Shown: positions 1 to 64,000 of the stretch, piece after piece
How positions within the stretch are numbered: the first letter of the stretch is position 1
How the letters are laid out: every line of letters starts with the position of its first letter
From: Opitutus sp.
Lineage (GTDB): Bacteria > Verrucomicrobiota > Verrucomicrobiia > Opitutales > Opitutaceae
Length of the DNA: 64,000 nt
Reading direction: 5' to 3'
Assembly: GCA_013821985.1 (NCBI GenBank)
Contig: PNJQ01000006.1
Location: forward strand, 1-64,000
Notes under the pieces: model-generated
The model's input: only the letters and a program-made list of their open reading frames with translations
Database searches by the model: none
What the model was told of the DNA's origin: nothing
Made by a program: the position numbers and the translations under genes

Positions 1-948
1 CCATTCTTCACCGGCTTAAAGTGGTATCGCGTCGTGCCGAACTTCGTCATCCAGAGCGGCGACCCGGTCCGCAGTGCCGCCACCGATCCCAGCAAACTCA
101 CCGAGGAAGACGAGGCGGCCGGACACCCACTGTCGTTCCCCGACGAAATCGCGCCCGGGCTGTACCATGTTTCTGCCGGCATCCTGTCGATGGCCAATGG
201 CGGACCGGACACGAACAGCAGCGAATTCTTCGTCACGTTGCGCGATACGCACCGTCTGAATTATCTGCACAGCGTCTTCGGCCGCGTCGTGCGCGGCGCC
301 GAGTTGCTCCCGCAGATCAAGCAGGACGAACCGTTCTCGATTAAAATCCTCCGCATCGGCGCGTCGGCGCAGGCGTTTAAGGCAAACGAGGCGAGCTTTG
401 CCGCTCGGGTCGAAGCCGCAAAAAAATACGCGGGCGCCGCCGAGCCCCGTCCGAGCACGCACTTCGACGACCCGGACAAACTTCTTCCGCAGGACATTCC
501 GCGCGCGAAGAATTTCAATTTCAAGCTGGCGAACTTCGAGCGCTTCACCGGGCGCAAGGTTTACGTGCGCGTGTTCAAGGAATTCAAGCCGGACCGCGAA
601 GGTCAATCGATCGGCTCGTTCAACCGTGGCCTCGCGGAGAAGCTCGGCGTGGCCGACGACGGCGTGCTCGCGAGCTACTTCGCCGACAGCGATTCGTGGA
701 TGATCTGGCTGGGTGAGCCGCTGTTGCCCGCATTCATGGGCCGCGCCGGATCGCGCGAGGAGTTCCTGGCGCGCGACGGCTTGATGCAGCGCAAGGAGGC
801 ATTCTTCGCCGGCGCAAAGGAGCGCGGCAACGCATTCGCCGATGCGGCCATCGCCGAAGGCCGCACGATTTCGCCCGCGCAACGCCTCAAGCTCATCGTC
901 GATGAAGTGGTGGACGGCCTGATCTTCGCGCTCGGACCGAAACAGTAG
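1..948 (+). CDS. Cyclophilin-type peptidyl-prolyl isomerase (5' partial)
   Basis: Cyclophilin-family prolyl cis-trans isomerase, cut by the window edge. The frame is open from base 1, and its first residues (GLKWYRVVPNFVIQSGDP) match the GLxFHRVIxxFxIQGGDP core of cyclophilins, so the GTG at 34 is not a true start. The catalytic domain continues through LSMANGGPDTNSSEFFVT and the VFGRV strand near codon 95. A C-terminal extension of about 200 residues beyond the cyclophilin fold has no family I recognise. The N-terminus, including any signal peptide, lies outside the window. The domain call is firm; the role of the extension is unknown. Confidence 0.9.
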   Translation, partial: PFFTGLKWYRVVPNFVIQSGDPVRSAATDPSKLTEEDEAAGHPLSFPDEIAPGLYHVSAGILSMANGGPDTNSSEFFVTLRDTHRLNYLHSVFGRVVRGAELLPQIKQDEPFSIKILRIGASAQAFKANEASFAARVEAAKKYAGAAEPRPSTHFDDPDKLLPQDIPRAKNFNFKLANFERFTGRKVYVRVFKEFKPDREGQSIGSFNRGLAEKLGVADDGVLASYFADSDSWMIWLGEPLLPAFMGRAGSREEFLARDGLMQRKEAFFAGAKERGNAFADAAIAEGRTISPAQRLKLIVDEVVDGLIFALGPKQ

Positions 949-1025
949 CGCCGGTCAAAGGCGCTACTCCAACCAAGCCGGCTGAAGCCGGCCCGACCGA
1001 TCTACTCGCCAAAAAAATTGAACCC
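949..1025. repeat. Short GCCGGC-rich palindromic spacer
   Basis: The spacer between the cyclophilin and amidohydrolase genes holds a small hairpin (AAGCCGGCtgaaGCCGGCC) of the GCCGGC-rich style seen in other spacers of this window. No T-run follows, so a terminator role is not supported. Confidence 0.4.
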
Positions 1026-2354
1026 ATGCACCTCTGCCCCCTGCTCGCCCTCGTTGCTCTCACTCCGCTCCCGATGCTCGCCGCTTCGTCGGCGCTGAAA
1101 GAGACCGTCACCGCCCAAGTCGCGGCCGATTATCCGGCGCTGGAAAAAATCTACCTCGATCTCCACGCGCATCCGGAGCTGTCGTTCATGGAAACGCGCA
1201 CCGCCGGGATTGTCGCCGCAGAACTGCGCGCGCTCGGCTACGAGGTGACGGAGAAGGTCGGGAACACCGGCGTCGTGGGCGTGCTGAAGAACGGCTCGGG
1301 GCCGACCGTGCTCGTCCGCGCCGACATGGATGCACTGCCGATCAAGGAGGAGACCGGCCTCGCCCACGCGAGCAAAGTCGTCGGCAAGGATCTTTCCGGC
1401 AAAGACCAGCCGGTGATGCACGCCTGCGCCCACGACTCGCACATCACCGGCTTGATCGGCGTCGCGCGCGTGATGACGGCGACCAAGGCCCACTGGTCCG
1501 GCACGCTCGTGTTGATCGCGCAACCGGCCGAGGAGATCGGCGCCGGCGCACGGGCGATGTTGACCGAAGGCCTGTTCACGAAATTTCCGCGGCCCGACCA
1601 TGTCATCGCACTGCATGTCGGCGGAGACATGGCGGCGGGCCAGCTCGCGACGCTCGAAGGCCCGAGCTACGCGAATGTCGATTCACTGGACATCACCGTG
1701 CGCGGCCTCGGTGGCCACGGCGCGCGTCCGCACTCGACGCGGGACCCGATCGTGCTCGCCGCGCAAATCGTCACCGCATTGCAGACAATCGTGAGCCGCG
1801 AGTTGAAACCCGGAACGCCTGCGGTCGTCACCGTCGGTGCGATCAACGGCGGCACCAAGCACAATATCATCCCCGCGGAGGTGAAGCTCCAGCTCACGCT
1901 CCGCAGCTACAACGAAGAAGTTGCCAACCAGCTCATCACGTCGATCAAGCGCATCTGCGAAAACACGGCGCGCGCCGCCGGCGTGCCGGAAAACCTGTTG
2001 CCCGTTGTCACTGTGTTCGGCACGCGCACGCCACTGACGTTCAACGACCCCGCGCTGACGAAGCGCCTCGACGCCACGCTGCGCGACTGGTTTCCCGCCG
2101 AGCGCTTCGAGACGACCGAAGCCGCGACCTACGGCGAGGATTTTTCGGAATACGGCCGCACACAGCCGAAGGTGCCGATCTCCATCTTCTGGGTCGGCGG
2201 CTCCGATCCGGAGAAACTCGCCGAAGGCCGCCGCACCGGTCAGCTCGTGCCGTCGAATCACAGCGCCTTCTGGGCGCCGGTGCCCGAGCCGACGATCAAG
2301 ACGAGCGTCACGGCCTTGAGTGCTGCGGCGCTGGATTTGCTGGCGAAAAAATAG
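1026..2354 (+). CDS. M20-family amidohydrolase (hippurate/IAA-amino-acid hydrolase type), exported
   Basis: Zinc-dependent amidohydrolase of peptidase family M20D, 442 residues, of the type that cleaves N-acyl amino acids. A hydrophobic signal peptide covers about residues 1-20 (ending PMLAASS). Metal-site motifs are visible: RADMDALPI near residue 100, HACAHD near 137 (usually HACGHD) and PAEEIGAGA near 168. The GGHGARPH dimerisation/lid segment is near 230. The ATG at 1026 places the signal peptide at the N-terminus. The gene stands 77 bp after the cyclophilin on the same strand. The periplasmic substrate cannot be read from the sequence. Confidence 0.9.
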   Translation: MHLCPLLALVALTPLPMLAASSALKETVTAQVAADYPALEKIYLDLHAHPELSFMETRTAGIVAAELRALGYEVTEKVGNTGVVGVLKNGSGPTVLVRADMDALPIKEETGLAHASKVVGKDLSGKDQPVMHACAHDSHITGLIGVARVMTATKAHWSGTLVLIAQPAEEIGAGARAMLTEGLFTKFPRPDHVIALHVGGDMAAGQLATLEGPSYANVDSLDITVRGLGGHGARPHSTRDPIVLAAQIVTALQTIVSRELKPGTPAVVTVGAINGGTKHNIIPAEVKLQLTLRSYNEEVANQLITSIKRICENTARAAGVPENLLPVVTVFGTRTPLTFNDPALTKRLDATLRDWFPAERFETTEAATYGEDFSEYGRTQPKVPISIFWVGGSDPEKLAEGRRTGQLVPSNHSAFWAPVPEPTIKTSVTALSAAALDLLAKK

Positions 2355-2370
2355 CTTGCGGCTGCGTGCC

Positions 2371-2413
2371 GAGGTGGACGCGCAGGCTTGTCAGGCCGAA
2401 GCCTTGGCGAAGG
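2371..2413 (-). repeat. Dispersed 43-bp repeat, copy 1
   Basis: This 43-bp segment is the near-identical reverse complement of 43867-43909; I count about three differences. It starts GAGGTGGACGCGCAGGCTTG. Both copies are intergenic. It is not a simple hairpin and encodes nothing evident. Confidence 0.7.
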
Positions 2414-2505
2414 TTAATCCCCCTGCGCGTCAAAAGACGCCGTCGGAGAGGTCCACGCTCCGGAAGTTCGTGGCGGGCAGCGGGACCGGCCCGTCCACGT
2501 CCCCC

Positions 2506-2591
2506 GTAGGAGGCTGCTCGCAGGCGATGAACAGATTCTCGCTCCCTTCACGCGCTGCGAAGATCCTGTTCGCCTGCCAGCAAGCTCCTAC
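2506..2591. repeat. GTAGGAGCCTG palindromic element, diverged copy
   Basis: The element is bounded by GTAGGAGGCTGCTCGCAGGC and the inverted CGCCTGCCAGCAAGCTCCTAC arm. It belongs to the family also found at 21609, 22986, 45441 and 61622. Its right end overlaps the 3' end of the sensor kinase gene: the TAG inside the terminal GTAGGAG is that gene's stop codon. Confidence 0.75.
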
Positions 2592-4063
2592 CTGTTGGCG
2601 GTGTGAATGGAACTCGTTGGCCGGGGAGGGAAACGCAGCTTCACGCGTGTCCCTTGGCGGGGCGTGCTGGCCAGCTCAGCAGTGCCGCCGTGCAGGTGCA
2701 TGATGGAACGAACGATGGCGAGCCCGAGGCCGGCGCCCTTTACGGTTTGATCGCGCGTCTTGTCCACTTGGAAGAACCGCTCGAACACGCGGTCGACATG
2801 TTCGGCCGGAATGCCTCCGCCGGTGTCAGTTACGGTGATCTCCACCGCGCCATCGACGAAGGATCGCGCGGCGATCGTAATGGCGCCGCCGGCAGGCGTG
2901 TGCTTCAGCGCGTTCGCGAGCAAATTGCTGATCGCGCGGCGCACGAGCATCGAGTCGGCCTCGAGGCGTGCCTCGCCGGCGCTGGTGACTTGGACCCCTT
3001 TTTCCGTGGCGAGCGCGTCGTAGAATTCCCGAACGGCTTCGATTTCGGCACGCACATCGAACGGGCGGACCTCCAGCGCAGTATGGGCCTCGTCGGCGCG
3101 CGCGATGAAGAGCAACCCATCGATCATGCGCGCGAGCCGGTCGTATTCCTCGAGGCTCGAGGCGAGTGTCTGCTGGTATTCCTGAGGCGTGCGTGCGCGC
3201 TGGAGGACGACCTCGGCTTCGCCCCGGAGGTTGTTGATTGGGTTGCGCAAGGCATGCGCCATGTCGCCGGTGCACTGGTCGAGTCGGCGAAAGGAACCCT
3301 CAAGCCGGTCGAGCATGCCGTCGAAGCTGCGCGCGAGCTCCGTCAATTCCGTCGGCCAGAGCGTCTGAGAGATGCGGGCATTGAGCCGGCTGGCGGTCGT
3401 TTGCTGGGTCGCGTGGGTGATGCGCGCGAGCGGACGCAATCCCGCGCGTGCCACCAGCGCGCCGATCAGGGCCGCGACGAGGGAGCCGCCGATGAACGCG
3501 GCGAGCAGGTTGTTGCGATAGCCGGCGAGCACATCCTCGTTGGGCGAGACGTCGAGCGCCACGTGCAGCACGCGTCGCGAAGCCGGGTCGTCGCCGACAC
3601 CGGCCAGGGCCGCGCCGAGCAGGTATTCGTGGCCGGAGGTCAGCGTGCGCTCGGCGGGCTCCATGGGATCGCCGCGCAGTCCGGGCGGGGGAAACACGGC
3701 CGGCGGCAGCGCCTGGCTCATGCCGGGCGTTTCGACTAAGACCCTTCCGTCGCCGTCGAGGACACGCAGAAAATATTTCAACACGCTCTCCTCGCCCGCC
3801 TCGTGCTCGATCTCGCTCCGCAGCACGGCGGGATTTTCCTCGTGTCCGCCCAGCAGGACGCGGAGCACCTTCACCTTGCTGGCGAGCAGCGCGTGGCCCT
3901 GCTCGGCGAGACTGCGGTGCAGACCATAGTAGAGATAGACCGTCGAGGCGAGGAGCAGCAGCGACGTCGAGAAAAAATAATGGCGCACCAGCCGCCCGGT
4001 GATGGACCAGCGGAGCGAGAGTGCGCTGCGTGCCACGGCCGCGAATGAGATGTCAGTCGCCAT
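2588..4063 (-). CDS. Sensor histidine kinase, CusS/heavy-metal type
   Basis: Membrane sensor kinase of about 491 residues, partner of the response regulator just upstream. Order: transmembrane helix near residues 25-48 ([20 protein letters not shown]), a periplasmic loop of about 130 residues, a second helix near 185-210, HAMP, then HisKA with the phospho-acceptor in [13 protein letters not shown]. HATPase boxes follow ([26 protein letters not shown]). The ATG at 4063 overlaps the regulator's 3' end by 11 bp, so translation is probably coupled. The layout matches CusS/CopS-type kinases, but no metal ligand set is obvious. The stop codon comes from an adjoining palindromic repeat. Confidence 0.9.
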
Positions 4064-4736
4064 CGAGGGTATAGCCGACCCCGCGCACCGTGCGGATGAG
4101 CTTTTGCGGGAACGGATCGTCCACCTTGGAACGCAGCCGACGCACGGCGACGTCCACGACGTTCGTGTCGCTGTCAAAATGCATTTCCCACACGAGCTCG
4201 GAAATCAGGGTGCGCGAGAGCACTTCGCCGCGGCGACGTGCGAGCAGCGAGAGCAACGCGAACTCCTTCGGCGTGAGGTCGAGGCGCTGGCCGCTCCGCT
4301 GGGCCCGGTGTCGCGGCAAATCGAGTTCAAGGTCGCTGATGGTCAGCATCTCTGGCTGACGCGCCGGCCCGCGGCGGAGAATCGAGCGCACGCGCGCGAG
4401 CAGTTCGGAGAACGCGAACGGCTTGACCAGGTAGTCGTCGGCGCCGAGGTCGAGGCCTTTGACGCGCTCATCGACCTTGTCGCTCGCGGTGAGCACGAGC
4501 ACCGGCACCTGGCGGCCGGCGCGGCGCAGCGATTGCAGCACGGACCAGCCGTCGCGACCCGGGAGCTGAATATCAAGCACGACGACGTCGTAGGTTTCGG
4601 TGAGCGCCAGGTGCAGGCCGTCCTCGCCATGATGGGCGATATCGACGACATAGCCGTTTTCGGACAACCCCTTCTTCAGGTAGTCCGAGGTCTTGCGCTC
4701 ATCTTCGACGACCAAGATGTGCATTTCCGCTGACAT
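4053..4736 (-). CDS. OmpR/PhoB-family response regulator, CusR-like
   Basis: DNA-binding response regulator of 227 residues. Receiver: acidic pocket VVEDER near residue 10, phospho-acceptor Asp in [12 protein letters not shown] near 54, conserved Lys in [15 protein letters not shown] near 105. A winged helix of OmpR type occupies residues 130-225 ([44 protein letters not shown]). The start at 4736 ([13 protein letters not shown]) gives a normal N-terminus; ATG 4724 is an alternative. It heads a two-gene operon with the kinase. It may control the haem-porin/cytochrome genes upstream, which is inference from position only. Confidence 0.93.
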
Positions 4737-4823
4737 AGGATGAAGCCCGGCGAGCGACGAGGAATTGTTGAAGGTGCGACCAAAGACGCGCGCCATTCGG
4801 CAAACCATGCGCGGTCGGCAAAA

Positions 4824-4852
4824 GGCCAGCGCGGACACAAGCCGCGCTGGCC
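4824..4852 (-). terminator. Rho-independent terminator after the haem-porin gene
   Basis: Perfect 11-bp stem GGCCAGCGCGG / CCGCGCTGGCC with a 7-nt loop. On the minus strand it is followed by TTTTGCC. It lies about 35 bp downstream of the porin stop. Confidence 0.8.
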
Positions 4853-4884
4853 AGGAACCAACACCTATCTACGGGAGAGATTCG

Positions 4885-6162
4885 TCAGAACGCCCAGGTG
4901 AGCTGCGCGGTGATGCGGTTGTCGGCGAACTTCGTCGTGCCGGCGGTCGTGATGTTGCCGCCGAGGTAGCTGACCTTGTTCGTGTATTCGATGCCGAAGC
5001 GGACTGCCGCGTTTTCGGACTGGAAGAACAGCGTGTTGAAGCCGACGAGGAACATCGAAACTTCGTTGTTGCTGATGTTCGTGTTCGGATCGAGGTGGTC
5101 GTAGCGGGCGAACACGCCGAGCTTGTCGGTGAAGTTATAGTCGGCGAGGAAGTAGTAACCGCGGTTGTCGGCCTTCGCGAGCGAGGCGTTGATCGTCTCT
5201 TCGCCGACCATGTAGGCGCCGACGACGCGCCAGTTCTCGCGGATGAAGCGACCGAGCAGCACGCCGCGGTAGAAATCGTTCTTGTAGAGGAGCGAAGTGG
5301 AGAAGTCCTGCTTCGTCGTGTAGTTGGAGAACTTACCGCTGTAGTAGAACGCCCCGACGCCGGACTCGTATTCGTCGAAGTTGTAGATGGCGGAGAAATA
5401 CACGTCCTTGTGCGAATCGGCGTCGATGGAGTTCGTCGTCGAGGTGTCGGAACCGTTCACCAAGCCGAAGGCGACCTCGTAGTGCTTGCCGACGATCGTC
5501 GCATCCAAGCCCTGCTGGCGGCTGAAGGGGCGGTAGGAGTTGCTGTTGCCCGCGAGCGCCTCGTTGAAGATGACGGTGCGTTGCTCGGCGCTGCGTGCAC
5601 CGACGCCGAACACGTGCAAGAGGGCCGGAAGGATTTCACCAGCGCGGACTGCGAGGTAGGTTTCCTGGTCCTCGGTGAGCGGGTGGTTGTATTGGAGGAA
5701 TGCCTCGGCGAGCTTCTTGCGGGCGGCTTCGCCCTGCACGATGTTCGAGCCGGAGGTCGCGCCGGTGTTTTCGCTCAGGTAGATTTCCGTGAAGTAGGAG
5801 AAGCGATCCGCAATCGGGCCGCCCGAATAAAGGGCGAAGGAGTGCTGCTCAAGGTTCGTCACCGGCTTTTGCGTGTTGGCGTTGCCGGTGCGGGCACTGT
5901 CCACGTCCTCATACCAGGCGCGCGCCTTCCAGATCAGGCTGAGGTAGTGCTTCCAATCGACTTCCTCGGCCATCTTGAACGGTTCGGCGCGGTGGCCACC
6001 GGCAAGGAATTTCAAGCCGGTGGTATTGAGCTGCCAGGTTGGTGTCGCGTGGCAGGCGTTGCAGGAAGCGCCGGCTTGGCGCGACCAGGCGGGGATGGCG
6101 AAACTCGTCGCGGGCGCGAGCAGCGCCACCGCGAGGAGGAGGAGGGAATGTTGGAGTTTCAT
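4885..6162 (-). CDS. Outer-membrane beta-barrel with N-terminal c-type haem motif
   Basis: About 425-residue exported protein. A signal peptide (MKLQHSLLLLAVALL...SFA) is followed at once by IPAWSRQAGASCNACHATP, a CXXCH haem-attachment motif. The rest shows alternating aromatic and polar strands ending in Phe (AQLTWAF), typical of a porin barrel. This matches a known but poorly characterised family whose mature N-terminus reads IPAFARQYGxSCxxCH. It probably places one haem at the periplasmic mouth of a barrel; electron transfer across the outer membrane is possible but unproven. The start at 6162 puts the signal peptide first. The gene is followed by a terminator and preceded by a small cytochrome gene. 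Confidence 0.82.
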   Translation of the reverse strand: MKLQHSLLLLAVALLAPATSFAIPAWSRQAGASCNACHATPTWQLNTTGLKFLAGGHRAEPFKMAEEVDWKHYLSLIWKARAWYEDVDSARTGNANTQKPVTNLEQHSFALYSGGPIADRFSYFTEIYLSENTGATSGSNIVQGEAARKKLAEAFLQYNHPLTEDQETYLAVRAGEILPALLHVFGVGARSAEQRTVIFNEALAGNSNSYRPFSRQQGLDATIVGKHYEVAFGLVNGSDTSTTNSIDADSHKDVYFSAIYNFDEYESGVGAFYYSGKFSNYTTKQDFSTSLLYKNDFYRGVLLGRFIRENWRVVGAYMVGEETINASLAKADNRGYYFLADYNFTDKLGVFARYDHLDPNTNISNNEVSMFLVGFNTLFFQSENAAVRFGIEYTNKVSYLGGNITTAGTTKFADNRITAQLTWAF

Positions 6163-6182
6163 GGGTTTGTCTGGTTCGGAGA

Positions 6183-6452
6183 TTATTGGCCGGCCTTCGG
6201 GTAATCCTTCAGCCATTCGAGGCTCACTTCCTTGACGCCGAGCTTCTGCTTCTGCTGCACGAGCCACTCGCCGCGTTCGCTGAGGGGGTCGCCCTTCTTC
6301 GGCTTTTCAGGCACGTGGCACGCAGTGCACGCGGTGATCGTCGCGTCGAATTTTTTGGCCTTCTTATTCCAGGCCAACTTGGCCTGCACGGGCGCTGCAC
6401 AGAGCGCCAGCAGCGCGAACGCTGCGCCGAGCTTAATCATACGGTTCTTCAT
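6183..6452 (-). CDS. Small monohaem c-type cytochrome-like protein
   Basis: 89-residue exported protein. Signal peptide about residues 1-22 (MKNRMIKLGAAFALLALCAAPVQA), then one haem-binding motif TACTACHVP near residue 38, and a charged C-terminal half ending SLEWLKDYPKAGQ. The haem-porin begins 20 bp downstream, so the two are probably co-transcribed and may be redox partners. No Met ligand beyond the haem motif is obvious, so haem coordination is uncertain. The start at 6452 was chosen for the signal peptide. Confidence 0.75.
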   Translation of the reverse strand: MKNRMIKLGAAFALLALCAAPVQAKLAWNKKAKKFDATITACTACHVPEKPKKGDPLSERGEWLVQQKQKLGVKEVSLEWLKDYPKAGQ

Positions 6453-6651
6453 GACGGGGATGGGTTGAGACGGCCCAATCGGGAGCGTGCGCCGCCCGTC
6501 GCCCGACATCGCATCGGTCCAACTCGCAGCGGAGCATTCGCGGTATTTCACGCCGCCCAGTATGCCCGGCACCCGGGAACGAAATCATGACGCCGAGATT
6601 ACAGTTTTGTCATCCGGGCCTCCGGCAACCGGCCGCGTCCGTCCGCAAAAA

Positions 6652-6675
6652 AACCCGCGCCGGGTGGCGCGGGTT
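6652..6675 (-). terminator. Rho-independent terminator after the rhodanese gene
   Basis: 10-bp stem AACCCGCGCC / GGCGCGGGTT with a GGGT loop. On the minus strand it runs into seven T residues (A-run at 6647-6653). It sits about 30 bp beyond the rhodanese stop codon. Confidence 0.85.
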
Positions 6676-6703
6676 GAAATTTGCACCGGCAAAATGCCGC
6701 CCG

Positions 6704-7093
6704 TCAGAGCTTGCCCATCTGTTCGCCTCTCTTCTGCCAGCCCGAGATGCCGCCCGAGTAGTGCTTCACGTTCGTGTAGCCGAGGGCGACCGCGGCGTCA
6801 GCGGCCTTCTTGTAGGCACCGCAGCTCGGGCTGCCGCAGTAGGCGACAACGAGCGCGCTCTTGTCGGCGGGAAGTTTCGCGGCGAAACTGTCCTTCAAGG
6901 CGGCGAAATCCATCGCGCCGGGAATGTGGCCCTTCGCGTAGGATTGCGAGCCGTTGACATCGATCAGCGTGACGGTGCCCGCCGCCATCGCGGCTTTGAG
7001 TTCGTCGTGCGAAATGTCGGGGTATTTGCTGGCGGCAAAAGCGGTCAGCGAAAGCGCGACCGCGACGAGGAGCGTGGTAATTTTGCGTAGCAT
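6704..7093 (-). CDS. Exported single-domain rhodanese
   Basis: 129-residue periplasmic rhodanese (sulfurtransferase fold). Signal peptide MLRKITTLLVAVALSLTAFA, then the domain with TLIDVNGSQSYAKGHIPGAM near residues 42-60. The active-site loop is AYCGSPSCGAYKKA, with the candidate persulfide Cys in YCGSP near 86. The C-terminal HYSGGISGW is typical. ATG 7093 gives the signal peptide. It lies on the same strand upstream of the cytochrome/porin pair but has its own terminator. A link to thiosulfate or copper handling is speculation. Confidence 0.88.
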   Translation of the reverse strand: MLRKITTLLVAVALSLTAFAASKYPDISHDELKAAMAAGTVTLIDVNGSQSYAKGHIPGAMDFAALKDSFAAKLPADKSALVVAYCGSPSCGAYKKAADAAVALGYTNVKHYSGGISGWQKRGEQMGKL

Positions 7094-7370
7094 AGTGCGC
7101 ACACCGTAGCCGGGATCGCGCGAGTGACAAATGGCCGACGCTGAGGCGCGCAACTCGTCCGACGAACACGACGACCGTCGGGATGAAGCGACGAGGGAAC
7201 GTGCTGGGGCCGAACGCCCAAACGGGTGGCCGCGAGCGGGGGAGGGCTCTCACGAGCGAAGTGATGTCGCCCGGACTCAGCGAGCCTGGCGACAGAAACT
7301 GAATTCGCCATCGCGCGACGGCGCTCTCGGAGAGAGCGCCCCACCTTGCGATGCCACGGCCGAAAACAAA

Positions 7371-7399
7371 GGCCCGCCTCGCGCGGGGCGAGGCGGGCC
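7371..7399 (-). terminator. Strong terminator-like hairpin downstream of glutamate dehydrogenase
   Basis: Perfect 12-bp stem GGCCCGCCTCGC / GCGAGGCGGGCC with a 5-nt loop. On the minus strand it is followed by TTTGTTTTCGG. It is about 230 bp past the gdh stop, beyond the 7457-7583 repeat, which may have been inserted between gene and terminator. Confidence 0.7.
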
Positions 7400-7456
7400 G
7401 TCGGGGACGCTGAAAGCAACGGCGGCAAAATTTTCAGGATCGTGAAATCATGTAGG

Positions 7457-7583
7457 TCGAGGTGGTCGCCGCCGTCCCGGCGTCGACACGAAGCGACGAT
7501 GCGTTTCGGAGTGTTACGTTATGCGGTGAATCATCGCGTTTCGCGCGTCTCGTCGTCGCCAGGGACGGCGACGACCACCTCGA
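7457..7583. repeat. Inverted-repeat-bounded element
   Basis: The outer arms TCGAGGTGGTCGCCGCCGTC (from 7457) and GACGGCGACGACCACCTCGA (to 7583) pair over about 30 bp with a few mismatches, around a ~65-bp middle. No gene is inside. No second copy was seen in the window. Confidence 0.65.
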
Positions 7584-7627
7584 AGCAGAGTTACTCGAGA
7601 AAGTTCCAGTCGAGACGGCGCAAATTC

Positions 7628-8926
7628 TCAGAGCAGCTCGGGCAACACCTTCAGCTTGCCGTCGGCGCCGGGGCGCAGGCGGTCGCGCGCGATTTCGTAG
7701 GCGATCTCGCGCCAGGTGATGTCCTTCGCGCGGTGGCTGGCGCGGCGGGCGAACATCTCGTCGATGTTCTCCGTGATGATCCGCGTGACAACCTTCTCGA
7801 TGAAGGCGCGGCCCGTGCCGTCCTCGGCCATGACACGCGTGCGGAATTCCGCGTCCACGTCCGCCTTCGCTTCGATGAACGCCGCCATGACGCCACCGGA
7901 GTTGGCAATGAAATCCGTGAGGCAGACGATGCCGCGGCGGTGTTGCAGGAAATATTCGCTGACGAGATCGGCGGGATTGTTCGCGCCTTGGAGGACGATG
8001 CGCGTGTGGATGTGCGGCGCATTGTCGCCGTGGATGGCGTGCGGGCGCGCGGCGGGCACGAGAATCGTGCACGGCATCTCGAGCATGCGGTCGATGTGTT
8101 CGCCGTCGAAACGCTCCTTCACCGGGCCGGTGTAGGCGGCGAGACCTTCCTTGGTGCGACGGATGGCGAGAAGCTGAGCGACGTCGAGGCCAGCCGGGTT
8201 GTAGAGACCGGCATTGATGTCGGAGGCGCCGACGATGCGCGCGCCGAGTGAGGCGAGTTTTTCCGCGATGGGCGCACCGACATTGCCGAAGCCCTGGATG
8301 ACGACGCTCGAGTCCTTGATGCGGAAATCCGGCACGTGCTTCTCGGCCGCGATGGCGGCGGCAAACAGGCCGTGCGCGGTGATGCCCCACTCGTCGAGCG
8401 GGAAGCCGCCTTTGGAGGGCGGCCGGCCGACGCCGCCGCGGCCGTGGTGGGCGGCGCCGTTCTTCTGCGCGAAGACGTCGTAGATCGTCTGCATGTCCGT
8501 CTCGCCCGTGCCCATGTCCGGCCCAGGGATGTATTCCGGGATGTCCCAGAGCGCTTCGGCAAACATCGCCACGAGCGCCCGTTTTTCCTCCGGCTTGTCG
8601 GCAAAGTAGCGGGGCTCGACGCGCAAGCCGCTCTTCGCGCCGCCGAGCGGCAGCATGGCGGCGGCGCTCTTCATCGTCATTGCGGCGGCGAGGCCGTAAA
8701 CTTCCTCGACACTCACGTCGGGCGCGAGGCGGAGTCCGCCGAGGCCGCGGCCGCGCACGAGATTATCGACGGCGACGAAGCCCCACGTGGAGTTGTCCGC
8801 CGGATCGTGAATGCGATAGACGCACTCGGGCCCGAATTCGTTGCGGGCGATTTTGAAACGCTGCTCGATCGCGGCGCCGCGCACCGCCTCGGCGGCGAGG
8901 CTGCGCGGGAGTTTGAAATTCTGCAT
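7628..8926 (-). CDS. Glu/Leu/Phe/Val dehydrogenase family (glutamate dehydrogenase-like)
   Basis: 432-residue NAD(P)-dependent amino-acid dehydrogenase, reversibly deaminating glutamate or a related amino acid in the cytoplasm. Substrate domain: GLGGLRLAP near residue 60, MTMKSAAAMLPLGGAKSGL with the conserved lysines near 84-100, and GPDMGTGETDM near 135. Rossmann domain: IQGFGNVGAPIAEKLASLGA near 205-225. ILVPAARPHAIH and GANNPA follow near 290-320. The start at 8926 (MQNFKLPRSL) has no in-frame rival. The FKBP gene is divergent, 162 bp away. Glutamate versus leucine specificity cannot be fixed by eye. Confidence 0.9.
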   Translation of the reverse strand: MQNFKLPRSLAAEAVRGAAIEQRFKIARNEFGPECVYRIHDPADNSTWGFVAVDNLVRGRGLGGLRLAPDVSVEEVYGLAAAMTMKSAAAMLPLGGAKSGLRVEPRYFADKPEEKRALVAMFAEALWDIPEYIPGPDMGTGETDMQTIYDVFAQKNGAAHHGRGGVGRPPSKGGFPLDEWGITAHGLFAAAIAAEKHVPDFRIKDSSVVIQGFGNVGAPIAEKLASLGARIVGASDINAGLYNPAGLDVAQLLAIRRTKEGLAAYTGPVKERFDGEHIDRMLEMPCTILVPAARPHAIHGDNAPHIHTRIVLQGANNPADLVSEYFLQHRRGIVCLTDFIANSGGVMAAFIEAKADVDAEFRTRVMAEDGTGRAFIEKVVTRIITENIDEMFARRASHRAKDITWREIAYEIARDRLRPGADGKLKVLPELL

Positions 8927-9088
8927 GGTCGAAGAAAGGCGGGCCCGGCGCGAACACCCAAGGAAAAACCCGGTGCCCGCTCAACCATGAGAGTCCGTGC
9001 GGGCCGAATTATTGTCCCGAATAAGCGGCAAAAACCCCTTTCTTCGCGTCGAGGTTGGGTGCACAGTCTCAGTTCGAACCCATTTCCC

Positions 9089-9610
9089 ATGCGCAAATTC
9101 GGCATCCTCATCATCCTCGCGGGCGTCCTGATCTTCATCGCCATCCAGGCGCGCACGGGCATCTTCCGCCGCGCCAATCCCGGCGAGCCCGCCAACAAAT
9201 GGGTGCGCGAACAACAGGAAGCCCAGCGCCTCTCGCCCGAGGACATCGCGCAAATCAAACAGCACTTCGCCGACGCCACCGTCACGCCCTCGGGTTTGCG
9301 CTACGTCGTGCAACGCCCCGGTGAAGGTTCGCCGCCGTCGGTCGGCGCGATGGTGGTCGCGCATTATCACGGCACACTCTTGGGCGGTCAGAAGTTCGAC
9401 AGCAGCTACGATCGCAACGAACCCTTCTCCTTCCGCGTCGGCACCGGCGCGGTGATCAAAGGGTGGGACGAGGCGTTTGCCGCGATGAAAAAAGGCGAGA
9501 AACGCACGCTGATCATTCCGTGGTGGCTGGCCTACGGCACGTCGGGCAAGGGCGCGATCCCTCCCCGCGCCACGCTGGTTTTCGAGGTTGAGGTTCTGGA
9601 TATCCGTTGA
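9089..9610 (+). CDS. FKBP-type peptidyl-prolyl isomerase, membrane-anchored
   Basis: 173-residue prolyl isomerase. N-terminal hydrophobic helix MRKFGILIILAGVLIFIAIQ (uncleaved anchor or signal), then a linker and a single FKBP domain from about residue 75. Motifs: VVAHYHGTLLGGQKFDSSYDR, FRVGTGAVIKGWDEAFAAM, and IPPRATLVFEVEVLDI at the end. ATG 9089 starts the anchor. The gene is divergent from gdh; the next gene on this strand starts 88 bp downstream. It probably helps fold exported proteins. Confidence 0.92.
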   Translation: MRKFGILIILAGVLIFIAIQARTGIFRRANPGEPANKWVREQQEAQRLSPEDIAQIKQHFADATVTPSGLRYVVQRPGEGSPPSVGAMVVAHYHGTLLGGQKFDSSYDRNEPFSFRVGTGAVIKGWDEAFAAMKKGEKRTLIIPWWLAYGTSGKGAIPPRATLVFEVEVLDIR

Positions 9611-9698
9611 ATGCTCCCGGGCCGACCCTGACGACACGAACGCCCAACGGCTGCGGTGCGCGCAGATCGTCGGCGGCGGCGCACGAGTGGGGTTGCGC

Positions 9699-12326
9699 GT
9701 GAGCGTCCGCACTACCATCCACCATCGCCTGCTCATGCTCGCCATCGCCGTGGCGTTGCCGCTCGTGGGCTTGGTCGGATACGGTGTCTGGCGTCTGTTC
9801 GAGACTGATCGCTCGCGTGCGATGCACTCCCTGGAGTTTCTGCAGCAGGTCAACGTCGAGAACGCGCGGACCTTCGTCGCCTCGGCTCGCCACCGCCTCG
9901 AACGCATCGCGCAACACGCCCGCATCCGCGCGATGCAGCCGGACGACGCCGCCGCGCTCCTCCGCGACGTCGTCGAGACCAACCCCGACCTCGCCAACGT
10001 CCGCCTGCTCGGTCCCGCGGGCGAACTCATTGCCTCCGCCTCGCCCGTGTCCGACGCAGTGCGCACCGCCCTGCTCAACAGCCCGCCCTACGTCGCCGCG
10101 CGGAGGTCGAACAAGTTCCTCCTCAGCCCGCCCTACGAAAGTCCCGGCACCGGGCGCTGGGTTGTCCTCGCCAGCCAGCCGATCACCGACGCGGAGGGCC
10201 ATCGCCTCGGCACGATCGTCGCTCCGCTGCGGCTGGCCGAGCTGATCGACTTGCTCAACCTGCCCGAGGACAGCACGGGCTTGGTCGTCGGCATCATCGC
10301 GGACACCGGCCTCATCGTCATCCGCCGGCCCGAACCGGACCGCTACATCGGCCGGCGCGCGGGAAGGATCGAGGACATTCAAGCCCTGCTCGACCGCGGC
10401 GAAAACCGGATCGAGGCCGCCGGCTTCGACAACCTGACCCGCACCGCGCTCGTCTCCCGCGTCGGCACCGCGCCGTGGATCGTCGTCACCTCGATGCCGA
10501 CGGAAGCAATCCTGCGCGGTGCGAAGCGCAACCTCTGGCAGGCGCTGGCGGCGTGCGGCTTGGTTTTCGCGCTAGGCGCCTACCTCGTCGCCCGTTACGC
10601 ACGCACCATCGAGACGCCGATCATGGCGCTCGCCAACGCCGCCCGCGACCAAGCCACCGGCCAGACAGAACGTCTCGCACCAGTCACCGGTCCGGCCGAG
10701 GTCGCGGAAACCGCCCGCGCGTTCAATGAAATGGTGGCCGCCCGCCGCCAGGCCGAAGCGCAACTCGCCCAAAGCGAACGCCGTTACCGCACCGTCATCG
10801 ACCAGACCGGCCAGATGGTTTACGATCACCAACTCGGATCGAACCTGATCCAGTGGTTTGGCACCGAGGCGACGCCGGCCATCACCGGTTATTCGCTCGC
10901 CGAATTCCAAGCGGTCGATCTGAAGCGCTGGGAGGAGATGGTGCATCCCGACGACCGGCCACACGCCGTCGCCCTGCTTGAGCGCGCGATCGCCGACAAA
11001 ACGCGCTACCGGGCGGAGTATCGTTTCCGCCGCAAGGACGGCAGTTACTGCCACATCGAGGATCACGGCGTTTTTCTCTTCCAAGCCGACGGCCAACCCG
11101 AGCGCCTGCTCGGCCGCATGAGCGACATCACCGCGCGCCGTGAAGTCGAGGAGGAGCGCCAGCAGCTCGGCCGCAAGCTGCAGGAAACGCAGAAACTCGA
11201 AAGTCTCGGCGTGCTCGCCGGCGGCATCGCGCACGATTTCAATAACCTGCTCACCGGCATTCTCGGCAATGCCGGCCTCGCGCGCCTCGAAGCCCCACGC
11301 GGCTGGGCCGGCGCCGATCACCTGGTGCAAATCGAAAAGGCCTCACTCCGCGCCGCGGACCTCTGCAAGCAGATGCTCGCCTACTCGGGCAAGGGCCGCT
11401 TCGTCGTCCAGCGCCTGTCGCTCAACGAACTACTCGAGGAAACCGCGCAGCTCCTGCAGATTTCCATCAGCAAGAAGGCCACCCTCCAACTCGCGCTCGA
11501 ACCGGCGCTGCCGGCGATCAGCGCGGACGCGACGCAGTTGCGCCAAGTCGTGATGAACCTGGTGATCAACGCGTCCGAGGCGCTCGGCGACAAGCCTGGC
11601 CAGATCACCGTCAGCACCGGACACGTCGATGCCACGCCAGCCTACCTCGCAAGTGTGCAATTCCAGACTGAAATCACGCCCGGCCCCTACGTTTTTCTCG
11701 AGGTCAGCGACAATGGCTCTGGCATGTCCCGCGAAACGCTGGCGCGCATCTTCGATCCGTTCTTCACCACAAAATTCACCGGACGAGGGCTTGGTCTCGC
11801 GGCCGTCATCGGCATCGTGCGCGGCCACAAGGGCGCGATCAAAGTCTATAGCGAACCGGGTCGCGGCACCACGTTCCGCGTGCTGCTCCCGCCCGTCGCC
11901 GGACCTGCGCAGCCGCTCCACCGTCCGACCCCGACCGCACCGGATTGGCGCGGCAGCGGCCACGTGCTCGTGGTCGATGACGAGGAAAGCGTGCGCACCG
12001 TCGCGCGCAGCGTGCTCGAATACACCGGTTTCACCGTCGAAGAGGCGGGCGACGGCGTCGCGGGCGTCGAGATCTTCCAGCGCGACCCGGCACGCTTCAC
12101 CGCCGTGTTGCTCGATCTCACGATGCCACAGATGGACGGCGAGGAAGCCTTCCGGCAGTTGCGCCTGCTCAGTCCCGGCGTGCGCGTCGTGCTGATGAGC
12201 GGCTTCAATCGCGTCGATGCGATCAACCGTTTCGTCGGCAAGGGCCTCGCCGGCTTCGTGCAAAAGCCCTTCGAGGTGCAAACCCTCGTCAGTGAACTCC
12301 GCCGCGTGCTGGGCGACGAAAAGTAG
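9699..12326 (+). CDS. Hybrid sensor histidine kinase with PAS and C-terminal receiver
   Basis: About 875-residue membrane hybrid kinase. Order: TM1 near residues 12-30; periplasmic Cache-like sensor about 31-270; TM2 near 277-298 (LWQALAACGLVFALGAYLVARY region); HAMP; PAS about 360-480; HisKA with the acceptor in GGIAHDFNNLLTGILGN near 512; HATPase (MNLVINASEAL, DNGSGM, GRGLGLAAV) to about 730. The receiver starts near 756 (VLVVDDEESVR), with its acceptor Asp in LLDLTMPQMDG near 805 and Lys in VQKPFE. No ATG fits; GTG 9699 was chosen, GTG 9687 is possible. A terminator follows directly. The DFNN H-box is typical of kinases that feed one-carbon-off receivers of this type. The signal is unknown. 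Confidence 0.92.
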   Translation: MSVRTTIHHRLLMLAIAVALPLVGLVGYGVWRLFETDRSRAMHSLEFLQQVNVENARTFVASARHRLERIAQHARIRAMQPDDAAALLRDVVETNPDLANVRLLGPAGELIASASPVSDAVRTALLNSPPYVAARRSNKFLLSPPYESPGTGRWVVLASQPITDAEGHRLGTIVAPLRLAELIDLLNLPEDSTGLVVGIIADTGLIVIRRPEPDRYIGRRAGRIEDIQALLDRGENRIEAAGFDNLTRTALVSRVGTAPWIVVTSMPTEAILRGAKRNLWQALAACGLVFALGAYLVARYARTIETPIMALANAARDQATGQTERLAPVTGPAEVAETARAFNEMVAARRQAEAQLAQSERRYRTVIDQTGQMVYDHQLGSNLIQWFGTEATPAITGYSLAEFQAVDLKRWEEMVHPDDRPHAVALLERAIADKTRYRAEYRFRRKDGSYCHIEDHGVFLFQADGQPERLLGRMSDITARREVEEERQQLGRKLQETQKLESLGVLAGGIAHDFNNLLTGILGNAGLARLEAPRGWAGADHLVQIEKASLRAADLCKQMLAYSGKGRFVVQRLSLNELLEETAQLLQISISKKATLQLALEPALPAISADATQLRQVVMNLVINASEALGDKPGQITVSTGHVDATPAYLASVQFQTEITPGPYVFLEVSDNGSGMSRETLARIFDPFFTTKFTGRGLGLAAVIGIVRGHKGAIKVYSEPGRGTTFRVLLPPVAGPAQPLHRPTPTAPDWRGSGHVLVVDDEESVRTVARSVLEYTGFTVEEAGDGVAGVEIFQRDPARFTAVLLDLTMPQMDGEEAFRQLRLLSPGVRVVLMSGFNRVDAINRFVGKGLAGFVQKPFEVQTLVSELRRVLGDEK

Positions 12327-12349
12327 CGGGAGCCTCCAGCTCCCGTTTT
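12327..12349 (+). terminator. Rho-independent terminator of the hybrid kinase gene
   Basis: 7-bp stem CGGGAGC / GCTCCCG with loop CTCCA followed by TTTT, starting immediately after the TAG stop. Confidence 0.85.
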
Positions 12350-12360
12350 GCCACGTTCAA

Positions 12361-12432
12361 GGTGGCCCGTGACCTCCGGGCACGGGAACGATTGTCGACT
12401 CGCCGCCCCGTGCCCGGAGGTCACGGGCTACC
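12361..12432. repeat. Large palindromic element between convergent genes
   Basis: Two 26-bp arms (12361-12386 and 12407-12432; core GCCCGTGACCTCCGGGCACG) are complementary at all but one position around a 20-bp centre. It can form a very stable hairpin between two convergent genes. It has no T-run. It looks like a further intergenic palindromic repeat family. Confidence 0.75.
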
Positions 12433-12479
12433 TCACGCGGCGATCTCCCGCGGACTGCGTCGTCGCTCGGCGCCGCAGC

Positions 12480-13226
12480 TCAAAGCCCGAGCAAACTTCC
12501 GTTGCGCTTGAGCCAGCGCTCGGCGTCCTTCCACCACGGGCAGACTTCCTCGACCCGCGTCCAGAAGCGCTCGCTGTGATTCATTTCCTTCAGATGCATC
12601 AGCTCGTGGTAAATGATGTAGTCGCGCACCGAATCCGGCGTCTGCACGAGCCGCCAATTGAGCGACACCGACCCACCCGCCGAACACGAGCCCCAGCGCG
12701 CCCGCTGATTGCGCACGGTCACGGTTTTCAAATCCACGCCGGTCTCCGCCGCGAGCTCCCACGCCCGCGCCGGCAACTCGATCCTCGCGCGGCGGGCAAA
12801 ATGCGCCTCGAGCGTTGCGCGCAAGTCCCCGTCAAACCGCGCGACGCGAAACACGTCCGCCGCGACGCTCACCTGCGGTTTCTCGCCCTCTGACGCGACG
12901 CGGATCGGATGCATCTCGCCGCGCCAGAGCACGTGCGTGCCGATCGTCCAGATCTCCGCCGCGCGGGGCCGCTTCGCCTGCCGTTCGCGCGCGCGCGTGA
13001 GCCACTCCTCGTGTTGCGCCACGAAGCGCTGGGCCTCGCGCTCGCTTCCGCGCGCGGGAATGGTCGCCACGGCCACGCCGTCGCGGCGCAACGTCAGCCG
13101 GTAGCGCTTCGCCTGAGCGCTGCGGACATAGATGAGCGCGGGCGACGGCTCCACGGCCGTGCCCAATTGAAAGAATTCCTGCTCCCCGCTGTTCACGGAA
13201 GTGACGTAAGGCGCGTTGCCACGCAT
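12480..13226 (-). CDS. YgjP/DUF45-family metallopeptidase-like protein
   Basis: 248-residue protein of the DUF45 (YgjP-like) zinc metallopeptidase family. The signature HELMHLKEMNHSERFW, with HExxH plus a downstream His, is near residue 203. The upstream block VTVRNQRARWGSCSAGGSVSLNWRL near 168-192 is also diagnostic. The N-terminal half has the family's beta-rich region (YRLTLRRDGVAVATIPARG). ATG 13226 is preferred to an upstream TTG. It is convergent with the hybrid kinase. The cellular role of this family is largely unknown. Confidence 0.9.
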   Translation of the reverse strand: MRGNAPYVTSVNSGEQEFFQLGTAVEPSPALIYVRSAQAKRYRLTLRRDGVAVATIPARGSEREAQRFVAQHEEWLTRARERQAKRPRAAEIWTIGTHVLWRGEMHPIRVASEGEKPQVSVAADVFRVARFDGDLRATLEAHFARRARIELPARAWELAAETGVDLKTVTVRNQRARWGSCSAGGSVSLNWRLVQTPDSVRDYIIYHELMHLKEMNHSERFWTRVEEVCPWWKDAERWLKRNGSLLGL

Positions 13227-13280
13227 TTCCAACGAAAACTCGTTTCACGAGTTTTTCGGTGGCGCTCGCGCGTATCCGCG

Positions 13281-13811
13281 TCAGAGGCGTTTGAAAAAAA
13301 TCGCGTTGGCTGCGAACGTGCCGTCGGGGTCGCGCGCGTAGTCGGGGATCCCACCGCACAGCGTGTAGCCCCGCTGCGTGTAGAATTCCACCGCACCGCT
13401 CCGGCCCACGCTCGTGTCGAGAAACAGCAACGTGCGACCGCGCAACCGCGCCTCGTCTTCGAGTCGCTGCATCAGCGCGCCGCCAACGCCCCGGCCGCGC
13501 GCGGCGTGGAGCACCATGACCTTTTGCACCTCGGCGCGATGCCGCCCATTCGGGCGCAGCTCCAACCCGAGCTGCGCCGAGCCGACGAGGCGTCCGCTTT
13601 CGTCGCCCGCGGCGAGCACGATCTTCGCGCCGCCGGCGACTTGCGCCGCGACGCCGCGCCAGTAGTCGCGCAGTTCCGTCTCCGCCAGCGGCAGCATGAA
13701 ACCCATCGACGCGCCGTGCTCCACGGCATCGCGCAGCAACGCCGAGAGTTCCTCGATCCGCGCGAGGACGTCGGCTTCCGACCAAAAGATGATTTGCATC
13801 TCTCCGCTCAT
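13281..13811 (-). CDS. GNAT-family N-acetyltransferase
   Basis: 176-residue acyltransferase of the GNAT fold, transferring acetyl from acetyl-CoA to an unknown substrate. The acetyl-CoA loop is VLHAARGRGVGGALMQRL near residues 98-115. Motif B follows (LLFLDTSVGRSGAVEFYTQRGY), with the Tyr acid candidate in FYTQRGY. Start ATG 13811 (MSGEMQIIFWSEAD); ATG 13799 is an alternative. It is followed 54 bp on by the YgjP-like gene on the same strand. Confidence 0.88.
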   Translation of the reverse strand: MSGEMQIIFWSEADVLARIEELSALLRDAVEHGASMGFMLPLAETELRDYWRGVAAQVAGGAKIVLAAGDESGRLVGSAQLGLELRPNGRHRAEVQKVMVLHAARGRGVGGALMQRLEDEARLRGRTLLFLDTSVGRSGAVEFYTQRGYTLCGGIPDYARDPDGTFAANAIFFKRL

Positions 13812-13834
13812 GCAGGCTGCGCGCCAAACGGTTT

Positions 13835-14275
13835 TTAGAGTCGCATCACTTTCCACTCCAGACGGCGGCCATTCGCCACCGTCAGCCAGGCGAAGCTCGC
13901 TGGCGCGCCTCGGTTCGGCCGTGAGATGCAACCCGGATTCAGCCAGCGGACGCCCGCCGGATCGGTCTCCTCGCGTGGCACATGCGTGTGTCCGTGCAAC
14001 ACGGCATGCACGCCCGGCGGCGCGCGCCGGGGCGGGATATGGGTGAGAAAAAACCGCCAGCCACACCGCTCCAGCGTGAGTTCGAGCGGCCAGAGATTGT
14101 GCGCCTCGTTATTGCCGAGCACGACGTGCAGCGGTTTACCGAGCTGCTCGAATTCCACGAGCACCTCCGGCTCGCAGACATCGCCCAGATGCCAGATCTC
14201 GTCCGCCGATGCCACCCGCCCCGGCAGCGAAGCCGGATACCCATCGTGCGTGTCGGAAATGACGGCGATCCGCAT
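13835..14275 (-). CDS. YfcE/MJ0936-type metallophosphoesterase
   Basis: 146-residue calcineurin-like phosphodiesterase. Dimetal motifs in order: AVISDTHDG near residue 5-13, WHLGDV near 31, VLGNNEAH near 55, and HGHTHVP near 95. The size matches YfcE-like single-domain enzymes. Start ATG 14275 gives MRIAVISDTH, the family's usual beginning. The acetyltransferase starts 23 bp downstream on the same strand, suggesting co-transcription. The natural substrate is unknown. Confidence 0.9.
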   Translation of the reverse strand: MRIAVISDTHDGYPASLPGRVASADEIWHLGDVCEPEVLVEFEQLGKPLHVVLGNNEAHNLWPLELTLERCGWRFFLTHIPPRRAPPGVHAVLHGHTHVPREETDPAGVRWLNPGCISRPNRGAPASFAWLTVANGRRLEWKVMRL

Positions 14276-14360
14276 GGAGTCGGTTAAAGGCGTGAGTTCG
14301 TTTTGAAATATCAGGGATGACCGCCTGGCAAGATTGCGGCGTGGCGCGACCCGTGGCGGC

Positions 14361-14816
14361 TTACTTTTTCCACGGCGAAAGATCCGGATGCTTCGCTTCA
14401 AGCCAGGCGATCACCACGGCGCGCAACTCGACCGCAAACTCGCGGAGTTCCTTGGCTTCCTTGGCGCTGACCTTGCCCGCCGCGTCGTATTCGAGCCCGT
14501 TGCGTTTGGCCCGACACGCATCGAGGTAATCGGCATCGTCCTGCCGGGCGGAACCGAGGATGACGGGCAAAGCGGAAATCGTGCGGTGATGAGCATTGAG
14601 CTTTTCCGATTTCCAACCCTCCGCGAGCAGCGCGATGGCGCAAAGCTGGAGCGCGGCGTTGTAGGCGATGTTGAACTGGCCGTCCGGGGACAAGGTCGCT
14701 TTCGCATCTTCCAAGTCGCGGTCCACGACGCCGAAAATTTTGCCGACCTGATCACGGGTCGGACTCTGCGGCTTCAACCACCCTGCCTTAGCCCAATCGT
14801 TTAAGCTCATCGGCAT
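14361..14816 (-). CDS. HEPN-domain protein, partner of the nucleotidyltransferase
   Basis: About 151-residue all-alpha protein resembling HEPN families. Helical core with IAYNAALQLCAIALLAEGW near residue 50, then ACRAKRNGLEYDAAGKVSAKEAKEL near 103-127. The canonical RX4-6H RNase motif is not present (RNGLEY instead of RNxxxH). The start overlaps the end of the upstream nucleotidyltransferase gene by 29 bp (or 23 bp from ATG 14810). The pair resembles MNT/HEPN toxin-antitoxin-like modules, but the missing His leaves RNase activity doubtful. Confidence 0.65.
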   Translation of the reverse strand: MPMSLNDWAKAGWLKPQSPTRDQVGKIFGVVDRDLEDAKATLSPDGQFNIAYNAALQLCAIALLAEGWKSEKLNAHHRTISALPVILGSARQDDADYLDACRAKRNGLEYDAAGKVSAKEAKELREFAVELRAVVIAWLEAKHPDLSPWKK

Positions 14817-15369
14817 CTCCCTTCACGAAGAGTTTCGGTTTGCTCAGCACATCGACCAGAAAGGGATTCTTTTTTCGGCCCCGCTGGAACTCCGCTGCCG
14901 TCATCGTCACCGGATTGATTTCGCGCCCGAGTTTTTCGCCGGCCGAGCGCAACGGACCGGCCAACTTCCGCAGACCGACATCTCCGATCACCAACAGATC
15001 GACATCGCTCGCGGCCTTCCCCGCGCCATCCGCCAGCGAGCCGAAGATAAAGGCCCACTCGATGCCCTCGACCGGCGCGAGAGCTTGGCCCACCACGTCC
15101 TTCAACCCGGCTGTCTTGAGAACGATTTGTTGCAGGTCGACGAAGAGCGGATGCAACGCATTCGCCCGGAAATAGCGGCGGTTGCCATCACGCCGACTGG
15201 TGACGAGTTCCGTCGCTGACATTTTCTGCAACTCATCCTGCACGGTCTTCACGTTCAAGCCGCTCTGACGAGCGAGATCCCGTCCATGCCTTTCACGCGA
15301 GGCATCGACGAAAAGGAGCCGAAGAATCTCGGCGCGCACCTGCGGGAAAAGCTGATGCAGTAAACTCAT
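14788..15369 (-). CDS. HTH-nucleotidyltransferase fusion (MNT type)
   Basis: 193-residue fusion. N-terminal winged helix like ArsR/MarR regulators (residues about 8-75; GRDLARQSGLNVKTVQDEL). Then a minimal nucleotidyltransferase with the hallmark IFGSLADGAGKAASDVDLLVIG near residues 110-131 (GSx10DxD). It may transfer a nucleotide to the HEPN partner or another target while binding its own promoter. ATG 15369 begins 1 bp from an operator-like direct repeat. It heads an overlapping two-gene operon. Confidence 0.8.
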   Translation of the reverse strand: MSLLHQLFPQVRAEILRLLFVDASRERHGRDLARQSGLNVKTVQDELQKMSATELVTSRRDGNRRYFRANALHPLFVDLQQIVLKTAGLKDVVGQALAPVEGIEWAFIFGSLADGAGKAASDVDLLVIGDVGLRKLAGPLRSAGEKLGREINPVTMTAAEFQRGRKKNPFLVDVLSKPKLFVKGDADELKRLG

Positions 15370-15370
15370 T

Positions 15371-15405
15371 GACGGCTTATTGCCTACAACCGACGGCTTA
15401 TTACC
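15371..15405 (-). promoter_or_regulatory. Operator-like direct repeat before the nucleotidyltransferase/HEPN operon
   Basis: Two 14-bp copies of GACGGCTTATTRCC (15371-15384 and 15392-15405) differ at one position and are spaced 21 bp apart, two helical turns. The upstream copy also forms GACGG-N7-CCGTC. They lie between a TTGACG -35-like box and the start codon, so the HTH protein could autoregulate here. This is inferred from position and spacing. Confidence 0.55.
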
Positions 15406-15439
15406 GTCAAGCCGATCTTCGAAGCGGCGCGGGCCCGCT

Positions 15440-16726
15440 TCACGCCGTCGCGGGCTTGGCGGCGGACTTCGGCGCGGCGCTCGGCGCCGGGTCTGATGGC
15501 TCGGCGGCGGCGGGCGGCGGACGCGTCGTTCCGAACCAACGATCCTTCAGACGCAGGAAAAACTTTTCGAACGTCAGGTAGCTGAGCGACGCCAGCGCGA
15601 TGGCCAGCAGCGAACCCCCGACAAAATCCACCCACGGCGAATCCACGCCCGCGACCGCCGCAGCGCGGCGCACGACGTTCACCGCGATCATGTGCAGCAG
15701 ATACATCCCGTAACTCACCGTGCCGATCCACACCAGCGGACGCCACCTAAGCAGCCGCGCGAGATCGTTGTCCTCGCGCACGACGCACGTCGCCACGAGA
15801 CCCGCGAGCGCGACGGCGATCGCGAGTTCACCCGCCGCGCCCCACGCCGGGGCGAACGCGAGCGTTCCCACCGTCAGTGCCAACGCCACCCCCGCACTCC
15901 CGCGCCGGCCAGCAAAACGCCAGACTGCGCGATACGTCTCCGGCCGGTGCAACAGATGAGCCAGCGTCACCCCGAGCAAAATCGCCGCCGGCACGCTCGT
16001 CACCATGCGCAGCGCCAACGACTCGCGCGCCACGTCACCGAGCGCGAGCACGACCGCTTGCGTCGAAACGAGCGTAACCACCGCCGTCGCCAGCGCTCCC
16101 CAGCCGCGCAACCAGCGCTCGAGCACGGGCCAGACGAGATAGAATTGTTCCTCGGCGGCGAGCGACCACGCGAAATAGAAAATCACGCGCGTGTCCTCGA
16201 GATTCACGAACCAGTTGGACGTGAACGTGGCGAAGGCCGGCAGATTCCCCCAAAACGTCGCACGCGCCGCCCCATCGCGCTCGAACAGCGCCACTAAACC
16301 GACGTAGGCGAGTAGCACCCCGTAATAGAGCGGCAGGATGCGCAGCGCGCGGCGGCCCCAAAACTGCGGCAACTGAAATCCGGCCGGGCTCTGCTTCGCC
16401 CGCAGGATGAGCGTCACGATGAGAAAGCCGCTGATCGCGAAGAAGAGCGTCACTCCCTTGTTGCCCTGGCCCGCGAAGGTGTCGTGGGCGAAAGGCAGCG
16501 TGTGATACCAGACGACCGCGAGGATGCTGAAAGCGCGCAGCCCGTCGAGGGACCCGAAGAAACGCGCCGCCTTGAACGCCCGAAACGCTTCGCGCGCGTG
16601 CTCATCGTCCCGACGACGGCGCGCGTGAGCACGTCGGAGCGGACGCGGAGCAAAAGGAACAAACGGAGATCGAGGGTGCACGCTGGGTTCAGACCGCTCG
16701 AGCCGCCGCCGGGTGACGCCGCTCAT
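15440..16726 (-). CDS. Acyltransferase 3 (OafA/NodX-type) membrane protein
   Basis: About 400-residue integral membrane O-acyltransferase, with around ten hydrophobic helices. The N-terminal signature FFGSLDGLRAFSILAVVWYHT holds the catalytic-type His. GRRALRILPLYY and FYFAWSLAAEEQFYLVWP follow. The C-terminus is Pro/Ala-rich and cytoplasmic. The start is uncertain: ATG 16726 leaves a basic, low-complexity leader of about 55 residues before the family core, so a later non-ATG start is possible. It probably acylates a surface polysaccharide or lipid head group. Confidence 0.85.
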   Translation of the reverse strand: MSGVTRRRLERSEPSVHPRSPFVPFAPRPLRRAHARRRRDDEHAREAFRAFKAARFFGSLDGLRAFSILAVVWYHTLPFAHDTFAGQGNKGVTLFFAISGFLIVTLILRAKQSPAGFQLPQFWGRRALRILPLYYGVLLAYVGLVALFERDGAARATFWGNLPAFATFTSNWFVNLEDTRVIFYFAWSLAAEEQFYLVWPVLERWLRGWGALATAVVTLVSTQAVVLALGDVARESLALRMVTSVPAAILLGVTLAHLLHRPETYRAVWRFAGRRGSAGVALALTVGTLAFAPAWGAAGELAIAVALAGLVATCVVREDNDLARLLRWRPLVWIGTVSYGMYLLHMIAVNVVRRAAAVAGVDSPWVDFVGGSLLAIALASLSYLTFEKFFLRLKDRWFGTTRPPPAAAEPSDPAPSAAPKSAAKPATA

Positions 16727-17195
16727 CCCGCCATTTTCTGCGGCTTCCAACCCAGTCCTCGTCCCGCTCACCACCCGCCCTCCGCAACGCATAGGGGTGA
16801 CGACCGTGTGCGGTGGGAGGTCTTCAACCCATCCTGCGCGTTCGCACAAAACCCCGCGTCAGTTTCGCGCAGAGATGTCGCCGTGGTGTTCCGTCGTTCA
16901 CCACGGCGTCATGCTTCCTCCCCTGCTCTCTCCGCGTCCCCTGTGTTCAGCCAGACCGATTTCGTAGGTCCAAATCCCACGCGTCTATTTTGCCGCGAGC
17001 GGACGCACTCGGCGCACCAGTTCTTCGCAGAATTTCCGGATGCATCGCAATTGTCCCGATGGGGCTTTTTCGCCCGTCCGGTTCCGGAAGTTCCCGTCCT
17101 AGCGCGCGAATCGCGGCCGCGTATCTTCCCGGCAGGGCTCGCGCCACTTGCCGCGACGCCGCGACCCGCTTTGAAACCAAACTTCGCCGCTTCTC
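16727..17195. other. 469-bp region without a recognisable gene
   Basis: Lies between divergent acyltransferase and HMA-like genes. Several short open frames cross it but have the low-complexity composition of shadow frames. No RNA fold or clear promoter was recognised. Confidence 0.4.
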
Positions 17196-17399
17196 ATGAA
17201 CACTCGTCTCCGCATTGCCAAACTCACCGACCCCACCGACACCGCGCACATCGAGAAAGCCCTCGAAGCCGTGCCGCGCGTGAACGCCGTCACGATTGAA
17301 ACGGCGCAGAATCAGGCGATCGTCGATCACGACGGAGCCGACGAGCGCGAGCTCACCAACGCCGTCAAACAGCTCGGCTACATCGCGAGCGTCGAATAA
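17196..17399 (+). CDS. HMA-like small protein without metal-binding cysteines
   Basis: 67-residue ferredoxin-like-fold candidate resembling heavy-metal-associated (HMA) domains: RIAKLTDPTDTAHIEKALEAVPRVNAVTIETAQNQAIVDH..., then LTNAVKQLGYIASVE. The pattern of strand, helix with paired partner segments, and closing GY is that of HMA chaperones. However, the usual MxCxxC metal site is replaced by residues TDPTDTAH, so copper binding is not expected. ATG 17196. It stands alone between the acyltransferase and the tRNA gene. Confidence 0.65.
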   Translation: MNTRLRIAKLTDPTDTAHIEKALEAVPRVNAVTIETAQNQAIVDHDGADERELTNAVKQLGYIASVE

Positions 17400-17507
17400 C
17401 GAACCGTTCGGCCGAAATCCTCCGCGCTCTCCGCGTCCTCCGCGTTTGATCATCCGTTGGCGTCGTCGTCGTTGCCGTCGTCGTCTAAGTTACCGCAGTC
17501 TTCGGAT

Positions 17508-17802
17508 TGGTGGGCCCACTGGGATTCGAACCCAGAACCAAAGGATTATGCTTACCACTTCGGCTTTCGCCGCCGGCACCGCTGCCGTGCGTGGTCTGGA
17601 CCATGCCTTCGCCCTGTCTTGCGAGTTAGGCGGGTGATTATGGCCTCTACACCTTCCCGCGTTGGGCGCGGGCTTGGCTCGGCGTTGGGTCGCCGCACTG
17701 AAGCGCGGCAGGCCGTTCACCGAAATTACACCTGACTAGCGCAGCGTTTCCCCTGCGCCGACCCGTGAAAGTCCTCTGCTCTAACCGTTGAGCTATAGGC
17801 CC
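17508..17802 (-). tRNA. tRNA-Ile (CAU anticodon) interrupted by a group I intron
   Basis: Exon 1 is 17770-17802 (33 nt: acceptor GGGCCTA, D-arm, 5' anticodon stem GAGGA, then C32 T33). Exon 2 is 17508-17550 (43 nt, from anticodon CAT through T-arm TGGGTTCGAATCCCA and acceptor TGGGCCCA to an encoded CCA). Joined, they make a standard 76-nt tRNA with loop CTCATAA. G1-C72 pairing and the lack of GGG/CCC in the anticodon stem exclude an initiator tRNA. Similarity to ileX-type tRNAs favours lysidine-modified Ile2 over elongator Met, which I cannot fully exclude. Confidence 0.88.
17551..17769 (-). ncRNA. Group I intron (Azoarcus tRNA-Ile intron-like), 219 nt
   Basis: The insertion lies between T33 and C34 of the anticodon loop. 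P1 is visible: exon GACT pairs with internal guide GGTC 6 nt into the intron, giving the required U·G at the 5' splice site. The last intron base is G. The core matches the small Azoarcus intron as I recall it: CAACGCCGAGCCAAGC (P4/J region), GAAGGTGTAGAG, and GAAGGCATGGTCCAGACCAC (P7 region). GGCGAAAGCC forms a capped hairpin near the 3' end. There is no homing endonuclease. Self-splicing is expected from the fold. Confidence 0.88.
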
Positions 17803-18159
17803 CCAATCCAAAGAACGCCGCGACGGTTGCCAGCCCCGGCCCATTTCTCAACCGCAAAGGCTGAAACAAACCCGAGCGAAGGCGCGCCCCGTTCGTCATG
17901 ACGCGAGCAAATTGGACGGGGCACCCGACGCTCTAAACCGCGAAGCCGCTCCGTCTGCGCTTGCGGTTCAGTCCGGGCGACCGTGCGCATCACGCCCGTT
18001 TTCGTTTTCGTTCCGCCTGCGCATCGTTTGTTTTCCGCTGCGCGTCGCCCTGAAATGACGTGGGGGGTTCTGCGGAGAGCGCTGTTAAATCCGGATGAAA
18101 GCCGACGCGACACCCACTTGCAGCTCCGCACCGAGGCGCGGCGGTCCGATGGTTATTCC
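17803..18159. other. 357-bp intergenic region without recognised features
   Basis: This should contain the promoter of the tRNA gene (minus strand) and of the small exported protein (plus strand). No convincing gene, repeat or RNA was recognised. Confidence 0.35.
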
Positions 18160-18519
18160 ATGCTCTCCTTCGTCGCTCTTGCGCTCGGCCTGGCCGCGGC
18201 TCCCGCCGTTATCGACGAACACGCCGCGTGGGAGAAACTCCAGCGCGGGATGACCCCGGCCCAGGCCGCCGAAATTGTCGGCGTGCCGATCCTCCGCAAC
18301 GCCGCGCGCGGCCACGAACTCTGGATTTACGACGCGGGCGCCCACATCCAATTTCACGGCGGCGCGGTCTCGGCCTGGACGCAGCCGGCGGCGAAACCCG
18401 CTTCGCGGTCGAACTCACGCCGACCGGCGGCCCAAGCCGCCACGCCTAAACCGACCGGGCAATCCGTGGGACAGAAATCGGCGCCTACGCGCGCGCCGCT
18501 TTCGCCTCGGATTTCTTGA
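18160..18519 (+). CDS. Small exported protein with SmpA/BamE-like core
   Basis: 119-residue predicted exported protein: signal-like MLSFVALALGLAAAPAV, then WEKLQRGMTPAQAAEIVGVP, then HELWIYDAGAHIQFHGGAVSAW. The pattern (LxxGMTxxQVxxxLGxP ... WxY ... IxFxxGxV) is that of the SmpA/OmlA fold. A basic Pro/Ala/Ser-rich tail of about 45 residues follows and overlaps the convergent symporter gene by 35 bp. The tail may be a readthrough of unconstrained sequence. No lipobox Cys, so it is not BamE itself. Function unknown. Confidence 0.6.
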   Translation: MLSFVALALGLAAAPAVIDEHAAWEKLQRGMTPAQAAEIVGVPILRNAARGHELWIYDAGAHIQFHGGAVSAWTQPAAKPASRSNSRRPAAQAATPKPTGQSVGQKSAPTRAPLSPRIS

Positions 18520-19816
18520 CGAGTTCGTCCACGACGAGCGCCGTCGTCACGTCGCAACCGACGTTCGTCGCGGTGCGGCACATGTCGAGGATGCGATCGA
18601 CGCCAAGGATGATGCCGATGCCGGCCGGATCGATGCCGAAGGTCGCCAGCAATCCCGCGATGAGCGGCAGCGAGCCGCCCGGGATCGCCGCCACCGCGAC
18701 CGCGCTCAACACGGAGAGCAACAGCAGCGTGATCTGCTGGCCGAAACCGAGATCGACGCCGAAGACCTGCGCGACGAACAGCACGACGCAGCCTTCATAG
18801 AGTGCGGTTCCGCTCATGTTCATCGTCGTGCCGAGCGGCAGGACGAAGCCCGCGGTGCTCGGCGAAAGCTTCAGCTTCTCCGTCGCGTTCTCGAGCGCGG
18901 CCGGCAGCGTCGCCGCGCTGGAACTGGTGGAGAACGCCGTGACGATGACATCCTTGATCGCGGCAAAATACGCGCGCGGCGTCCACTTCGTCCAAATTTT
19001 CAACCACAGCGACATCGTGCCGAACAGATGCAGCGCCATCACGCCGGCGCACGAAATCACGAACACCCCGAGCGCGATGACGATGTCGATGCCCACGCGC
19101 ACCACGACGCTGTAGATCATTGCCGGCACGGCGTAGGGCGCGAGGCGCAGCGCGAAATGCACAATGCCCGTCATGAGGTCGCTCACGGTGTTGAGCGCCT
19201 CGAGCAGCTTCTCGCGGCGCGCGACCGCGAGCGACGTGCCCACCGCGCCGACGAGAATGGCGAACAGGATCAGCGGCAGCACGTCGCCGATGGCGTTGCG
19301 GTTGTTGCCGACGAACGCACCGAAAAGATTTCGCGGCATGAACATCTCGACGATGCTCATCAGCGTCAGGCCCTGGTTCACCGACTGTGAATTGGCGACG
19401 TGCTTGGCCGCGGCGCCGCCGTAGTTGGTGAGCAGCGCTTCCTTCGTGCCGGCATCGATGAACCGGCCGGGCTCGACGATGTTCATCACCGCGAGGCCGA
19501 GGGCGACCGCGATGGCCATGTTGAGGAAGAAAAAGAAGAACGTGCGCCCGGCGAGCGGTCCGAGTTTTTCCGGCCGGCCGAGTTGCAACACGCCGGACGC
19601 GAGCGAGGCGAATACGAGCGGGATGATGACGAAGAAAAGCAGGCGCAGGAAAATCTGCCCGAGCGGATCGAAGACCTGCGTCGAGACCTCCTGCATGAAC
19701 GTCAGCGCGCCCGGCCAGATGCGGCCGATTCCGAGCGTGGCAATGCCGGCCAGCAGGCCGATGACGAGGCCGCGCAAAATGCGATTGGCCAGTTTGGGGT
19801 CGGAAGAACTCGCCAT
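18485..19816 (-). CDS. DAACS-family dicarboxylate/amino-acid:cation symporter
   Basis: 443-residue inner-membrane transporter of the glutamate/aspartate/C4-dicarboxylate:Na+ or H+ symporter family. About eight helices and two re-entrant hairpins are seen. The hairpin serine-rich motif FSTSSSAATLPAALENA is near residue 290. The substrate/cation signature LPLGTTMNMSGTALYEG is near 320, and GGSLPLIAGLLATFGI then DRILDMCRTATNVGCD follow near 360-410. ATG 19816 gives the family's usual cytoplasmic start. The exact substrate is not readable. Confidence 0.93.
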   Translation of the reverse strand: MASSSDPKLANRILRGLVIGLLAGIATLGIGRIWPGALTFMQEVSTQVFDPLGQIFLRLLFFVIIPLVFASLASGVLQLGRPEKLGPLAGRTFFFFFLNMAIAVALGLAVMNIVEPGRFIDAGTKEALLTNYGGAAAKHVANSQSVNQGLTLMSIVEMFMPRNLFGAFVGNNRNAIGDVLPLILFAILVGAVGTSLAVARREKLLEALNTVSDLMTGIVHFALRLAPYAVPAMIYSVVVRVGIDIVIALGVFVISCAGVMALHLFGTMSLWLKIWTKWTPRAYFAAIKDVIVTAFSTSSSAATLPAALENATEKLKLSPSTAGFVLPLGTTMNMSGTALYEGCVVLFVAQVFGVDLGFGQQITLLLLSVLSAVAVAAIPGGSLPLIAGLLATFGIDPAGIGIILGVDRILDMCRTATNVGCDVTTALVVDELVKKSEAKAARA

Positions 19817-20155
19817 AAGGGGAAAAGTGGCCGCGAAACTACTGCGCACTCCCGGTCTGTCGAACGCGAAGTCTGGGCGGGACGCCGCGAGTGACCGCAT
19901 CGGCTGACGCCACCGTCGGCTGCACCTCTGCCGGCGAGGAGCGGCCCACTATTACCGCGGCGGTCACCGCCGGTCCGCCTGCGGGCTTCCACCCGTGCCC
20001 GACTTGGTCGTTCCGCACCGCTGACGTAAGCCGGGTCGCGAAACCCGCTGACGCCGAGCGGTTTCGTCCGAAAATATTTTCCACTGGTTAGGTCAACCGG
20101 CCGCCCTACACTGCTGGGCTGCGCGCGTTCCCCCTTTTCTTACGCGCGCCCATCC
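19817..20155. other. 339-bp divergent intergenic region
   Basis: Lies between the symporter (minus) and CNNM (plus) genes. It should hold both promoters, but none is clear. No gene or repeat of the families found elsewhere was recognised. Confidence 0.35.
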
Positions 20156-21505
20156 ATGAACGAATTTCTGCAAATCTCCTTCGAAGGCCTGATCATCCTA
20201 GCGCTCGTGCTGGCGAACGGGTTTTTCGTGGCCGCGGAGTTCGCTCTCGTGAAAGTGCGAGCCAGCCAGCTCCGGCCGCTGGTCAAAAAGGGCAAGGCGA
20301 GCTGGCGCCTGCGCATGGCCATCAAAGCCACCCATCACCTCGACGCCGCTCTGTCGGCGACGCAGCTCGGCATCACGCTGGCCTCGCTCGGCTTGGGCTG
20401 GGTCGGCGAACCGTTTCTGGCCCATCGCCTCGCGCCGCTGCTCGCTAATTGGGGCATCGTCGATCCGGCCGCGATCTCGTCCATCTCCATCGCGGTCGCG
20501 TTCAGCGTGATCACGTTCCTGCACATCATCTTCGGCGAACTCGCACCGAAGTCGCTCGCGATCCAGAAGCCGAAGGCCGTCTCCCTCTGGACCGCCGGGC
20601 CGCTGATGCTGTTCTATTATCTGCTGCTGCCGTTCATCTGGTCGCTGAACTCGACGGCGAACTGGTTCCTGCGCCTCGTTGGTTTGCGTGCGGCAACCGA
20701 GGGCGAACACGCGTTCTCTTCGGAGGAACTCGAATACGTCTTCAGCCACGCCCGCCACTCCCACCCGGGCGACGCGCTGGTGAACAAGCTCATGGTGCAG
20801 TCGCTCCGCGCCCGCAAAACTCAGGCGCAACAGATCATGCGCCCGCGCGATCAAGTTATCGCGCTCTGGCTCGACCGCCCGCTCGCGGAGAATCTCCGCA
20901 TCGCGCAGACGAGCGGCCACAGCCGCTTCCCCGTCTGCTCGGGCTCGCTCGACAAGGTCGAGGGCCTCCTCCTCGTCCGCGAGTGGCTCTGGCAAATGAC
21001 GCTGCTCGGACCCGACACGTCGTTCGAACCGCTCGTGCGCGAAGTCGTGGAATTCGAACTCACGACCCCGCTGCACACGATGATCGAGCGCTTCCGCAAC
21101 TCGCGCAGCCACCTCGCGGTCGTGCTCGACGCCGACAAGAAACTCGCGGGCATCGTGACATTCGAAGACGTGCTCGAGGAGATCGTCGGCGACATCCGCG
21201 ACGAATTCGACATCGAGAGCGGCCCGATCTACGAGCGCAACGACTACGCCATCACGGTGAGCTGCTCGCTCACCATGCGCGAATTGCAGGCCGAGACCGG
21301 CTGGCCGCTCGAATGGCAATCGCGCGACACCGTGGCGCTGTGGACGACCCGTCTCTTCGGCCGCGTGCCCAAGCGCGACGACACGGCGACCGTCGGCGAA
21401 TACCGCGTCACCGTCATCGAAGCCAACGCCGAGCGCCCCCGCCGCGTGAAGATCGAGCGCATCACGAGCGACCTCGGCGGCCACCCGAGCAATCTGGTGG
21501 CGTGA
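20156..21505 (+). CDS. CNNM/CorC-type hemolysin-family membrane protein
   Basis: 449-residue protein of the HlyC/CorC (CNNM-like) family implicated in Mg2+ or Co2+ handling. N-terminal DUF21 membrane domain with about four helices (residues 1-150; LVLANGFFVAAEFALVKVR, LHIIFGELAPKSLAIQ). Then a CBS pair (about 200-330; MRPRDQVIALWLD, LAGIVTFEDVLEEIVGDIRDEFD) and a C-terminal CorC_HlyC domain to about 445. ATG 20156. Transport or regulation of divalent cations is family knowledge only. Confidence 0.92.
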   Translation: MNEFLQISFEGLIILALVLANGFFVAAEFALVKVRASQLRPLVKKGKASWRLRMAIKATHHLDAALSATQLGITLASLGLGWVGEPFLAHRLAPLLANWGIVDPAAISSISIAVAFSVITFLHIIFGELAPKSLAIQKPKAVSLWTAGPLMLFYYLLLPFIWSLNSTANWFLRLVGLRAATEGEHAFSSEELEYVFSHARHSHPGDALVNKLMVQSLRARKTQAQQIMRPRDQVIALWLDRPLAENLRIAQTSGHSRFPVCSGSLDKVEGLLLVREWLWQMTLLGPDTSFEPLVREVVEFELTTPLHTMIERFRNSRSHLAVVLDADKKLAGIVTFEDVLEEIVGDIRDEFDIESGPIYERNDYAITVSCSLTMRELQAETGWPLEWQSRDTVALWTTRLFGRVPKRDDTATVGEYRVTVIEANAERPRRVKIERITSDLGGHPSNLVA

Positions 21506-21823
21506 GGAGTCCGCCGCTCGCCGGAGCTGCGTCCCAACAAAACGCGTCTGATCCGAAGTGGGCGGGCACAAGTCCCTCTGCCCGCCATCGTTCGCGCCTC
21601 TCTCCGGCGTAGGAGCCTGCTTGCAGGCGACAAAAACGGCGGCTGCCAGAATCGCCTGCGAGCAGGCTCCTACATTTCGAGACCACTATCCGCGCCGACG
21701 GCCCTGCATGAATCACCACATACAACGCTGTCGCGTCGTTGGGCGCTTGAGGGCAAGCGCCCCTACCTCGAACCCTCCCGCGGAGCCTTTGACGCCCCGC
21801 GCAAAACCGGCTCCCGTGTCGCC
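21506..21823. other. 318-bp intergenic region with repeat and hairpin
   Basis: Contains the palindromic element at 21609-21673 and a second hairpin (GGGCGCTTGAGGGCAAGCGCCC, 21739-21760). No gene seen. Confidence 0.5.
21609..21673. repeat. GTAGGAGCCTG palindromic element
   Basis: 65-bp element with perfect inverted ends GTAGGAGCCTGC / GCAGGCTCCTAC extended by TTGCAGGCGA and TCGCCTGCGA. Typical copy of the family, here between two plus-strand genes. Confidence 0.85.
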
Positions 21824-22972
21824 GTGGATTGGTCCCTCACTCTCGCTGTTCTCGCGCTCCTCCTCTGGCTCGGCGCGGCCGCGGAGGTCATGCGCGGCAA
21901 CCGCCGCCTCCGCCAGCTCGTGCGACTCGATGCTCCCGCGCCCGCCGTGTGGCCGCGCGTGAGTTTGGTTTTCGCCGCGCGCAACGAGGCCGCCACCGTC
22001 GGCGCCGCGGTGCCGACGATGCTCGCGCTCGATTACCCGGATCTCGAACTGATCGCCGTTAACGATCGCTCGGAGGATGCGACCGGCGCGATCCTGGAAA
22101 AACTCGCCGCCAACGAGCCGCGCCTGCGCGTCGATCATGTGCGCGAACTGCCGCCCGGCTGGCTCGGCAAGAACCACGCCCTGCACCACGGCGCGGCCCG
22201 CGCGACGGGCGCGTGGATTCTATTCACCGACGCCGACATTCATTTCGCGCCCGACGCGTTGCGCCGCGCGATCGCGCATGCGGAAGCGGCACAGCTCGAC
22301 CACCTGGCGGCGGTGCCGCAGCTGCACAATCGCAACGACGCGCTCGGCATCTGCGTCGGCGCGTTCAGCCTGCTCTTCGCGATGTTTCTGCGGCCGTGGA
22401 AAATCTCAGACCCGCGCAGCGCGGCGCACGGCGGCGTGGGCGCGTTCAACCTCGTGCGTGCCTCCACCTATCGCCGGCTCGGCGGACACGCGCCGATCCG
22501 CCTGCGTCCCGACGACGACATCAAGCTCGGCAAGCTCATGAAATCCGGCGGGCGCAGCGAATTCGTGCTCGGTGCCGGCGCGATCTCGGTCGCGTGGTAT
22601 GCGACAGTCGGGGAACTCGTGCGCGGGCTGACGAAGAACGCCTACGCCGGCGTCGATTACCGCGCCTGGATGATCGTCGGTGGAGTGGCGGCGCACGTGG
22701 TGTTCTTTTTCTGGCCGCTCGCGGCGCTGTTCGTGGCGAGCGGCAAGGCGTGGACGTGCTACGCGATCGCGGTGGTCGCGATGCTTGCGGTGGCGGTGGA
22801 CAACACGCGTTTCGACGGCGGCCGCTGGTGGCACGGGCTGTTTTTTCCGGCGGGAGTCGCAGTGTTGGATTACATCCTCGTGCGCTCGATGGTCGTGACG
22901 CATTGGCAGCGCGGCATCGTCTGGCGCGGCACGCATTATCCGCTGCGTGAGTTGCGCGCGAACCGGCTGTGA
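21824..22972 (+). CDS. Family 2 glycosyltransferase, membrane-bound
   Basis: 382-residue processive-type GT2. N-terminal helix (LTLAVLALLLWLGAAAEVM), then the GT-A domain: VSLVFAARNEAATVGAA near residue 46, VNDRSEDATGAI near 80, LFTDADIHFAP near 130 (DxD), and the GGVGAFNLVRASTYRRLGG acceptor loop near 205. C-terminal helices follow near 285-355. Starts with GTG at 21824; no ATG fits. HpnB-like hopene-associated glycosyltransferases share this layout, but no hopanoid genes are nearby, so the substrate is left open. Confidence 0.85.
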   Translation: MDWSLTLAVLALLLWLGAAAEVMRGNRRLRQLVRLDAPAPAVWPRVSLVFAARNEAATVGAAVPTMLALDYPDLELIAVNDRSEDATGAILEKLAANEPRLRVDHVRELPPGWLGKNHALHHGAARATGAWILFTDADIHFAPDALRRAIAHAEAAQLDHLAAVPQLHNRNDALGICVGAFSLLFAMFLRPWKISDPRSAAHGGVGAFNLVRASTYRRLGGHAPIRLRPDDDIKLGKLMKSGGRSEFVLGAGAISVAWYATVGELVRGLTKNAYAGVDYRAWMIVGGVAAHVVFFFWPLAALFVASGKAWTCYAIAVVAMLAVAVDNTRFDGGRWWHGLFFPAGVAVLDYILVRSMVVTHWQRGIVWRGTHYPLRELRANRL

Positions 22973-22985
22973 GGACAGTTCGAAT

Positions 22986-23090
22986 GTAGGAGCCTGCTCG
23001 CAGGCGAAAAAAATTTCCGTCCGCCAATATCGCCTGCGAGCAGGCGAAAAAAGCTCCCGCCACCAGAATCGCCTGCAAGCAGGCTCTTAC
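22986..23090. repeat. Tandem/nested GTAGGAGCCTG palindromic element
   Basis: 105 bp holding three arms: GTAGGAGCCTGCTCGCAGGC at 22986, an internal TCGCCTGCGAGCAGGCGA, and a closing CGCCTGCAAGCAGGCTCTTAC ending at 23090. It looks like two overlapping copies of the element. Confidence 0.8.
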
Positions 23091-23111
23091 ATCGAGCGGC
23101 ACCTATCACTT

Positions 23112-23183
23112 GTAGGGCCGGCCCTCGCGGCCGGGCCGCGAATTTCAACTCACGCGCGGCACGCCGGCAAGCGGCGGCCCTAC
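23112..23183. repeat. GTAGGGCCGGCCCTC palindromic element
   Basis: Bounded by GTAGGGCCGGCC and GGCGGCCCTAC with internal CGGCCGGGCCGCG. A related, more degraded sequence is at 61017-61082. A different family from the GTAGGAGCCTG elements beside it. Confidence 0.65.
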
Positions 23184-23207
23184 AGTTTCGCTCTCGACCG
23201 GCCGTCC

Positions 23208-23244
23208 GATCTGAACGCGTTCGAGTCGACGCGTTCGACCTCGG
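23208..23244. repeat. GAACGCGTT...AACGCGTTC repeat, copy 1
   Basis: 36-bp motif GAT-C-GAACGCGTT-N5-TC-ACGCGTTC-ACCTCG, repeated at 43811-43846 with about five differences. Internally inverted around the two ACGCGT cores. Confidence 0.65.
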
Positions 23245-23249
23245 CTACC

Positions 23250-23783
23250 TCACCGGCGCGTGCGCTGCATCATCTCGTGCGTGGCGGCCATCACAGATGG
23301 CATCGGGCGCGTGGCCCAGATCACGAGCAGATTGTTCGCGTCATCGACGATCACTTGTTCGTGCTCGCCGCACGACAGCGTCTCGCCGCCGAAGACGTAA
23401 CTCTCGCCCGGCTTCACGGCGCGCGCGGTGCGGGGATCGGCGAGCATGGAAAGTTGATCCTTGATGAAGTTGCGCGCGCTCTGCTCGGAAAGCGCCGCCT
23501 GCCGGAACGGCTTCAACCCCTCCGCGATCGAAATGCCGCGGTCGTCGAGGGTGACGGTGTAGAGCAACGCGCCGGACGGTTCCTCGATCAGCCACACGAG
23601 CACGTCTTTCGACGGCTGCGATTCAGGCCGGCCGAAACGTTTGCGGAGATCCGCACCGCTTTCGCCGATGCGCGCGTGCGCGGTTGTCGCGGCACCGAAC
23701 ACAAAGGCGCCGGCCAGTGCGAGGACGAGCAACGCCGGGAAAGGCGGAGCACGGAAAATGAAGAAAGGTGCGCGGGCGTTCAT
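23250..23783 (-). CDS. Exported protein of unknown function
   Basis: 177-residue protein. A probable signal peptide (LLVLALAGAFVFGAATTAHA, cleaved near residue 37) precedes RIGESGADLRKRFGRPESQPSKD and a compact alpha/beta body with VLVWLIEEPSGALLYTVTLD. I do not recognise the family. ATG 23783 lies 20 bp beyond the purC stop on the same strand, so it may be co-transcribed with purC. The Arg-rich last residues follow MMQRTRR. Confidence 0.65.
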   Translation of the reverse strand: MNARAPFFIFRAPPFPALLVLALAGAFVFGAATTAHARIGESGADLRKRFGRPESQPSKDVLVWLIEEPSGALLYTVTLDDRGISIAEGLKPFRQAALSEQSARNFIKDQLSMLADPRTARAVKPGESYVFGGETLSCGEHEQVIVDDANNLLVIWATRPMPSVMAATHEMMQRTRR

Positions 23784-23803
23784 CGAGGTTCGCGAGAGTC
23801 GCG

Positions 23804-24715
23804 TCAGCCGAGTAGATTTTGCAGCGCCGTGAGGTATTTCTGCTGCGTGCGCGCGATGATGTCGGCCGGGATGTGCGGCGCGGGCGGTTGCTGGTTCCAG
23901 TTCAGCGCGAGCAGGTGATCGCGGACGAATTGCTTGTCGTAACTCGGCGGCGAGATGCCGACGGCGTAGCTGTCCGCCGGCCAGTAACGCGAGGAGTCGG
24001 GCGTGAGGACTTCGTCGATCAGGTAAAGTCGGCCGGCGGCGTCGGTGCCGAATTCGAATTTCGTGTCGGCGAGGATCATGCCGGCGGCGCGCGCGCGGTC
24101 GTGGCCGAGTTGGTAGAGCGCGAGACTGGTCGCCTTCACTTTTTCGTAGAGTGCGGCGCCGATCGCGGCGGCGCCTTGGGCGTCGTCGATCGCCTCGTCG
24201 TGTTGGCCTTTCGGCGCCTTGGTGGTGGGCGTGAAGATCGGTTGCGGGAGTTTTTCCGCCTGGCGGAGGCCGGCGGGGAGCTTGATGCCGCAGACGGCGC
24301 CGGTTTTTTGGTAGGAACTCCAGCCGCTGCCGATGAGGTAGCCGCGCGCCACGCACTCGATGGTGAGCGGCGTGAGTTTTTTCACGATCATGCTGCGCAG
24401 GCGCAAGTCGCGGCTGCCGATGCCGCGGCGGGCGAACTCGCGTTCCTGGTCGGGCAGCAGGTGATTGACGATGAGCGACTCGGTTTCGCGGAACCACCAG
24501 AGGCTCATCTGGGTGAGGATGATGCCCTTGCCCGGGATGCCTTCCGGCAGGATGACGTCGAAGGCGGAGAGGCGGTCGGTCGCGACGAGGAGGAGGGCGT
24601 CGCCGAGGTCGAAGATTTCGCGCACCTTGCCCGAGGCGATTTTGGGGAACGGCAGTTCCTCGATGCTGGTGACGGCGGTGGGCGGCAGCGCCGCGGCGAT
24701 CTCGGCAAACCTCAT
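23804..24715 (-). CDS. purC: Phosphoribosylaminoimidazole-succinocarboxamide synthase
   Basis: 303-residue SAICAR synthetase, ligating aspartate to CAIR with ATP in purine biosynthesis (cytoplasm). Motifs: GKVREIFDLGDALLLVATDRLSAFDVILPEGIPGKG starting near residue 29 (nucleotide site), VKKLTPLTIECVARGYLIGSGW near 110, TKFEFG near 205, and LIDEVLTPDSSRYW near 220. Length matches the bacterial/yeast long form. ATG 24715 gives MRFAEIAAALP. No other pur gene is nearby. Confidence 0.95.
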   Translation of the reverse strand: MRFAEIAAALPPTAVTSIEELPFPKIASGKVREIFDLGDALLLVATDRLSAFDVILPEGIPGKGIILTQMSLWWFRETESLIVNHLLPDQEREFARRGIGSRDLRLRSMIVKKLTPLTIECVARGYLIGSGWSSYQKTGAVCGIKLPAGLRQAEKLPQPIFTPTTKAPKGQHDEAIDDAQGAAAIGAALYEKVKATSLALYQLGHDRARAAGMILADTKFEFGTDAAGRLYLIDEVLTPDSSRYWPADSYAVGISPPSYDKQFVRDHLLALNWNQQPPAPHIPADIIARTQQKYLTALQNLLG

Positions 24716-24867
24716 GCCCCGAATCTCGGCGGAAACGGTGCGGAAGGACAAAGGGAATTTGCGCGCTAGTCGTTACTTTTTCGGCATTTCGCGTGGGTGA
24801 AGGGGCCTGGGGAAAAAATCCTTGCGCGAGGGGGTGTGCGCCGTAGCGTCGCCCTTCCGTTTTTTGC

Positions 24868-24945
24868 GTCCCCATCGTCTAGCCTGGTCCAGGACACTAC
24901 CCTTTCACGGTAAGAACCGGGGTTCGAATCCCCGTGGGGACGCCA
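24868..24945 (+). tRNA. tRNA-Glu (UUC)
   Basis: Cloverleaf with acceptor GTCCCCA / TGGGGAC, D-arm with GGTCCAGGACA, anticodon loop CTTTCAC giving TTC, T-arm CCGGGGTTCGAATCCCCG and encoded CCA at 24943-24945. The Wadjet-containing island begins on its 3' side. Confidence 0.95.
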
Positions 24946-24977
24946 ACTTCCATCGTTACGCAAGTAGCGATGGCGAA

Positions 24978-25016
24978 TGCCGAGGTTAGTGACGCGAAAC
25001 GTCACTAACCTCGGCA
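24978..25016 (+). terminator. Perfect 17-bp hairpin downstream of tRNA-Glu
   Basis: Stem TGCCGAGGTTAGTGACG / CGTCACTAACCTCGGCA with loop CGAAA, followed by ATTTATTT. It probably ends the tRNA transcript. The stem is unusually long and perfect for a tRNA terminator. Confidence 0.7.
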
Positions 25017-25171
25017 ATTTATTTCCGCCAAATACTTAGGCACCGCAGACCGCTTTTCCCCGCGCAGCTCTTCGCGTGGCCTATAGGCGGTAAATGTCTT
25101 TCACGTTGGGGTGGAGTAACCTGCACTCGCACGTCAGCGCGATTCGGAGGACCGAACTGGAGAATTCGTGA

Positions 25172-25250
25172 GGGATGCCGCGACGTGATTAGGCAGAAAC
25201 GGACGTCGACACGAGATGCAGTCGGCATGCCGAAGTTTGCGCGACATCCC
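25172..25250. repeat. Palindrome-bounded element forming the 3' end of the WYL gene
   Basis: Ends GGGATGCCGCG (25172-25182) and CGCGACATCCC (25240-25250) are inverted copies with one mismatch; TCGGCATGCCGA is a palindrome inside. The 62 bases from the stop codon to 25250 encode the regulator's last 20 residues. Confidence 0.6.
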
Positions 25251-25995
25251 CGAGTCCTAGGTAGACTTGGGTATAAAATAGGAGCGCCTTACGGACCTTT
25301 AGTTTCCCGATTCCTCCCTTCATGCCAAAATCGCGTGCAAGGGCTTCCCGCTGGATGGGGGATAGATTTGGGTGCGCTCTGAAGCGGAGGGTCACGAACG
25401 AGGTCCATTCCTCGTCCGGCGGTGGGGTCTTTGTGGCGACGCCCGGTCTGGTTTTCGCAATCCGTCCGAGGACGAAATCCTTGTAAGCTTCATCTTCTTC
25501 ACACCACGCACGCACATGCCAGCGATATCCATCGTGCGCAAACGCGTGAGGTCGGATGACGCGCCACTTTTCCGTGCCGGAATGAATGGAAAAATAATAG
25601 ATTTCGAGGGCGTCCCGTTCGAACGTGGCGCGCACCAGATTGCGGGTAACGCGAGCGTCGGCGGTGCGCTCCGGCAGGCTAATTCGCGCTACGCGGTCCA
25701 GGCGCTGCCCGGGATCATTTTGCCAGACCTGGAGCGCTTCTTCCAATGTGCCTTCACCAAAAGCGGGGCGCATCGTCGCGGACGCTTCGTAGCGTTTGCG
25801 ATTGAGGTTATATTGCAACGCACGCGGATTCTGCTGGAGGTAGGTCGAAAAGTCGGCGGATGCCTGCGGGACGGAAATCCCGAATTTTTCGCAAAGGTCG
25901 CCGCGCCGCACCCACCCGCGCCAATACGCGAGTTGATCGATGTAGAGGAGGCGTTCGCGCGCGCTCCAATTTCCCGGGTTCGTTTTGTTGCCCAT
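25189..25995 (-). CDS. WYL-domain regulator of BrxR/CapW type, linked to Wadjet
   Basis: 268-residue transcription factor. N-terminal winged helix (residues about 12-60; DQLAYWRGWVRRGDLCEKFGISVPQASADFSTYLQ) matches BrxR/CapW defence-island repressors. The WYL domain lies near 125-190 (IYYFSIHSG...WRVIRPHAFAHDGYRWHVRAWCEE...DFVLGRI), and a WCX-like region from 195 breaks off after LLFYTQVYLGL near 248. The last 20 residues come from a palindromic element, so the C-terminus looks altered. The ATG at 25995 abuts the jetD stop with no gap, making it the last gene of the operon. It probably senses a ligand and represses the jet promoter; this is inference from related defence regulators. Confidence 0.85.
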   Translation of the reverse strand: MGNKTNPGNWSARERLLYIDQLAYWRGWVRRGDLCEKFGISVPQASADFSTYLQQNPRALQYNLNRKRYEASATMRPAFGEGTLEEALQVWQNDPGQRLDRVARISLPERTADARVTRNLVRATFERDALEIYYFSIHSGTEKWRVIRPHAFAHDGYRWHVRAWCEEDEAYKDFVLGRIAKTRPGVATKTPPPDEEWTSFVTLRFRAHPNLSPIQREALARDFGMKGGIGKLKVRKALLFYTQVYLGLGDVAQTSACRLHLVSTSVSA

Positions 25996-27015
25996 TTAGC
26001 GCAGGTGTGGTTCCAGACCGTAGGCCGCCGCAATTTCCATCCAACCGAAGGCTTCCTGCGGTTTTCGGCGGCCTTCATTCAAGACGGTTGCAGCGCATTC
26101 GCGCAACCCTGGCGGCAGCCAAGCACAACTCGGCGGGGCGGTTTCGGCCGGTGCTTCACCTCGCAACAGAGCGGCATAGCCTGGATGAAAGGGCTCGACC
26201 GGACACGCAGAAGCGAGACTCGCCGTCAGTTGTGAGGCGATTTCCAGTCCGCGCCGGTCGATGTCTCCGAAATAGGAGACCGGACGAGCAGCGAAGGCGG
26301 CGGCTTCACGGCGGAGATAGGAAATGCATTTAAGAATCTCATGACCCCGCCCGTAGACGACCAAACCGAACGTGCGGGTATGGCGTGCCAGTCGACAGAA
26401 CGAGTCGAACGACGCTTCGTTTTCCACGATCAGGATGCCTTGGCCGTCAGGAAAGCGTTCAGCGACGGGAGTCGGCTCGACGACATAGCAGGCGAATTGC
26501 TCGAGCCGGAGCCGGCCTGGCCCAAAAAGAATCGTGGAATGCAGCAAGCTCTCCAGTCGCTTTTCGTCTCCGAAAATCTGCCACGACCGTTCCTTGATTG
26601 GCACGCTGATCCCCGTTTCGCCGACCGCGGCCCAGTATTGCTGCAAGCGGAGCGCCGCTTCTCGAATTCCTTTTGGCAGGCAAGTCTCGCCAGCCAGAAA
26701 CGCGAGCGCTGGATTCCACGGAAAGCCCCGGTGGTCGAAACTTTCACGCCTCACCTCACCTGCCGGCAGGCGCACCCACTTGGGACGCGCCGGGCTCACT
26801 TGTTGGTTCCAGCCGTCGCCGCCGCGCGCCGGCAAAACAATGAGATCCTCGGCTTCCGCCGCACCTAGCAAGGTCACGAACAGCTCCCAGCGATCGGGAT
26901 CGTGGCGCAAACGCGGCATCAACTCCACGAGCGCATTGAACGCTTCGTTGGCGTCGGCCTGTCGGCGCGCTCCGGCGGCCTTCTGGACTGCCTCACGAAC
27001 GAGAGTCGTTTCCAT
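25996..27015 (-). CDS. jetD: Wadjet JetD, Toprim-like nuclease subunit
   Basis: 339-residue JetD (DUF2220-like), the nuclease that cuts small circular DNA once the JetABC motor has extruded it. The C-terminal Toprim-like domain keeps the metal-binding set: Glu198 in ILIVENEASFDSF, and Asp251/Asp253 in YFGDIDRRGLEIA. The N-terminal region (1-150) is the helical arm/CAP-like part and is less conserved. ATG 27015 lies 23 bp inside the jetC 3' end, so translation is coupled. All catalytic residues I look for are intact, so the protein should be active. Confidence 0.9.
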   Translation of the reverse strand: METTLVREAVQKAAGARRQADANEAFNALVELMPRLRHDPDRWELFVTLLGAAEAEDLIVLPARGGDGWNQQVSPARPKWVRLPAGEVRRESFDHRGFPWNPALAFLAGETCLPKGIREAALRLQQYWAAVGETGISVPIKERSWQIFGDEKRLESLLHSTILFGPGRLRLEQFACYVVEPTPVAERFPDGQGILIVENEASFDSFCRLARHTRTFGLVVYGRGHEILKCISYLRREAAAFAARPVSYFGDIDRRGLEIASQLTASLASACPVEPFHPGYAALLRGEAPAETAPPSCAWLPPGLRECAATVLNEGRRKPQEAFGWMEIAAAYGLEPHLR

Positions 27016-30000
27016 GATCTGAAATTTGGCCGACCCGCACCGCTTCCACCGTGGTTGGTTCGGGGCGAACGAGATTTTCGCCGTTGCCGCCGCGGACCCC
27101 GTTCCGCAGCCGGATCTGGAGCGGGAACGAGGCGAGCGCTTCGAAATCGTTGATTCCGGTCATGTAGATCAATTGCACTCCCATTGCGCGGGCCATCCGT
27201 AGTTGAATCTCCACTAACGGGAAGTGGCTCGCTTTGCCGAACGGGTTATCGAGAATCAGGAAACCGCAATCGCTGACGGTGCTGCCCTGGTCCGACCGGA
27301 CTCGCACGACGACGCAATAGAGCAGAATCGCGGCAGTCACGCGCTGTCCGCCTGAAAACGAAGCGAGCTTCGTCACCGGTTGGTAGTTGCACGTCGTCGG
27401 ATCGCCCGCCTCCGGTTTCAATATGTCGATCTGGATCTCACGTTGGTTCATCACCGCGATGAGGCAATCGAAGGCCAAGGCGGCACCGCGCGGAATCGAC
27501 ATGTCCTTTCGCGACGGTGCCATCCACGAATCGATCAGGCGGCCGAGCAGGACGCGGCGCTCCGCTTGATTGCCGCGCGGCGGGACGGTGACGGTCAGAA
27601 ATGTCTGACCCGACCAAGCCCCCAAGCCATCCGGCAGGCGGCTCAGTCGCGCGGCATGTTCCAGCGCCCGAATCGCATCGTTGGCCCGGTCGTAGAGCTT
27701 GTCGATCAAGGCCTCCCGGACGTCCTCTATTTCCGCCGCCTTCGCTTGAAGGCCCGCTTGGCGTTCCCGGCAGTCCGCCACGTGCTGGGTTGCACCGACT
27801 TCAAAACCCTTGCGGTTGAACCGCCGCAACCGGTCGCGAATCTCGACGGCGAAGCTGTCCCATTTCTCGTGGTTCACGAGCTTTTCAATTCGGTTGTCGT
27901 AGAGGCTATCGATTTTTTCAGTGAATCCCTCCACCGCCAGACGCGCCCGCTCGAAGCGAGACTTCACCTGCCGGATACGTTCGCGATCTCCTTCGTGTGA
28001 GCCCGTCAGTCCGGTGTGTTCCCGCGGTTCTTCCGCTTTAGCGGGCTGGACCAAATCGGAGAGCGCATCATAAGCGTCCGCGTTGGACTTGGCCTCGCGC
28101 ATTTCGTTTTCGAGGAGCGATTGCTTTTCGCGCGCCTGTTCCAACTCGCGGGTGAGTTCCTGTGCCTCCGTCTGTTTGGCATCGCGATACCGCGCGGCTT
28201 GGTCCGCAGTTTCCGCCGCCGGAAGCGACGGATCGAGATCGGCGCGTTCGTTGACGCCGAGCGGCTTTGGCCGATTCTGCTCCGCTCGTTGCAGATCGCC
28301 CTCCGCTTTGCCTTCAGCCACTCGCGCCGCGGCACTTTCGCTCGCCGCCAGCTCTTGCTGGATTTCCAGGTCCGGAAGCACCGACAACGCCTGAATCGTC
28401 GCCGCGTCCAAGCCCGCCGCCTGACGCTGATAGGCTTCGTCTGCGTTTCGAATCGCCGCCTCGGCGGCCCGGATATCGGCATCGAGCCGATCTTGCCCGA
28501 GTTGCGATTCGTAGGCTTCGCGAGCGAGGTTGAAGGGCTCCTCTTCCGCGGCGATGTCGTCGTGCTCAACACCTGACGGCAGCGGATCCGGAAGATAGCG
28601 GTCCAACTTCAGGCCGGAGCGTTTCGTCGCGAGTTGGAAGGCCAGACGGTCGGCATCCTTGATTCGACTATCGAGGTTGGGGAGTTCCAGATCGATCTGG
28701 CGGATGCTCGCGGAGAGGTCGCTTCGTCTCACTTGGTTCTCGGCTTGGGCCGAAGTCTTGGCCGCCTGCTGTTCCAGCCAGTCCTCCAAATGCTGACCGA
28801 ATGAATTCCAAAACGTTTGGACGCTGGCGAGCTTCTCCCTTGCCGTCGCCGCGCGACCGGCGAAGTCAATCGCCTCATCGCTCAACTGCGCTCCCATATC
28901 CTCGTCCCGCGACGCATCGGTGCGACACGTCTCCACGGCGACTTCATGTTGGCGGAGCAAACTGCGCTGGTCTGCCAGCGCCGTCTCCTGTTGCTCCACC
29001 CAGCCGGCGGGGAACTTGCCCTGGAACTGTTCGACCACCGCCGCGGCGTCGCCGAAGCGGACGGCATCGGCGGCGAGTTGCTGCTCGCGCTGGGTGCGCC
29101 CGGCCTGTTCTTCACTGATTCGTCCGATTTCCGCGCCGGCCGCGTTCGCGCTGTAGAACCCGGCCCGTTCCGGAACGATCGTATGAGTTGCCGTGTTTGG
29201 GTCGCTTCGCAGTGCGGACGACAAGGTTACTTGCACCGGGCGCGAAACCTGCGCCTGGCTCACCGCAGTTCGCGCCGCCTCCAGATCGGCCGGCGTGTTG
29301 GCGATCAATCCGGAAAATGTCGCTGGCGCGGCTCGCAATTTTTCGGTCGCCTGCTCCCGCGGAAAGTTCGCGTTCAGCCATTCGTAGGCGGGCATGACGC
29401 CCCGCACGCCCCGATCGCGCAAGGTGGCGAGAATACTCTCCACTTCCCGCGGTGGGGGGAAAAGGCCCTGGGGCTGTCGCTGATAGCGTTCGAGGATGCG
29501 GTGGTCTTCAGCGTGATCGACCCGCAGGGAAAGTTCCTGTTGTCTCAACCCAAGTGCGCGGCCCCGCAAGGCTGCAACAATTCCAGGATTGGCTGGGTCG
29601 AATGCGCCCCCCTCCAGAATGTCCGCCACCTCGGGCAGCGCGGCACAAGCGTCTCGCTGTCGTTCGAAGTTGGCGATCGCGTCCATCAACCGATCGACCG
29701 CTTGCTGCGCCAGATTCGCCTGTTGCTGCGCGACTGCTTGTGCGCTCCGGTGGACCTTGGCGCGCTCGCGCGCTTCCTCTGCCTCCCGCCGCTTCGTTTT
29801 GGCGATCGCTTCGAATCGAAAAAGCTCCGCCTCCAAGCGGGCTTGCGCGTCTTCGGCTGATTCCCGCGGACGCAGAATTTCTTTTTCTAGTAGATGATCT
29901 CGCGCCCGGTTCGCCGAATCGAGGCTTCGCTTGATCGCGGCAAGTTCCGCCTCGAGTTTGTTGTATGCCAGCTGCAAAGCATCGAATTCCCGTGCGAGTT

Positions 30001-31333
30001 TCAGTCGGTCGTTCGTCTTGACGGCCTTTTCGCCGGTCGCCTGTTCTTCGGCCAGCTGCGCCGCGGCGATGGCGTCTGCAAATGCCGACTGCAAGCGGAG
30101 CGCTTTCCGTTCGACGCGCTCGCGTTCCGGTCGAAGGGCCTGTTGCAGGCGTTCACGCTCGTCCACGGCCGCGCGCAGCTTCGCCTGGGAGCGACGCACC
30201 TCGCGCCACAGGGTGGCGGAGACATACTCCCGATGCTGAATGTCGGCTTCGGTCAGTCGCTGCTTTGCGCCGACGAGAGCCCGTTGCGCTTCTTCGATCT
30301 GCAGCTCCCGGGTGCGCCGCTCGTATCCGGTGGCATAACGTCGCGCATTGTCGCGCCGCGTCGTCAATTGACCGTTCTCGGTCTTCAGATTTTCGACCTC
30401 CGTCCGTCGGTGGCCAAACTCTGCCTGATAACGCCGCTGAAGAAAGAGCGCGCCGGCGGCGAGCGCCCCCAGTTCGGTCATGGCATCGGTCCGCTCGCGG
30501 TCTGCCGTTTGCTTGCGGCCAGCGAGGCTCTCCAGTTCCTGCAAGAGGGGCAGCGCCTCGGCGATGAACTCCAGTTCCTTGCGGTAGTGGGGGAGCTTCA
30601 ACAGGGCGAGGCGATGCTCGTTGAGGCTCGCGGTAATCGGATCCTCGGCGTCGCGCCCCATCGACGGTGCCTCGATCGCGAATTCGAGGTAGCGGCGGAT
30701 AAAATCGTTGGTGCGCGTAAACTTGAACTCTTCATCGACGGCACCCTCCGACCGATTCATCGCCAGGTGGGTGCGAAACAAATGCGGATCAACGCCGCGC
30801 GACTTCCGCAGATGCGTGTGCCAGTCCCGAAAATTTGGGGCGGAAAAAAGATCCACCTGCGCTGGCGCCCGACTATGCCGCTGGCGCAGCCACGCTTCCA
30901 GTTCGCCCAGCGAGTTCACGGGCCTTTCCACTAGGCCTTGCAGCGGCAGCTCGTCGAAGGCGATGCCGTCCCGCCCGCTGAGAAAGGAATGGAGGGTCGG
31001 AGGCTCATCGCGGTCGCGACGAACCCAACACAAGAGCAGCGTGAACCGAGCGACGTGGTTTTCGAGCTCCACTGCGACGACCCCCAGACGCCCGACGTTG
31101 AAATACTCATCGAGGGTTCGATTGCTTTCGTTGACCTTGCCCAGGAAATCGACCTTGCCCGGCAGGAGCACCGCGTAGATCAGCGACAGCAGCGAGGTCT
31201 TGCCTCCGCCATTGCGCAGATTGACCACCGCATCGAGGGGCAATCCCGCACGATCGAAGCGCAAACTCAGGGGATGAAAGCGTGCTTCGTGATGACCGAC
31301 ACCGATGAGATGAACTCGGAGTAGTTTCGCCAT
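26993..31333 (-). CDS. jetC: Wadjet JetC, SMC-like ATPase motor
   Basis: 1,446-residue SMC-family ATPase, the loop-extruding motor of Wadjet. N-terminal head with Walker A LRNGGGKTSLLS at about residues 39-50. Two long coiled-coil stretches (about 260-560 and 760-1230, rich in Q/E/A/R heptads) flank a hinge-like middle. The C-terminal head has signature FSGGQRVTAAILLYC near 1325 and Walker B GFLILDNPFGKAS near 1355, where Asn takes the usual Glu position. Length exceeds type I JetC proteins as I recall them, so type II or III is likelier; I cannot assign it firmly. Starts 4 bp after jetB. Confidence 0.92.
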   Translation of the reverse strand: MAKLLRVHLIGVGHHEARFHPLSLRFDRAGLPLDAVVNLRNGGGKTSLLSLIYAVLLPGKVDFLGKVNESNRTLDEYFNVGRLGVVAVELENHVARFTLLLCWVRRDRDEPPTLHSFLSGRDGIAFDELPLQGLVERPVNSLGELEAWLRQRHSRAPAQVDLFSAPNFRDWHTHLRKSRGVDPHLFRTHLAMNRSEGAVDEEFKFTRTNDFIRRYLEFAIEAPSMGRDAEDPITASLNEHRLALLKLPHYRKELEFIAEALPLLQELESLAGRKQTADRERTDAMTELGALAAGALFLQRRYQAEFGHRRTEVENLKTENGQLTTRRDNARRYATGYERRTRELQIEEAQRALVGAKQRLTEADIQHREYVSATLWREVRRSQAKLRAAVDERERLQQALRPERERVERKALRLQSAFADAIAAAQLAEEQATGEKAVKTNDRLKLAREFDALQLAYNKLEAELAAIKRSLDSANRARDHLLEKEILRPRESAEDAQARLEAELFRFEAIAKTKRREAEEARERAKVHRSAQAVAQQQANLAQQAVDRLMDAIANFERQRDACAALPEVADILEGGAFDPANPGIVAALRGRALGLRQQELSLRVDHAEDHRILERYQRQPQGLFPPPREVESILATLRDRGVRGVMPAYEWLNANFPREQATEKLRAAPATFSGLIANTPADLEAARTAVSQAQVSRPVQVTLSSALRSDPNTATHTIVPERAGFYSANAAGAEIGRISEEQAGRTQREQQLAADAVRFGDAAAVVEQFQGKFPAGWVEQQETALADQRSLLRQHEVAVETCRTDASRDEDMGAQLSDEAIDFAGRAATAREKLASVQTFWNSFGQHLEDWLEQQAAKTSAQAENQVRRSDLSASIRQIDLELPNLDSRIKDADRLAFQLATKRSGLKLDRYLPDPLPSGVEHDDIAAEEEPFNLAREAYESQLGQDRLDADIRAAEAAIRNADEAYQRQAAGLDAATIQALSVLPDLEIQQELAASESAAARVAEGKAEGDLQRAEQNRPKPLGVNERADLDPSLPAAETADQAARYRDAKQTEAQELTRELEQAREKQSLLENEMREAKSNADAYDALSDLVQPAKAEEPREHTGLTGSHEGDRERIRQVKSRFERARLAVEGFTEKIDSLYDNRIEKLVNHEKWDSFAVEIRDRLRRFNRKGFEVGATQHVADCRERQAGLQAKAAEIEDVREALIDKLYDRANDAIRALEHAARLSRLPDGLGAWSGQTFLTVTVPPRGNQAERRVLLGRLIDSWMAPSRKDMSIPRGAALAFDCLIAVMNQREIQIDILKPEAGDPTTCNYQPVTKLASFSGGQRVTAAILLYCVVVRVRSDQGSTVSDCGFLILDNPFGKASHFPLVEIQLRMARAMGVQLIYMTGINDFEALASFPLQIRLRNGVRGGNGENLVRPEPTTVEAVRVGQISDHGNDSRS

Positions 31334-31337
31334 GTGC

Positions 31338-32060
31338 TTAGCTTCCTTCCGTTCGTGCGGCGCGCTGACCCAGCCATTCGAGCAGCGCAGCGTGTGTGCC
31401 GAGCATCAGGTGACGTGCTTGGATTCGATAATGCGGCCGCGCGATCCAAAGTTCGCGTCCCCCTTCTTCGCGGCACGCGAAGAGTCCGTTTTTGCCGAGC
31501 CACTCCAGGATATACCGGAATCGGTAATGCAACGTCGCGTGCCCGTCGCCGAATGGCTCCAACATCGCAATTGCCTCGAAGCCGCTGCGCAGTTCCGGAC
31601 TGGCCACGTCAGTGACGCTGGCGGATTGCCTCATCTCGCGCGCGGCGGTGGACGCCCATTCGACCAGGCTGCGCAGCTCGATTGATACCACCGAGCTGTC
31701 GTCCAACTCGCCGATCGCGCGGCGCGTAGGATAAACGTAAGCCGCGAGCATCGCCAACAGGAGCCCATACACGATACGCTCGCGGGCGCGCATGCCGCCG
31801 CGGAAATCGTCCAGGGTCGGCGCATACGGTCCGTTCGCCACATTGACGACCGCGAGGCCGACGTCGCGCGCCAACTCGAAAATTTGGAGGTCGAGTCCCC
31901 GCGCGACCGTCCGCGCCAAGTCGCGAAATTCGGGATCGGTATGAAAGCGTTGCAAGAGCTGCTGGTATTCGCGGTTACGTGCGACCGTCTCCCGCGCATT
32001 GATCGCCAGGCGAACCAAGCGCGCCGCTTCGAAGAGAGCATTGGTCTGGTCGTTGGTCAT
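31338..32060 (-). CDS. jetB: Wadjet JetB, KITE (MukE-like) subunit
   Basis: 240-residue protein in the jetB position, corresponding to MukE-like KITE subunits that bridge the kleisin and the SMC heads. It is predicted helical with winged-helix segments (e.g. FRYILEWLGKNGLFACREEGGRELWIARPHYRI near 170-205), a typical C-terminal wing. ATG 32060 overlaps the jetA stop by 4 bp (ATGA) and jetC follows after 4 bp. Assignment rests mainly on operon position and size, with fold-level agreement. Confidence 0.85.
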   Translation of the reverse strand: MTNDQTNALFEAARLVRLAINARETVARNREYQQLLQRFHTDPEFRDLARTVARGLDLQIFELARDVGLAVVNVANGPYAPTLDDFRGGMRARERIVYGLLLAMLAAYVYPTRRAIGELDDSSVVSIELRSLVEWASTAAREMRQSASVTDVASPELRSGFEAIAMLEPFGDGHATLHYRFRYILEWLGKNGLFACREEGGRELWIARPHYRIQARHLMLGTHAALLEWLGQRAARTEGS

Positions 32061-33469
32061 GCAGTGCGGCTCATCGTGATTTCCAGTTCATCCCCAAATC
32101 GGCCGGCGGTCTCAAACTGCCTGCAAGCGGGCCGAGCAAATCGCCCGTCGGCGACTTCGTTTTCAAACCATTGCGGCACCATCACGGTGAGATAAGCCAT
32201 CTCGGGTGAATGCCGGCCGAACTTCTTGTCGGCGGCCTCGAGGAGACTGGAGAACGTATAGGCGGCACCGAAATTTTGCAGGAACTCGTCAACGGTCGCG
32301 CAGAGCTCCGGAGTGAACCGCTTCGCTACTGGAAGGTCCTCGGTTACTTCGCTCAATGGTTCCAGTTCGGACCGATCCATCACGACGCGAATGTCGGCGA
32401 GCAGCGCGTCCAGCAACACGGGGAGGTCGGGAAGCATCGGGAGGCGCGGCGGCAACAGCAGGGGCAATAGTCGCGGCAGCCCGCGATCCAAGTCTTGCAG
32501 GTTGAGAGCGAGAACGGGGTGAAGGAATTCCGTCACCGGTTCCGGCATCGCCGGACTGTCCCCGAGCCGAAAACGCTGGCGCGATTGAAAATCCAACAGC
32601 GTTCGGCTGCATTGTTGCAGATCGGTCAGCAGCCGGGTGTGCTCGTGCGAGGCTTCCTCGATCGCTTTGCGGGCGGAAATCAGATTCGTCCGCCCCTCGT
32701 CGCCGGGAGGCAACTGGATCGCCCGGGATTGCAGCTCTTCGATCTGGCGCTGCTCGATGGCGCCGCGGGCGCGGATGTGTTGCTGCATTTCCGTCAGCTG
32801 CGGAAGCACGTGACCGACGTATTGGATTTCTTCGAAACTGCGCTCAGCGGCAATCAACCAGCTGCGCAACCGCGCGCGCAATTCGACGCTGCGTTTGCGA
32901 GCCATCTCCGCCGCCTCACCCGCTTCCTTGTGCTTACCGCGACTGAGATAATGTTCCAGAATCGCATCGTTCGCGGCCTGCTCGGCTTCGAGCTCGTGAC
33001 CGAGCCCGCTCAGATAGATGTGAATTGCCTCCGGCGTCGCGACGTAAACCAGTTCATCCTCGGGGGAGAGCTTCTGTTCGAGCAGCCGATAGGCATGGCT
33101 CAGACGGGTGACGTCACCTTCGGGCGTAACGACCTGATAGGTGATCTCGAAGTGGTCGCGACCGCGCTGACTGCTGAGATGATCGATCAAATGACTCGTC
33201 AGCCGATCGAGCTCACTTTCCGTCGCCTGCGGGTTGACCTTGAGCGCGATCTTGCTGACTTCCCTCAAGATGACCGAATAAGGAGCCCCGCCGGAGCTGC
33301 CGCTCATGTCCGCGATGATGGCCTCCATCAACACGGAGCAAAGGAGGTGCATATCGTAGGGCCGCGCATCGGCCAGCGCCTTATTGGCCTCAAGATCGAA
33401 GAATGGCTTCATCAACGCCAGGTTCTTCGCCCGGCGGTTCACCGCACTACGCCAGAATGCGTCAGCCAT
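32057..33469 (-). CDS. jetA: Wadjet JetA, kleisin (MukF-like) subunit
   Basis: 470-residue first gene of the Wadjet operon, the MukF-like kleisin. N-terminal winged-helix/dimerisation part (about 1-170; AYRLLEQKLSPEDELVYVATPEAIHIYLSGL), then a long helical middle (RSVELRARLRSWLIAAERSFEEIQYVGHVLPQLTEMQQHIRARG, about 195-290), and a C-terminal winged-helix part ending in LEITMSRTA. ATG 33469 follows a 91-bp A+T-rich region with repeated TTTTAGT boxes. The order jetA-jetB-jetC-jetD is complete and apparently intact. Confidence 0.87.
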   Translation of the reverse strand: MADAFWRSAVNRRAKNLALMKPFFDLEANKALADARPYDMHLLCSVLMEAIIADMSGSSGGAPYSVILREVSKIALKVNPQATESELDRLTSHLIDHLSSQRGRDHFEITYQVVTPEGDVTRLSHAYRLLEQKLSPEDELVYVATPEAIHIYLSGLGHELEAEQAANDAILEHYLSRGKHKEAGEAAEMARKRSVELRARLRSWLIAAERSFEEIQYVGHVLPQLTEMQQHIRARGAIEQRQIEELQSRAIQLPPGDEGRTNLISARKAIEEASHEHTRLLTDLQQCSRTLLDFQSRQRFRLGDSPAMPEPVTEFLHPVLALNLQDLDRGLPRLLPLLLPPRLPMLPDLPVLLDALLADIRVVMDRSELEPLSEVTEDLPVAKRFTPELCATVDEFLQNFGAAYTFSSLLEAADKKFGRHSPEMAYLTVMVPQWFENEVADGRFARPACRQFETAGRFGDELEITMSRTA

Positions 33470-33492
33470 GAAGAGAAAATGTAGCGGTGAGA

Positions 33493-33549
33493 CGTTTTAG
33501 TCAACCCATCGTTTTAGTTTACTCACCTCGCGCCGGAAAACTAAAGACG
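33493..33549 (-). promoter_or_regulatory. Candidate jet operon promoter with operator repeats
   Basis: CGTTTTAGT occurs at 33493-33501 and 33510-33518 as direct repeats 17 bp apart. TTTAGTTT (33513-33520) and AAACTAAA (33538-33545) form a perfect inverted pair with a 17-bp gap. On the minus strand a TTGACT box (in TTGACTAAAACG) overlaps the first repeat, with TACATT 15 bp further on as a possible -10 before jetA. The region is A+T-rich against its surroundings. Binding by the WYL regulator is inferred. Confidence 0.55.
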
Positions 33550-33560
33550 TATGCTTCGCT

Positions 33561-36500
33561 TCAACGTTGTTCGTCGGCTCGTTGGACGGTCGAAAGTCTA
33601 GCCAAAATGCGGGCCATTTCCTTGTTCGCATCGTGCCACCAGTCCGTTGACCAGATGCGGTGAAGCTTCCAACCGAGACCCTCGAGGATGAGTTGGCGGA
33701 GCTTGTCGCGGTCGCGCGCCGTGGCTGCGCGGTGATAGGTGGCGCCGTCGCATTCGATGCCGAGGAGGTAACGGCCCGGTGCGGCCGGGTCCACGACGCC
33801 CAGGTCGATGCGATAACCGGAACACCCTACCTGATGATGAACCTCATAACCGGCCTGCCGTAGGCGGGAGGCGACCATTCGCTCAAACTCTGAATCCGCC
33901 TCCGCGGTCGAAGAGGCGGTGGTCGCGGCGGTCAGCGCCTTGGGACCACGGTCGGCGTAGTCGAGGAAGTGTTTCAGGTCGCGCACGCCGCGGGCGCGGG
34001 TGCGGGTGAGGTCGATCTGGTCGGCACGCAGTCCGCTAAAAACGAGGACTTCGTGCTTAGCGCGCGTGATGGCAACGTTGAGCCGTCGCTCGCCGCCGTC
34101 GCGGTTGAGCGGGCCGAAATTCATGGAGACCTTCCCCGCCTCGTCGGGGCCATAGCAGATCGAGAACAGGATCACGTCGCGTTCGTCCCCCTGCACGTTC
34201 TCAAGATTCTTAACGAACACCGGTTCGCCTTCGACGGGTGGCTCGTCGCCAAAGTGGATTTCGATCTCCGGGTGCTTGCGGCGCTCTTCGTCGAGCAGGT
34301 TCTCCACGAGCTGCTGCTGGGTCTGGCTGAAGGTTACAACGCCGTAGGATCGGCGTGGTCCGTCGGTTGTGCGTAGACGTCTCACCAACTCAGCTACCAA
34401 TACCTCTGCTTCCTTCTTATTGGTCCGACTTCCGCCTTTGTCGTAGCGCGCTTCCGGCAGATGACGGAAACGCACGCCGCCATGACCCGCCTCAGGCGAG
34501 GGAAACGTGAGCAGGTCGTTTTCGTAATACTGCCGATTGCTGAATGTAATCAGTCCCTCGTGCCGACTGCGGTAATGCCATTGGAGCCGCTTGTGCCGCA
34601 CCTGATTACTCATGAGTTCATCGAGCACGCTTTCGAGGTCCTTGTGGGCTTCCGGAGTCAGATCATCTTCATCCTCACTGCCGGCGTTGCTGAAGAAATT
34701 CGTCGGCGGCAACTGCTTCGGGTCGCCGACCATTATCAACTGCTTGCCACGAGCAATAGCGCCGACTGCATCCCAGACCGGGATTTGAGAGGCTTCGTCG
34801 AAGATCACAACGTCGAAGCTCTCGTGGGATGCCTCGAGGTATTGCGCCACCGATAGCGGGCTCATGAGGACGCAGGGTTTGAGCCGTGGCAGCAATTTCG
34901 GGATACCGGCCAGGAGCTTGCGGACAGGGATGTGGCGCATGCGCTTTCCAATCTCCTTCCGGAGCAGTCCGATTTCCGCCTTCGGCACATCATCAATGCC
35001 TTGGTCGCGTGGGATACCTGCAGCCAGTCGAGCCCGGATAAGTTCTCGGGACAGGCTTGCGAGTTTTTCGTCGAGTTCACGGAACCGCTCGATGCGCTCG
35101 TTGTGTTCGCGGCCAAAAAACTCTCGCAACGCCGGCTCCCGCTCAATTAGCGCGAACAGCAGCGCTTTGCGGAAACTACGCTCGAACAACGCGGGGACGT
35201 CCAGCGTAGCGCCCTCGGCCGACTCCAGTCTGGCAATCACGGGTTCGAGCCCTGTGGCCATCGCCGCCCGGCGAGCCTTCTGCCAGGAGCACCATTCGCG
35301 GATCTGATTCCACGCCGTGGGCACACGATCAGTCAGCGCACGCACGGCGGTGAAATGATCGGGCGCAGCATCAACTGGTTCGCGCCGCAACTTCAGCTCC
35401 GCCGCGAGATGACCCTGGGCCTGCTCGAATGTGGTAAAAGTCTCAGCGTAGCGCGTTAGGCGCTCACCGATACCGGTGCCCGGTGCATAAGCCGCAGGGC
35501 CTTCGGCGAACAGGGTCGCGAGGAGCTGACGCAGCTGCCCGAGCCAAGCCAAGTCATCACCGGCGCAATCGACCATTCGCGTGTGGAGCATCTTGCCCCA
35601 CTGACTGGCCCGACCGAGTGCTTCTGCTGAGGGTTCGCCTTTGGCCCATAGCACGCCGAGACACGCCTGCGCTGTCGCGGACGCCGCGGCGAGATCGGCA
35701 TTAATCGAGCGAAGCCTCGGGGCGAACACGACAAAGACCTCGAGCGCGGCGCCGACAGCAGCAAGGTGGTCGGGCGAACTGTCTAGCTGCTCGCGATCGA
35801 GAGCCGCCGCCTCGCTCAATAATTCATAGGTCTCGTCGAAACCGACCAAGTCATCGTGAAAGCGCTTAACGCGGCGGCCCACCTTCGTATCTGGACCGTA
35901 GCCCGCAGGTCCCTCCGGTAGCAAACGGGCGATCAATTGCCGAAGAACCGTAAGCCAGTCCGTGTCCTCGCCCGCCAGTGCGGCGAGGCGCTCATGGAAG
36001 GTCGCTCCCCACGCACGGACCGCCGTCAGTCTGACCACATCAGGTTCGCCTTCGGACCAAATGATCGGTCCTAGGCGTTCCTCGGCATCGGCGCGCGCAC
36101 CCGCGAGTTCAGCATTCACCACGCGGAGTCTTAGTCCCGCGATGAGAACCTGCTCCAGAGCGCTGATCTCCGGCTTGACCTGATCGGTCCTAGCCGTGCG
36201 CAAGTGACGGCGCACGTAGCCGACGCGCAGCCATTTCATCAGAAACCAGGCATTTCGCCCCGAATCCCATTTCTGCTTCAGCGTGTCTAGTTCAAGCGCG
36301 AGAAGCTTTTGTTCGTCATATCCGACGAGTTCAGCCCGCAACTTCACCCGTTCGGCCACCAACTCGATCCACCGATCAAAGCGACCGACCCATGCTGACC
36401 AGGGCTCGGTCGTGAAAGCGGGAGCGACAGGGAAAGCCGCCAGCAGGCTGTCAGACAAAGCAACAAGTTGAGCTAGCTCCGCCCTTATCGCTGTCGGCTT

Positions 36501-39236
36501 GGGTGCTTTTAGCCAGATCCGCAGATCGCGCGTGGCTTCGATAGCGTTTCGGTTCTGCGCGATGAGTTTGCGGGCCAAAGCCAGACGCGTGTCGAAGTCG
36601 GCGGTGCTCCACGCCTCGGGGGGCAACGCCACGACCCCGGCGGGTTGTGGTTCATGGACATGCCTCAGCTTGGACCTGAGTTTCGCGCGCTCATCGGCGT
36701 GCGAAATCCATCCATCAAGATCGGCCGCCAATTGATTCCACGGTGTGGTGGCGAAAGCCGGGCCGACCGGTTCGGGAGCGAGGAGACTTTCCGTCAGGGC
36801 GCGAAGATGGCGCAGCTGAGCCAGGGACACCGAATCACCGGGTAAACGCAGCCATGTCCGCAAATCTCGGGTGGCCTCGGCCGCCTTCTGCGCATGGCCG
36901 GCCAATGCACGGATTTGCTCCAGTGCGCGTTCCGCCCAGGCGGGAGACCATTCCTCGCAGGCGAGTGGAGCCAGAGCGTGGTCGTGCAGCGGCATGACGA
37001 CCCGGGCGCGCTCCTGCAGATGACGGGCGAGCTGTCGGGTGTCCTCCAGCTTTGCGGCCGGGGTTTCGAGCAGGGCCGGCCAGGCATCGAGCTTGACCGT
37101 GGCCTCCGCTTGTCGCGGCAGGAGGTAATCGAAACAACTGTGCGCACTGAGACCGGAGGGAGTCCGCCGATGTAAGGCGCGCGTGTAGCTGTTCAAGGCT
37201 GAGCGCAGGCGCTCCAGTTCGGCAGCTCGGTGCTCCCAGTCGATCGCCCCGTCTTCTGCCGCAAACTTCAGACTGCGGTCGAATTGGGCGAGGACATCGG
37301 CCTTGCCGGTTTTGTTGGAATGCAGTTCGAGGCAGAACGGCTCCAAGCCTTCCTCGCGCAGACGCCGATGCACCACATCGAGGGCCGCGCGCTTTTCGGC
37401 GACGAACAGCACCCGCTTTCCGTGGGCGAGGCAGTGGGCGATGATGTTCGTGATGGTCTGCGACTTTCCCGTGCCGGGCGGACCTTCGAGCACGAAATCA
37501 TGGCCAGCCGCCGCGGCCATGACCGCCGCGAGCTGCGAGGAGTCGGCGCTGCGCGGACAGAACACGTCCCGCGGATGAAACTGGTCGTCGAGTTGCGGTG
37601 GCTTGATGTCGTCGGGCGGATTGGCGTAGGGCGTGCCGGCGGCGTTTACGAGGTGGTTGACGATGCGATTGCGCGTCAGGTCGTCCAGGCGATCAGCGAG
37701 ATCTTTCCAGAGCAGGAACTTCGTAAAGGAAAACTGGCCGAGCCAGATTTCGGTCTTCACCTCCCAGCCGGGAAGATCGCGCACGGCGTCACGGAAGAGC
37801 TGAAAAACCCGAGCAACGTCCGCCCCCGTCTCGTCTTCGGGCAGAGGGTCCAAGCCGGGGACCTCCTTATGGAAATTCTGCCGCAGCATTTCCATTAGCG
37901 TGACGTTGAGGCGCGTTTCTTCGTCGATGCGGCGGAGCGAGAAGCCTTCGAGCACGGACTTGCGCTTCAGTTCCACCGGCACGAGGAGCAACGGTGCGCG
38001 GTAGATGCGGTCGCTGTGCTCGGTTTCGCGCCATTCAAGTAATCCGACTGCAGCGAAAAGGGTATTGGTGCCGTTCTCTTCCAAGGCATTCCGGGCGGCG
38101 CGGAACAATTCCGTCAGGCGCCGCGCATGCTCAGATTCGTCCAGATGAGTGTGCAGCCGGCCATGCTTCAGTTCGTCGACCAGATGGGCGGCGAGGGCAT
38201 CGGCGCGCTGTTGCTTGGACAGGGTCGCCCCATGACGCGGATCGTCCTCGCTCATCAGCTTCGGTTTCGGGCGCAGCGCGAGTTCCGTTTCTGCGGCCAA
38301 CTCGTCCTCGACGTGCTCGGGTGCGGCGGACAAGAGCCGGATGGTCGACTTGGTCTCTTTGAAATTCAGCAGGCGGTTGCGCAGGCTGAGGTCGAGCAGC
38401 CGGCTTTTCCATTGGTCGATGCGGGTCGCGGGCTTGGCCGCAGTTACCGTGGTCGGATTGATGGGCTCGGCGAAGTCGCGGTCGCCAATGCCTTCGACGG
38501 CTACGGTCGCCCTAGATGCACCCGACGACGTGTCCACTTGGGCTACGCCCGGAATCGGCAACGGCACAATCCGGGCGATGCGGGCGCGGTGGACATCGAG
38601 CGCGAGGCGGAACGGCTTTTCGATTTGGAGGTGCTCGCGGGCGAGACGCTCGGCGTCGCCGAGCTGGCCGGGAGTTTCGCTGGCGACGAGTGTCGTCTCG
38701 AAGACCGTGATCAGTTGCTCCGTTTCCAGTTTGCGGCACTGCTGGAGGGCATCGGCGCCCTCGGCGGCGGAGTCCGGGAACGTCCGCTCCTCCAGCCAGC
38801 AACCCGCGTAGGCGTGGCCCTCGTGCATCAGCACCAGCGGATGCAGCCCGGCGCGTTCGCAGCAGGCGGCGAAGAGCAGCGTCAGGTCGAGGCAGGTGCC
38901 GAAGCGCTCGGCCACGATCCGGGAGGGGAACGAGACCTTCTGCCCCGTGTTCTCAAAGCTCGCCGGTGGGTTGATGTAGCGGATGCCGATTTCGGCCACT
39001 GCCCGGTAGATGGCGGCGACCTGCGCCCAGGCGCGTTTACGACTCTTGTCCTGATAGCCGTTGAGCGCCGCACGGCCGGTGGACTCGCGCAACAAGTCCG
39101 ACGCCCGGCTGAGAATCGGCATGACCGCCGGATCGTTGGGCAAGATGAACGCCGCGAGAATCTCCGGCAGCGACACGAGCCCGCACCACTCGTTGCGCGC
39201 CAGCAGCGAAACCGCTTCGGTCCGCGCGCAGAGCAC
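33561..39236 (-). CDS. DUF4011-SF1 helicase-Vsr-like nuclease, 5'-truncated
   Basis: At least 1,891 residues. Order: transglutaminase-like segment (FGTCLDLTLLFAACCERAG...HAYAGCW, about 115-155); DUF4011 (RIDQWKSRLLDLSLRNRLLNFKE, near 285); SF1 helicase with Walker A GPPGTGKSQT near 585, Walker B VIFDEASQIPVWDA near 1475, GDPKQLPP, NVQGDERDVI and LNVAITRAKH; and a C-terminal Vsr/DUF559-like nuclease (GYRIDLGVVD...LLGIECDGATYHRA, near 1810-1850). GTG 39236 is only nominal: in-frame coding continues upstream (VAGWLKIEVVEGD) to a stop at 39318-39320, so the usual N-terminal domain is missing. It resembles the single-gene defence type described as DUF4011-helicase-Vsr. jetA starts 91 bp downstream. 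Confidence 0.85.
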   Translation of the reverse strand: MLCARTEAVSLLARNEWCGLVSLPEILAAFILPNDPAVMPILSRASDLLRESTGRAALNGYQDKSRKRAWAQVAAIYRAVAEIGIRYINPPASFENTGQKVSFPSRIVAERFGTCLDLTLLFAACCERAGLHPLVLMHEGHAYAGCWLEERTFPDSAAEGADALQQCRKLETEQLITVFETTLVASETPGQLGDAERLAREHLQIEKPFRLALDVHRARIARIVPLPIPGVAQVDTSSGASRATVAVEGIGDRDFAEPINPTTVTAAKPATRIDQWKSRLLDLSLRNRLLNFKETKSTIRLLSAAPEHVEDELAAETELALRPKPKLMSEDDPRHGATLSKQQRADALAAHLVDELKHGRLHTHLDESEHARRLTELFRAARNALEENGTNTLFAAVGLLEWRETEHSDRIYRAPLLLVPVELKRKSVLEGFSLRRIDEETRLNVTLMEMLRQNFHKEVPGLDPLPEDETGADVARVFQLFRDAVRDLPGWEVKTEIWLGQFSFTKFLLWKDLADRLDDLTRNRIVNHLVNAAGTPYANPPDDIKPPQLDDQFHPRDVFCPRSADSSQLAAVMAAAAGHDFVLEGPPGTGKSQTITNIIAHCLAHGKRVLFVAEKRAALDVVHRRLREEGLEPFCLELHSNKTGKADVLAQFDRSLKFAAEDGAIDWEHRAAELERLRSALNSYTRALHRRTPSGLSAHSCFDYLLPRQAEATVKLDAWPALLETPAAKLEDTRQLARHLQERARVVMPLHDHALAPLACEEWSPAWAERALEQIRALAGHAQKAAEATRDLRTWLRLPGDSVSLAQLRHLRALTESLLAPEPVGPAFATTPWNQLAADLDGWISHADERAKLRSKLRHVHEPQPAGVVALPPEAWSTADFDTRLALARKLIAQNRNAIEATRDLRIWLKAPKPTAIRAELAQLVALSDSLLAAFPVAPAFTTEPWSAWVGRFDRWIELVAERVKLRAELVGYDEQKLLALELDTLKQKWDSGRNAWFLMKWLRVGYVRRHLRTARTDQVKPEISALEQVLIAGLRLRVVNAELAGARADAEERLGPIIWSEGEPDVVRLTAVRAWGATFHERLAALAGEDTDWLTVLRQLIARLLPEGPAGYGPDTKVGRRVKRFHDDLVGFDETYELLSEAAALDREQLDSSPDHLAAVGAALEVFVVFAPRLRSINADLAAASATAQACLGVLWAKGEPSAEALGRASQWGKMLHTRMVDCAGDDLAWLGQLRQLLATLFAEGPAAYAPGTGIGERLTRYAETFTTFEQAQGHLAAELKLRREPVDAAPDHFTAVRALTDRVPTAWNQIREWCSWQKARRAAMATGLEPVIARLESAEGATLDVPALFERSFRKALLFALIEREPALREFFGREHNERIERFRELDEKLASLSRELIRARLAAGIPRDQGIDDVPKAEIGLLRKEIGKRMRHIPVRKLLAGIPKLLPRLKPCVLMSPLSVAQYLEASHESFDVVIFDEASQIPVWDAVGAIARGKQLIMVGDPKQLPPTNFFSNAGSEDEDDLTPEAHKDLESVLDELMSNQVRHKRLQWHYRSRHEGLITFSNRQYYENDLLTFPSPEAGHGGVRFRHLPEARYDKGGSRTNKKEAEVLVAELVRRLRTTDGPRRSYGVVTFSQTQQQLVENLLDEERRKHPEIEIHFGDEPPVEGEPVFVKNLENVQGDERDVILFSICYGPDEAGKVSMNFGPLNRDGGERRLNVAITRAKHEVLVFSGLRADQIDLTRTRARGVRDLKHFLDYADRGPKALTAATTASSTAEADSEFERMVASRLRQAGYEVHHQVGCSGYRIDLGVVDPAAPGRYLLGIECDGATYHRAATARDRDKLRQLILEGLGWKLHRIWSTDWWHDANKEMARILARLSTVQRADEQR

Positions 39237-39304
39237 CGTATCGCCCTCGACTACCTCGATCTTGAGCCAGCCGGCGACCTTTTCGTTCAGCTCCGAGAGA
39301 AGCC

Positions 39305-39607
39305 GCGCTGTTCGCCGCTATCCCGCATGAATTGCGCGACAACTATTGGTTCATTTTTTATTCCGAGGGCATGGACCTGACGTGGGTCATGACCTCGCAG
39401 GAATTTATCGCCGCTGGCGTGCAGAACAAAAGCGGCAAGAACGTCGGCAAGCGTTCGATCTGGTTTAACGGCAACCGCCGCAACAAGCAGACCGGCCAGC
39501 GCGAAGATTACTGCAAGCCGCAGTTCGAAAAATTCCTCGTCACCGACTTCCGCCGCCTCACTGCGCCGTATCCCGTGGGCGAACATTCGGTGAGTCCAAG
39601 GCCATGA
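39305..39607 (+). pseudogene. 3' fragment of an unrecognised gene, cut at the junction
   Basis: About 95 residues of well-formed coding sequence (DNYWFIFYSEGMDLTWVMTS...NKSGKNVGKRSIWFNG, ending CKPQFEKFLVTDFRRL) with no ATG, GTG or RBS where a start would be needed. Only an internal TTG at 39332 and an ATG at 39371 fit. Coding continues upstream into the sequence lost from the helicase side, so the 5' part was removed. I have seen this type of domain as the C-terminal part of small uncharacterised proteins but cannot name it. Confidence 0.65.
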
Positions 39608-39737
39608 TTGAGCGAAACGTTAGGAAGATCGGCGGGAAAGTGTGGCAAAATCCCTCTTCGCCCGCTTCTGCGCTGTGCAGCCCACGGCGAAAGCGTTCTC
39701 GCATCGCAACCGTAACGCGGCCAAAAAAACCGAAGTC

Positions 39738-40451
39738 ATGCCCATCGTCGTCAACATCTACTGCGACGAAAGCTGTCACCTTGAACATGACGGACATCCA
39801 GTAATGGTGCTCGGGGCGGTGTGGTGCCCGGAGCCTAAGGCGCGCGAAATCGCCGTGCGCCTCCGCGAAATCAAGACAGCCCATGGCTTGCCGACCTATT
39901 TCGATCTGAAGTGGTCCAAGGTCTCACCGGCGAAGTTGGCGTATTATCGTGCCGTCCTAGACTATTTTCTCGATGACGATGACCTTCACTTCCGGGCTTG
40001 GGTCGCCCACAAGGCTGGCCTGCGTCACGCCGACTTCGGCCAGTCGCACGATGATTGGTATTACAAGATGATGTTTGGCCTGTTCGAACCTCTGCTCACG
40101 CCCGACGCGTGTTTCCGCCTCTACCTCGACAAAAAGGACACCCGCAGTGCTCAGAAGGTGGGCAAGCTCCATGAAGTGCTCTACAATAACCTCTACGATT
40201 TTAACCGCACGATCGTGGAGCGCGTTCAGGTTGTCGAGTCGCACGCCGTTGAACAGTTGCAGCTAGCCGACCTGCTGCTCGGCGCGGTCTGCTACGCCAA
40301 TCGCGGCTTGAGCCAGAGCGCCGCCAAAAACACGCTGATCGAGCGGATCCGCTCGAGAACCGGCTACTCGTTGATTCGCCCCACGCTCCTGCGAGAGGAG
40401 AAGTTCAATGTGTTTGTGTGGCGCGGTCAGGCGCAGGGAGGCCGGGCATGA
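39738..40451 (+). CDS. DUF3800-domain protein
   Basis: 237-residue protein of the DUF3800 family, thought to have an RNase H-like fold. Acidic motifs in the expected order: IYCDES near residue 7, LYLDKKD near 130, and VEQLQLADLLLGAVCYA near 170-186. Start ATG 39738 (MPIVVNIYCDE) places the first motif at the N-terminus, as is usual; an upstream GTG at 39642 gives an implausible leader. The stop overlaps the next start (ATGA). DUF3800 genes are common in mobile and defence regions, but no biochemical role is established here. Confidence 0.85.
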   Translation: MPIVVNIYCDESCHLEHDGHPVMVLGAVWCPEPKAREIAVRLREIKTAHGLPTYFDLKWSKVSPAKLAYYRAVLDYFLDDDDLHFRAWVAHKAGLRHADFGQSHDDWYYKMMFGLFEPLLTPDACFRLYLDKKDTRSAQKVGKLHEVLYNNLYDFNRTIVERVQVVESHAVEQLQLADLLLGAVCYANRGLSQSAAKNTLIERIRSRTGYSLIRPTLLREEKFNVFVWRGQAQGGRA

Positions 40452-40939
40452 GCCCGGACTGGTTGCCGCCGCTCGTGGAGCACTCCGGTGGCAGTTGGGA
40501 CGCCTATGAGGAAGAACTCTATGGATGGTTTACCGTAGATTTTTTGGACTCACTGCCCAGTTGGCCGGGTAAGCGCGTCGGACTAAAACGGCATCCTCTA
40601 AGCAAGGGCAAGGAAGCCACCTTCTGGCATTTCATTTCCGACGGAGAGACTGAAGAGGACCGATTGATCGACATGCGCCGTTGCGAGCGCATCCGCTGGC
40701 CACGTCCGGTGATGGATCGATTTTTAGAGCGTCAGCCCCAAGCAGGGGACCCGCTGCTCTGGTGGAAGAACACTCGTCGGCGCGAGCCCCGTTATGTTTT
40801 GGCACTGCCAGATTTCAGCTACCTGTTTGTGGTCGCTGATCGCGGCGACTACGTTCTGCCTTGGACTCAGTATCATGTTGATCGTCCTCATCGGCAGGAA
40901 AAATACCGGAAAGAATACGAGTCCTACTGGAGGATTTAG
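40448..40939 (+). CDS. Uncharacterised partner of the DUF3800 protein
   Basis: 163-residue protein, translationally coupled to DUF3800 (ATG overlaps its stop by 4 bp). It is rich in Trp/Arg/Asp: WDAYEEELYGWFTVDFLDSLP near residue 18, then KEATFWHFISDG and DMRRCERIRWPRPVM in the middle, and a Tyr/Arg-rich end (KYRKEYESYW). The FWHxIS...RRCERIRW pattern looks conserved-protein-like, but I do not recognise a named family. The tight coupling suggests the two proteins work together. Confidence 0.7.
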   Translation: MSPDWLPPLVEHSGGSWDAYEEELYGWFTVDFLDSLPSWPGKRVGLKRHPLSKGKEATFWHFISDGETEEDRLIDMRRCERIRWPRPVMDRFLERQPQAGDPLLWWKNTRRREPRYVLALPDFSYLFVVADRGDYVLPWTQYHVDRPHRQEKYRKEYESYWRI

Positions 40940-41108
40940 AAAATGCTGAAGCCGCCCTTCGCAGGACGGCCTCGTTACTCCTTCAACAACGTGGTTGATG
41001 AGCTGGCAGGAATATCGGCACACGCACCCCTAAAATCAAGCCGTTGTTTCTACCTCGTATAAGAGCCTGCACGTAAGATCGTAGCACCCTCCATCGACGA
41101 TTTCGAAA

Positions 41109-42590
41109 ATGACCACCGACAGCATCATCTCCAAGGTTTGGTCCTTCTGCCACACGCTCCGCGACGACGGCGTGGGCTACGGCGACTACCTGGAGCAGCT
41201 CACCTACCTCATCTTCCTCAAGATGGCGGACGAGTATTCGAAGCCTCCCTACAGCCGGAAGGTCGGCGTGCCCGCGCGCTACGCGTGGCCGGTCATGCGC
41301 CCGCTCAAAGGCGCCGAGCTGGAGGTGCACTACGTCGAGGCGCTGCGCGCGCTCGGCACGGAAAAAGGAATGCTCGGCCAGATTTTCACCAAGGCGCAGA
41401 ACAAGATCCAGGACCCCGCCAAGCTCGCGCGCCTGATCGAGATGGTCGACGACGTCACGTGGACCACGCTCGATGCCGACACCAAGGGCGACATCTACGA
41501 GGGCATCCTCGAAAAGAACGCCGAGGACACCAAGTCCGGCGCCGGCCAATACTTCACCCCGCGCGCGCTCATCAAGGCCATGGTCGCCTGCGTTGCGCCC
41601 GAACCGGGCAAAACTATCGCCGACCCCGCCTGCGGCACCGGCGGCTTTTTCCTCTCCGCCTACGACTACCTCGTGAAGCAGCGCACGCTCACGCCGGCGC
41701 AGCGACGTTTCCTGAAGAACGAGACCTTTCACGGCAACGAGATCGTCGCCGGCACACGCCGCCTGTGCCTGATGAATCTCTTTCTGCACAACATCGGCGA
41801 GATCGACGGAGACAGTCTTATCGCCTCGACCGATGCGCTTGTCGCCCAGCCGTCTGTAACCTTTGACTACGTCCTCGCCAATCCGCCGTTCGGCAAGAAG
41901 AGCTCGATGACGTTCACCAACGAGCACGGCGAGCAGGAGAAGGAAGACCTCGTCTACAACCGCCAGGATTTCTGGGCCACCACGTCCAACAAGCAGCTCA
42001 ACTTCCTCCAGCACATCCGCTCGCTCCTCAAAACCACGGGCCGTGCTGCGGTCGTGTTGCCCGACAACGTGCTCTTCGAAGGCGGCGCTGGCGAGTCTGT
42101 GCGCAAGCGGCTCATGGAAACGACGGAGCTGCACACGATCCTGCGACTGCCGACTGGTATCTTTTACGCGAACGGCGTGAAGGCCAACGTGCTGTTCTTC
42201 GACAACCGCCCGGCGAGCAAGAGCACCGCCACGAAAGAGGTTTGGTATTACGACTATCGCACCAACATCCACCACACGCTGAAGCGGAAGCCACTCCGCG
42301 TCGAAGACCTCGCCGAGTTCATCGCCTGCTACAACCCGGAGAATCGGCACAAGCGGAAGGAAACCTGGCACGCGGAGAAGAACCCTGCCGGCCGCTGGCG
42401 GAAGTTCACGCACGCCGAACTAGTGGCGCGCGACAAGACGAGCCTTGATCTCTTTTGGCTGAAGGACGACAGCCTCGCCGACCTCGACAACCTTCCCGAG
42501 CCCGAGATCCTCGCTGAGGAGATCATCGAAAACATCGAGGCCGGTTTGGCCAATTTTCGGACGGTAGTCGCCGCTTTGGGTAAGTCGTGA
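41109..42590 (+). CDS. hsdM: Type I restriction-modification methyltransferase HsdM (orphan)
   Basis: 493-residue N6-adenine methyltransferase subunit. N-terminal HsdM domain (residues about 5-135; YGDYLEQLTYLIFLKMADE), then the SAM domain: GQYFTPRALIKAMV near 143, motif I IADPACGTGGFFLSAYDYL near 164, and catalytic NPPFG near 256. The length is normal and no lesion is seen. Neither hsdS nor hsdR is in the window: a non-RM gene on the other strand follows within 100 bp, and the region upstream holds DUF3800 genes. Without a specificity subunit its activity is doubtful unless hsdS lies elsewhere. Confidence 0.93.
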   Translation: MTTDSIISKVWSFCHTLRDDGVGYGDYLEQLTYLIFLKMADEYSKPPYSRKVGVPARYAWPVMRPLKGAELEVHYVEALRALGTEKGMLGQIFTKAQNKIQDPAKLARLIEMVDDVTWTTLDADTKGDIYEGILEKNAEDTKSGAGQYFTPRALIKAMVACVAPEPGKTIADPACGTGGFFLSAYDYLVKQRTLTPAQRRFLKNETFHGNEIVAGTRRLCLMNLFLHNIGEIDGDSLIASTDALVAQPSVTFDYVLANPPFGKKSSMTFTNEHGEQEKEDLVYNRQDFWATTSNKQLNFLQHIRSLLKTTGRAAVVLPDNVLFEGGAGESVRKRLMETTELHTILRLPTGIFYANGVKANVLFFDNRPASKSTATKEVWYYDYRTNIHHTLKRKPLRVEDLAEFIACYNPENRHKRKETWHAEKNPAGRWRKFTHAELVARDKTSLDLFWLKDDSLADLDNLPEPEILAEEIIENIEAGLANFRTVVAALGKS

Positions 42591-42686
42591 GGTCGGGTCG
42601 CTGGCGCTCCCCGCAACGTGCGGCTGGCTTGTGGCTCCTCGGCCACTGTCCACCGCTTCCCGCTCGCCGCTCACACCTTCCACTCC

Positions 42687-42950
42687 TCATTCCTCACTGC
42701 TTCCGGTTTCGAGCCGCAGATTCTTCACCTCGATTAGGCCGTTGAGCATCAGGACGACGGATTGGACGGTTGGGCACGGCGGACAGGAGTAACGCACGCG
42801 GTCGCGGACGTAGGCGATCGTGTCGACATCGAGTGGCTTCATCTCGTCGTTGATCAACTTGAGCAGCGCGTCGTCGCGCATGTCCTGCGGGCCGGCGGCG
42901 AGCTGGCGCAGGGCTTCGCGGACTTTGGGCGTGAGATCGGAGGGATTCAT
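42687..42950 (-). CDS. Small uncharacterised protein with CPPC motif
   Basis: 87-residue soluble protein: MNPSDLTPKVREALRQLAAG, then DDALLKLINDEMKPLDVDTIAYVRDRVRYSCPPCPTVQSVVLMLNGL. It has a single CPPC motif near residue 59 and an acidic end. I do not recognise the family; the composition and helix pattern look like a real protein. ATG 42950 was chosen because upstream residues fall in repeat-derived sequence. It marks the right edge of the defence island. Confidence 0.55.
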   Translation of the reverse strand: MNPSDLTPKVREALRQLAAGPQDMRDDALLKLINDEMKPLDVDTIAYVRDRVRYSCPPCPTVQSVVLMLNGLIEVKNLRLETGSSEE

Positions 42951-43011
42951 CCGGAACGCGGAATCGTGCACACGCGCGTCGATTTCGCCAGTGCGACGGA
43001 GCGAAGCAACG

Positions 43012-43034
43012 CGGCGAGGGCGCCGCGTCTCCAT
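43012..43034 (+). repeat. GGCGAGGGCGCCGCGTCTCC repeat
   Basis: Copy of a short motif also at 43771-43792, 45570-45591 and (opposite strand) 49342-49361. All copies flank genes rather than lie inside them. Confidence 0.6.
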
Positions 43035-43046
43035 GGGGTCAGCGTG

Positions 43047-43715
43047 CTAAAACGCGCGCGACAGGCCGAGCGTGAAGCCGAGGGCGTCGATGCCGGGGTT
43101 GGGGTTCGTTTGGCCGCCGTTCGACATGTGCTGGAACATCACGCCGGCGGAAAAACGCAGGCCCTGCGTGGTCGCGTGCTCGACTCCAACGCGCCCGAAC
43201 CAGTGCAACGTGAAATCCTGCCCCTGCCCGCCCGCGACACCGCGCGAGTCAATCAAACCAAAACCACCGCCGGCGCCGCCGACCAATGCCCACGTGCCAG
43301 TGCGATTCCAAAGTTCAATCGAAGGCGAGCCGTGCAACGCGAGGTAGTGCGACTCGGGACCCTGCTGCACCCACGTCGCGAGCAGACCCAAGCGGTGGCG
43401 CACGAGCAGGTGTCCGCCGCTCGCGAGTTCCCAAGCGAAAAATGCCCGCGAGCGCCACGAGAGTTGCGTGGGCACGAGCCGGTAACTGAGCGGCGTGTTG
43501 CTGCCCACCTGCCACAGTAGGCCCGTCTCCACGCTCAGCTCCGTGGTCTCCCACGGCGGCAAGGATTCATTCGCGGTCGCAGGCGGCGAGAGTTCGCGTG
43601 CGGTTGCACGGGGCGCGCCGTCGAGTGCCGCGGCGGGCGGAGCGGACAACAACGCGACGGCCATCGCCAGCGCTGGCAGGAAACATTCCATCACCCGCCT
43701 TGCGCGACAGTTCAT
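43047..43715 (-). CDS. PagL-like lipid A 3-O-deacylase (acyloxyacyl hydrolase)
   Basis: 222-residue exported outer-membrane barrel. Signal peptide MNCRARRVMECFLPALAMAVALLSAPPAAA, a Pro/Ala-rich linker, then beta strands and the active-site block FQHMSNGGQTNPNPGID near residue 195. His and Ser (HMS) correspond to the PagL dyad, and Asp at the third position replaces the usual Glu. The C-terminal residue is Phe (GLSRAF), as in outer-membrane proteins. ATG 43715 gives the basic n-region; 43686 is possible. It probably trims an acyl chain from lipid A. Confidence 0.82.
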   Translation of the reverse strand: MNCRARRVMECFLPALAMAVALLSAPPAAALDGAPRATARELSPPATANESLPPWETTELSVETGLLWQVGSNTPLSYRLVPTQLSWRSRAFFAWELASGGHLLVRHRLGLLATWVQQGPESHYLALHGSPSIELWNRTGTWALVGGAGGGFGLIDSRGVAGGQGQDFTLHWFGRVGVEHATTQGLRFSAGVMFQHMSNGGQTNPNPGIDALGFTLGLSRAF

Positions 43716-43770
43716 TCCGCACAGCGATGCCGGCGCGACACTCGACAAGCGAGCGTGGAGTTTTTTCGCG

Positions 43771-43792
43771 CGCGAGGGCGCCGCGTCTCCAT
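43771..43792 (+). repeat. GCGAGGGCGCCGCGTCTCC repeat
   Basis: Second copy of the motif at 43012-43034, identical over the 19-base core. Confidence 0.6.
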
Positions 43793-43810
43793 CTCCAGCG
43801 GCTGCATTCC

Positions 43811-43846
43811 GATCCGAACGCGTTGGGGTCAACGCGTTCCACCTCG
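43811..43846. repeat. GAACGCGTT...AACGCGTTC repeat, copy 2
   Basis: Matches 23208-23244 with about five differences over 36 bp; the two ACGCGTT cores are conserved. Confidence 0.65.
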
Positions 43847-43866
43847 CCGACGCGCAGAGGGATCAG

Positions 43867-43909
43867 CCTTCGCCGAGGCTTTGGCCTGACGAGCCTGCGC
43901 GTCCACCTC
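43867..43909 (+). repeat. Dispersed 43-bp repeat, copy 2
   Basis: Reverse-complement partner of 2371-2413; ends in GCCTGCGCGTCCACCTC. Confidence 0.7.
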
Positions 43910-44095
43910 CAGCACGCCCCGCGCGGATGTCGTTGCGCTTTGCCTGCTCGTCGCACGCTACGCTCCGTCTGCCGGATGTGAGGTGACAGCGTGGAGCGCG
44001 CATCGTAACTGATGCGGGCCGCGTTACTCCCGCGTTGTTTTCCGGCGCGACGTGGCTGCTCCCCTTCCCTGCAATCCGGATCACCCTTCTCCGCG

Positions 44096-45427
44096 ATGTC
44101 ATCGGCTTCCTCAGCTCCGACCCCGCCAGACAGCCTCCTCTTCGGCTTGTTGCGGCGCGTGCTCGATGTGCGACTCGTCGAGGCAAAGGCGCTGGCTTGG
44201 TCGTGGCTTTACGTGTTCGCGCTGTTTCTCGCGTATTACGTGCTGCGACCAATCCGCGACGAACTCGGCGTGGCGGGCGGCGTGCGCAATCTGCCGTGGC
44301 TCTTCACCGGCACGCTGCTCGCGATGCTGGCGGTGAATCCCCTCTTCGCCTACGCCGTGCGGCGCTGGCCGCGCGAGCGGTTCATCGCGCTGACTTACCG
44401 CTTCTTCATGGTGAACCTGGTCGTGTTCCTCGTGTTGTTGTGGCGCGCAACACCCGAGCAACACGTGTGGATCGGACGCGCGTTCTTCATCTGGGTTTCC
44501 GTTTTCAATCTCTTCGTCGTGTCCGTGTTCTGGTCGTTCATCGTCGATGTGTTCGACGCCGAGCAGGGCAAGCGGCTCTTCGGTTTTCTCGCGGCGGGCG
44601 CGACGATCGGCGGAATTGCGGGCTCGGCGCTGACGTCGGGGTTGGTGGAAAAAATCGGACAACACTGGCTGCTGCTCGCGTCGATCGCGTTGCTCGAGGT
44701 GGCGGTGTTCGCTTCGCGGCGGCTCTCACGAATCAGCGATGCGTTCCAACGGCCGCTCAAGGGTGAGGATCCCAACCAGGCCGTGGGCGGTGGCGTGTTC
44801 GCCGGACTGACGCACACGTTTCGCTCGCCGTATCTGCTCGGGATCGCGGGCTTCATCCTGCTCTACACGGTCACCTCGACGTTCCTCTATTTTCAACAGG
44901 CGACGATCGCGGAGGCGAATTTTCCGGAGCGTGCGGCGCGCACGGCGTTTTTCGCCAACATCGATTTCCGGGTGAACGTGTTCACGCTCGTGTTCCAACT
45001 GTTCCTCACCGGCCGCATCCTGAGCTGGCTGGGCGTGGCGCTCACGCTCTGCGCGCTCCCGTTGTTCAGTGTGGCGGGGTTTGCGGCGCTGGCGGCGTCG
45101 CCGACAGTGGCGGTGTTCGTCTTCGTGCAGGTGGCGCGGCGGGTGAGCAATTTCGCGCTGGCGCGGCCGGCGCGCGAAGTCCTCTTCACCTCGGCTGCGC
45201 GCGAGGATCGCTACAAGGCGAAGAACTTCATCGACACCGTCGTCTATCGCGGCGGCGACCAGATCGCGAGCTGGTCCTACGCGGGACTGGTCGGTCTGGG
45301 GCTGACGCTGACCGGAATTTCAATGGTGGCGGTGCCGCTGTCGGTCGCGTGGCTGGGGTTGAGCTTCTGGCTCGGGCGCCGGCAGGAAGCGACGCAGCGC
45401 GAGCGCGCGCGGACGACGGCGGCGTGA
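44096..45427 (+). CDS. MFS-type carrier (Npt1/ATP-ADP translocase-like)
   Basis: 443-residue membrane carrier with about twelve helices. N-terminal block LAWSWLYVFALFLAYYVLRPIRDELG near residue 32, then FFIWVSVFNLFVVSVFWSFIVDVFDAEQGKRLFGFLAAGATIGGIAGS near 125-175. These blocks resemble a bacterial family related to NTP/NDP exchange carriers, usually annotated as MFS transporters. ATG 44096 gives MSSASSAPTPPDS; upstream codons lie in repeat-rich sequence. Substrate not inferable; the organism shows no sign of being an energy parasite. Confidence 0.8.
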   Translation: MSSASSAPTPPDSLLFGLLRRVLDVRLVEAKALAWSWLYVFALFLAYYVLRPIRDELGVAGGVRNLPWLFTGTLLAMLAVNPLFAYAVRRWPRERFIALTYRFFMVNLVVFLVLLWRATPEQHVWIGRAFFIWVSVFNLFVVSVFWSFIVDVFDAEQGKRLFGFLAAGATIGGIAGSALTSGLVEKIGQHWLLLASIALLEVAVFASRRLSRISDAFQRPLKGEDPNQAVGGGVFAGLTHTFRSPYLLGIAGFILLYTVTSTFLYFQQATIAEANFPERAARTAFFANIDFRVNVFTLVFQLFLTGRILSWLGVALTLCALPLFSVAGFAALAASPTVAVFVFVQVARRVSNFALARPAREVLFTSAAREDRYKAKNFIDTVVYRGGDQIASWSYAGLVGLGLTLTGISMVAVPLSVAWLGLSFWLGRRQEATQRERARTTAA

Positions 45428-45440
45428 ACGAACCGGCTTT

Positions 45441-45523
45441 GTAGGAGCCTGTTTACAGGCGATTCGGATTCGGTGTGGCGTGCCGCGTTCGGGAGTTTTT
45501 TTCGCCTGTAAACAGGCTCCTAC
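45441..45523. repeat. GTAGGAGCCTG palindromic element
   Basis: 83 bp with ends GTAGGAGCCTGTTTACAGGC and GCCTGTAAACAGGCTCCTAC, a perfect 20-bp inverted pair. Confidence 0.85.
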
Positions 45524-45569
45524 AACAAGGCACGTCGGCGCGCGGGTGCGGCCGGTTCTCGCACCAACG

Positions 45570-45591
45570 CGGCGAAGGCGCCGCGTCTCCA
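45570..45591 (+). repeat. GGCGAAGGCGCCGCGTCTCC repeat
   Basis: Third copy of the 43012 motif, differing from it by one base in the core. Confidence 0.55.
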
Positions 45592-45623
45592 GGACCATTT
45601 CCGCCGGTGTGGACGGAGCCGCT

Positions 45624-46199
45624 TTAGGCGACTTGAGCGGCGTGGGCGCCAGCGCGCCCGGTCGATGCGGCCCCGCGCATGAGGCTTTGTTCGCGCCAGC
45701 TCAGCACGAGCGCGATGATCGGACCGACGCAGGTCGCGTGGGCGATGAGCTGCACCCACCACATCGCCGGGAAGAGCGGCCGCTCCGGAATGAGCGTCAG
45801 CGGCAGGACCACGAGCTGCATCAGGAAATGAAAATAGATCCCAAACAAAACACCCGCGATCAACGGGTGGCGCAGCACCGGCCGCACGAAAGTCGCGAGC
45901 AGCGCGTAATGCCCCGTCGCGCCCGCCGCGACCCCGAAGTGCAGCAACAGCCCCAGGGCCGCCGTCATTAGTCCGCCTTGGTAGGTGTCCCGCCCGAGCA
46001 CGCTGAACGCGATGCCTTGCAGCATGCGGAGCGGATCGCTGCCTCGCACTAACATCCCGAGGATGACGAAGGTGATGTCCGCCACGCCGCAGACGAGCGT
46101 GGCGAGTCCGAGCGTGCGAACCGTTTCGCGCCAACCCGTGAGCGACCGCAGCGGCGAAAACATGCGCGATTGCTTCGCGTCGCCGTTCGCGGAGGCCAT
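45624..46199 (-). CDS. Four-helix membrane protein of unknown function
   Basis: 191-residue membrane protein with about four helices: TLGLATLVCGVADITFVILGML, GGLMTAALGLLLHFGVAAGATGHYALL, PLIAGVLFGIYFHFLMQLVVLPLTLI, and WWVQLIAHATCVGPIIALVLSW. It resembles small uncharacterised inner-membrane proteins; no family is named with confidence. ATG 46199 overlaps the stop of the small upstream gene by 3 bp. Last gene of the four-gene DoxX/DUF1428 cluster. Confidence 0.7.
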   Translation of the reverse strand: MASANGDAKQSRMFSPLRSLTGWRETVRTLGLATLVCGVADITFVILGMLVRGSDPLRMLQGIAFSVLGRDTYQGGLMTAALGLLLHFGVAAGATGHYALLATFVRPVLRHPLIAGVLFGIYFHFLMQLVVLPLTLIPERPLFPAMWWVQLIAHATCVGPIIALVLSWREQSLMRGAASTGRAGAHAAQVA

Positions 46200-46393
46200 C
46201 ACCGTGCGAGCGCGGGTTCCGCCAGAGCCGCGGCGACTTCGCCCACGCGTCCGCTGATCTCCAGCGCAACATCCGCCGCGTCGAGCCGGCCCTGCCGTTC
46301 GAGCGTGAACGCCAGTTCGACCAGCTCCGTGCGGAGCTGCTCGAGGCGTTCGCGCGGAGGCGGCGGGGCGGCGAGGGCGGAGGAGGAGCTCAC
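46199..46393 (-). CDS. Small helical protein
   Basis: 64-residue Ala/Glu/Leu-rich protein (PRERLEQLRTELVELAFTLERQGRLDAADVALEISGRVGEV), predicted as two amphipathic helices. Starts 1 bp after the DUF1428 stop and overlaps the following membrane-protein gene, so it is in the same transcript. No family recognised. Overlaps on both sides support it being real despite its size. Confidence 0.6.
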   Translation of the reverse strand: MSSSSALAAPPPPRERLEQLRTELVELAFTLERQGRLDAADVALEISGRVGEVAAALAEPALAR

Positions 46394-46756
46394 TCAGGCC
46401 TCGACGATTGTGGTGAAGCCGCCCCAGAGCATGCGCTTGGGGTCGAACGGCATGTTCTTCTCGTCGCACATGGCGGAGAGGCGCGGATCCTTCATCACCG
46501 CAGCGTTCACCTTGTCGCGGTGAGCGCGCGATTTGAAGACGACGTAGGCGAACACGATCGTTTCACCGGACTTCAATTTGAATTGCTTCGGAAAGCCGAC
46601 GCCGAAGGGCGTCTTGAGATCCTCGCCGACGCACTCGCGGTATTCGAGCGCGCCGTGTTCGCGCCAAACTTTCGCCGCGACCGCGGCGATTTTTTGGTAG
46701 GCGGCGACTTTTTTCTTCGGGAGCGGGAGGATGTAACCATCGACGTAGTTGGGCAT
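46394..46756 (-). CDS. DUF1428-domain protein
   Basis: 120-residue protein of the DUF1428 family (dimeric alpha-beta barrel fold). Starts MPNYVDGYILPLPKKKVAAYQKIAAVAAKVWREHGALEYRECVGED, closely following the family. Ends MPFDPKRMLWGGFTTIVE. Function unknown, but the family often sits with YCII/DGPF proteins and ECF sigma factors, as here. Confidence 0.92.
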   Translation of the reverse strand: MPNYVDGYILPLPKKKVAAYQKIAAVAAKVWREHGALEYRECVGEDLKTPFGVGFPKQFKLKSGETIVFAYVVFKSRAHRDKVNAAVMKDPRLSAMCDEKNMPFDPKRMLWGGFTTIVEA

Positions 46757-46795
46757 GGGAGCGGGGGTTTGCAGTGAAAGTTGAAGAAGAACGAA

Positions 46796-47230
46796 TCAGG
46801 TCGCGTTGCGCGCGATGAGCAGCGGCCGAAACGCCGCGCGATAGACCCACGCTAGATAAAGCTCCAGCGCGAGAAATACGATTGCGACTGCGGTGCCGCT
46901 CGGCGCGAGGAACACGTGGAAAGCCACGATATTCAGGACGACGGGCGCGAGCACCACCAGTGCGAGCGGCACGAAGCGGTTCAAGAGCAGCAACAACCCG
47001 CAAAGTGTCTCCGTGCCCTTGATCAGCGGCAGCATGTAGCCGGTCGCGAAGAGCGCACCGCTAAACGCCTCGGCGCCCGCCGGCATCGTGCCGGGCGGAG
47101 GCGGCGGCAACAGATTGAAGAGTCCGGCGCCGCCGAACACGAAGAAGCCGAGGCCGAGGAGAACGCGAGCGATCGTCGCGGCGATCCGCGCTCTGGAGCG
47201 CGGCGGATTTGTTTCAGGAGCGTGGTTCAT
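46796..47230 (-). CDS. DoxX-family membrane protein
   Basis: 144-residue membrane protein, about four helices: RVLLGLGFFVFGGAGLFNLLPPPP, GALFATGYMLPLIKGTETLCGLLLLLNRFVPLALVVLAPVVLNIVAFHVFL and a final helix. The arrangement is that of DoxX-like proteins. ATG 47230 gives a short cytoplasmic leader. First of four minus-strand genes diverging from the YCII/ECF42 pair. Confidence 0.82.
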   Translation of the reverse strand: MNHAPETNPPRSRARIAATIARVLLGLGFFVFGGAGLFNLLPPPPPGTMPAGAEAFSGALFATGYMLPLIKGTETLCGLLLLLNRFVPLALVVLAPVVLNIVAFHVFLAPSGTAVAIVFLALELYLAWVYRAAFRPLLIARNAT

Positions 47231-47395
47231 GGAAAGCGTGGAGCGCCGGCCGAGGCGGGGCGTTGAACAAGCGAACGAATGGACAGGTCCGATTTGGACA
47301 GGGGTGAGCAAGATTCAGCCAAAGGGCCGGCGTGCCGCAAGGCTGCGGCGACGAACACTCCGCTCATGGGGAAAACTCCGATGGCCATGGCACTC

Positions 47396-47423
47396 TGTCC
47401 TTTTGCCCGAGCTCCGCTCGTCG
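47396..47423 (+). promoter_or_regulatory. Candidate ECF-type promoter upstream of the YCII gene
   Basis: TGTCCT (47396-47401), 17 bp, CGTCG (47419-47423), 31 bp before the ATG. It is close to the TGTCGA / CGTC-type boxes reported for ECF42 promoters as I recall them, with mismatches at the -35. Weak, supported mainly by context. Confidence 0.3.
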
Positions 47424-47454
47424 TATCAAGCAACCACTCCACCCTTCCCCGCCC

Positions 47455-47874
47455 ATGAATTCCCCTTCCTCGTCCGCCCAACCCTTCCTGTTGTTCTTCC
47501 GCAACACCGGCCCGGAGATTTTCCAGCACCTCGGCCCGGACGAGCGCCAGCAGCTCATCGTGCGTTGGAACACGTGGTTCGAAGGCCTGCTCGCGCAAGG
47601 CCGGGCCACCGAGGGTCAGCCGCTTGAAATGGAAACGCGCCTCGTCTCCGGTCCCGCCGGCGCGCGCGTAGTGGACGGACCGTTCCCGGAAGCGAAGGAG
47701 GCGATCGGCGGCTACGTGCGGCTGATGGTGCGCGACTGGGATGAAGCGACCGAAATTGCGCGCAGCCATCCGGCGCTCGAATACGGCATGAAAATCGAAG
47801 TGCGTCAGCTCACGCCGGATTGCCATCTCGGCGTCACCACGAAGGGTGCGGGCGCCGAAGTTTCACGCCACTGA
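47455..47874 (+). CDS. YCII/DGPF-domain protein
   Basis: 139-residue protein of the YCII-related family, with the hallmark VVDGPFPEAKEAIGGYVRLMVRDWDEATEIARSHP near residues 66-100 (DGPF motif). Start ATG 47455 gives MNSPSSSAQPFLLFFRNTGP. Followed 11 bp on by an ECF42-type sigma factor, the classic DGPF-ECF42 pair. Biochemical role unknown; such proteins are reported targets of the partner sigma factor. Confidence 0.9.
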   Translation: MNSPSSSAQPFLLFFRNTGPEIFQHLGPDERQQLIVRWNTWFEGLLAQGRATEGQPLEMETRLVSGPAGARVVDGPFPEAKEAIGGYVRLMVRDWDEATEIARSHPALEYGMKIEVRQLTPDCHLGVTTKGAGAEVSRH

Positions 47875-47885
47875 GTCACGGCGTT

Positions 47886-49205
47886 GTGTTTGCCGGCGTG
47901 CCCAATTTCCACCTCCCCGGCGACGCGCCAACCGCGCGGCAAGGCGCACCCGCGCCTTCGCGGCAGCCGGCGCAATTGGTCGAGCATTTCTTCCGCCACG
48001 AAACCGGCCGTCTGCATGGCGCGCTCATCCGCATCCTCGGCGTCGAAAACATTTCCCTGGCCGAAGACGTGACGCAGGAGGCGATGATGCGCGCGCTGCA
48101 TTCGTGGTCGATGGGCGGCGTGCCCGCGAATCCGTCCGCGTGGATCACGCGCGTGGCGATGAATCTCGCGCGCGACACGATGCGCCACCGCCGCATGGCC
48201 GGCGGGAAGGAACAGGGCATCATCACGCATTTCGAGCAGCTGCGTCCCGATACCCGCGCCGACGAGCACGAAATCCACGACGACGCGCTGCGCCTGATGT
48301 TCGGCTGCTGCCATCCGGAGATCGCGACCGACGCGCAGGTCGTCCTCGCATTGAAAGTGCTCTGCGGTTTCAGCACCGCGGAAATCGCGCGCGCGTTTTT
48401 CAGCAGCGATGCCGCGATCGACAAACAACTCACGCGCACCAAGCAGCGGATCCGCGACGCCGGCATCCGGTTCGAAATCCCCGAAGGCGCCGAACTCGCC
48501 GCGCGTCTCGACGGCGTGCTCGCGACGCTCTACCTGTTGTTCAACGAAGGCTACAAGGCTTCGGCTGGCGACCGGCTCGTGCGCGTCGAATTGTGCTTAG
48601 AAGCCGTGCGCCTGCTGCAGCTCCTCGTCGCGCACCCCGCGGGCAACACGCCGCGCGCGCACGCGTTGCTCGCGCTGATGCTGCTCACCGCCGCGCGGTT
48701 CCCGGCGCGCCTCGGCGAACACGGCGATCTCCTTCGGCTCGACGGTCAGGATCGCACCAAGTGGAGCCCGCCGCTGATCGACGCCGGGCTCAAGCACCTC
48801 GCCTCTGCCGCGCAGGGCACGGAGATCACCGAGTATCACCTGCAGGCCGGCATCGCGGCGATCCACTGCTTGGCGCCCGATTACGCTTCGACCGACTGGG
48901 CGGGCATCCTGCGGCATTACGACGAACTCGCGCGCCTGAAGTCCTCGCCGATCATCGAACTCAACCGCGCCGTCGCGATCGCCCACGTGCACGGTCCGCG
49001 CGCCGGGCTCGAAGCCGTGGCAAAGATTCCTCAGCGCGACCGGCTCGACGGCCACTACCTACTCTACGCCGTGCAGGGAGAACTGCACTGGCGGCTCGGC
49101 GACCACCGCGCCGCCGCGGAAAATTTCCGCCGCGCGCTCACGCTCGCGCAAGTCGGCCCCGAACAGGTTCACCTCACGCGCATGCTCGAGCGAACGGGGA
49201 GCTGA
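47886..49205 (+). CDS. ECF42-type RNA polymerase sigma factor with C-terminal helical extension
   Basis: About 439 residues. Sigma-2 region (EHFFRHETGRLHGALIRILG...EDVTQEAMMRALHSWSMGG, about 35-80), then sigma-4 (VLALKVLCGFSTAEIARAFFSSDAAIDKQLTRTKQRIRD, about 155-195). The long extension has the DUF6596 marker LYLLFNEGYKASAGD near 222 and TPR-like repeats to the end. There is no anti-sigma gene; in this group the extension controls activity. No ATG fits: GTG 47886 or 47898. Paired with the DGPF gene. Confidence 0.9.
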   Translation: MFAGVPNFHLPGDAPTARQGAPAPSRQPAQLVEHFFRHETGRLHGALIRILGVENISLAEDVTQEAMMRALHSWSMGGVPANPSAWITRVAMNLARDTMRHRRMAGGKEQGIITHFEQLRPDTRADEHEIHDDALRLMFGCCHPEIATDAQVVLALKVLCGFSTAEIARAFFSSDAAIDKQLTRTKQRIRDAGIRFEIPEGAELAARLDGVLATLYLLFNEGYKASAGDRLVRVELCLEAVRLLQLLVAHPAGNTPRAHALLALMLLTAARFPARLGEHGDLLRLDGQDRTKWSPPLIDAGLKHLASAAQGTEITEYHLQAGIAAIHCLAPDYASTDWAGILRHYDELARLKSSPIIELNRAVAIAHVHGPRAGLEAVAKIPQRDRLDGHYLLYAVQGELHWRLGDHRAAAENFRRALTLAQVGPEQVHLTRMLERTGS

Positions 49206-49256
49206 GCCGAATCGGACATTTCGCGTGAACGGCGACGAAGCGGACCGAATCGTCGG

Positions 49257-49310
49257 GTAGGGGCACGGCTCGACCGCGCCCGGGCGTCGTCAAGCGACGC
49301 CCCTATACGA
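49257..49310. repeat. GTAGGGGC...GCCCCTATAC palindromic element
   Basis: 54-bp palindromic element ending in GGGCGTCGTCAAGCGACGCCC, similar in style to the hairpin at 21739-21760. It lies between convergent genes, so it may also act in termination. Confidence 0.5.
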
Positions 49311-49341
49311 GGCCCGTTGAGGGCAGCGGCCCATGCTGTTG

Positions 49342-49361
49342 ATGGAGACGCGGCGCCCTCG
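49342..49361 (-). repeat. Repeat of the GCGAGGGCGCCGCGTCTCC family, minus strand
   Basis: ATGGAGACGCGGCGCCCTCG, reverse complement of the 43012 motif. Confidence 0.55.
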
Positions 49362-49403
49362 ACGCGTTCGCGCGTTCCGGGGCAAGGGCGCCTCGGCTCC
49401 GCC

Positions 49404-50936
49404 TCACTCGCTCGTCTGCGCGCGGCCTTCGCGGCGCTCTTCCTTGTGGCGCGCCTTTTTCTCGCGCCGCGCCTTCACCCACGGTTGCTCCGGACCTTCG
49501 CCGGCCATGATGGAACCCTGCGGCTGAATCTCGCCCACGACCTGCGCGAGCCCGAAGCGGTCGATCTGCGCCTTCACCTTCGTTGCGTCTTTGTAGCCGA
49601 GCGGCGACTCCGACAGATCCGGCGCGCCGCAATACCAGCGCACGTCGAGGCCGGGTGCGGATTCGGCGAGCACTTGCTTGATGCGCAACGGGTCGATGAG
49701 GCCGTCGTCGTCCTTGAACGGCCGCAGCATCGCCGAGCGAGACTGATTGCGCCCAGCGCCATGCGGACAAAACGAGAGGAACTCGCGGTTGTCCGACCCG
49801 AGCACGAGGAGGATTTCGCGCGCCATGTTGAGCGGGATGAGCCCGAGCAGCGGGCGGCCCTGCTCGTCGTTCCACGCCGGTGTCGCGCCTTTGCCGTGCA
49901 GGTAAAGATCGCCGCGTTTCCAGACGAAATTGTGCTCGTTGCCGATCTGCACGAGTGCGCGCTGACCGAGGCGGCGAAGCAGCGCGGTGTGGATGAGCGC
50001 GTGATTCTCGCGCGTCCAGCGGCTGATGTATTGCAACGCGGCCCAATACGCCGCGCCTTCCGGCGAATCCGCCGGCAACCACGCCGCGGCGTCGGGAATG
50101 TCCTTCGCGTTTTCGTCGCACCACTTGCGCGCCGCGACCTGCCCGCGCTTGTAGAGATCCATGCCGAGCCCGCGCGAGCCGTGATGCGTCACGAGGACGT
50201 TGAACTTGCCGTCGCGGCGCACGATCCAGTCCGACAGCTCCTGATAGCCCACGGATTCGAGCGCCGCGCGTTGCGGTTCGGTGAATTGGATTTTGCCGAC
50301 GTAGGCGAAATGGTTGCCGTCCCCCTGCGTCGCGAGGAAATCGCGCGCGCGACTCTGCAGCCCGGCGAGGAACGGGTTGTCCCACACCGGTTCCTCGATC
50401 ACGGGCGAAGTCACCAGTTCGCCGCGCGGCCGACCGCCGGGGCCGAAGTGCGTCACTTTCTGCAAGTGATCCATGATTTCGCCGACGGGATGATTTGCCG
50501 GGAAAAACGAGGCGAACATCGAGCAGCAGACATCCGACGAATGCGCCCCCGGAATGATCGCGTTCGCCACCTCGATCGCGCCACCGACGGGAATGTAAGC
50601 CTTGCCCGAGCCCGACGGACACGCGTCCGGCATGATGGCGCCGCGCTGCACGACCGGGACGTGCAGAATCTCGTGCATCTTCTGGCGCGCGAGCGCGACG
50701 TTGGCGTGTTCCTCGGGCGTCTCGGCTTCGATCGCTTCGGCGAGCGGCGCCGGTTCGTAACGCGGCAGGATGACGGCGAGCTGTTTCGGAAATTCTGCCT
50801 CGAGCCGCGCGAGCACGTCGGCGCGCGACAGTCCCGTGCTCTCAAGGTCGCGCGCGCGGCGCAAGGCCGGGCCCATCCGACGGCCTTCGTGCCAGCCGGC
50901 CGCCACAAGATCGCGGGCCTTGATTTCCATGCTCAT
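49404..50936 (-). CDS. rtcB: RtcB-family RNA ligase
   Basis: 510-residue tRNA-splicing-type ligase joining 2',3'-cyclic phosphate or 3'-phosphate ends to 5'-OH with GTP and Mn2+. Metal and active-site blocks in order: GAHSSDVCCSMFAS near residue 133, GDGNHFAYVGK near 206, VTHHGSRGLG near 250, and the guanylation block SFCPHGAGRNQSRSAM near 388 with the nucleophilic His. The C-terminus is a Lys/Arg/Glu tail. Slightly longer than typical RtcB. No rtcA or rtcR neighbour. Starts 23 bp after the upstream lipoprotein gene on the same strand. Confidence 0.92.
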   Translation of the reverse strand: MSMEIKARDLVAAGWHEGRRMGPALRRARDLESTGLSRADVLARLEAEFPKQLAVILPRYEPAPLAEAIEAETPEEHANVALARQKMHEILHVPVVQRGAIMPDACPSGSGKAYIPVGGAIEVANAIIPGAHSSDVCCSMFASFFPANHPVGEIMDHLQKVTHFGPGGRPRGELVTSPVIEEPVWDNPFLAGLQSRARDFLATQGDGNHFAYVGKIQFTEPQRAALESVGYQELSDWIVRRDGKFNVLVTHHGSRGLGMDLYKRGQVAARKWCDENAKDIPDAAAWLPADSPEGAAYWAALQYISRWTRENHALIHTALLRRLGQRALVQIGNEHNFVWKRGDLYLHGKGATPAWNDEQGRPLLGLIPLNMAREILLVLGSDNREFLSFCPHGAGRNQSRSAMLRPFKDDDGLIDPLRIKQVLAESAPGLDVRWYCGAPDLSESPLGYKDATKVKAQIDRFGLAQVVGEIQPQGSIMAGEGPEQPWVKARREKKARHKEERREGRAQTSE

Positions 50937-50959
50937 GTCACGCGGAAGAAAACCGGATC

Positions 50960-52441
50960 TTAGGGCAAAGCGAGTGTGCGTGCGGTTTTTTCTCCGTCCG
51001 CTTTCAACTCACAGAAAATTACCGCCGAACTGATCAGCGTCGCGTGCAACACCATCGCGCCGTCCACCTCGCTCCAGCGAACGCGCTCCGGCGCGAGCGG
51101 CTGGCCGAGTGCATCGGTGAAGCTCGCCTTCCGGGCGCTGAAGCCCGGCAGTTCGATCCGCACCGAAACCTCGCGCTCGTCCGCGACCGGCTGCGCGGGC
51201 GGTTGCGCACCCGCGCGACCGAGCCACGCCGCCACGACACACCGCCCGTCGCGCAACTGAAAGGCGTGGACGTTCACCGTCGCGTTTACGGGCGGATGGC
51301 TCACGTGGGTCGTGGCGCGCGCGTGCGGCTGGGCGAACCACGATGTCAATTGCCGGAGCGTCACGAAGGCCGGCTTCGGCGCACCGCGCACGTCGCGGAT
51401 GCCGAGGTGCAGATTGTTGTCGTCCCCGATGACCTCCTGCGTCGCGGACAGATCATTGATCCGATACCACGCGAGCAATTCGAACTCTCCAGTCGCGAGA
51501 GAAAGCATGGTCTTGCGCGCGAGTGCGTTGGCCTGGGCCTCGTCGGTGTGTTCGCCCTCGAACCACGCACGATAGACCTCCGATACGCGGGCACGGCCGT
51601 TCACGGAACTGTAGCCGAATTCCGCCATCCAGAGCGGTTCATTTTCGCCAGACTCGCGGAGAATTTCCTTCGCGCGCGCCACGTAGTCAGGCAGCGCTTC
51701 GATCGGGTCGGGATGCCACGTCTCGAAGTAGCAATGGAGATTCACCACATCGACCGCGGGCGCGATGCGCTCCTGTTCGAACAACTGGGCGAGAAAATCC
51801 GTTTCGCCCGCGATGCCGCCGAGCACGACCACGTCGCGCGGATCTGTGGCCCGCACCGCGCGGCTGCCGGCGCGGACGAGTTCCGCAAATTGCGCGGGCG
51901 TGCCGAGCCAATACGCTTTGTTGTCCGGCTCGTTCCACAACTCCCACGACGCGATCGCATCGCGGTAGCGCCCGACCAGCGCGGTGACGAAGCGCGCAAA
52001 GTCTTCCGGATCGTGCGGTGGAGAGCGCCAGAAATCCTCCCCCGCATCGCTCGCGGCCCAACGCGGCGTGTAGCAAACATACGGGATCAGCCGCAGGCCG
52101 AACTCGTCCGTCGCCATTGCCACAAACTCATCCCAGAAATTCCAATCGAACTTGCCGCGCTCGGGCTCCATCGCGTCCCAGCCGAACGCGATGCGCAGCA
52201 CCGTGGCGCCCGCGGCTCGCGCCGCCGCGAGATCGGCGCGTGCCTTGGTCAAGGAACGCGATTCCTCCGGATAGTCCTCGCAGAGCCCGAGCGACACCTG
52301 TCGCCACGTTACGGGTTGGGCGGCCGGGGGACTCGCGCTCTCCCGTGCAGGCCGAAGTGTCGTGCATCCGCCGAGAAGAATCAGCCCCGCGAAAAACGCC
52401 GTGGCCGGGGCGACACGCCGGAATGGAAACCTCGCCTGCAC
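50960..52441 (-). CDS. Clan GH-A glycoside hydrolase-like lipoprotein
   Basis: 493-residue lipoprotein: signal peptide with lipobox LLGGCTT near residue 26, then a TIM-barrel-like domain. The acid/base candidate is ASWELWNEPDNKAYW near residue 168 and the nucleophile candidate is LWMAEFGYSS near 275, the two clan-A glutamates. The C-terminal beta domain (AFQLRDGRCVVAAWLG onward) resembles the accessory beta domains of GH39-type enzymes. GTG start at 52441. Substrate unknown. Lies 37 bp after the TetR gene. Confidence 0.8.
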   Translation of the reverse strand: MQARFPFRRVAPATAFFAGLILLGGCTTLRPARESASPPAAQPVTWRQVSLGLCEDYPEESRSLTKARADLAAARAAGATVLRIAFGWDAMEPERGKFDWNFWDEFVAMATDEFGLRLIPYVCYTPRWAASDAGEDFWRSPPHDPEDFARFVTALVGRYRDAIASWELWNEPDNKAYWLGTPAQFAELVRAGSRAVRATDPRDVVVLGGIAGETDFLAQLFEQERIAPAVDVVNLHCYFETWHPDPIEALPDYVARAKEILRESGENEPLWMAEFGYSSVNGRARVSEVYRAWFEGEHTDEAQANALARKTMLSLATGEFELLAWYRINDLSATQEVIGDDNNLHLGIRDVRGAPKPAFVTLRQLTSWFAQPHARATTHVSHPPVNATVNVHAFQLRDGRCVVAAWLGRAGAQPPAQPVADEREVSVRIELPGFSARKASFTDALGQPLAPERVRWSEVDGAMVLHATLISSAVIFCELKADGEKTARTLALP

Positions 52442-52478
52442 GGGCCTTCTGACCAGCGGCGCCGGGGCGAGTGCCGTG

Positions 52479-53087
52479 CTATTGCGCGGGAGAGCCCGGC
52501 GGCTTGAGGCCGTGCCAGAGCACGTCCACGAAGGTCTGCATGTCCTCCGGTTGCGCGGGCGATTGATCGTTGCCGGAGAGCACTTCGATCAACGCCTTGG
52601 TGTGGATCGCCTGGAGAAAAATGTGCGCGAAGTGCGTCACGTTGCGGGGTCCGACCGCGCCGCGCTCGTGCCATTCGCGCAGACGCATGACGAGCAACGC
52701 CGACATCTCTCCGGCGCGATTGTGCTTATGGATCTCGCGCAGCAGACCCTCGCCATAATCCTGCTTGGGGTGCGCGGCGATCGTGAGGATGGTGGGCAGC
52801 ACCTGCCGGTAATGCTCCTTCGCCCGCGCGCCGAACGCGGCGAGATACGTGCGCGGCGTGTGCTGGGTCGCGTCGATTTCCGCGAGTTTGCCGAGGATCG
52901 GCGAATGCTGACTGAACGCGGCGAAGAAGAGCGCGTCTTTCGTCTTGAAGCGCTTGAAGATCGCCGCCTCGGACAGGCCCGCGGCTTTCGCGACATCGCT
53001 CGTCTTCGCCGTGGGCCCGACGTCGCGGAACACCTGCCGCGCAATGGCGAGCAGTTGTTCGTCGTCGATCAGTTTGGGTCGGCCCAT
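52479..53087 (-). CDS. TetR-family regulator
   Basis: 202-residue repressor. N-terminal HTH MGRPKLIDDEQLLAIARQVFRDVGPTAKTSDVAKAAGLSEAAIFKRFKTKDALF (residues 1-54), then a helical ligand domain. ATG 53087 gives the standard N-terminus. Lies 55 bp after the permease gene in the same direction, so it probably controls the ABC exporter operon. Confidence 0.92.
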   Translation of the reverse strand: MGRPKLIDDEQLLAIARQVFRDVGPTAKTSDVAKAAGLSEAAIFKRFKTKDALFFAAFSQHSPILGKLAEIDATQHTPRTYLAAFGARAKEHYRQVLPTILTIAAHPKQDYGEGLLREIHKHNRAGEMSALLVMRLREWHERGAVGPRNVTHFAHIFLQAIHTKALIEVLSGNDQSPAQPEDMQTFVDVLWHGLKPPGSPAQ

Positions 53088-53142
53088 CGCGCCCAAGCTG
53101 CCACGCGGGCGCGACTCTTGGCAAATGGGAACCGGCGCGGCC

Positions 53143-55503
53143 TTATTCGTAACTGAGCGCATCGCGCACCGACCCGCGGACGAGCCGCGCCACCGGCAGC
53201 CACACGCCGACGAGCACGAGGAGCAAGCCGCTGAAGAGCACCCCGAGCGTCCCGGCGTCGATCACGAGCGGAATCGTGACGCGAAACGCCTTCGTCTCGA
53301 CGAGGTAGTTCAGCGCGACCGTCAGCGCCGAGCCGGCCACGACGGCGAGCAACGCGCTGGCGAGCGCGACGGCGCCGCTCTCGGCCACGAATAAGGCCGT
53401 GACCTTGCCGGGCGTCGCGCCGAGCGTGCGGATTACGCCGATCTCGCGCACGCGTTCGAGGACGTTGAGGCTGCCGAAAGCGGCGAGGCAAATCGCGCCC
53501 AGCGCCGCGGCGGCAATGGCGACGAGATTACAGATTCCCACCACGCCGAGGAAATGCTCCTCCATCACCTCGCGGCGATCAGACCGGCGATCGATGGCCG
53601 CGGCATCGGCGTTCGCGGCGATAAACGCGAGGTCGAGCGCGGTGGCGAGGGCGTTGGTGCGCCCCGGAGTGGCCTGCACGAGCAGAAAACTGGTGCGCTC
53701 CCGCGGCCCGGCCAGCGCTTCGAACGTGAGTTGGTTCGCGTAGAATCCAGGACCGCCGAACTCCTCGAACTCACCGACGAGGCGCAGTTGCCGCGCGGGG
53801 CGGTTGTCGAGTTCCACGCTGATGACGTCGCCCACCTGTGCGCCGATCGCTTCCTTCGCGGGGCGGTTGATCACGATCGCGTCAGTCTCCTGCGGCTCCG
53901 GCCAGCGGCCGGATTTCAGCGGCAGCGTGCGGAACTGGGTGTCGGCGGGGTAAGCCGTGAACAACGTCCGCGCGGTCGCCGGTGCGCCGGCCAGGGTCAA
54001 GTTGCTCCCGAAGCGCACCATCGAGCGCTGCCACGCCTCGGCGCGCTGCACGTCCGCAACCGCGGCGACGAGCGCGTTGAGGCGCGCGATCTCGATCGGC
54101 CGACGGAAGGAGACCTGGATGTCGTGGGTTTGCGCGTTGAGCGCGCGGTCGACCACGCTCATCAGGCTCGCGAAATGGAAATTCGCGGCCAGCAGCACCG
54201 TGCCACCCGCGGTTAGCGCGGTGAGCGTGAGCGCGAGGCGCCAGGGACGGCGGAAAAGATTTCGCAGCGCGAACGTCCATTGGCGGCTGCCCGGCACCTG
54301 CACGATCCGCGCGAGCGAGGAACGCCCCGCACTCTGGGCGGTGATGCCCGGATCCTGGATCGCTTCGCGCGCGGTCATGCGTGCAGCGCGGATCACCGGC
54401 AGGCTCATCGCGGTGAGCGGGATCGCGACCGACAGCACAAACTCGATCAGCAGCAACGTGCGTGGCGTCGACCAGTCCGCGATGTCGATGTTCAGGTTGA
54501 CCTGATTGTAGCGGAGGAGGAAATCCCCGCAGAACGCGCCCGCCGGCAGCGCGAGCAGCGCGGCCACAACCACGATGGGGGCGACGAGCGAGAGGTATTG
54601 CAGCGCGAGCTGACCGGAAGTGGCGCCGATGGTCTTCATGATGCCGATCTGGCGGACCTCGCGCTTCATCCAGAGCGAAACGACGTAGGCGGCGAGCGCG
54701 GCGCTGCACACGAACGCCATCGCCGCGAGCACGCCGAGCACGCGCAGCATCGTTTGCATCAGCGCGGCGTGCGGATGCGTGGTCGGCAGCAAGTCGACTC
54801 GCCGCACGGTTACTCCTTCCTCAGCCAGCATCTCACTCAGCTCGCGACCGAGGCGGGCGGGACCCGTGCCGCGGTTTTTCATCAGCACGGTGATCTGGTC
54901 GACGGAGCCGTCCTGCCCGAGTTCGCGCGCCGCAGCCGGCGTGACGAACGCGTAGACGATGCGCTCCTGAAAACCGGGGGCGACGGCGGTGTCGTGCACC
55001 AGTCCGAGCACCGGCAGCGAAACGGTGCCGCCGCCCGGCGTGCGCACGCGCAGCGACTCACCGAGTTTCAACCCGAGCAACTCCCAGGAGGATTGCTCGA
55101 TGAACACGCCCTTGTCCGCGGCGGGCCAGCGATCGCCGTGCAGGTGCACGACGCCGACGCGCTGCTGCGCGAGATCCGCCACTATGACCATGCGCGTGCC
55201 GATCCAGTCGTCGTTGCCGCCGGCCGAGCGTGTCATCCACGTGCGCCGCGCGTCGGCGTCCTCGACGTCCTCGTGCGTGCGCACGACTTCGAGCAGCGCG
55301 GGTTCGACGCGATCGACCTGCAGGCCGAGGTCGGGCGCGCGCGCCGCGGCGAAGCTGCGTTCGATCTCGCGCTCGAGGATCGCGCGGGCATTGAGTGCGC
55401 CGACCACGCCGGCGGTCCCGATCACGATCACGAGTGCGATGAGCGCGACCTGCACGGCGTGTTGCCGCAGATCGCCGAGAACTTTGCGGAACGGCGTGCT
55501 CAT
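53143..55503 (-). CDS. MacB/FtsX-type ABC transporter permease
   Basis: 786-residue inner-membrane permease with two FtsX modules (as in LolE/YbbP-like proteins). N-terminal helix ([21 protein letters not shown]), periplasmic region, first FtsX core with about three helices near 240-375, a second unit starting near 415 ([24 protein letters not shown]), and last helices near 640-775. Overlaps the ATPase gene by 4 bp (ATGA). Probably exports a lipid, peptide or drug. Confidence 0.9.
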
Positions 55504-56219
55504 GCTGCGGCGGAGTTGTGGCGCGCGTCGGAGAGCACGAGGCCGTCCTTGAGCTGGATGATGCGGTGGGCGGTCTTCGCCATTGCGGAATCGTGCGTGA
55601 CGACGATGAGCGTCTTGCCCTCCCGCACCAGCGCGTGGAAGAGCGCGTCGACGGCGGCCGCGGTTTCGGTGTCGAGGTTGCCGGTGGGTTCGTCGGCGAG
55701 GACGATCGGCGGATCATTGGCGAGCGAGCGGGCGATGGCGGCGCGCTGTTGCTGGCCGCCGGAGAGCGTCGAGGGGAGCTTCACCGCCTGATCGCTGAGA
55801 CCGACGAGGCGCAGGAGTTCGGCGGCGCGGGCGCGGCGCTGGGGCGCGGGGATTTTGTTCACGAAGTCCATCGCGAGGAGAATGTTCTCCTCGACCGTCA
55901 GCGTCGGCAGCAGTTGGAAAAACTGGAACACGACGCCGAGGTGGCGGCCGCGCCAGCGCGCGAGTTCGTTTTCGCTCAAGCGGCCGAGGTCAGAGCCAGC
56001 GACCGTCACCGTGCCGGTGGAGGCGCGATCGAGACCGGCGACGAGATTGAGCAAGGTGGATTTGCCGCTGCCGGACTTGCCGAGGATGGCGACGTGCTCG
56101 CCCGCGGGGATGCGGAGCGAGATGCCGCGGAGGGCTTGGAATTCCGAGCCACCGCGCAGGGCGTAGGCTTTGGTGACGGCGGCGAGTTCAACGATGGCGC
56201 CGGAGGCGGGGGAGTTCAT
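55500..56219 (-). CDS. LolD/MacB-type ABC transporter ATPase
   Basis: 239-residue ATPase. Walker [17 protein letters not shown] near residue 48, Q-loop in [18 protein letters not shown] near 95, signature [18 protein letters not shown] near 152, Walker [13 protein letters not shown] near 172, and H-loop [10 protein letters not shown] near 205. The DEPTGNLD and LPTLTVEEN motifs are typical of the MacB/LolD branch. Partner permease overlaps its 3' end. Confidence 0.95.
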
Positions 56220-56241
56220 GGCGGAGAAGCGGATTCGGAGC

Positions 56242-56748
56242 TCAATGTCCGCGCGCCGGCTGTTCGCTGGTGACGCGACGCATCGCGATCAGCGAGGTCG
56301 TGATGAGTTTGTGGTCCGCCGAAAGCGTGAACTCGCGTTTGGCAGTGCGCTTGGCGAACTTGAAACCGGTTTTGACCAGCAGCGTTTTGTCCGCCTGCGG
56401 CTCAATCGCGGTGATGATGATCTCTTCCGGCGGGTTGATCATCGTCATCGCTTTCACGAACGCGGCTTTCATGTCCGCGGCCTCAAAGCCATCAATGTGG
56501 TAGTTTTCTGCCAGGCGCGGCACGAAGGGTTTGCCGTCGTGCGTGCGCAGCGCTTCGGCGAAATCGCCGAAGAAGGCGACGAGCGCGGGGTCGGTTTTCA
56601 CGCCATCGGCGAACGAGACGGCGGGGGCTGTTTCGGCCACGGGCAGTGGTTTCATTTCTGGTCCGGAACCGTGTTGCGCGAGTGCGAGGACGGGAAACGC
56701 CACGGCAAGGGCCGCAGCGGCGAAGAAGAAACGGACGGGGATTTTCAT
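56242..56748 (-). CDS. Exported protein of unknown function
   Basis: 168-residue protein with signal peptide [24 protein letters not shown] and a small alpha/beta body ([29 protein letters not shown], then [23 protein letters not shown]), suggestive of a SnoaL/NTF2-like fold. First gene of the presumed exporter operon; the ATPase starts 22 bp downstream. Function not recognised. Confidence 0.65.
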
Positions 56749-56941
56749 AGGTTAGGCGAAAGACGCGGAGACTAAGTGTGTGGTTACTTACTTTCTGCAC
56801 AGACCCATGCGCTGAACGGTAAGCAATTTGAGGTGAGCTGCTTACTTTCAACGGAGTAGAGGGGCAATCCGGGGAATTCCCACTACCCCTGTCGGATGAC
56901 GCACCTGAGCGATTGGTCCCTGTCTGTGCAGGACGCAGCGG

Positions 56942-58768
56942 ATGAACATCGAGGATTACGGCTTTATCGGCGACATGCATGCGGGAGCGTTGGTGGGGCG
57001 CGACGGCTCGATCGACTGGCTGTGCTGGCCGCGGTTTGATGCGGATGCGTGCTTCGCGGCTTTGCTGGGCAGCGAGTCGAACGGGCGCTGGCTGATTCAA
57101 CCGGCTGCAGGCGAATGGCACGCGGAGCAAAAATACCGCGCCGACTCCCTCGTGCTCGAAACCGTTTTTGAAACCGCCGACGGCACGATGGCCGTGATCG
57201 ATTGCATGCCGGTCAACGCGAGTCACCGTCAGATCATCCGGATCGTTGAAGGCCGCCGCGGCACGGTCACGTGCGTGATGAAACTCGTCGTGCGCTTCGA
57301 CAACGGACTCTCCGTGCCCTGGGTGCAGCGGATTGACGGCGTGCTGCGCGCGATCGCGGGGCCCAACGCGGTGTCGCTCGTGACGGATGTGCCGACGCGG
57401 GGTGAGAATCTTTCGACCGTCGCAGATTTCACGGTCACCGCGGGGGAACAAAAAATTCTCATCCTCGCGTGGCATCCCTCGCACGAGCCGACTCCGCAAC
57501 TCGGTGACGCGCTCGAGTTGCTCGCTTCCACCGAGCGCTCCTGGCGTGCGTGGGCGCGCCAGTGCACGTATCGCGGTCCGCATCGCGAGGCCGTGATGCG
57601 CTCGCTCATCACGCTGAAAGCGCTGACGTTCGCTCCGACGGGTGGCATCGTGGCGGCGCTGACCACGTCATTGCCCGAGGCGCTCGGCGGCGTGCGCAAC
57701 TGGGACTACCGCTACTGCTGGCTGCGCGATGCGACGCTGACACTCTACTCGCTGATGGAGGCCGGCTACACCGAGGAAGCGGCGGCGTGGATCAACTGGC
57801 TGTTGCGTGCGGTGGCGGGTGATCCGGCGCAGTTGCAAATCATGTATGGCGCCGCCGGGGAGCGCTCGCTGCCCGAGCTAGAGATCAAACACCTCGCTGG
57901 CTACGAAGGCGCCCGGCCCGTGCGCAAGGGCAACGCGGCCGTCGATCAGTTCCAGCTCGATGTTTATGGCGAAGTGATGGACGCGATGCACCAGGCGCGT
58001 CGCCTCGGGCTCGTGTTGCATGAGCAGGCGTGGCACCTCGAACGCCATCTCGTCGATTACGTGGCCGCCAACTGGATGCGGCCCGATCTCGGCATTTGGG
58101 AGATGCGCGGACCGAGCCGGCACTTCACGCACTCGAAGGTCATGGCGTGGGTCGCGCTCGACCGCGCGATTCGCAGCGTCGAGGCGTTCGGCCTCGCCGG
58201 TGATGTCGTAGCGTGGCGCAACTTGCGCGACGTGATCCACGCCGACGTGTGCGAAAAAGGCTTCAACGCGACGCGCGGCGTGTTCACGCAGTTCTACGGC
58301 AGCGATGCCCTCGACGCGGCGCTGCTGCAAATCCCGCTCGTGGGTTTTCTGCCCGCCGACGATGCCCGGGTGACGCGCACGATCGAGGCCATCGCGACCG
58401 AGCTGATGGAAAACGGCCTCATCCGCCGTTACCACCCACAAGAATCCGCCTACGTCGATGGCCTGCCGCCGGGCGAAGGCACGTTTCTGCCGTGTTCTTT
58501 CTGGCTGGTCGATTGCTACTGTCTGCTCGGACGGAAAGCCGAGGCGGAGAAGCTCTTCAACCAGCTCCTCGCGATCCGCAGTCCGCTCGGCCTGCTCGCG
58601 GAGGAATACGAGCCGCGCCTCCAGCGCCAGCTCGGCAATTACCCGCAGGCGTTCTCGCATGTCGGCCTGGTCAACTCCGCCCTAAATCTCGCGCGCCGGT
58701 TGGGCCCGGCCAGCGAGCGCTCGGCGACCGACGAAGCCCCATCGGAGGCCTCGCGCCCGCCGCAGTAG
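56942..58768 (+). CDS. GH15 glucoamylase/trehalase-like enzyme
   Basis: 608-residue glycoside hydrolase family 15 protein (cytoplasmic). N-terminal beta domain MNIEDYGFIGDMHAGALVGRDGSIDWLCWPRFDADACFAALLG, then an (alpha/alpha)6 barrel from about residue 225 with LGGVRNWDYRYCWLRDATLTLYSL near 248 and WMRPDLGIWEMRG near 380, which holds an acidic candidate. YHPQESAYVDGLPPGEGTFLPCSFW follows near 500. No signal peptide. First of the glycogen/trehalose genes; GlgX starts 51 bp downstream. Some GH15 members of this type are trehalases. Confidence 0.9.
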   Translation: MNIEDYGFIGDMHAGALVGRDGSIDWLCWPRFDADACFAALLGSESNGRWLIQPAAGEWHAEQKYRADSLVLETVFETADGTMAVIDCMPVNASHRQIIRIVEGRRGTVTCVMKLVVRFDNGLSVPWVQRIDGVLRAIAGPNAVSLVTDVPTRGENLSTVADFTVTAGEQKILILAWHPSHEPTPQLGDALELLASTERSWRAWARQCTYRGPHREAVMRSLITLKALTFAPTGGIVAALTTSLPEALGGVRNWDYRYCWLRDATLTLYSLMEAGYTEEAAAWINWLLRAVAGDPAQLQIMYGAAGERSLPELEIKHLAGYEGARPVRKGNAAVDQFQLDVYGEVMDAMHQARRLGLVLHEQAWHLERHLVDYVAANWMRPDLGIWEMRGPSRHFTHSKVMAWVALDRAIRSVEAFGLAGDVVAWRNLRDVIHADVCEKGFNATRGVFTQFYGSDALDAALLQIPLVGFLPADDARVTRTIEAIATELMENGLIRRYHPQESAYVDGLPPGEGTFLPCSFWLVDCYCLLGRKAEAEKLFNQLLAIRSPLGLLAEEYEPRLQRQLGNYPQAFSHVGLVNSALNLARRLGPASERSATDEAPSEASRPPQ

Positions 58769-58819
58769 GTCCCGACCCACTGACCGGCCGGGTCCGCGGC
58801 TGCTAAAAAGGTCCGTCGC

Positions 58820-60997
58820 ATGACTGCCACCCTCGCCGCGCCCGTTGCTTCGAGTTCGTCGGTCGGACGGGAGAACGCCCGCCGCGCAGGCTCACCGTAT
58901 CCGCAGGGCGCGACGCCGGACGAACACGGCGTGAATTTTGCGCTCTTTTCCGAAGCGGCCGAAGCGGTGGAACTGTGCCTGTTCGACCGCGCCGGCGACC
59001 AGCGCGAAGCCGAACGCGTTCGCCTGACCGAGAACACGCATGGCGTGTGGCACGTCCACGTCGCGGGCCTGCGTCCCGGCCAGCTCTACGGTTACCGCAT
59101 CCACGGTCCCTACCACCCGGGCGCCGGCCTGCGCTGCAATCCGCACAAGCTCCTCCTTGATCCCTATGCCAAGGGCATCGGCCGCAACCTGCGTTGGGCC
59201 GACGAACTTTTCGGCTACACGATCGGTCACGCCGACGCGGACCTCTCGTTCGATGCGCGCGACAGCGCGCCGTTCGCTCCGCTTGCCATGGTCGTCGATG
59301 GCAGTTTCGACTGGGGCAACGACACGCGCCCGAATCATCCGTGGCACGACACGACGATCTACGAAGCCCACGTGCGCGGCCTCACGCAGTTGCACCCCGA
59401 CGTGCCCGAGGCCATCCGCGGCACCTATGCGGCCGTCGCATCCGATCCGATACTCCGTCACCTCGAAAAAATGGGCGTGACCGCGATCGAGTTGATGCCC
59501 GTGCATCACTTCATTCACGACCGTCACCTGCTCGACCGCGGGCTGAGAAATTACTGGGGCTACAACACGCTGAATTTTTTCGCCCCCGAGCCCGGCTACG
59601 CCAGTCGCGAACACCCCGAGCGCGTCGTCCGCGAGTTCAAGACGATGGTGCAGCGCCTGCACGCCGCGGGCATCGAGGTGATCCTCGATGTCGTTTACAA
59701 CCACACCGCCGAAGGCAACCACCTCGGACCGACGCTTTCGTTCCGAGGCATCGACAACCTCGCCTACTACCGGAGTGTGGCGAACGAGCCGCGTTACTAC
59801 ATGGATTACACCGGTTGCGGCAACACGCTCAATCTGGTGCATCCCCACTCGCTGCGGTTGTTGATGGACAGCCTGCGTTATTGGGTGACGGAGATGCACG
59901 TCGATGGATTCCGCTTCGATCTCGCTTCCGCGCTCGCGCGCGAGTTGCACGACGTCGATCGTCTCGGTGCGTTCTTCGACACCGTCTATCAGGATCCCAC
60001 TCTCGCGCATGTGAAGCTCATCGCCGAGCCCTGGGACCTCGGCGCGGGCGGCTATCAGGTTGGCAATTTCCCGCCCGGTTGGACCGAGTGGAACGGCCGC
60101 TACCGCGACACCGTGCGCAAGTTCTGGAAGGGCGACTTCGGCCTGCATTCCGACGTCGCCACGCGCCTCAACGGCAGCGCTGATCTCTACCAGAGTTCCG
60201 GCCGCCGCCCGTCCGCCAGCATCAACTTCGTCACCGCGCACGATGGTTTCTCGCTGCAGGATCTCGTCAGCTACGACCACAAGCACAACGAGGCGAACGG
60301 CGACGGCAACCGCGACGGCGCGGACGACAACCACTCCTGGAACCATGGCCATGAAGGTCCGACCGGCGATCCCGCCATCGTCGAGCTGCGCGAGCGGCAG
60401 AAGCGCAACCTCTGGTGCACGCTGCTTCTCGCGCAAGGCGTGCCGATGATTTACGGCGGCGACGAGCTGAGCCGCTCGAAAAACGGCAACAACAACACGT
60501 ATTGTCAGGACAACGAACTCACTTGGTTGCATTGGGATCTCGGCGAGCGTGAGCAGGGGTTTCTCGAATTCGCCTCCCGTGTCGCCCGCTTCCGCCGGGC
60601 CCATCCGAACTTCCGCCGCCGCAGCTTCCACGAACGCGCCGGAGCTTCGCCGGTCACCGAGCCGGTCCGGTGGTATCGCGCGGATGGGCAGCGCATGGGC
60701 GAGGCAGATTGGGACAACGGCGGGTGGATGCGCACCATCGGCATGTATCTCGCCGGCCGCGCCACGCTCATTCGCGACCGCGAGGGTCGGCAGGTGACCG
60801 ACCACGACTTTTTCCTGCTGCTCAACGCGCACGCCGAACCGGTGGAGTTTGCCCTCGCGGAAGAATTCCTGGAGCGCGCGTGGCGCGTCTGCTTCGACAC
60901 GGCGCGCCCCGAACTGCCGGAGGAGGGCGAACCGCTCGCGGCTCCGAAACTGACGCTCGCCGGCCGATCCTTTGTCGTGCTCGGTCATGAGCGATGA
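58820..60997 (+). CDS. glgX: Glycogen debranching enzyme GlgX/TreX
   Basis: 725-residue GH13 isoamylase-type debranching enzyme. N-terminal CBM48 (about 25-120; FALFSEAAEAVELCLFD, YGYRIHGPYHP), then the barrel: IYEAHVRGLTQLHPDVPE near 180, VVYNHTAEGNH near 292, nucleophile Asp in VDGFRFDLASALAR near 375, acid Glu in LIAEPWDLGAGGYQVGNFP near 400, and stabiliser in VTAHDGFSLQDLVSY near 470. Removes alpha-1,6 branches from glycogen and supplies maltodextrins to TreY. ATG 58820. Confidence 0.95.
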   Translation: MTATLAAPVASSSSVGRENARRAGSPYPQGATPDEHGVNFALFSEAAEAVELCLFDRAGDQREAERVRLTENTHGVWHVHVAGLRPGQLYGYRIHGPYHPGAGLRCNPHKLLLDPYAKGIGRNLRWADELFGYTIGHADADLSFDARDSAPFAPLAMVVDGSFDWGNDTRPNHPWHDTTIYEAHVRGLTQLHPDVPEAIRGTYAAVASDPILRHLEKMGVTAIELMPVHHFIHDRHLLDRGLRNYWGYNTLNFFAPEPGYASREHPERVVREFKTMVQRLHAAGIEVILDVVYNHTAEGNHLGPTLSFRGIDNLAYYRSVANEPRYYMDYTGCGNTLNLVHPHSLRLLMDSLRYWVTEMHVDGFRFDLASALARELHDVDRLGAFFDTVYQDPTLAHVKLIAEPWDLGAGGYQVGNFPPGWTEWNGRYRDTVRKFWKGDFGLHSDVATRLNGSADLYQSSGRRPSASINFVTAHDGFSLQDLVSYDHKHNEANGDGNRDGADDNHSWNHGHEGPTGDPAIVELRERQKRNLWCTLLLAQGVPMIYGGDELSRSKNGNNNTYCQDNELTWLHWDLGEREQGFLEFASRVARFRRAHPNFRRRSFHERAGASPVTEPVRWYRADGQRMGEADWDNGGWMRTIGMYLAGRATLIRDREGRQVTDHDFFLLLNAHAEPVEFALAEEFLERAWRVCFDTARPELPEEGEPLAAPKLTLAGRSFVVLGHER

Positions 60998-61016
60998 GCG
61001 GAAGGCGTTTCCGAGC

Positions 61017-61082
61017 GGTCGTCGGGCCCGCCCTCGTGGCCGGGCCGCGGCGAGCATCCTTGCGGCGCGCCGACCAGCGGCG
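61017..61082. repeat. GGCCGGGCCGCGG element in the glgX-treY gap
   Basis: Related in sequence to 23112-23183 (GCCCTCG-GGCCGGGCCGCG) and occupies most of the 99-bp spacer between glgX and treY. Arms are degraded. Confidence 0.5.
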
Positions 61083-61096
61083 GCTCAACCTCTGTC

Positions 61097-63634
61097 ATGA
61101 GTCGCGCCGACTGGATCGCGACCTACCGGCTGCAGCTCACGGCGGACTTTCCGCTCGCGGCGGCGGCGCGTGTCGTCCCCTACCTCGCGGAGCTCGGCAT
61201 CAGCCACGTCTATCTTTCGCCCGTGCTGCAATCTGCCCCGGGCAGCACGCACGGCTATGACGTCACCGACCCGACGCAGATCTCCGACCAACTCGGCGGC
61301 GAAGCGGCGTGGGCGGAGTTCGTGCGCGTCGTGCGTGCGCATGGCCTGGGCATCCTGCTCGACATCGTGCCCAATCACATGGCCGCCGTGCCGGAAAATT
61401 CGTGGTGGGACGACGTGCTCAGGCACGGCCCCGCAAGCCGCTACGCGCCATTCTTCGACATCACACCGCGCCCGGAGGACGGGGGTTGGCTCGTCCACCT
61501 GTGTCCGCTCGGTCGCCGCTATGGCGAGGCACTGAAGGCAGGCGAGCTGCAGGTCGTCGTGAAAAGCGGCGCGCCGCGTCTCACGTATTTCGAGCACTCG
61601 TGGCCGCTCACGCCGGCTTCGGTAGGAGCCTGCTCGCAGGCGACCACGAATGTTCCAGCGTCGGCGAGCGTTCCGAATCGCCTGCAAGCAGGCTCCTACA
61701 AATCGGACGCGGCCCTCGAGACGGAACTCGCGGCGCTCAACGCCGACCCCGCGCGGCTGCACGCGCTGCTCGAGCAGCAGCACTACCGGCTGCATCATTG
61801 GAAACTCGAAGGCGAACTGACGAATTACCGGCGCTTCTTCGACGTCGGGCGACTGGTCGGCGTCCGGCAGGAAATCGATGAGGTCTTCGCCGCCACGCAT
61901 GCGCGCATCCGCCGGATGATTGAAGCCGGCGAAATCGACGGTTTGCGCATCGATCATCCCGATGGCCTGGCCGATCCGTTCGGTTACCTCGAAAGGCTTC
62001 GCGCCCTCGCGCCGGGCGCGCGCATCTACGTGGAAAAGATCCTCGATGACGACGAAGCGCTGCGCGGCGACTGGCCGGTCGAGGGCACGGTCGGCTACGA
62101 TTTTCTCAGTCACGTGAACCGGCTCTGGATGGAGGGGCAGAGCATCGACGCGCTCTCCGCCGCCTACGCCGACTTCACGAAGCAATCGATCAACTTCCCC
62201 GTCATTGCCCGGGAAAAGCAGCGGCTCGTCGCCGACCGGAATTTCGGGGCGGATCTCCAGCGCCTGACCACCCGGGCGCTGCAACTCGCGCAACGCGACT
62301 GGCGGCACCGCGACTTGAGTCCACGCCAACTCCGCGAAGCCATCGCTCGCCTGACAACCGCGCTGCCGGTTTATCGCTCGTATCGCACCGCGGCCGCGAT
62401 CCGCACCGAGGACCGGCAGCTCATCTCCGAGGCACTTGCTGCCGCCCGGATGATCGCGTCCGACGTCGCGCCCGCGGTGTTTGATTTTCTCGAAGCCATT
62501 CTCCTCGCGCCGTCGCCGGACGCGGCAGAACTAGATTGGATCCTCCGCTGGCAACAGCTCAGTCCGGCGGTGGCCGCGAAGGGCATAGAGGACACGACGT
62601 TCTACGTCTATGACCGGCTCGTGTCGGGCAACGAGGTCGGCGCCAAGCCGTCGTCCATCGGCATCGCGTCGGAAAAATTTCACGAATTCTGCCACCACAT
62701 CGCCGAGCGCTGGCCGGACAATCTGCTCGCGACCGCGACCCACGACAACAAGCGCGGCGAAGACGTCCGCACCCGCATCTCGCTTCTCACGGAGGTGCCT
62801 GACCGCTGGAGCGCCGCGTTGCACGAATGGTCGCAGCTCACCACGTCCGCTTGGAAAGGACGCACGCCCGACCGGCACGCGGAGTATTTACTCTATCAGA
62901 CGATGATCGGCGCGTGGCCGATAGCGGAGGAGCGTTGCTGGGCTTACATGCAGAAGGCTTGTCGCGAGGCGAAGATCCGCACCTCGTGGCACGAACCGAA
63001 CCCAGGCTACGAGGAAGCGATTCGGGAGTTCATCGCCGGAATCTACGCGTCCCCGGATTTCCTCCGCCATTTCGAGGGGTTTGTCGCGCCGCTGCTTCCC
63101 GCCGGACGGATCAACAGTCTCGGCCAAGCCCTGATCAAGCTGACGGCGCCGGGCGTGCCGGATTTTTATCAGGGCACCGAGCTCTGGGACCTCAGTCTCG
63201 TCGATCCGGATAACCGCCGTCCCGTGAACTATGCGCAACGCGGTGATTTGCTTGCGCGCTGTCCACGATTGGCGGTCCAACAGGTAATGGAGCAGAGCGA
63301 CGCCGGCTTGCCCAAACTTTGGCTCATCGCGCGCACGCTGCAGCTCCGCCGCGAGCGTCCGGATTTTTTCGGCCGCACCGCGCGTTATCGGCCACTCGTT
63401 GCGCAAGGAGCGCAGACGAGCCACCTGTTCGCGTTCCAGCGCGGCGAGAATCTCATCACCGCGGTCCCTCGCTTCACGCTCACGCTCGGCGGCGACTGGG
63501 GCGACACGCACCTGCAGCTCCCGCCCGGACGCTGGCAAAACTGGCTGACGCAGGCGTGGCTGAGCGAAGACGTCGGTGCCGCGCAGTTGTTTCATGAATT
63601 TCCGGTGGCGTTGCTCGTGCGCGTCGAAGTGTGA
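61097..63634 (+). CDS. treY: Maltooligosyl trehalose synthase with in-frame repeat insertion
   Basis: 845-residue GH13 enzyme, isomerising the reducing-end glucose of maltodextrins to a trehalose linkage. Motifs: YRLQLTADFPLAAAARVVPYLAELGISHVYLSP (4-40), DIVPNHMA near 87, nucleophile in GLRIDHPDGLADP near 283, acid in IYVEKILDDDEALRGDW near 312, and TATHDNKRGEDVRTR near 550. Residues 176-201 (VGACSQAT... to ...NRLQAGSY) are encoded exactly by a palindromic element. They fall between VKSGAPRLTYFEHSWPLTPAS and the conserved ALNADPARLHALLEQQHYRL, a region of variable length in TreY, so function may persist. No treZ follows. Confidence 0.93.
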   Translation: MSRADWIATYRLQLTADFPLAAAARVVPYLAELGISHVYLSPVLQSAPGSTHGYDVTDPTQISDQLGGEAAWAEFVRVVRAHGLGILLDIVPNHMAAVPENSWWDDVLRHGPASRYAPFFDITPRPEDGGWLVHLCPLGRRYGEALKAGELQVVVKSGAPRLTYFEHSWPLTPASVGACSQATTNVPASASVPNRLQAGSYKSDAALETELAALNADPARLHALLEQQHYRLHHWKLEGELTNYRRFFDVGRLVGVRQEIDEVFAATHARIRRMIEAGEIDGLRIDHPDGLADPFGYLERLRALAPGARIYVEKILDDDEALRGDWPVEGTVGYDFLSHVNRLWMEGQSIDALSAAYADFTKQSINFPVIAREKQRLVADRNFGADLQRLTTRALQLAQRDWRHRDLSPRQLREAIARLTTALPVYRSYRTAAAIRTEDRQLISEALAAARMIASDVAPAVFDFLEAILLAPSPDAAELDWILRWQQLSPAVAAKGIEDTTFYVYDRLVSGNEVGAKPSSIGIASEKFHEFCHHIAERWPDNLLATATHDNKRGEDVRTRISLLTEVPDRWSAALHEWSQLTTSAWKGRTPDRHAEYLLYQTMIGAWPIAEERCWAYMQKACREAKIRTSWHEPNPGYEEAIREFIAGIYASPDFLRHFEGFVAPLLPAGRINSLGQALIKLTAPGVPDFYQGTELWDLSLVDPDNRRPVNYAQRGDLLARCPRLAVQQVMEQSDAGLPKLWLIARTLQLRRERPDFFGRTARYRPLVAQGAQTSHLFAFQRGENLITAVPRFTLTLGGDWGDTHLQLPPGRWQNWLTQAWLSEDVGAAQLFHEFPVALLVRVEV
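61622..61699. repeat. GTAGGAGCCTG palindromic element inside treY
   Basis: 78 bp (26 codons) with inverted ends GTAGGAGCCTGCTCGCAGGC and GCCTGCAAGCAGGCTCCTAC. Starts exactly at a codon boundary (codon 176) and keeps the reading frame open. Same family as 21609, 22986 and 45441. Confidence 0.9.
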
Positions 63635-63715
63635 GGCATGGGCGCGTTGTCTCGACTCACCTTGTTTTTCCTAGCGTGAAGGGACCGCGCGTGTAAGTTA
63701 CCGCGACCCTACCCC

Positions 63716-64000
63716 ATGGAAACGCTGCTGATCGCGTTGCTTTCCGGAATCGGCTTTATTGCCGCCTACCATACTTATGGCCGCTGGCTCGGTTCCAAAA
63801 TATTCAATCTCTCCGCCAGTGCGGTATGTCCCGCCACGCGGCTGAACGACGGCGCGGACTTCGTGCCGACACCGAAAGCGGTCGTCTTCGGCCATCACTT
63901 CACGTCCATCGCCGGCACCGGACCGATCGTCGGACCGGCCATCGCGATCATGTGGGGCTGGCTGCCGGCGCTGCTCTGGGTGCTGTTCGGCTCGATCTTC
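63716..64000 (+). CDS. cstA: CstA-family carbon starvation protein (3' partial)
   Basis: First 95 codons of a CstA-type membrane peptide/pyruvate transporter, running off the window. Starts METLLIALLSGIGFIAAYHTYGRWLG, and the family block LNDGADFVPTPKAVVFGHHFTSIAGTGPIVGPAIAIMWGWLPA is complete. ATG 63716 gives the usual N-terminus. It lies 81 bp after treY on the same strand. Confidence 0.93.
   Translation, partial: METLLIALLSGIGFIAAYHTYGRWLGSKIFNLSASAVCPATRLNDGADFVPTPKAVVFGHHFTSIAGTGPIVGPAIAIMWGWLPALLWVLFGSIF

Follow-up and report, generated by a model that had tools for sequence, protein, structure and literature searches.

A small, very probably self-splicing group I intron in the anticodon loop of tRNA-Ile2(CAU) in an Opitutaceae genome

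Group I introns of bacterial tRNA genes are recorded only from cyanobacteria, alphaproteobacteria and betaproteobacteria in the available part of a table published in 2014, and the same source places most bacterial and plastid tRNA introns at position 37/38 (PMC4033280). According to the available part of the paper on tRNAscan-SE 2.0, introns in tRNA-Ile2 are known from Acidovorax and Burkholderia, and group I introns in tRNA-fMet from cyanobacteria (PMC8450103). Our literature search found no paper combining Opitutus and group I intron. The intron described here resembles the group IC3 intron of Azoarcus pre-tRNA-Ile(CAU) and its betaproteobacterial kin in being small, free of ORFs, lodged in tRNA-Ile2 and very similar in its core; it differs from that type in its site (33/34 instead of 36/37), in its guide and in belonging to a separate clade. 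With the tRNA-Leu(UAA) group I introns it shares class and core but not the site (34/35). The tRNA-fMet group I introns interrupt a CAU tRNA at the same U33/C34 joint (six loci here, none with a cyanobacterial title), but they differ in their tRNA, in their length (216–288 nt in these loci) and in having no supported link to the Opitutaceae clade. The sites measured in this study (33/34, 34/35 and 36/37) are all unlike the 37/38 named in the available part of the 2014 source (PMC4033280).

The window, meaning the whole 64,000-nt stretch of DNA that was analysed, comprises positions 1–64,000 of contig PNJQ01000006.1 of Opitutus sp. (GCA_013821985.1), a MAG which is 79% complete. An interrupted 76-nt tRNA-Ile2(CAU) gene was found on its minus strand at 17802–17508, and the coordinates proposed in an earlier note on this DNA (17508–17802) proved exact (Table 1). 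In a BLAST comparison of the stretch with 177 genomes of the order, 131 gave some match, and many of the strongest matches have the exon parts abutting. Bases 9–41 and 261–303 of the query thus lie side by side in intronless relatives (e.g., 77116–77148 and 77149–77188 of G013:C18), which places the joint at CT/CAT, between U33 and C34. The earlier note had described this junction, as well as two exons that lose a 219-nt insert to give a 76-nt CAU tRNA, and both were borne out by the empty sites. In ARAGORN the joined exons were recognised as a CAU tRNA. The interrupted gene itself was missed by ARAGORN at its default settings and by the Rfam tRNA family at its threshold. At its length the intron has no room for an endonuclease gene of its own.

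Table 1. Features of the interrupted tRNA-Ile2(CAU) gene, in window coordinates
Feature	Position	Strand	Basis or observation
5' exon, tRNA-Ile2(CAU) positions 1-33, 33 nt, ends ...GGACU	17770..17802	-	empty-site comparison
Group I intron, bacterial tRNA (IC3-like) class, 219 nt	17551..17769	-	empty sites and covariance model R2
3' exon, positions 34-76, 43 nt, CAUAAUCC... with encoded CCA	17508..17550	-	empty-site comparison, ARAGORN
Terminal G of intron	17551	-	same in relatives
Leader box GTTCTTTGG, common to interrupted Ile2 genes	17808..17816	-	TTCTTT count upstream
P1 exon side GACU, U.G pair at 5' splice site	17770..17773	-	
P1 internal guide GGUC	17760..17763	-	P1 kept in 5/6 aligned copies
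P2 hairpin, GAAA loop 17750-17747	17739..17758	-	6/8 pairs changed on both sides
P3 5' strand, pairs with 17636-17633	17729..17732	-	invariant in 6 copies
P4 (17723-17718 with 17684-17679), P5, P5a between	17679..17723	-	P5a 3/3 double-sided changes; P4, P5 invariant
P6, P6a	17651..17678	-	P6 invariant; P6a 1/3 pairs changed on both sides
P7 (17645-17640 with 17604-17599), expected G-binding site, P3' and P8 inside	17599..17645	-	one C-G to U-A change, G126 copy
P9 (ACCAC/GUGGU), P9b with GAAA loop 17568-17565	17554..17595	-	P9 invariant; P9b 1/4 double-sided changes

The isotype was found to be Ile rather than Met. The matches of an intronless homologue in E. coli are annotated as tRNA-Ile in the 5 of 75 records listed, and a separate elongator Met(CAU) gene is present (L016). 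Pairs C4-G69 and C5-G68, which are TilS determinants, occur in the tRNA-Ile2(CAU), and a gene for TilS, the lysidine synthetase, was identified in all five genomes tested.

The P1 pairing of GACT with GGTC, the U.G pair at the splice site and the terminal G described in the earlier note are all present, together with a group I core of P3–P9 that includes P7. Over six aligned copies (window included), 98.1% of the 52 named pairs are standard and 13 pairs have changed on both sides, a number reached in none of 500 shuffles (mean 5.0), and slid structures gave 0–2 such pairs. The helices P3, which is short (4 bp), P4, P5, P6 and P9 say nothing for or against the fold, since they are invariant in these copies. 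The 5' exon of the L097 copy carries a base change that disrupts the anticodon stem as well as one pair of P1. With a stop-ridden integrase downstream of it, this interrupted gene (L097 / G389:C344) is possibly decaying; loci L085, L086 and L097 probably correspond to G219:C9, G380:C5 and G389:C344, respectively.

Assignment to the bacterial tRNA class of group I introns is supported by this covariation and by a covariance model (R2) built from 12 tRNA introns, none of them from Opitutaceae, with the named helices placed by eye on one row. On the 64-kb window R2 scored the intron at 96.0 bits (E = 1.2e-26), with the match ending at 17551, and the next match reached 7.2 bits. Applied to 25 further loci, it gave seven matches, all to interrupted Ile2 genes, and none in the other 18. 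Part of the R2 score is not independent, as the 12 introns had been picked out by means of a pattern of ~24 fixed core letters which was itself written from the window intron and its Azoarcus kin. The intron matches this model of tRNA introns and is called IC3-like here, its place in subgroup IC3 itself being putative. An alternative model with automatic structure (R1, 19 pairs) scored 77.2 bits on the window and was dropped because its pairs looked wrong.

The earlier note had stated that the absence of a match to the Rfam group I model would refute its reading, and on this point the outcome went against it: with RF00028 the window stretch stayed without a match up to E = 10, and a search of the whole genome at E ≤ 0.001 was likewise empty. 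Among four relatives only the G126 copy was reported (23.7 bits, E = 0.074), under the cut-off. On nine other intron loci the model gave 81 bits for L136, 54.5 for L068, 44.9 for L067 and 40.7 for L127, and nothing was listed for L032, L085, L086 and L100; for five tRNA introns outside the family, two were over the cut-off of 50, two were under it and L100 was not listed. RF00028 was therefore set aside as a deciding test, since other tRNA introns score poorly with the same model.

The transcript would fold so that exon GACU pairs with guide GGUC, and a guanosine bound in P7 would attack after U33. U33 would then attack after the terminal G, joining the exons to give CU/CAUAA. TilS could subsequently convert C34 to lysidine, and the mature tRNA would read AUA as isoleucine. 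Both this chemistry and its occurrence in the cell are predicted.

It was suggested in the earlier note that splicing is essential if the interrupted gene is the sole Ile2 gene. The window gene is the only Ile2 found in its MAG, and in G126 and G301, each a single contig, no whole Ile2 other than the interrupted gene was found, for which reason splicing should be essential in those two genomes; the suggestion does not extend to G135, G219 and G380, which also have an intronless copy. Such additional copies, and the incompleteness of the window MAG, would fit a decaying or unspliced pseudogene beside another Ile2 gene that serves the cell. We regard this as highly improbable, because exons, joint and core are all conserved and because, apart from the two pieces of a split native gene in each, the remaining matches are Met in G126 and Met, Lys and Phe in G301, those in six drafts (G187, G189, G377, G386, G391 and G408) being Met, Lys or Phe. 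This copy search covered genes of the Ile2(CAU) type.

A match spanning a 33/34 intron was found in at least 31 of 252 family genomes, the window's own included and G403 in part, with two candidates scored per genome. In a draw of 387 genomes of the phylum the exact core pattern occurred in seven, six of Opitutaceae and G466. A TTCTTT motif lies within 25 nt upstream of 26 of the 27 distinct interrupted genes delimited by script (the exception being G126) and of 2 of the 35 intronless genes compared, some of these outside Opitutaceae. To judge from their sequences, the 33/34 copies belong to a single lineage, which has a common leader and is distributed patchily over the family. In a 28-intron tree g8 and g113 are the genera that come out as clades; g1 is unresolved, and the copies of g4 are divided by the deepest split (94/95, below the starred level). 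By eye, leader and trailer of the window gene (17806–17816 and 17501–17507) look complementary, and this is stronger in the copies of genus g8 (GTTCTT/AAGAAC).

A scan of genome contigs with the core pattern returned at least 119 loci, and 122 loci were classified by script, three of which gave no result. Among the loci kept for the tree, Ile2 introns at 36/37 account for ten rows, from Betaproteobacteria or unplaced proteobacterial records, those at 33/34 for six rows, all from Opitutaceae or Opitutia (three from the scan and three from genome searches), and fMet-type introns at 33/34 for six loci. Leu(UAA) introns at 34/35 make up 60 of the 104 rows of the intron set. The window intron is in Ile2, at 33/34 and with its own guide, as the earlier note had it, and is not inserted after CAU; the contrast it drew with the Azoarcus site holds for the betaproteobacterial kin. 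The Azoarcus Ile2 intron itself is at 36/37 with guide GUG.

For the tree set, introns with a score below 66 were omitted except L074, L107, L097 and L084, two (L078 and L179) were removed, and a random draw of 22 represented the 60 Leu introns. In the 66-row tree the Opitutaceae 33/34 introns form one starred clade (100/100) on a long branch (1.84), and a different starred group unites the Ile2 introns at 36/37 with some of the Arg(CCU) introns at that site. These separate clades favour the independent insertion put forward in the earlier note, although a tree with one clade for all Ile2 introns was not rejected (AU test, p = 0.179). That result, the alikeness of the core segments and the case of G234, a member of the same family whose Ile2 intron is at 36/37 and whose leader is similar, would also suit an ancestral Ile2 intron common to Betaproteobacteria (Azoarcus type) which shifted from 36/37 to 33/34. 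We consider such a shift unlikely, given the different starred groups and the different guides, GGUC at 33/34 and GUG at 36/37 (G234, by eye). Origin from the introns of initiator tRNA-fMet, which have the same CU/CAUAA joint, is conceivable though not what we expect: the fMet-type loci of the scan are also at 33/34 and one clade with Ile2 33/34 was not rejected (AU test, p = 0.329), but no supported branch joins the two groups, and the Opitutaceae branch is long. Compared with a shared Ile2 ancestor, a separate insertion at 33/34 is likely the better reading of the tree.

Several further loci were recorded during the scan. The 36/37 intron of G234 lies in the same tRNA at the Azoarcus site (G234:C6:3771–4079, L275). 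The fMet-type 33/34 introns include L107, L136, L151, L156 and L178 (Kaiserbacteria, Omnitrophota, Chloroflexota, Gracilibacteria and Desulforudis records). Candidate group I introns were called by script in Thr- or Lys-type tRNAs with anticodons GGU, UGU, CUU and UUU (L071, L117, L132, L116, L121, L171, L127, L103 and L160), and in an Elusimicrobia Leu-type tRNA (L139:2999–3205) the script placed the intron at 33/34 and not at the usual 34/35.

The window gene has a symporter and an acyltransferase gene as neighbours, and neither an integrase nor TniQ was found on its contig. Two genes located 3.3–4.4 kb downstream are related (81 and 56% identity) to genes of G219 that lie 7.0–7.8 kb downstream of the intronless Ile2, by which the window gene seems to be at the native locus; no upstream genes are common to the two loci. 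In G135, G219 and G380 the interrupted gene lies 57–87 nt after tniQ (Pfam 30.0–34.9 bits, cut-off 27), with a tnsC-like gene before it and, in G135 and G219, tnsAB-like genes, the tns names being given by eye from sequence and the G380 stretch ending short of the tnsAB position. The intronless Ile2 of these three genomes has end-like repeats ~40–150 bp upstream. In G212 such tniQ/tns-type genes are on the other side. Of the 32 genomes searched, 25 yielded no TniQ, and the other end of the Tn7-like element was not found within ~2 kb of tnsAB. Tn7-like CAST of types I-B2 and I-D home to tRNA genes, and CyCAST inserts 30–33 nt downstream of the tRNA, according to the available part of the source (PMC10293859). 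The likeness lies in tniQ and tns genes that adjoin a tRNA; unlike in CyCAST as described there, the end-like repeats here lie on the upstream side of tRNA-Ile2, and tniQ is followed by an interrupted copy of the tRNA.

In Opitutaceae tRNA-Ile2 is an integration hot spot. The native intronless gene is in two same-strand pieces in G126 (positions 1–47 and 32–76, 104 kb apart) and in G301 (1–41 and 31–76, 65 kb apart), which share an anticodon-loop core of 16 and 11 bp, respectively, and give normal CAU tRNAs when joined. Their short native upstream flanks (54–130 bp, 74–85% identity) also stand before an intact gene, that of G126 in G180 and G177 and that of G301 in G314, the G126 flank also resembling the stretch before its own interrupted gene; the downstream flanks had no DNA match in the loci compared. 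A tyrosine recombinase is encoded beside the 3' piece in G126, G301 and G380, its longest ORF beginning 5, 77 and 31 bp, respectively, from that piece. The three recombinases are homologous (27–32% identity), a related one stands beside a piece in G278, and with the Pfam integrase model those of G301 and G380 are over the cut-off of 27.1 and that of G126 is just under it (26.2). The drafts G349 and G278 also have 5' and 3' pieces. In the parts examined of 11 intronless genomes, a whole gene was found in eight and only pieces in G205, G211 and G328. One region (G349:C11:22044–55939) holds five tRNA-Ile2 3' pieces and one 5' piece around the interrupted gene. For G126 and G301 we dropped the possibility that one element both split the native gene and carries the interrupted one, as RsgA, TonB plugs, ThuA and LacI (Pfam) lie between the halves.

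Integration scars that reach the loop were collected with a pattern that requires CATAAT and so excludes pieces starting further 3' (two in G349 and one each in G278, G404 and G283). Of the 25 rows obtained, the intact L061 and L201 and the interrupted L213, L217, L227 and L228 were removed by reading. In 19/19 of the scars kept, CT precedes CATAATCC, and none has an intron end; the shared core therefore crosses the joint which the intron occupies.

Randau and Soll (2008), as cited in the available part of PMC4033280, proposed that split archaeal tRNA genes impede integration. A similar idea, in which a broken tRNA gene blocks mobile elements, may be applied here, with a bacterial ribozyme intron in place of the archaeal split genes of that account. 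Mobile elements that integrate at and disable tRNA-Ile2 would coexist with, and partly carry, a spare Ile2 whose core CTCATAATCC is broken by the intron in DNA at the crossover loop and restored by splicing in RNA, and which would hence be hidden from the integrase (perhaps also from TniQ). The position of the intron, the scars, the split native genes and the mobile company are points in favour of such a protective role, which we nevertheless hold to be somewhat unlikely. The G126 and G301 splits are no evidence by themselves, because the search for splits covered only those genomes that have an interrupted gene. It appears probable that the intron hitch-hikes neutrally, without a protective role, and that its mobile company reflects only the hot spot at tRNA-Ile2. 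For most interrupted genes, among them that of the window, no adjoining integrase or TniQ was found; Ile2 pieces also occur in a few genomes (G322, G404 and G283) whose only whole Ile2 is the interrupted one; the interrupted gene of G389 is itself closely followed by a stop-ridden integrase; and in G126 and G301 the two halves of the split gene are separated by host-type genes, among them rsgA and TonB receptors. Against neutrality stands the crossing of the intron joint by the cores of all the scars kept.

Set against the available part of the 2014 table (PMC4033280), the host belongs to Opitutaceae (Verrucomicrobiota) and the site is a second one in the same tRNA. An essential tRNA gene can look absent, since default ARAGORN and the Rfam models miss the interrupted gene. 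The placement of introns in the anticodon loop is an old question, which becomes testable in genomes with a loop-split native Ile2 and an interrupted gene as the only whole copy. If the protective role were true, tRNA introns would gain a selectable function.
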